Of a DNA stretch of 12,726 bases, positions 1-12,726 are shown in pieces. Position numbers and translations under genes: made by a program. Source of the stretch: a bacterium. Its GTDB lineage: Bacteria > UBP15 > UBA6099 > DSWB01. The stretch is from NCBI GenBank assembly GCA_020061125.1, contig JAGUYV010000505.1:1-12726 (forward strand), in the 5' to 3' direction. The first letter of the stretch is position 1, and each line of letters starts with the position of its first letter. The notes under the pieces are model-generated. The model saw nothing but the letters and a program-made list of their open reading frames with translations. It was not told the origin of the DNA and did not search any database.

Positions 1-820
1 CCAGCATGTCCTGCCCGATGCGCAGCCTGCGATCCAGCCACGAATGCCCGTGGTCCGAGCACAGCACGAACCGCGCACGGTCCAGCCACCCGCGGGACTC
101 GAACAGGCGCGCCAGTTCGTGCATGATCGGGTCCAGCGTCTGCTCCAGATACACATCCTGCCCCAGATCTTGCGTATGATGGCCCCAGGCGTCCAGGCCG
201 CAGAAATACAGGGTCAGCAGATCCGGCAGCCCATGCTCCTTGAGCGTTTTTTTTATGGTGCCCCAGGTTTTGCGGTCCATGCGCGCGTAGTCGAGCTTCG
301 CCCTGGTGCTCAATGCGAAGTACACCATGTCCGGGCGCGAGGGGCGCACCCAGACCGAAGCGCCGCGGCTGATCTGGCTGAAAACCACGATGCTGCGCAG
401 CCCGGCGCGGGAGGCGCGTTCGTACATGGTGAGCGTGCCGGGCGCCATGGCCAGATTCACCAGCCCGTCCGAGTCCCTGTCCGGCAACAGCAGGGTGGGC
501 AGGCCCACGAGGCGGTAGCCGTACACCATGGCCGCGGCGTCCGCGCGGGCGAAGTCAATCATGAACGGGGGCTGCGCCCCGCGCTCCAGCCACCCGTTGC
601 TCACGATGCCGTGATTTTTTACATGCAGGCCCGTGAACAGCGAGGTCTGCGCGGGCAGGGTTTCCGAGGGGATCACCGTGACGCCGTGGCGCACCCACGC
701 GCCGCGTCCCACGAGCCGCTCGAATCCGGGCAGGCGGCCATCGGAGAGCATGTTGTAAAACAGCTCCCGCTTCAGCCCGTCAATGTCCAGCACCACCACG
801 GGGTGCTTCACATCCGCCAT
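1..820 (-). CDS. Type I phosphodiesterase/nucleotide pyrophosphatase family protein, 3' end missing
   Basis: A metal-dependent hydrolase of the alkaline phosphatase superfamily, expected to cleave phosphodiester or phosphate-ester bonds; the substrate cannot be read from the sequence. The 273 visible residues begin MADVKHPVVVLDIDG, where the aspartates near 12-14 match the first metal-binding motif. SETLPAQTSLFTGL (52-65) holds the likely threonine nucleophile T54 and is followed by KNHGI. GLDAWGHH (208-215) and SDHGH (255-259) supply further Asp/His metal ligands. There is no signal peptide, so it appears cytoplasmic. The ATG at 820 is chosen because the conserved core starts a few residues later; its ribosome-binding site is weak. 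It lies 68 bases downstream of the small cysteine-rich gene on the same strand, so the two may be co-transcribed. The C-terminus lies beyond the left edge. The family is secure, the substrate unknown. Confidence 0.88.
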   Translation of the reverse strand, partial: MADVKHPVVVLDIDGLKRELFYNMLSDGRLPGFERLVGRGAWVRHGVTVIPSETLPAQTSLFTGLHVKNHGIVSNGWLERGAQPPFMIDFARADAAAMVYGYRLVGLPTLLLPDRDSDGLVNLAMAPGTLTMYERASRAGLRSIVVFSQISRGASVWVRPSRPDMVYFALSTRAKLDYARMDRKTWGTIKKTLKEHGLPDLLTLYFCGLDAWGHHTQDLGQDVYLEQTLDPIMHELARLFESRGWLDRARFVLCSDHGHSWLDRRLRIGQDML

Positions 821-841
821 TGCAAATGCCGTCCGCTTCCC

Positions 842-858
842 GCGCGCACGCCGCGCGC
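842..858. repeat. Perfect GC inverted repeat between two leftward genes
   Basis: GCGCGC (842-847) and GCGCGC (853-858) flank a 5-base loop. On the leftward transcript the hairpin is not followed by a T run, so it is not a classical terminator between the cysteine-rich gene and the phosphodiesterase gene. It could be a processing or stability hairpin, or chance in GC-rich DNA. Confidence 0.35.
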
Positions 859-888
859 TTTGTTAATATGATCATGTTTTGAGATGGT

Positions 889-1095
889 TTATTTCCCGCC
901 CGGGCCGGGTTTGCGTTCCGCGGGTTTGCGCTTGCTCGGCCTGGTCTCCACGCTGCGCGCGCGGATGTTGCCCTTGAGGTCGAACAACTCCAGGTTCTTG
1001 TCCGCAGGCTCGAACGCCGGGCAGGACACCACGGACACGGATCGGGGCTGTTTGCAGTCGCGCACACAGCGGCTGCACAGTTGGTTGTTGGTCAT
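889..1095 (-). CDS. Small four-cysteine protein of unknown function
   Basis: A 68-residue protein I do not recognise by name. The N-terminal third has cysteines at 7, 10, 14 and 25 (CSRCVRDC, then SCPAF), the spacing of a small metal-binding knuckle for zinc or possibly an Fe-S cluster. The C-terminal third is basic and rich in Arg, Lys and Pro (RPSKRKPAERKPGPGGK), probably disordered and able to contact nucleic acid or membrane. The ATG at 1095 follows AAGGA at an 11-base distance, and a TATAAT box lies upstream at 1161-1166. The phosphodiesterase gene follows 68 bases downstream. The regular cysteine motif, ribosome-binding site and promoter argue for a real gene rather than a chance frame. 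The metal and function are inference. Confidence 0.7.
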   Translation of the reverse strand: MTNNQLCSRCVRDCKQPRSVSVVSCPAFEPADKNLELFDLKGNIRARSVETRPSKRKPAERKPGPGGK

Positions 1096-1160
1096 GGCTC
1101 GTCAAATCCTTCGCCGCGCGGATTTCGCATGGTTCGCGCGGTGTTCCAGAGTCCGCCGTT

Positions 1161-1188
1161 ATTATATAGTAAACACGGCGCAAGGAAA
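1161..1188 (-). promoter_or_regulatory. Promoter for the cysteine-rich gene, shared divergent region
   Basis: On the minus strand TATAAT (1166-1161) matches the sigma70 -10 box perfectly. TTTCCT (1188-1183) is a weak -35 at 16 bases. The same AT-rich patch offers TATAGT at 1165-1170 on the plus strand for the MetE-like gene, without a clear -35. The only AT-rich stretch of this intergenic region therefore probably serves both directions. Confidence 0.5.
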
Positions 1189-1205
1189 GCAAAGAGGAGG
1201 CGCGC

Positions 1206-2228
1206 ATGCCCATTCCCGGAAAATTGCTCACAACGGCCATGGCGGTGATGCCGCACACGGACCCGGACGCCGCGCTCGAACTGGCCCTGTCCCTGGATGT
1301 CCCGTTCTGGCCCCAGTTGCCGAACTTCAGCTATTACGAAGACATGTATGTTCAGGCGGCCGAGAATTTCCCCGGCATCGTGCTGGACACGGAGCAGCGC
1401 AAGCTCGGATTCTCCATGGACAAGTTCATCGTGGAATACGAAAACGCCATGGCGCAGTGGAAAAACCCCGCGTTTTTCGATGTGAGCCAGAGCTACTCCT
1501 CGGTCTATCACAAGTTCCTGGCCATGGACCTGCGGGACCGGCCCGCGATCCGTGGCCAGCTCGAAGGCCCCATCAGCTTCGGGTTCAATGTCCTGGACCA
1601 GGACGGCCGCCCGATTCTTTTCGACGACACCGTGCGGCCCGTGATGTTCGACTTCATGGCCCGGCGCATCAATGTGCAACTCGAACGCCTCAAGGCCATG
1701 AATCCCAACGCCTTCATGTTTGTGGACGAGCCGGGCCTGCAATACCTGTTCTCCTCCATGGCGGGCTACAACGAAACCCAGGCGCGCGGCGAGCTGGACG
1801 CGTTCTTCGCCTCCGTGGACCGGCCCCGCGGCATCCACCTCTGCGGCAACCCCGACTGGGATTTCCTGCTTGGCCTGGACATGGACATCGCATCCATGGA
1901 TGTGTACACCAACGCCGAAGTCATCGCCTCGTTCGCCCCGGCCGTGAAACGCTTTCTGGAGCGCGGCGGAACCATCGCCTGGGGCATCGTGCCCACGGGT
2001 TTCGAGGCGTTCGGCAAAGAGGATCTGGACTCGCTGTGCGCGCGCCTGGAAAATGTCTGGTCCATCCTCGGCGGGCGGGGCGTGGATGTGGAGCAGTTGC
2101 TGAACAGCAGCCTCATCTCTCCCGCCACCTGCTGCCTGGTGAACCCGGACCGCGAGAAAACCGTGGAAAAAGCCTTCGCGTTCGTGCGCGAACTGTCCGC
2201 CATCCTGCGGGACAGGCACGGGCTGTAA
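1206..2228 (+). CDS. Core-MetE-like (UroD/MetE superfamily) protein
   Basis: A 340-residue protein resembling the C-terminal catalytic barrel of cobalamin-independent methionine synthase, without the N-terminal half of full-length MetE. Members of this superfamily move methyl groups to thiols using a zinc site. Visible motifs are FWPQLPNFSYYEDM (34-47), the substrate-barrel segment EGPISFGF (120-127), VDEPGLQY (173-180) with E175, IHLCGNPDW (210-218) giving the zinc-type His211-X-Cys213 pair, and SPATCCLVNPDREKT (305-319) at the position of the last zinc cysteine. A strong ribosome-binding site, GAGGAGG (1194-1200), sits 5 bases before the ATG. It is divergent from the cysteine-rich gene. Likely roles are methylation of homocysteine, or another thiol, from a methyl-corrinoid donor. 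The natural donor and acceptor are not shown, and a related corrinoid-dependent methyltransferase role is possible. Confidence 0.8.
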   Translation: MPIPGKLLTTAMAVMPHTDPDAALELALSLDVPFWPQLPNFSYYEDMYVQAAENFPGIVLDTEQRKLGFSMDKFIVEYENAMAQWKNPAFFDVSQSYSSVYHKFLAMDLRDRPAIRGQLEGPISFGFNVLDQDGRPILFDDTVRPVMFDFMARRINVQLERLKAMNPNAFMFVDEPGLQYLFSSMAGYNETQARGELDAFFASVDRPRGIHLCGNPDWDFLLGLDMDIASMDVYTNAEVIASFAPAVKRFLERGGTIAWGIVPTGFEAFGKEDLDSLCARLENVWSILGGRGVDVEQLLNSSLISPATCCLVNPDREKTVEKAFAFVRELSAILRDRHGL

Positions 2229-2239
2229 CCGCGCCGCAG

Positions 2240-2269
2240 TTCCCGATCCCGTTTTCGGTTTGTTATAAT
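2240..2269 (+). promoter_or_regulatory. Promoter for the phosphohexomutase gene
   Basis: TATAAT at 2264-2269 is a perfect -10 box. TTCCCG at 2240-2245 is a weak -35 with an 18-base spacer. It lies between the MetE-like stop and the mutase start, so the mutase can be transcribed on its own. Confidence 0.5.
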
Positions 2270-2305
2270 ATCCAACCATAACCGCGTTCGAAGGAGAGCT
2301 TTGTC

Positions 2306-3646
2306 ATGGACATTCCCAAAATATTCAAGGCGTACGACATCCGCGGCACGGTGCCGGAACAGTTGAACGAGGCTCTCGCTTTCGCCATCGGCCGCGCGTT
2401 CGTAACATTTCTCAAGTGTAAGGAAGTGGTGGTTGGCCGCGATGTGCGCGACACCTCGGAGGCCATGTTTGCGGCCCTGGCCCGCGGCATCACCGAGCAG
2501 GGCGCGGATGTGCTCGACATCGGTTTGAGCGACACTCCCATGCTCTATTTCGCGGCCCACGACAAGCCCGCCGCCATCATGATCACCGCCTCCCACAACC
2601 CGCCCGAGTACAACGGCTTCAAAATGTGCCGCGAGAACGCCATCCCCATCAGCGGCGACACGGGCATCAAGGACATGGAGCGCATCGTGGCCTCCGGCGC
2701 TTTCGATCCGCCCGCCGCGCAAAAGGGCGCCATCAAAAAACTCGACATCAAAAACGCGTTCATCGGGTATCAGCAGAAGACCGCCTCGTTCGGCGGGCGC
2801 AAAAAAATCAGGGTGGTCATTGACACGGCCAACGGCGCGGGGTCTCTCACTTACCCTGACATTTTCAAAGACCTGGACTGCGACATGATCCCGCTGTTCA
2901 TGGAACCGGACGGCACCTTTCCCAACCACGAAGCCAACCCGCTGCTCGAAGAGAATCTCGTGGACTTGAAGAGACAGGTTTTGAAAACCGGCTCGGCCCT
3001 GGGCGCGGCCATTGACGGGGACGCGGACCGATGCATGTTCGTGGACGAGATGGGCAACACCCTGCGCGCAGATGTCATCGGCACGATCATCGCTCTGGAG
3101 ATCCTCAAGCACAACCCCGGCGCCACCTTCCTGTACGACCTGCGCAGCACGCGCGCGTTCCCGCTCGATGTGGAGGCCGCGGGCGGGAAAGCCGTGCAAT
3201 GCCGCGTGGGCCACGCATTCATTAAAAACCAGATGCGCGAGCACAACGCTGTGTTCGCCTGCGAATTGAGCGGCCACTTCTACTTCCGCGATCACTTTTT
3301 CACCGAAAGCTCGGCCATGGCCTTGATCCGCATCATGAATCTCATGCACGAGACCGGCAAGCCCCTGTCCGTGCTGACCGCGCCCGCGCAGCGCCTGGCG
3401 CACAGCGGCGAGATCAACTTCAAGGTGCAGGACAAGGACGCCGTGCTCGCGCGCCTCGAACAGAAATTCGGCGCGGCCGGAAAGGTTTCGCACATGGACG
3501 GCTTGAGCGTGGAATTCGACGACTGGTGGTTCAATGTGCGCGCCAGCAACACCGAGCCGTTTTTGCGCCTCAACCTGGAAGCCTCTGCGCCGGAGATCAC
3601 CGAAAAACACAAAAACGAACTCGTGGCCGTGATAGAGCAGGGGTGA
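2306..3646 (+). CDS. manB: Phosphomannomutase/phosphoglucomutase
   Basis: A 446-residue alpha-D-phosphohexomutase that interconverts hexose 6-phosphate and hexose 1-phosphate in the cytoplasm, feeding nucleotide-sugar synthesis for envelope glycans. All four family motifs are intact: catalytic phosphoserine loop TASHNPPEYNGFK (94-106, Ser96), magnesium loop DGDADR (237-242), sugar-binding loop CELSGHF (319-325) and phosphate-binding loop RASNTEP (413-419). The N-terminus FKAYDIRG is typical of the bacterial PMM/PGM group. AAGGAG (2291-2296) lies 9 bases before the ATG, and length is normal for the family. The gene is flanked by its own promoter and a strong terminator, so it looks monocistronic. 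Mannose versus glucose preference cannot be set from sequence; dual activity is common in this group, and the symbol names the family, not a proven specificity. Confidence 0.95.
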   Translation: MDIPKIFKAYDIRGTVPEQLNEALAFAIGRAFVTFLKCKEVVVGRDVRDTSEAMFAALARGITEQGADVLDIGLSDTPMLYFAAHDKPAAIMITASHNPPEYNGFKMCRENAIPISGDTGIKDMERIVASGAFDPPAAQKGAIKKLDIKNAFIGYQQKTASFGGRKKIRVVIDTANGAGSLTYPDIFKDLDCDMIPLFMEPDGTFPNHEANPLLEENLVDLKRQVLKTGSALGAAIDGDADRCMFVDEMGNTLRADVIGTIIALEILKHNPGATFLYDLRSTRAFPLDVEAAGGKAVQCRVGHAFIKNQMREHNAVFACELSGHFYFRDHFFTESSAMALIRIMNLMHETGKPLSVLTAPAQRLAHSGEINFKVQDKDAVLARLEQKFGAAGKVSHMDGLSVEFDDWWFNVRASNTEPFLRLNLEASAPEITEKHKNELVAVIEQG

Positions 3647-3676
3647 GCCGCCGCCAAAAATCAGATGAACAGCACA

Positions 3677-3713
3677 GCCGCGCCCCGCTTTTTGGGCGCG
3701 GCTTTTCTCTTTT
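3677..3713 (+). terminator. Intrinsic terminator after the phosphohexomutase gene
   Basis: GCCGCGCCC (3677-3685) pairs perfectly with GGGCGCGGC (3694-3702) around an 8-base loop. A tail of TTTTCTCTTTT follows (3703-3713). This is a textbook rho-independent terminator 30 bases after the mutase stop. Confidence 0.93.
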
Positions 3714-3729
3714 AAGGCATGATTTTTGC

Positions 3730-3761
3730 TTGAACCGGGCGAAAGCGGGTAAATATATACT
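3730..3761 (+). promoter_or_regulatory. Promoter for the phosphodiester glycosidase gene
   Basis: TTGAAC (3730-3735) is a good -35. The -10 can be read as TATATA (3754-3759, 18-base spacer) or TATACT (3756-3761, 20-base spacer). It lies just after the mutase terminator. Confidence 0.5.
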
Positions 3762-3808
3762 GGGCGGGAGTGAGTGGCGCCGGACGCCGCCAGGGGAGGT
3801 GAGTCCGG

Positions 3809-4645
3809 ATGAAACTCGATAAACGCACAGGGAACAGCGCTCCGGCCCGAACCGTATGGAAAATCCCGGCAGCGGCCGCGGCGTGCGTTTTCGCCTCCGC
3901 GGCCGCGGCGTTTGCAGGGGGCGGATACGCCACGGACCCGGTGCGGCTGGCGAGCATTGACCTGGGCCGAGGGCGCACCCTGCACATTGTTTCCGTGGAT
4001 GTGAGCAGCGGGCGCGTGGAGATAGACTCGGCGGGCGCGGACGCGCGCTACGGGGCCGTGGATTCGTTCGGCGGCCTGGTGCGGCGAAGCGGCGCGTCCG
4101 CAGCCATCAACGGGTGCTTTTTCGACCTCAACACCGGGCGCCTGGTGGGCCATATCTGGCACAACGGCGAGCAGCGCGTGCGCGGCTCGTTCAGCGCGGC
4201 CCTGGCGATCAGGCGCGACAACACCGCGGTCATCGCGCCCATGAAAGAACTGGGCGACCCGCGCGGCTACCGCGTAATCATCGCCTGCGTGGACATCCTC
4301 ATCCGCAACGGGGAAATCCTGGTCAAGAGCAAAAAGGATCTGGTGCGCAACGGGCACAACCCGTCGCGCCACAATGATATCTACCGCCCGGCGCGGTGGA
4401 GCGCGGTGGGCCTGGACCGCAGCGGGCAGGTGTATTTGATCGCCAGCACGGGCGCCATGACCCTGTACGAATTCACGCGCCAGGTGCGGCAGCGCACAGC
4501 GGTCACGGATCTCCTGGGCCTGGACGGCGGCACATCCAGCGGTCTGTTCGTGAACGGCGCGTTCGTGTCGGTTCCGGGCCGCCCGGTGCCGTCCGTGATC
4601 GTGGCGCGGCCCTCGGGCGCAGGGCAGGTGGCCTCGCTCCGCTGA
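3809..4645 (+). CDS. Secreted phosphodiester glycosidase family (NAGPA/DUF2233-like) protein
   Basis: A 278-residue exported protein of the family related to the enzyme that uncovers mannose 6-phosphate by removing alpha-GlcNAc from a phosphodiester. Bacterial members are thought to act on phosphodiester-linked sugars of envelope or extracellular glycans. The start has a signal peptide: basic n-region, alanine-rich hydrophobic stretch (about 20-36) and a likely AFA cleavage site after residue 36, with no lipobox. Family motifs are NGCFFDLNTG (101-110), ARWSAVGLDRSG (195-206) and the conserved loop LGLDGGTSSGLFVNG (237-250), where the usual DGGGSS reads DGGTSS. A strong GGGGAGGTGA ribosome-binding site precedes the ATG. 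It ends only 9 bases from the convergent glycosyltransferase gene, with no terminator between. The family is clear; the substrate is inference. Confidence 0.85.
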   Translation: MKLDKRTGNSAPARTVWKIPAAAAACVFASAAAAFAGGGYATDPVRLASIDLGRGRTLHIVSVDVSSGRVEIDSAGADARYGAVDSFGGLVRRSGASAAINGCFFDLNTGRLVGHIWHNGEQRVRGSFSAALAIRRDNTAVIAPMKELGDPRGYRVIIACVDILIRNGEILVKSKKDLVRNGHNPSRHNDIYRPARWSAVGLDRSGQVYLIASTGAMTLYEFTRQVRQRTAVTDLLGLDGGTSSGLFVNGAFVSVPGRPVPSVIVARPSGAGQVASLR

Positions 4646-4654
4646 CCGCTCGCC

Positions 4655-5635
4655 TCACGCGTCGAAATTCATTTTTTCCCGGATGAAATAGGTCGGCTTT
4701 TCCTGCGATTCGTAGTAAGTGCGCATGAGCAGTTCCGCGATCAGCCCCATCATAATGAACTGGAATCCCAGGATGAACAAAAAGATGGCGAGCAGGATTT
4801 TGGGATTCTTGTGCACAAAGACCCCGAGGTGGCGATCGTAGAGGGTCCAGATGCCGGAGAGAACGCCGGCCGCGGAGAGCAGCCCGCCCAGGGAGCCGAA
4901 AAAGTAAATGGGCTTGGTGAAATACGCGCTCAAGAATTTGACCACGAACAGGTCGAGCACGACTTTGTAGATGCGCGAGAGTCCATACTTGGATTTGCCC
5001 GCGGCGCGGGGCCGGTGGTTGACCTCGATTTCGGTTGTGCGCGCGCCCACCTGGTGTGCGAACAGGGGGATGAAACGGTGCATTTCTCCGTACAGGCGCA
5101 CATGGCGGATCACGGATCTGCGGTACGCTTTGAGCGAACACCCGTAGTCGTGCAGGCGCACGCCGCCCACGGCGCTGATGAGCCAGTTGGCCATGCGCGA
5201 GGGCAGGGTTTTGGTGAGGAACGGATCCTTGCGGCTGCGCCTCCAGCCGCTGACCACATCGTAGCCCTCGCGGATTTTTTCGAGAAACTTGGGAATGTCG
5301 TGCGGGTCGTTCTGCAGGTCCGCGTCCATGGGGATGATGATGTCCCCGGCGGCGTTGTCCATGGCCGCGGAGATGGCCGCGGTCTGGCCGAAGTTGCGGG
5401 TGAAGAAAACCACGCGCGCGCGCCGGTCCGATGCGGCGATGGCGCGCAGAAGCTCGGGGCTGCGGTCCGTGCTGCCATCGTCCACGAACACGATTTCGCA
5501 GGCGCAATCCAGCCCGTCCAGCACGCCGGACAGCTCTTTGTGAAACGCCTGGACATTTTCTTCTTCGTTGTAGACCGGGACCACGATGGACACATCCACG
5601 CTGCCGCCGGGCTTTGAACCGCTGTTTCCGATCAT
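4655..5635 (-). CDS. Family 2 glycosyltransferase with two C-terminal membrane helices (DPM1/ArnC-like)
   Basis: A 326-residue GT-A fold transferase that probably loads a sugar from a nucleotide donor onto undecaprenyl phosphate on the inner face of the membrane. Motifs are VSIVVPVYNEEENV (15-28), VDDGSTDRSPELL (51-63), FTRNFGQTAA (78-87), the metal-binding MDADLQNDP (103-111) and GKSKYG (213-218). Two hydrophobic segments at about 242-266 and 279-304 are the usual C-terminal membrane pair. The ATG at 5635 is preferred over an in-frame ATG at 5824 because AAGAGGTGA lies just before it. The longer form would overlap the divergent radical SAM gene, and the conserved domain starts near residue 15. 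The sugar transferred cannot be identified. The nearby mutase and phosphodiester glycosidase suggest a shared envelope role but are separate transcription units. Confidence 0.92.
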   Translation of the reverse strand: MIGNSGSKPGGSVDVSIVVPVYNEEENVQAFHKELSGVLDGLDCACEIVFVDDGSTDRSPELLRAIAASDRRARVVFFTRNFGQTAAISAAMDNAAGDIIIPMDADLQNDPHDIPKFLEKIREGYDVVSGWRRSRKDPFLTKTLPSRMANWLISAVGGVRLHDYGCSLKAYRRSVIRHVRLYGEMHRFIPLFAHQVGARTTEIEVNHRPRAAGKSKYGLSRIYKVVLDLFVVKFLSAYFTKPIYFFGSLGGLLSAAGVLSGIWTLYDRHLGVFVHKNPKILLAIFLFILGFQFIMMGLIAELLMRTYYESQEKPTYFIREKMNFDA

Positions 5636-5736
5636 GCACTCACCTCTTGCGCTGCAATCAATATCCGTGCGTCCGCGGAAATCGTGACCCCGCCGCGGCC
5701 CTGTAAGCATTATCGGCGTTTGCGCGGCAATCTTTA

Positions 5737-5791
5737 CGCGCCGCGCCGCACGATATACCATATAGCATGAGCCGCCGGTACGCGCGGCGCG
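5737..5791. repeat. 10-base inverted repeat enclosing the radical SAM promoter region
   Basis: CGCGCCGCGC (5737-5746) and GCGCGGCGCG (5782-5791) are exact reverse complements separated by 35 bases. The enclosed segment holds the only TATA-like boxes upstream of the radical SAM gene and the start of the 12-codon reading frame. It could be paired operator half-sites or a hairpin if transcribed from further upstream. GC-rich composition raises the chance of coincidence. Confidence 0.4.
5754..5766 (+). promoter_or_regulatory. Possible -10 boxes for the radical SAM gene
   Basis: TATACC (5754-5759) and TATAGC (5761-5766) are the only -10-like sequences before the gene, and no good -35 is visible. 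If TATACC is used, transcription would start around 5766-5767, almost exactly at the ATG of the short reading frame described next. That would give a leaderless message. Confidence 0.3.
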
Positions 5792-5805
5792 CGCGCCCTT
5801 TATGA
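5767..5805 (+). CDS. Possible 12-codon arginine-rich leader peptide
   Basis: The frame reads MSRRYARRARPL then TGA; five of twelve residues are arginine. Its stop overlaps the start of the radical SAM gene as ATGA (5802-5805), the classic arrangement for translational coupling. The radical SAM start has no purine-rich Shine-Dalgarno sequence of its own in the GC-rich 17 bases upstream, so re-initiation after this frame is a reasonable way to translate it. The leader ATG also lacks a ribosome-binding site and may be read from a leaderless transcript. Arginine codons are common by chance in GC-rich DNA, so this is tentative. Confidence 0.35.
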   Translation: MSRRYARRARPL

Positions 5806-7331
5806 GACTCGCCCTGGTTTTCAATCCCTTCAGCTATAAAATCCACGAAGAGAACCTTCGCGTGGTGCAGAAATATTTCGGCCTGTTTCCGCCGTTGAGC
5901 CTGGCGTGGGTGGCGGGCATCGCCGAGCGCGCCGGGCACACGGTCTGCCTGGTGGACGCGCGCACCCTGGGCCTGTCCCGTGAGCAGACCCTGGAAATTT
6001 TGCGCGAGTTCCGGCCCGACATGCTCGGCTTCATGATGACCACCTACATGTACCGGGAGACTCTGGGCTGGGCGGAATTCCTCAAAAAGCAGCTCAATGT
6101 TCCGGTGATAATCGGCGGGTACAACCTGCGGGTTTATCCCGCGCAGAGCGTGACCCCGGAGCCTGTGGATTTCGGCGTGCACCAGCAGGCCGTGCGCACT
6201 CTGCCCGAATTTCTCGAAGCCTTTGAACAGGGCGGGGGATATGCGGAGGTCGAGGGCCTCATCTACAAGCGGGACGGCCGGGTGATTGTGAACGAAGACC
6301 GGCGCGTGCCGGATTTCAACGATTTCCCGTTTCCGGCGCGGCATCTGTTGCCCAACGAGCTGTACGCGGAATTTCCCACCGAGCGCAAGAATTTCACGGT
6401 CATGGTCACGAGCCTGGGGTGTCCGAAGCAGTGCAATTTCTGCGAGGCCGGGGGCACGCCCTACGCGCCGCGGCGGCCCGAGCTGGTGCTTGCGGAAATC
6501 GAGGAATGCGTCACCCGGCACGGCATCCGCGAGATTGACATTTTCGATTATGAATTCCCCATCGTGAACAAACGCGCGCGGGAGATCTGCGAGGGGCTTA
6601 TCGCGCGCAACCTGGATGTCACCTGGGCGTGCCGCGCGCGCATAGACAGCGTGGACCGGGACATGCTCGAACTCATGCATCGCGCCGGTTGCCGCCGCAT
6701 TTATTACGGCATCGAGTCCGGCAACCAGCAGATTCTCGACACCCTCAACAAGGGCATTACCCTTGACCAGATCCGCGCCACAGTGCGCGCCACGCATGAC
6801 GCGGGCATACAGGCGCTCGGCTTTTTCCTCATCGGGTCCCCCGGAGAAACCCGCGCCACAGTGGACCAGACCCTTCGCTTCGCGCGCGAACTGGATCTGG
6901 AATATGTGCAGTTCTCAAAGCTCACGGCCAAGCCGTTGAGCAAGTACTGGCGTGATCTGGTGGACAGCACGGGCTACGACTACTGGGCCGAGTACATTCT
7001 CGGGCGCACGCACGAACAGGCCCTGCCCCGGCCCTGGGTGGATCTCACGAACGAGCAGATAGACGCCCTGGCTCTGTATGCCTACAAAAAGCATCACGGG
7101 GATTTGCGCTTCCTGCTCAAGCACAGCCTGCGGGTGCGCACCTGGCCGGAGTTCAAGCGCAAATTCAACGCGTTCATTGATATGTTTTTCAGGCAGGAAG
7201 CCGTGGCCGAACATTGGATTCAGCGCGGCGAACAGTTTTCCATATTCAACGAGAACCCCAGGGCGCTGCTCAACCGCATGAGCACGCGCGCCGCGGACCT
7301 TGCGGCATCAAATAAGAAGTCCGGGGAATAG
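5802..7331 (+). CDS. B12-binding-domain radical SAM protein
   Basis: A 509-residue enzyme with an N-terminal cobalamin-binding-like Rossmann domain (about 1-140) and a radical SAM barrel (about 195-380). The cluster motif CPKQCNFC (C207, C211, C214) binds the [4Fe-4S] that cleaves S-adenosylmethionine. IYYGIESGNQQILDTLNKG (300-318) and GFFLIGSPGET (340-350) are typical later barrel motifs. PPLSLAWVAGIAERAGH (30-46) is the standard opening of the B12-binding domain. The stretch that usually reads GEGE after the Rossmann sheet is VHQQAV here (126-131). Such proteins do radical methylations, ring formations or rearrangements on lipids, cofactors or natural products; the substrate is unknown. The ATG overlaps a short upstream frame. 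It is divergent from the glycosyltransferase gene, hinting at a lipid or sugar target, and convergent with the next gene. Confidence 0.88.
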   Translation: MRLALVFNPFSYKIHEENLRVVQKYFGLFPPLSLAWVAGIAERAGHTVCLVDARTLGLSREQTLEILREFRPDMLGFMMTTYMYRETLGWAEFLKKQLNVPVIIGGYNLRVYPAQSVTPEPVDFGVHQQAVRTLPEFLEAFEQGGGYAEVEGLIYKRDGRVIVNEDRRVPDFNDFPFPARHLLPNELYAEFPTERKNFTVMVTSLGCPKQCNFCEAGGTPYAPRRPELVLAEIEECVTRHGIREIDIFDYEFPIVNKRAREICEGLIARNLDVTWACRARIDSVDRDMLELMHRAGCRRIYYGIESGNQQILDTLNKGITLDQIRATVRATHDAGIQALGFFLIGSPGETRATVDQTLRFARELDLEYVQFSKLTAKPLSKYWRDLVDSTGYDYWAEYILGRTHEQALPRPWVDLTNEQIDALALYAYKKHHGDLRFLLKHSLRVRTWPEFKRKFNAFIDMFFRQEAVAEHWIQRGEQFSIFNENPRALLNRMSTRAADLAASNKKSGE

Positions 7332-7358
7332 CGCGCAGAGATATGGCCGCGTCCGGCT

Positions 7359-7862
7359 TCAGATTCCGAACATCTTCTTGACCATAACGAAGTTCTCGTC
7401 CCAGTTCTTTTTCAGGGCCGGGCCGATGGCTTTTTCCACGATGGGGCCGATGAGCGGAACCTTCACATTGACTTCGCTGTCGCAGAACTGGCGGGTCTTG
7501 CCGTTGTCCAGTTCCTTGTAACCCCAGTAGCCCGTGAAATGGAACTGATTGGTGAAATACTTGGTCTTGATCTTGAACTTGTACTGCTCGATGGCTGGGT
7601 CCCACATGCTGATTTCCTGCCAGGTGAGCATTTCGGGGCGCACAAGCTTCTGCGCGGCCTTGGGGATCTGGCCGTGGGCGCACATTTCGAGTTTCACGAA
7701 GATCTTGCCGTCCGGGTCGTCGCGCCGCTCCAGGAGCTTGCAGTAGGTGAGATCGGGCATGGTTTCGAGGAAGTAATCCACATTGCCGATGCACTTGTAC
7801 ACCAGGCTGTCTATGACTTTTTTCTTGTCGCCGTCGAAGTCGTAATGGGCGGTGATTTTCAT
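7359..7862 (-). CDS. SRPBCC/START-like (DUF2505-like) small protein
   Basis: A 167-residue cytoplasmic protein resembling the DUF2505 group of the SRPBCC (START/Bet v1) fold, which binds hydrophobic ligands in a deep cavity. It shows the usual order of beta strands (KITAHYDFD at the start, FVKLEMCAHGQIP at 55-67, YKFKIKTKYFTNQFHFTGYW at 94-113) and a long C-terminal helix after VPLIGPIVEKAI (135-146). There is no signal peptide and no enzymatic motif. The ATG at 7862 follows GGAGG by 4 bases; longer in-frame starts would run through the promoter and the terminator of the neighbouring gene. It ends 27 bases from the convergent radical SAM stop. Its promoter carries a palindrome. The exact family is moderately certain, the ligand unknown. 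Confidence 0.75.
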   Translation of the reverse strand: MKITAHYDFDGDKKKVIDSLVYKCIGNVDYFLETMPDLTYCKLLERRDDPDGKIFVKLEMCAHGQIPKAAQKLVRPEMLTWQEISMWDPAIEQYKFKIKTKYFTNQFHFTGYWGYKELDNGKTRQFCDSEVNVKVPLIGPIVEKAIGPALKKNWDENFVMVKKMFGI

Positions 7863-7909
7863 GGTTCCTCCGTGGAGCGGGAATCGCGCGGCGCGCGTTG
7901 ATTCTAAAG

Positions 7910-7938
7910 AATATAAGCGTGTGCGAAGCATTTCGCAA
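7910..7938 (-). promoter_or_regulatory. Promoter with overlapping palindrome for the DUF2505-like gene
   Basis: On the minus strand TTGCGA (7938-7933) and TATATT (7915-7910) are separated by exactly 17 bases, a good sigma70 promoter. A perfect palindrome, TGCGAA-GCAT-TTCGCA (7922-7937), overlaps the -35 and spacer. A repressor bound there would block RNA polymerase, so it is a candidate operator. Confidence 0.65.
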
Positions 7939-7964
7939 GCCGGAAAACCGCGGGGCCGGGCATG

Positions 7965-7991
7965 AAAAAAGCGCCGGTGTCCGCGGCGCTT
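7965..7991 (-). terminator. Intrinsic terminator after the XRE-cupin regulator gene
   Basis: On the minus strand AAGCGCCG (7991-7984) pairs with CGGCGCTT (7976-7969) around a 7-base loop, and the T run continues to 7965. It ends the leftward regulator transcript before the DUF2505-like promoter. Confidence 0.85.
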
Positions 7992-8031
7992 GATTGTGCG
8001 GAAATATTGGACGCCCGGGGGCCGGGGTTCG

Positions 8032-8667
8032 TTATTTGATCGCCTCGCCCATGTACAGGCAGGCCAGGATTTTCGCGTTTTCATCGCCCTGACACTGCAC
8101 GCGGTGGGGCACCGTGGAATCGAAGTAGATGCTGTCGCCGGGTTCGAGCACATCGGTGTGCTCGCCGAGCTGCACTTCCATGCGGCCCTCGAGCACGAAG
8201 ATGAACTCCTCGCCCTCGTGGCTGTAGGCGTGGCGGTCTTTTTTGGTGGCCGGCTCCAGGGTCACCAGGAACGGCTCCATGTGGCGGCCCTTTTTGTCGA
8301 ACGCCAGGGACTCGTAGCTGTAGCCGTACTTCACGCCCTGCTTGGACGCCACGCGGCTCATGGCCTTGCGCTCGTCGTGGCGCACGATGGTGTACGGCAC
8401 ATCGTGCATCTCCTGGAAGAATGCGCCGATTTCCACCTCGAGGGCGCGGGCGATCTTGATGAGCGTGCCCAGGGGCGGGCTGACCATGTGGTTTTCAAGC
8501 TGCGAGAGCAGGGCCGAGGAGAACCCGCATTTCGCGGCCAGATCCTGCAGGCTCATGCCCTTTTGCTCACGAATCTGCTTTATCTTTTCGGCAACCTTGA
8601 CGGAATCGTCGTCCTCGGGCAGGTCTTCCTCTTCTTCGGGGAAAAATTCTTCGGTGCTGCGTTTCAT
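8032..8667 (-). CDS. XRE-family regulator with C-terminal cupin sensor domain
   Basis: A 211-residue DNA-binding regulator. A helix-turn-helix of the XRE/Cro type spans about 24-82 (KIKQIREQKGMSLQDLAAKC, then SSALLSQLENHMVSPPLGTL), and a cupin sensor barrel spans about 130-205. The cupin keeps SHEGEEFIFVLEG (149-161, with H150 and E154) and PGDSIYFDSTVPH (176-188, H188); the first His of the usual HxH pair is Tyr148. Residues 6-21 form an unusual acidic extension with 11 Asp/Glu. AGGAGG lies 9 bases before the ATG at 8667, which is chosen over an upstream in-frame ATG at 8739 for that reason. It is followed by a terminator, has its own promoter and lies downstream of the 2-oxoacid oxidoreductase genes. 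It plausibly senses a metabolite of that pathway, but the target and ligand are inference. Confidence 0.9.
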   Translation of the reverse strand: MKRSTEEFFPEEEEDLPEDDDSVKVAEKIKQIREQKGMSLQDLAAKCGFSSALLSQLENHMVSPPLGTLIKIARALEVEIGAFFQEMHDVPYTIVRHDERKAMSRVASKQGVKYGYSYESLAFDKKGRHMEPFLVTLEPATKKDRHAYSHEGEEFIFVLEGRMEVQLGEHTDVLEPGDSIYFDSTVPHRVQCQGDENAKILACLYMGEAIK

Positions 8668-8711
8668 GGGGCCGCCCCTCCTGTTGGTCGTGAGCTGTTC
8701 CTTATGTTTCC

Positions 8712-8739
8712 ATTGTACACGAACCCGTGAACCGGGCAA
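8712..8739 (-). promoter_or_regulatory. Promoter with inverted repeat for the XRE-cupin regulator
   Basis: On the minus strand TTGCCC (8739-8734) and TACAAT (8717-8712) are separated by 16 bases. An imperfect inverted repeat, GTTCACG-GGTT-CGTGTAC (8732-8715), matches at 6 of 7 positions and covers the spacer and part of the -10. That is a natural site for autoregulation by the encoded regulator. Confidence 0.55.
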
Positions 8740-8772
8740 AGACGCGATGCGGCGCGAACCGCAGGGCGCATC

Positions 8773-9324
8773 TTATTTTCTGTTTTCCCGCGCGAACTTG
8801 CGGCCCTGCTCGATGGCTTCGAGGTTGATGGGCACGAGTTTGGCTTTTTTGCCGGAGAAGGTTTTTTCGAGCGCGGCCTTGAGGCCGGGTGTGTCCGTGA
8901 CGCCCGTCATTTCCACATAAGCGCCCAGGGCCACCATGCTGGCGGTGCGCTTGTCGCCCACCTGTTCGGCGATGTCGTTGGTGGGCACCAGCAGCCTGGA
9001 GACATCGGAGCGCGTGAAATCGGACTCCTGGATGAAGGTGCCGTTGGCTACAAGCGCGCCGCCGGGCGAGACCCAGGACTCATATTTGTCGAGCGAAGGT
9101 TTGTTCATGACCAGGCAGCCGCTGGGCGCGCCGGTGATCGGGGAGCCGATGCGCTCGTCCGAGATCACCACGGTGCAGCGCGCGGTGCCGCCGCGCATTT
9201 CCACGCCGTAGCTGGGCATCCAGGTCACATTGCGTCCGTCGTGCATGGCAGCCAGGGACAGGATGTCCCCGATCATCAGAATGCCCTGCCCGCCGAATCC
9301 CGCCATGATGCAGTCGTGGTACAT
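8773..9324 (-). CDS. korC: 2-oxoacid:ferredoxin oxidoreductase, gamma subunit
   Basis: A 183-residue gamma subunit of a CoA-acylating 2-oxoacid ferredoxin oxidoreductase, which helps form the CoA-binding part of the complex. The family signatures are GFGGQG (9-14), MPSYGVEMRGGTARC (36-50) and a C-terminal helix after LVPINLEAIEQG. The length is normal for a separate gamma chain. The ribosome-binding region upstream of the ATG at 9324 consists of heptamer repeats; the best Shine-Dalgarno candidate, GGGAG, lies inside them about 10 bases before the start. Unlike its partner genes, it is separated from the beta gene by 236 non-coding bases. A 6-base inverted repeat (8746-8751 with 8767-8772) follows the stop but has only a weak T run, so readthrough toward the regulator gene is possible. 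The family is secure; the substrate is inferred from the alpha subunit. Confidence 0.92.
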   Translation of the reverse strand: MYHDCIMAGFGGQGILMIGDILSLAAMHDGRNVTWMPSYGVEMRGGTARCTVVISDERIGSPITGAPSGCLVMNKPSLDKYESWVSPGGALVANGTFIQESDFTRSDVSRLLVPTNDIAEQVGDKRTASMVALGAYVEMTGVTDTPGLKAALEKTFSGKKAKLVPINLEAIEQGRKFARENRK

Positions 9325-9329
9325 GATTG

Positions 9330-9357
9330 CCGTCTCCCGTCTTCCGTCTCCCGTCTT
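9330..9357 (-). repeat. Tandem heptamer array, four copies, at the korC ribosome-binding region
   Basis: On the plus strand this is four units of CCGTCTY: CCGTCTC, CCGTCTT, CCGTCTC, CCGTCTT. On the korC transcript it reads (RAGACGG)4 and ends 5 bases before the korC ATG, so the only plausible ribosome-binding site lies inside it. Gain or loss of a unit would alter that region. Confidence 0.9.
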
Positions 9358-9530
9358 CCGGGTAAAGCTAAGCGCCGTGTTCCGGGTTAAATCGTGATAC
9401 CGTCGCTCGCATGGACCTTTGTGCCGATGCCGCCGGACCCGCAGGCGCCGGTTTGTGATTTTTTTTATCCTGTCGTACCTTTTGTTCCTTGCTTTCTTGT
9501 TTTTCGTTTGCCGTTATGTTTTTGCCTTTT
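9358..9530 (-). other. Non-coding spacer inside the oxidoreductase operon
   Basis: This stretch of about 170 bases lies between the two heptamer arrays. The korB-proximal half (about 9447-9530) is strongly biased: on the transcript it is A- and purine-rich with an 8-A run (9466-9459) and very few U. The korC-proximal half has ordinary composition. I see no convincing gene, promoter or terminator here. Confidence 0.6.
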
Positions 9531-9558
9531 CCTGCACCCTGCACCCTGCACCCTGCAC
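9531..9558 (-). repeat. Tandem heptamer array, four copies, just after the korB stop
   Basis: Four identical units of CCTGCAC on the plus strand, reading (GTGCAGG)4 on the transcript. It begins 2 bases after the korB stop codon. Its unit differs in sequence from the array at 9330-9357 but has the same 7-base period, copy number and total length. Confidence 0.95.
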
Positions 9559-9560
9559 CC

Positions 9561-10334
9561 TCACAAATAATCCGCGGTGCTGCGCTCCTTGAAAATGCCG
9601 AGCGGGAAATACGGGACCATTTCTTCCTGGAGTTTTTTCTGCGAGGTGAGAGCGTCGAGCCGCCAGTTGGTGGGGCAGGCGCTCAAAATTTCCACGAACG
9701 AAAAGCCCATGTTGTCAATCTGCATCTTGAAGGCTTTTCTGATGGCCTGGCGGGCCTTGACGATGTGCGCGGGCGTATCGCACGCCACGCGGGCCACGAA
9801 GGACGGCCCCTCGAGGGTGGCGAGCATCTCGGCCATGCGGATGGGATAGCCGTCGCCCTCGTGGCTGCGGCCGTAGGGGCTGGTGGTGGTCTTCTGTCCC
9901 AGCAAAGTGGTGGGCGCCATCTGCCCGCCGGTCATGCCGTACAGCGAGTTGTTCACGAATATGACCGTGAAGTTCTCGCCCCGGTTGGCGGCGTGCACGG
10001 TTTCGGCCATGCCGATGGCGGCCAGATCGCCGTCGCCCTGGTAGGTGAACACGATTTTGTCCTTGTGAACGCGCTTGACGCCGGTTGCCTCGGCGCATGC
10101 GCGGCCGTGCGGGGCCTCGAGCACATCAATGTTGAGGTAGTTGTACAGGAACACGCAGCAGCCCACACCGGCCACACCGATGGTTTTTCCGGCCACGCCG
10201 TATTCGTCCAGGGTTTCGGCCACGAGCTTGTGCACATTGCCGTGGTTGCAGCCCGGGCAGAAGTGGAAGTTGGTGTCAATGAGCGTTTCGGGGCGCTGGA
10301 AGACCGCGTCCATTTTTTCCGCTGGTTTCGCCAT
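9561..10334 (-). CDS. korB: 2-oxoacid:ferredoxin oxidoreductase, beta (thiamine diphosphate) subunit
   Basis: A 257-residue catalytic beta subunit that binds thiamine diphosphate and, with alpha, decarboxylates the 2-oxoacid. Motifs are FCPGCNHGNVHKL (25-37), with Cys26 and Cys29, and the ThDP/Mg signature running from QGDGDLAAIG (99-108) to VNNSLYGMTGGQ (127-138). The ATG at 10334 is preferred to an in-frame TTG at 10385: an AAGG sequence precedes it, and the extra 17 residues would be a Pro/Arg-rich tail starting right against the vorB stop. It lies 51 bases downstream of the alpha gene in the same operon. The stop is followed after 2 bases by a heptamer array. The family is secure; 2-oxoglutarate, 2-oxoisovalerate and other 2-oxoacids are all possible substrates. 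Confidence 0.93.
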   Translation of the reverse strand: MAKPAEKMDAVFQRPETLIDTNFHFCPGCNHGNVHKLVAETLDEYGVAGKTIGVAGVGCCVFLYNYLNIDVLEAPHGRACAEATGVKRVHKDKIVFTYQGDGDLAAIGMAETVHAANRGENFTVIFVNNSLYGMTGGQMAPTTLLGQKTTTSPYGRSHEGDGYPIRMAEMLATLEGPSFVARVACDTPAHIVKARQAIRKAFKMQIDNMGFSFVEILSACPTNWRLDALTSQKKLQEEMVPYFPLGIFKERSTADYL

Positions 10335-10385
10335 GTGGGTTCGCCTTCTTTCGTGCCGCGGCCGGGCCGCGGGCGCTGGGTGCAA

Positions 10386-11453
10386 TCAATAGAATTCCTT
10401 GATTTTTTCGAGGATGTCCTCGGGCGTGGGCATGCCGCCGCCGGGGCGGCCGTAGAAAAACACATCCGCGTTCTTGTGCGTGTTCACCTTGACATCCTTG
10501 ACCATCTGGCCGGTGTTCATTTCCACGACCAGCACTTTGGCGATGCTGGCGGTGCGCTCGTAAATGAGCTTTTCCGGGAAGGGGAACAGGGTGATGGGGC
10601 GGATGAGGCCCACCTTGAGGCCCTGTGCGCGGGCCAGGCGGATGGAGCTCTCGACCATGCGCGAGCACGAGCCGAACGCCACGATGATGAACTCCGCGTC
10701 GTCCATCCACAGCTCCTCGGCCATGGTGTCCTCGGCCTTGAGCCTGTTGTATTTCTCGACCAGCTTCCAGTTCTGCACTTCCATCTCGCCATCGCCCAGG
10801 AACAGGGACTTGATGAGATTTTTGGAGCGGCCCTGGTTTCCGGTGAGCGCCCAGGGCTTGTCCTGGGCTTTTGGCTCGGGGCGCGGGCCCACGATCACAG
10901 GCTCTTTCATCTGGCCCAGAATGGCATCGGTGAGCAGGATGGCCGGGTTGCGGTACTTGTCGGCCAGGTCGAAGCAGGTCTGCACCAGGGAGAACATCTC
11001 CTGCACGGACGACGGGGCGAGCACGATGGAATAATAGTCGCCGTGTCCGCCGCCGGAAGTGACCTGTTTGTAATCGCCCTGCGTGGGCGCGATGCCGCCC
11101 AGGCCCGGGCCGATGCGGGATACATAGACGATGACCGCGGGCAGCTCCGATCCGGCCAGGTAGCTGATGCCCTCCTGCATGAGGGAGATGCCCGGACCCG
11201 AGGACGAGGTCATGCAGCGCGCGCCGGCCGCGGACGCGCCCAGCACCATGTTGATGCTTGCGATCTCGCTCTCGGCCTGCACGAAGGTGCCGCCGCACTT
11301 GGGCAGTTCGGCGCTCAAATACTCGGGGATGTCGTTCTGCGGCGTGATGGGGTAGCCGAAGTAATAGCGGCATCCAGCGTGCAGCGCGCCCTCGGCGATG
11401 GCCACATTGCCTTTCATCATCTGCCGCTGGGGCTGTTGCGTTGTGTCACTCAT
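10386..11453 (-). CDS. vorB: 2-oxoacid:ferredoxin oxidoreductase, alpha subunit (VorB type)
   Basis: A 355-residue alpha subunit closely matching the VorB (3-methyl-2-oxobutanoate dehydrogenase) group, equivalent to KorA in the other naming scheme. The complex converts branched-chain or related 2-oxoacids plus CoA to acyl-CoA, CO2 and reduced ferredoxin. Signatures include MKGNVAIAEGALHAGC (13-28), FGYPITPQNDIPEYL (32-46), the conserved QAESEIASINM (59-69) and, further on, TSSSGPGISLMQEG and GGGHGDYYSIVLAP. The C-terminal half carries the usual domain III (FIIVAFGSCSRMVESSIR, then LVVEMNTGQMV). GGTGA lies about 7 bases before the ATG. It is second in the operon, 60 bases after korD and beyond a terminator-like hairpin. 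The VOR assignment rests on recognised sequence pattern, not on biochemistry. Confidence 0.93.
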   Translation of the reverse strand: MSDTTQQPQRQMMKGNVAIAEGALHAGCRYYFGYPITPQNDIPEYLSAELPKCGGTFVQAESEIASINMVLGASAAGARCMTSSSGPGISLMQEGISYLAGSELPAVIVYVSRIGPGLGGIAPTQGDYKQVTSGGGHGDYYSIVLAPSSVQEMFSLVQTCFDLADKYRNPAILLTDAILGQMKEPVIVGPRPEPKAQDKPWALTGNQGRSKNLIKSLFLGDGEMEVQNWKLVEKYNRLKAEDTMAEELWMDDAEFIIVAFGSCSRMVESSIRLARAQGLKVGLIRPITLFPFPEKLIYERTASIAKVLVVEMNTGQMVKDVKVNTHKNADVFFYGRPGGGMPTPEDILEKIKEFY

Positions 11454-11483
11454 CGCGGTTCACCGTTCTTGGAGTTGTGGTTG

Positions 11484-11510
11484 AAAAAGCAAAGCCCGGG
11501 CGGACCGGGC
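11484..11510 (-). terminator. Terminator-like hairpin between korD and vorB
   Basis: On the transcript GCCCGG (11510-11505) pairs with CCGGGC (11499-11494) around a 5-base loop, followed by TTTGCTTTTT (11493-11484). It starts 3 bases after the korD stop. Its form is that of an intrinsic terminator inside the operon, probably partial because the other three subunit genes lie downstream. Confidence 0.65.
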
Positions 11511-11513
11511 GGA

Positions 11514-11756
11514 TCATTCGCTGGCGGCGCCGGCCTTGTGCTCGCGGTATACCGTGATGCAGCAGTCCGGGCAGATTTCCGCGCACATCTTGCAGCCCGT
11601 GCATTCGCCGTTCGGGTCCTTGAACTCCGCGGGCGCATAGCCCAGCGCGTTAATCTGCCCCTCGGCGATCACGATGTTGCCCTTTTTGCAAACCGCCACG
11701 CACAGCCCGCAGCCCTTGCACTTCTCCATCCTGATTTCGATGCATCCTCTGGCCAT
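11514..11756 (-). CDS. korD: 2-oxoacid:ferredoxin oxidoreductase, delta (2[4Fe-4S] ferredoxin) subunit
   Basis: An 80-residue polyferredoxin subunit that carries electrons from the catalytic site to soluble ferredoxin. Two CxxCxxCxxxC motifs are complete: C13, C16, C19, C23 (CKGCGLCVAVC) and C52, C55, C58, C62 (CTGCKMCAEICP). The proline after the first motif is replaced by lysine. Additional cysteines at 5, 65 and 66 are not needed for the clusters. It is the first gene of the leftward operon, downstream of a good promoter and a leader hairpin. Its ribosome-binding site is weak (AGGGA about 6 bases before the ATG). A terminator-like hairpin follows the stop at once, so it may be made in excess over the catalytic subunits. 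Confidence 0.93.
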   Translation of the reverse strand: MARGCIEIRMEKCKGCGLCVAVCKKGNIVIAEGQINALGYAPAEFKDPNGECTGCKMCAEICPDCCITVYREHKAGAASE

Positions 11757-11782
11757 GGCCTGTCCCTGTCTTTCGTGAAAAT

Positions 11783-11798
11783 GGCGCGTGTCCGCGCC
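11783..11798 (-). promoter_or_regulatory. Hairpin in the korD leader
   Basis: On the transcript GGCGCG-GACA-CGCGCC (11798-11783) is a perfect 6-base stem with a 4-base loop, followed by ATTTTC. It lies between the predicted transcription start and korD. It could be an attenuator or a 5' stability hairpin; the T run is too short for a confident terminator. Confidence 0.4.
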
Positions 11799-11815
11799 TG
11801 AAAAACCGTCATAGA

Positions 11816-11843
11816 AGTATAATAACTATCGAAACAGCGTCAA
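11816..11843 (-). promoter_or_regulatory. Promoter of the oxidoreductase operon
   Basis: On the minus strand TTGACG (11843-11838) and TATACT (11821-11816) each match the sigma70 consensus at 5 of 6 positions, with a 16-base spacer. This is the best promoter in the window. Transcription would start near 11809, about 50 bases before korD. Confidence 0.75.
11818..11823 (+). promoter_or_regulatory. -10 box for the GNAT-like gene, overlapping the operon promoter
   Basis: TATAAT on the plus strand is a perfect -10 and overlaps the oppositely oriented TATACT of the oxidoreductase operon by four bases. No clear -35 is visible at the expected distance. The two promoters could not be occupied at the same time. 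Confidence 0.5.
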
Positions 11844-11879
11844 ACGAACCTTTGGCGGAACAGGCATCGGAGAGAAACT

Positions 11880-12344
11880 ATGAGAATTGAAAAGAATGAA
11901 AAAAAATACGCGAGCAAGTGCCAGGCCCTGGCGCGCGACCTGCGCGAGCATTTCCAGGCGCTTGACATGGATGCGCTCAACGCGAGTCTGCGCGACGATC
12001 TGGTGTACGCGGCCCTGGACGACACAAAGCAGACCGTGCTCGCGTTCCTGTGCCTGCGGCGCACCAACGCAAAGGCCGCAGAGATCACGCATTTCGCGGC
12101 CGGGGGAGACAAGTGGACCGCGGGCGCGGCCGCGGCGCTTCTCGACCGTGCGGCCGCGGACGCAAAAACAAAGGGCGCGCGACTGCTGTCCCTCAAGGCC
12201 GTGGATCCCGGCACCGGCTACGCACCGTTCCGCGCCGCGTGGGATTTCTGCGCCAGGCAAGGGTTCGTGCCCGTGGCGTCCATAGACCCGTTCCCGGGCT
12301 GGGAGCCGGGCCGCGCGTGTGCGGTCATGGTCAAAATTCTGTGA
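11880..12344 (+). CDS. GNAT-like acetyltransferase
   Basis: A 154-residue cytoplasmic protein with the outline of a GNAT N-acetyltransferase, which moves an acetyl group from acetyl-CoA to an amine or protein lysine. The core strand VLAFLCLRRTNAKAAEITHFA (53-73) is followed by a helix (81-98), and the end shows GYAPFRAAWDFCARQGFVPV (113-132), the typical final motif where a residue turn leads to xxGF. The acetyl-CoA pyrophosphate loop (usually Q/RxxGxG/A) is only loosely present around DKWTAGAAAA (77-86). GGAGAG lies just before the ATG. It is divergent from the 2-oxoacid oxidoreductase operon and shares its promoter region. Its substrate is unknown; acetylation of that enzyme would be speculation. 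Confidence 0.7.
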   Translation: MRIEKNEKKYASKCQALARDLREHFQALDMDALNASLRDDLVYAALDDTKQTVLAFLCLRRTNAKAAEITHFAAGGDKWTAGAAAALLDRAAADAKTKGARLLSLKAVDPGTGYAPFRAAWDFCARQGFVPVASIDPFPGWEPGRACAVMVKIL

Positions 12345-12563
12345 TCGATTAAGAGGCATCCGCGGGCTGTCGAAAATACCAAGCTGGGCGAAAGACGCGA
12401 CCGCAGAAAAAATTGGGACTGGGAACGCGGCGTTCTTCCGCGTGCCTGCGCCTGTTTTTCGGCCGCCCGGTTTTTTTCAACAGACCCTTCGCAGTGATTC
12501 TCTGTGTGGAGATTTTGCGCAATGTTTTCATAACAATTTCCGGCGCAAAGGGACAGGGGCAGC
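12345..12563. other. Intergenic region without a convincing gene
   Basis: These 219 bases separate the GNAT-like gene from the last, partial gene. They hold a modest hairpin (ACGCGG near 12425-12430 with CCGCGT near 12438-12443), T runs at 12455-12459 and 12471-12477, and a perfect TTGCGCAA palindrome (12515-12522). None combines into a clean terminator or a riboswitch I can name. CATAAC near 12530 is a poor -10. Confidence 0.5.
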
Positions 12564-12726
12564 ATGGAGCAAACATTCATTGTGCGGTTTTCGCGGCGCG
12601 CGAGCTGTCTGGTCATGGCGTGCGCGCCGTTGTTGTTTGCGGGCGGTCTGTTCGTGTTTGTGAAATTGCAGGAGCCGGACGCGTTGAATGATCCGGTGGC
12701 GCTGCGCGTGCTGCAGGGCGTGTGCG
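12564..12726 (+). CDS. N-terminus of a probable membrane protein, cut by the window edge
   Basis: The frame opens with ATG at 12564, preceded by AGGGG 4 bases upstream, and stays open to the edge (54 codons). The visible part reads MEQTFIVRFSRRASCLVMAC, then a hydrophobic stretch APLLFAGGLFVFV (22-34) and a more polar region with EPDALNDPVALRVL. A positively charged start followed by one hydrophobic helix fits a membrane anchor or inner-membrane protein with the N-terminus inside. I do not recognise the family, and too little is present to assign one. Confidence 0.6.
   Translation, partial: MEQTFIVRFSRRASCLVMACAPLLFAGGLFVFVKLQEPDALNDPVALRVLQGVC

Follow-up and report, generated by a model that had tools for sequence, protein, structure and literature searches.

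Two heptamer arrays in a korB-korC spacer and their possible kinship with array-framed PF05635 elements

Arrays of heptanucleotides are known from cyanobacteria, xanthomonads and giant sulfur bacteria, and to our knowledge there is no agreed explanation of their origin. The stretch of 12,726 nucleotides analysed here (the window) contains two such arrays with different units, both between korB and korC. This raises the question of how the arrays came to lie there, and of whether they matter to the translation of korC.

The korB-korC spacer and its arrays

The genes of the operon run in the order korD-korA-korB-korC on the minus strand. As korC and korB occupy positions 8773-9324 and 9561-10334 of that strand, the two arrays bracket the spacer between them (Table 1). 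Array A starts at the korB TGA, and array B terminates 5 nt short of the korC ATG. Tandem Repeats Finder assigned both a period of 7 and 4.4 copies. The CCTGCAC array is perfect, while the CCGTCTY array is perfect when taken as a 14-mer in 2.2 copies. On the sense strand, the units read GGGTGCA in array A and GG(A/G)AGAC in array B. A period-7 run scoring at least 12 occurred in 3 of 400 Markov-2 simulated windows, with a best simulated score of 14, compared to 12 and 24 for the observed arrays. Five CC dinucleotides at 7-base spacing matched only the two arrays in the window, and two or more matches were found in 4 of 200 shuffles. The preliminary description had noted two four-copy, period-7 arrays on either side of the spacer, and this observation stands.

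Table 1. Features of the korB-korC region, in window positions
Feature	Position	Strand	Remarks
korB, 2-oxoacid:ferredoxin oxidoreductase TPP-binding beta subunit	9561..10334	-	Pfam PF02775; TGA stop at 9561-9563 abuts array A
Array A, (GGGTGCA)4 + GG on the coding strand, directly after the korB stop	9531..9561	-	
A-rich tract AAAAGGCAAAAACATAACGGCAAACG...	9478..9530	-	Comparison with other spacers; degenerate, a judgement call
Spacer middle	9361..9477	-	Single-copy in the genome at the sensitivity used
Array B, GGAAGAC-GGGAGAC-GGAAGAC-GGGAGAC-GG on the coding strand	9330..9360	-	
GGGAG, predicted korC Shine-Dalgarno, within the final array B unit	9334..9338	-	Anti-Shine-Dalgarno duplex energy -7.4
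korC, gamma subunit, POR domain	8773..9324	-	Pfam PF01558; same start residue in orthologues

The korB-korC gap measures 236 nt in the window, compared to 15-30 nt in six same-order orthologues with a native Shine-Dalgarno sequence. Among 93 loci where korB adjoins korC, the gap is typically a few bases. The approximately 200 nt gained comprise both arrays and the middle of the spacer, and the most likely cause of this expansion is an insertion. The spacer had no match in Rfam. It folded no better than shuffled sequences (z +1.25) and contained no hairpin or stable fold. A search of the spacer for a PF05635 remnant found none, and a promoter scan of the spacer found no promoter, with terminator-like sites located on the opposite strand. 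No DNA resembling the spacer was detected on the plasmids searched, nor were other copies of its middle found in the genome at the sensitivity used. The gene immediately downstream of korC (positions 8032-8667, same strand) encodes a regulator with helix-turn-helix and cupin domains.

As had been proposed from the sequence, one array holds the ribosome-binding region of korC. The Shine-Dalgarno sequence predicted in the last unit of array B has a duplex energy of -7.4, similar in predicted strength to those of the orthologues (-7.4 to -8.6). The accompanying proposal, that slippage in unit number tunes or switches korC translation in the manner of a contingency locus, did not hold up, and we consider it very improbable. 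Tandem arrays can slip, and array B does overlap the Shine-Dalgarno sequence, but 7-base additions on its upstream side leave both the last unit and the distance to the ATG unchanged. Because the arrays lie outside the ORFs, slippage crosses no reading frame and cannot shift one. Moreover, KorC is no surface antigen but a metabolic enzyme, and identical blocks of non-identical units at unrelated loci, described below, also argue against this proposal.

Array families A and B in the genome

Both window units recur at several other sites in the genome, while the reversed patterns had zero matches. The units belong to two dispersed array families. Family A (GSGNGYA) includes the variants GGGTGCA, GCGTGTA, GCGAGTA and GCGCGTA, which may be mixed within single arrays, and family B has the unit GGRAGMC. 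For the census of these families we used about 0.65 Mb of unselected contigs and the contigs with matches, plus genome-wide pattern searches of what is one fragmented metagenome bin (513 contigs, 79% complete). Arrays of both families were found at many loci. The dispersal of both units bears out the earlier suggestion that a genome-wide process yields 7-base arrays. The exact unit patterns had zero matches in six other genomes of the order, and about 330 kb sampled from three relatives in the order contained no period-7 array. We therefore rejected heptamers as an order-wide trait.

We give almost no weight to the arrays being an assembly artefact of the metagenome bin. Its fragmentation and incompleteness could favour such errors, and one 13-copy array stops at a contig end. 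However, the window arrays span 31 bp, which is below ordinary read length, and the same modules occur in the same layout on many contigs whose flanking genes differ. The 13-copy array has the unit GGGAGAC (L084, G000:C175, positions 6062-6160). As it reaches the contig end, long arrays may be points at which this assembly breaks.

The sequences that adjoin the arrays also recur. GGGAAA-(GGCAAA)n is common after A arrays, with GAAA immediately after the array in 17 of 30 cases, and B arrays usually have TTTGCC- or CTTTACC-like sequence in front of them. The window contains degenerate forms of both the A-side and the B-side junctions. In our judgement, the A-rich tract next to array A is probably a degenerate (GGCAAA)n tract as found after A arrays elsewhere in the genome. 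Many array-bearing spacers hold further inverted modules such as ACCACRGAGRNCACRGAGG, which had 22 exact matches in the genome while its control had none. This second dispersed module often forms an inverted pair (e.g., C8:3722-3740 and C46:4752-4770). At L305, in another genome, a PF05635 gene is flanked by GGCACAGA, an 8-mer array similar to this module.

Several arrays with mixed units are identical between loci. The block GCGAGTA-GCGTGTA-GCGAGTA-GCGCGTA is found at the unrelated loci L051 and L243, and the block GGGTGCA-GCGGGTA-GGGTGCA-GGGTGCA at the unrelated loci L079 and L216. The identity of such heterogeneous four-unit blocks suggests that the arrays may have been copied as blocks rather than by local slippage. 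This bears on an alternative without any mobile element, in which each array grew independently by slippage from a local seed. The seed would be the native Shine-Dalgarno sequence for array B and G-rich post-stop sequence for array A, with heptamers favoured by the polymerase footprint or by G-quadruplex formation. The Shine-Dalgarno sequences of relatives (GGGGAGA, AGGAGA) indeed resemble the B unit, and four copies of GGGTGCA fit the G3N4 quadruplex pattern. Four is also the commonest number of units among A arrays of at least three units (13/19), as it is in the heptamers of Xanthomonas and Nostoc (PMC4692102). Local growth is nevertheless hard to reconcile with identical units at many loci that are missing from relatives, with the identical heterogeneous blocks, and with the gain of about 200 nt of non-array sequence. 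The quadruplex route requires G3 runs, which most A variants (GCGNGTA) and every B unit lack. We regard independent slippage as unlikely.

Both families show a bias in their placement relative to genes, as predicted with a home-made gene finder. Eleven of 23 A arrays lie at most 60 nt after a sense stop (null expectation 4.0; reached in 0 of 2000 randomisations), and none of the 23 lies before a start. Conversely, six of 12 B arrays lie at most 60 nt before a sense start (null expectation 2.3, p = 0.016) and none lies after a stop. About half of the A arrays have no neighbouring sense stop, and several arrays are antisense. The layout with A on the left and B on the right, as between korB and korC, is found in at least three other spacers (C78, C8 and C157).

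The clustering of B arrays ahead of start codons might be consistent with a regulatory role at korC, for example through CsrA, as several GGA motifs overlap the Shine-Dalgarno sequence. CsrA is encoded in this genome, and a similar role was proposed for the TAACTGA repeats of Beggiatoaceae (PMC4679880). However, all seven genomes of the order encode CsrA while the arrays are found in only one, and both the A arrays after stops and the antisense arrays are at odds with such a role. We therefore find regulation improbable as the explanation for the arrays, although it may be a secondary function.

Arrays around PF05635 genes

The S23/IVP four-helix-bundle protein is encoded by a common gene, best known from rRNA intervening sequences, and we know of no established role for it. 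Two genes of this type (PF05635, 23S rRNA IVP/S23-type four-helix-bundle) are present in the genome studied here, on contigs C13 and C488. The gene on C13 lies between inverted four-unit A-type arrays. The gene on C488 has a degenerate CCGGMNY array on one side and, in inverted orientation, B-type units (GGAAGMC) on the other. The B units in the window are as those at C488, and the A units are kin to those at C13, the variants being linked by mixed arrays. The GGGTGCA variant was not found beside any PF05635 gene, while its relatives GCGTGTA and GCGAGTA were. The preliminary description had called the two window units unrelated. This is not simply so, as the two are alike in being rich in G on the coding strand, and for each there is a matching array type around one of the PF05635 genes of this genome. 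Arrays of GTAGCGN were identified in 6 of 386 genomes, and the five besides this genome are all from outside the order. In two of those, the arrays form inverted pairs around a small PF05635 gene.

We compared 44 PF05635 loci with 81 control korC loci. An array of 7-9 bp units was found within 350 bp on at least one side of 36/44 PF05635 loci and 3/81 control loci, where 36/44 is not an unbiased proportion because the set combines best-scoring matches with loci from genomes picked for having arrays. Arrays on both sides were found at 23/44 and 0/81 loci, respectively, and matching inverted flanks (complementarity of at least 16) at 36/44 and 5/81. Among the 28 usable PF05635 loci that had not been picked for arrays, 21 had an array and 21 had inverted flanks. 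In windows displaced by 700 bp, arrays were found on one side in 10/39 cases and on both sides in 0/39, and inverted flanks in 2/39. When flanks were paired across different PF05635 loci, complementarity was found in 2-4 of 44. The flanking units differ from copy to copy, even inside one genome. For example, genome G359 contains eight PF05635 loci (L292-L304) with mostly different units, among them 7-mers, one 8-mer and one mixed 7/9-mer.

Our preferred explanation, to which we assign a probability of about two in three, is that A and B are the left-end and right-end modules of a dispersed non-coding intergenic element, which was inserted between korB and korC after this lineage had diverged from its relatives and is related to the array-framed PF05635 elements. 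We read the korB-korC spacer as a relative of those elements that has no gene and is partly decayed. What links this gene-less spacer to them is the common units, junctions and placement. The element would insert between a stop codon and the start codon that follows it, with the arrays as its end modules. The korB-korC copy would have lost, or never had, the PF05635 gene. The absence of the gene and the divergence of the middle would make it a non-autonomous or composite derivative. Since the insertion starts directly at the stop codon of korB, and its purine-rich terminal units supply the predicted korC Shine-Dalgarno sequence, it would be tolerated and probably does little harm. We infer that the elements are mobile. 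The obvious candidate for the copying agent would be either the PF05635 protein or hairpin RNA that surrounds its gene, and one of these may drive the element.

Several observations argue against reading the spacer as such an element. Arrays A and B of the window are G-rich on one strand, whereas the arrays that flank PF05635 genes are inverted copies. The lack of a PF05635 remnant, of a hairpin and of other copies of the middle also counts against this reading, as do the absence of GGGTGCA beside PF05635 genes and the half of the A arrays that have no sense stop nearby. The spacer shares its array units with the proposed class of array-framed PF05635 elements, but it has no inverted arrays around a gene. 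As the gene is absent and A and B lie on the same strand, we call the korB-korC copy a relative rather than a full member of this class.

Known repeats and elements

The array-framed PF05635 loci resemble the intervening sequences of 23S rRNA with an S23 protein. These consist of a PF05635-family gene between terminal inverted repeats, as in Coxiella, and are sporadic and proposed to be selfish (PMC4990558). The loci described here likewise have a PF05635-family gene between inverted ends and a sporadic distribution, and complementary ends are present at most of them (inverted flanks at 36 of the 44 loci, a set partly picked for arrays). However, intervening sequences lie within 23S rRNA helices, while these loci lie between protein genes and end in tandem 7-9 bp arrays. 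The korB-korC copy is not in 23S rRNA and has neither an S23/PF05635 ORF nor complementary long-stem ends. MITEs are also short, dispersed, non-coding and intergenic, but the A and B ends in the window are not inverted copies and there is no link to a transposase.

Rehm et al. (2015) described G-rich heptamers in Xanthomonas and Nostoc (GGGNATC and GGGGA(C/T)T) that are dispersed and intergenic, with four units being the commonest. They lie near the stops and starts of aligned genes and often form inverted pairs (PMC4692102). The arrays in our genome are likewise tandem, dispersed and mostly intergenic, but their units are GSGNGYA and GGRAGMC rather than GGGNATC or GGGGAYT, and they are associated both with PF05635 genes and with a composite spacer element. 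Judged by unit sequence, only the GGGTGCA array has G3 quadruplex tracts, while GCGNGTA and GGRAGMC lack regular G3 runs. On these grounds, we rejected the G-quadruplex as a property common to the arrays. The TAACTGA direct repeats of Beggiatoaceae occur in few copies just upstream of start codons (MacGregor 2015, PMC4679880). This placement is similar to that of the few-copy arrays directly before start codons described here, but the Beggiatoaceae repeats have one fixed A/T-rich unit, and neither a partner array after stops nor a PF05635 link was reported. The terms S23 and four-helix are missing from PMC4692102 and PMC4679880. We found no link between heptamers and PF05635 in the literature that we searched, which took in few subscription journals and no bioRxiv preprints, and an earlier report may exist. 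Because the korB-korC copy fails the defining features of intervening sequences and fits the quadruplex heptamers only in part, we place it among the heptamer-array elements, as a variant.

The short tandemly repeated repetitive (STRR) heptanucleotides are dispersed arrays of heterocystous cyanobacteria. In being dispersed heptanucleotide arrays they resemble those studied here, and on plasmids of Nostoc, Trichormus and Calothrix, heptamer arrays flank PF05635 genes. On named cyanobacterial plasmids, a frequent layout is stop codon, array, PF05635 gene, inverted array and start codon. This leads to a broader proposal, which we put forward tentatively and at somewhat less than even odds. Bacterial heptamer arrays in general, including STRR, GGGNATC and the arrays described here, may be the ends or relics of one widespread and hitherto unrecognised class of mobile element. 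The only gene of this element would encode the S23/IVP four-helix-bundle protein. It would insert exactly between the stop and start of neighbouring genes, and both ends of a copy would consist of a 7-9 bp unit particular to that copy.

The association between arrays and PF05635 genes (36/44 loci, partly picked for arrays, compared to 3/81, with matching inverted units) joins two puzzles, the origin of heptamers and the role of S23/IVP. It makes the origin of heptamers testable by asking whether the PF05635 protein, or the surrounding hairpin RNA, copies arrays into intergenic gaps. An array-framed, selfish-looking small gene in many bacteria may thus explain the source of 7-letter repeats. 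On the named cyanobacterial plasmids, array-framed PF05635 loci also occur within CRISPR, conjugation and ribonucleotide-reductase gene sets. At L334, L344 and L336, on such plasmids, PF05635 genes with 7-8 bp arrays were found within functional gene sets, namely cas6 / cas4, cas10 / cmr3 and ribonucleotide-reductase genes.
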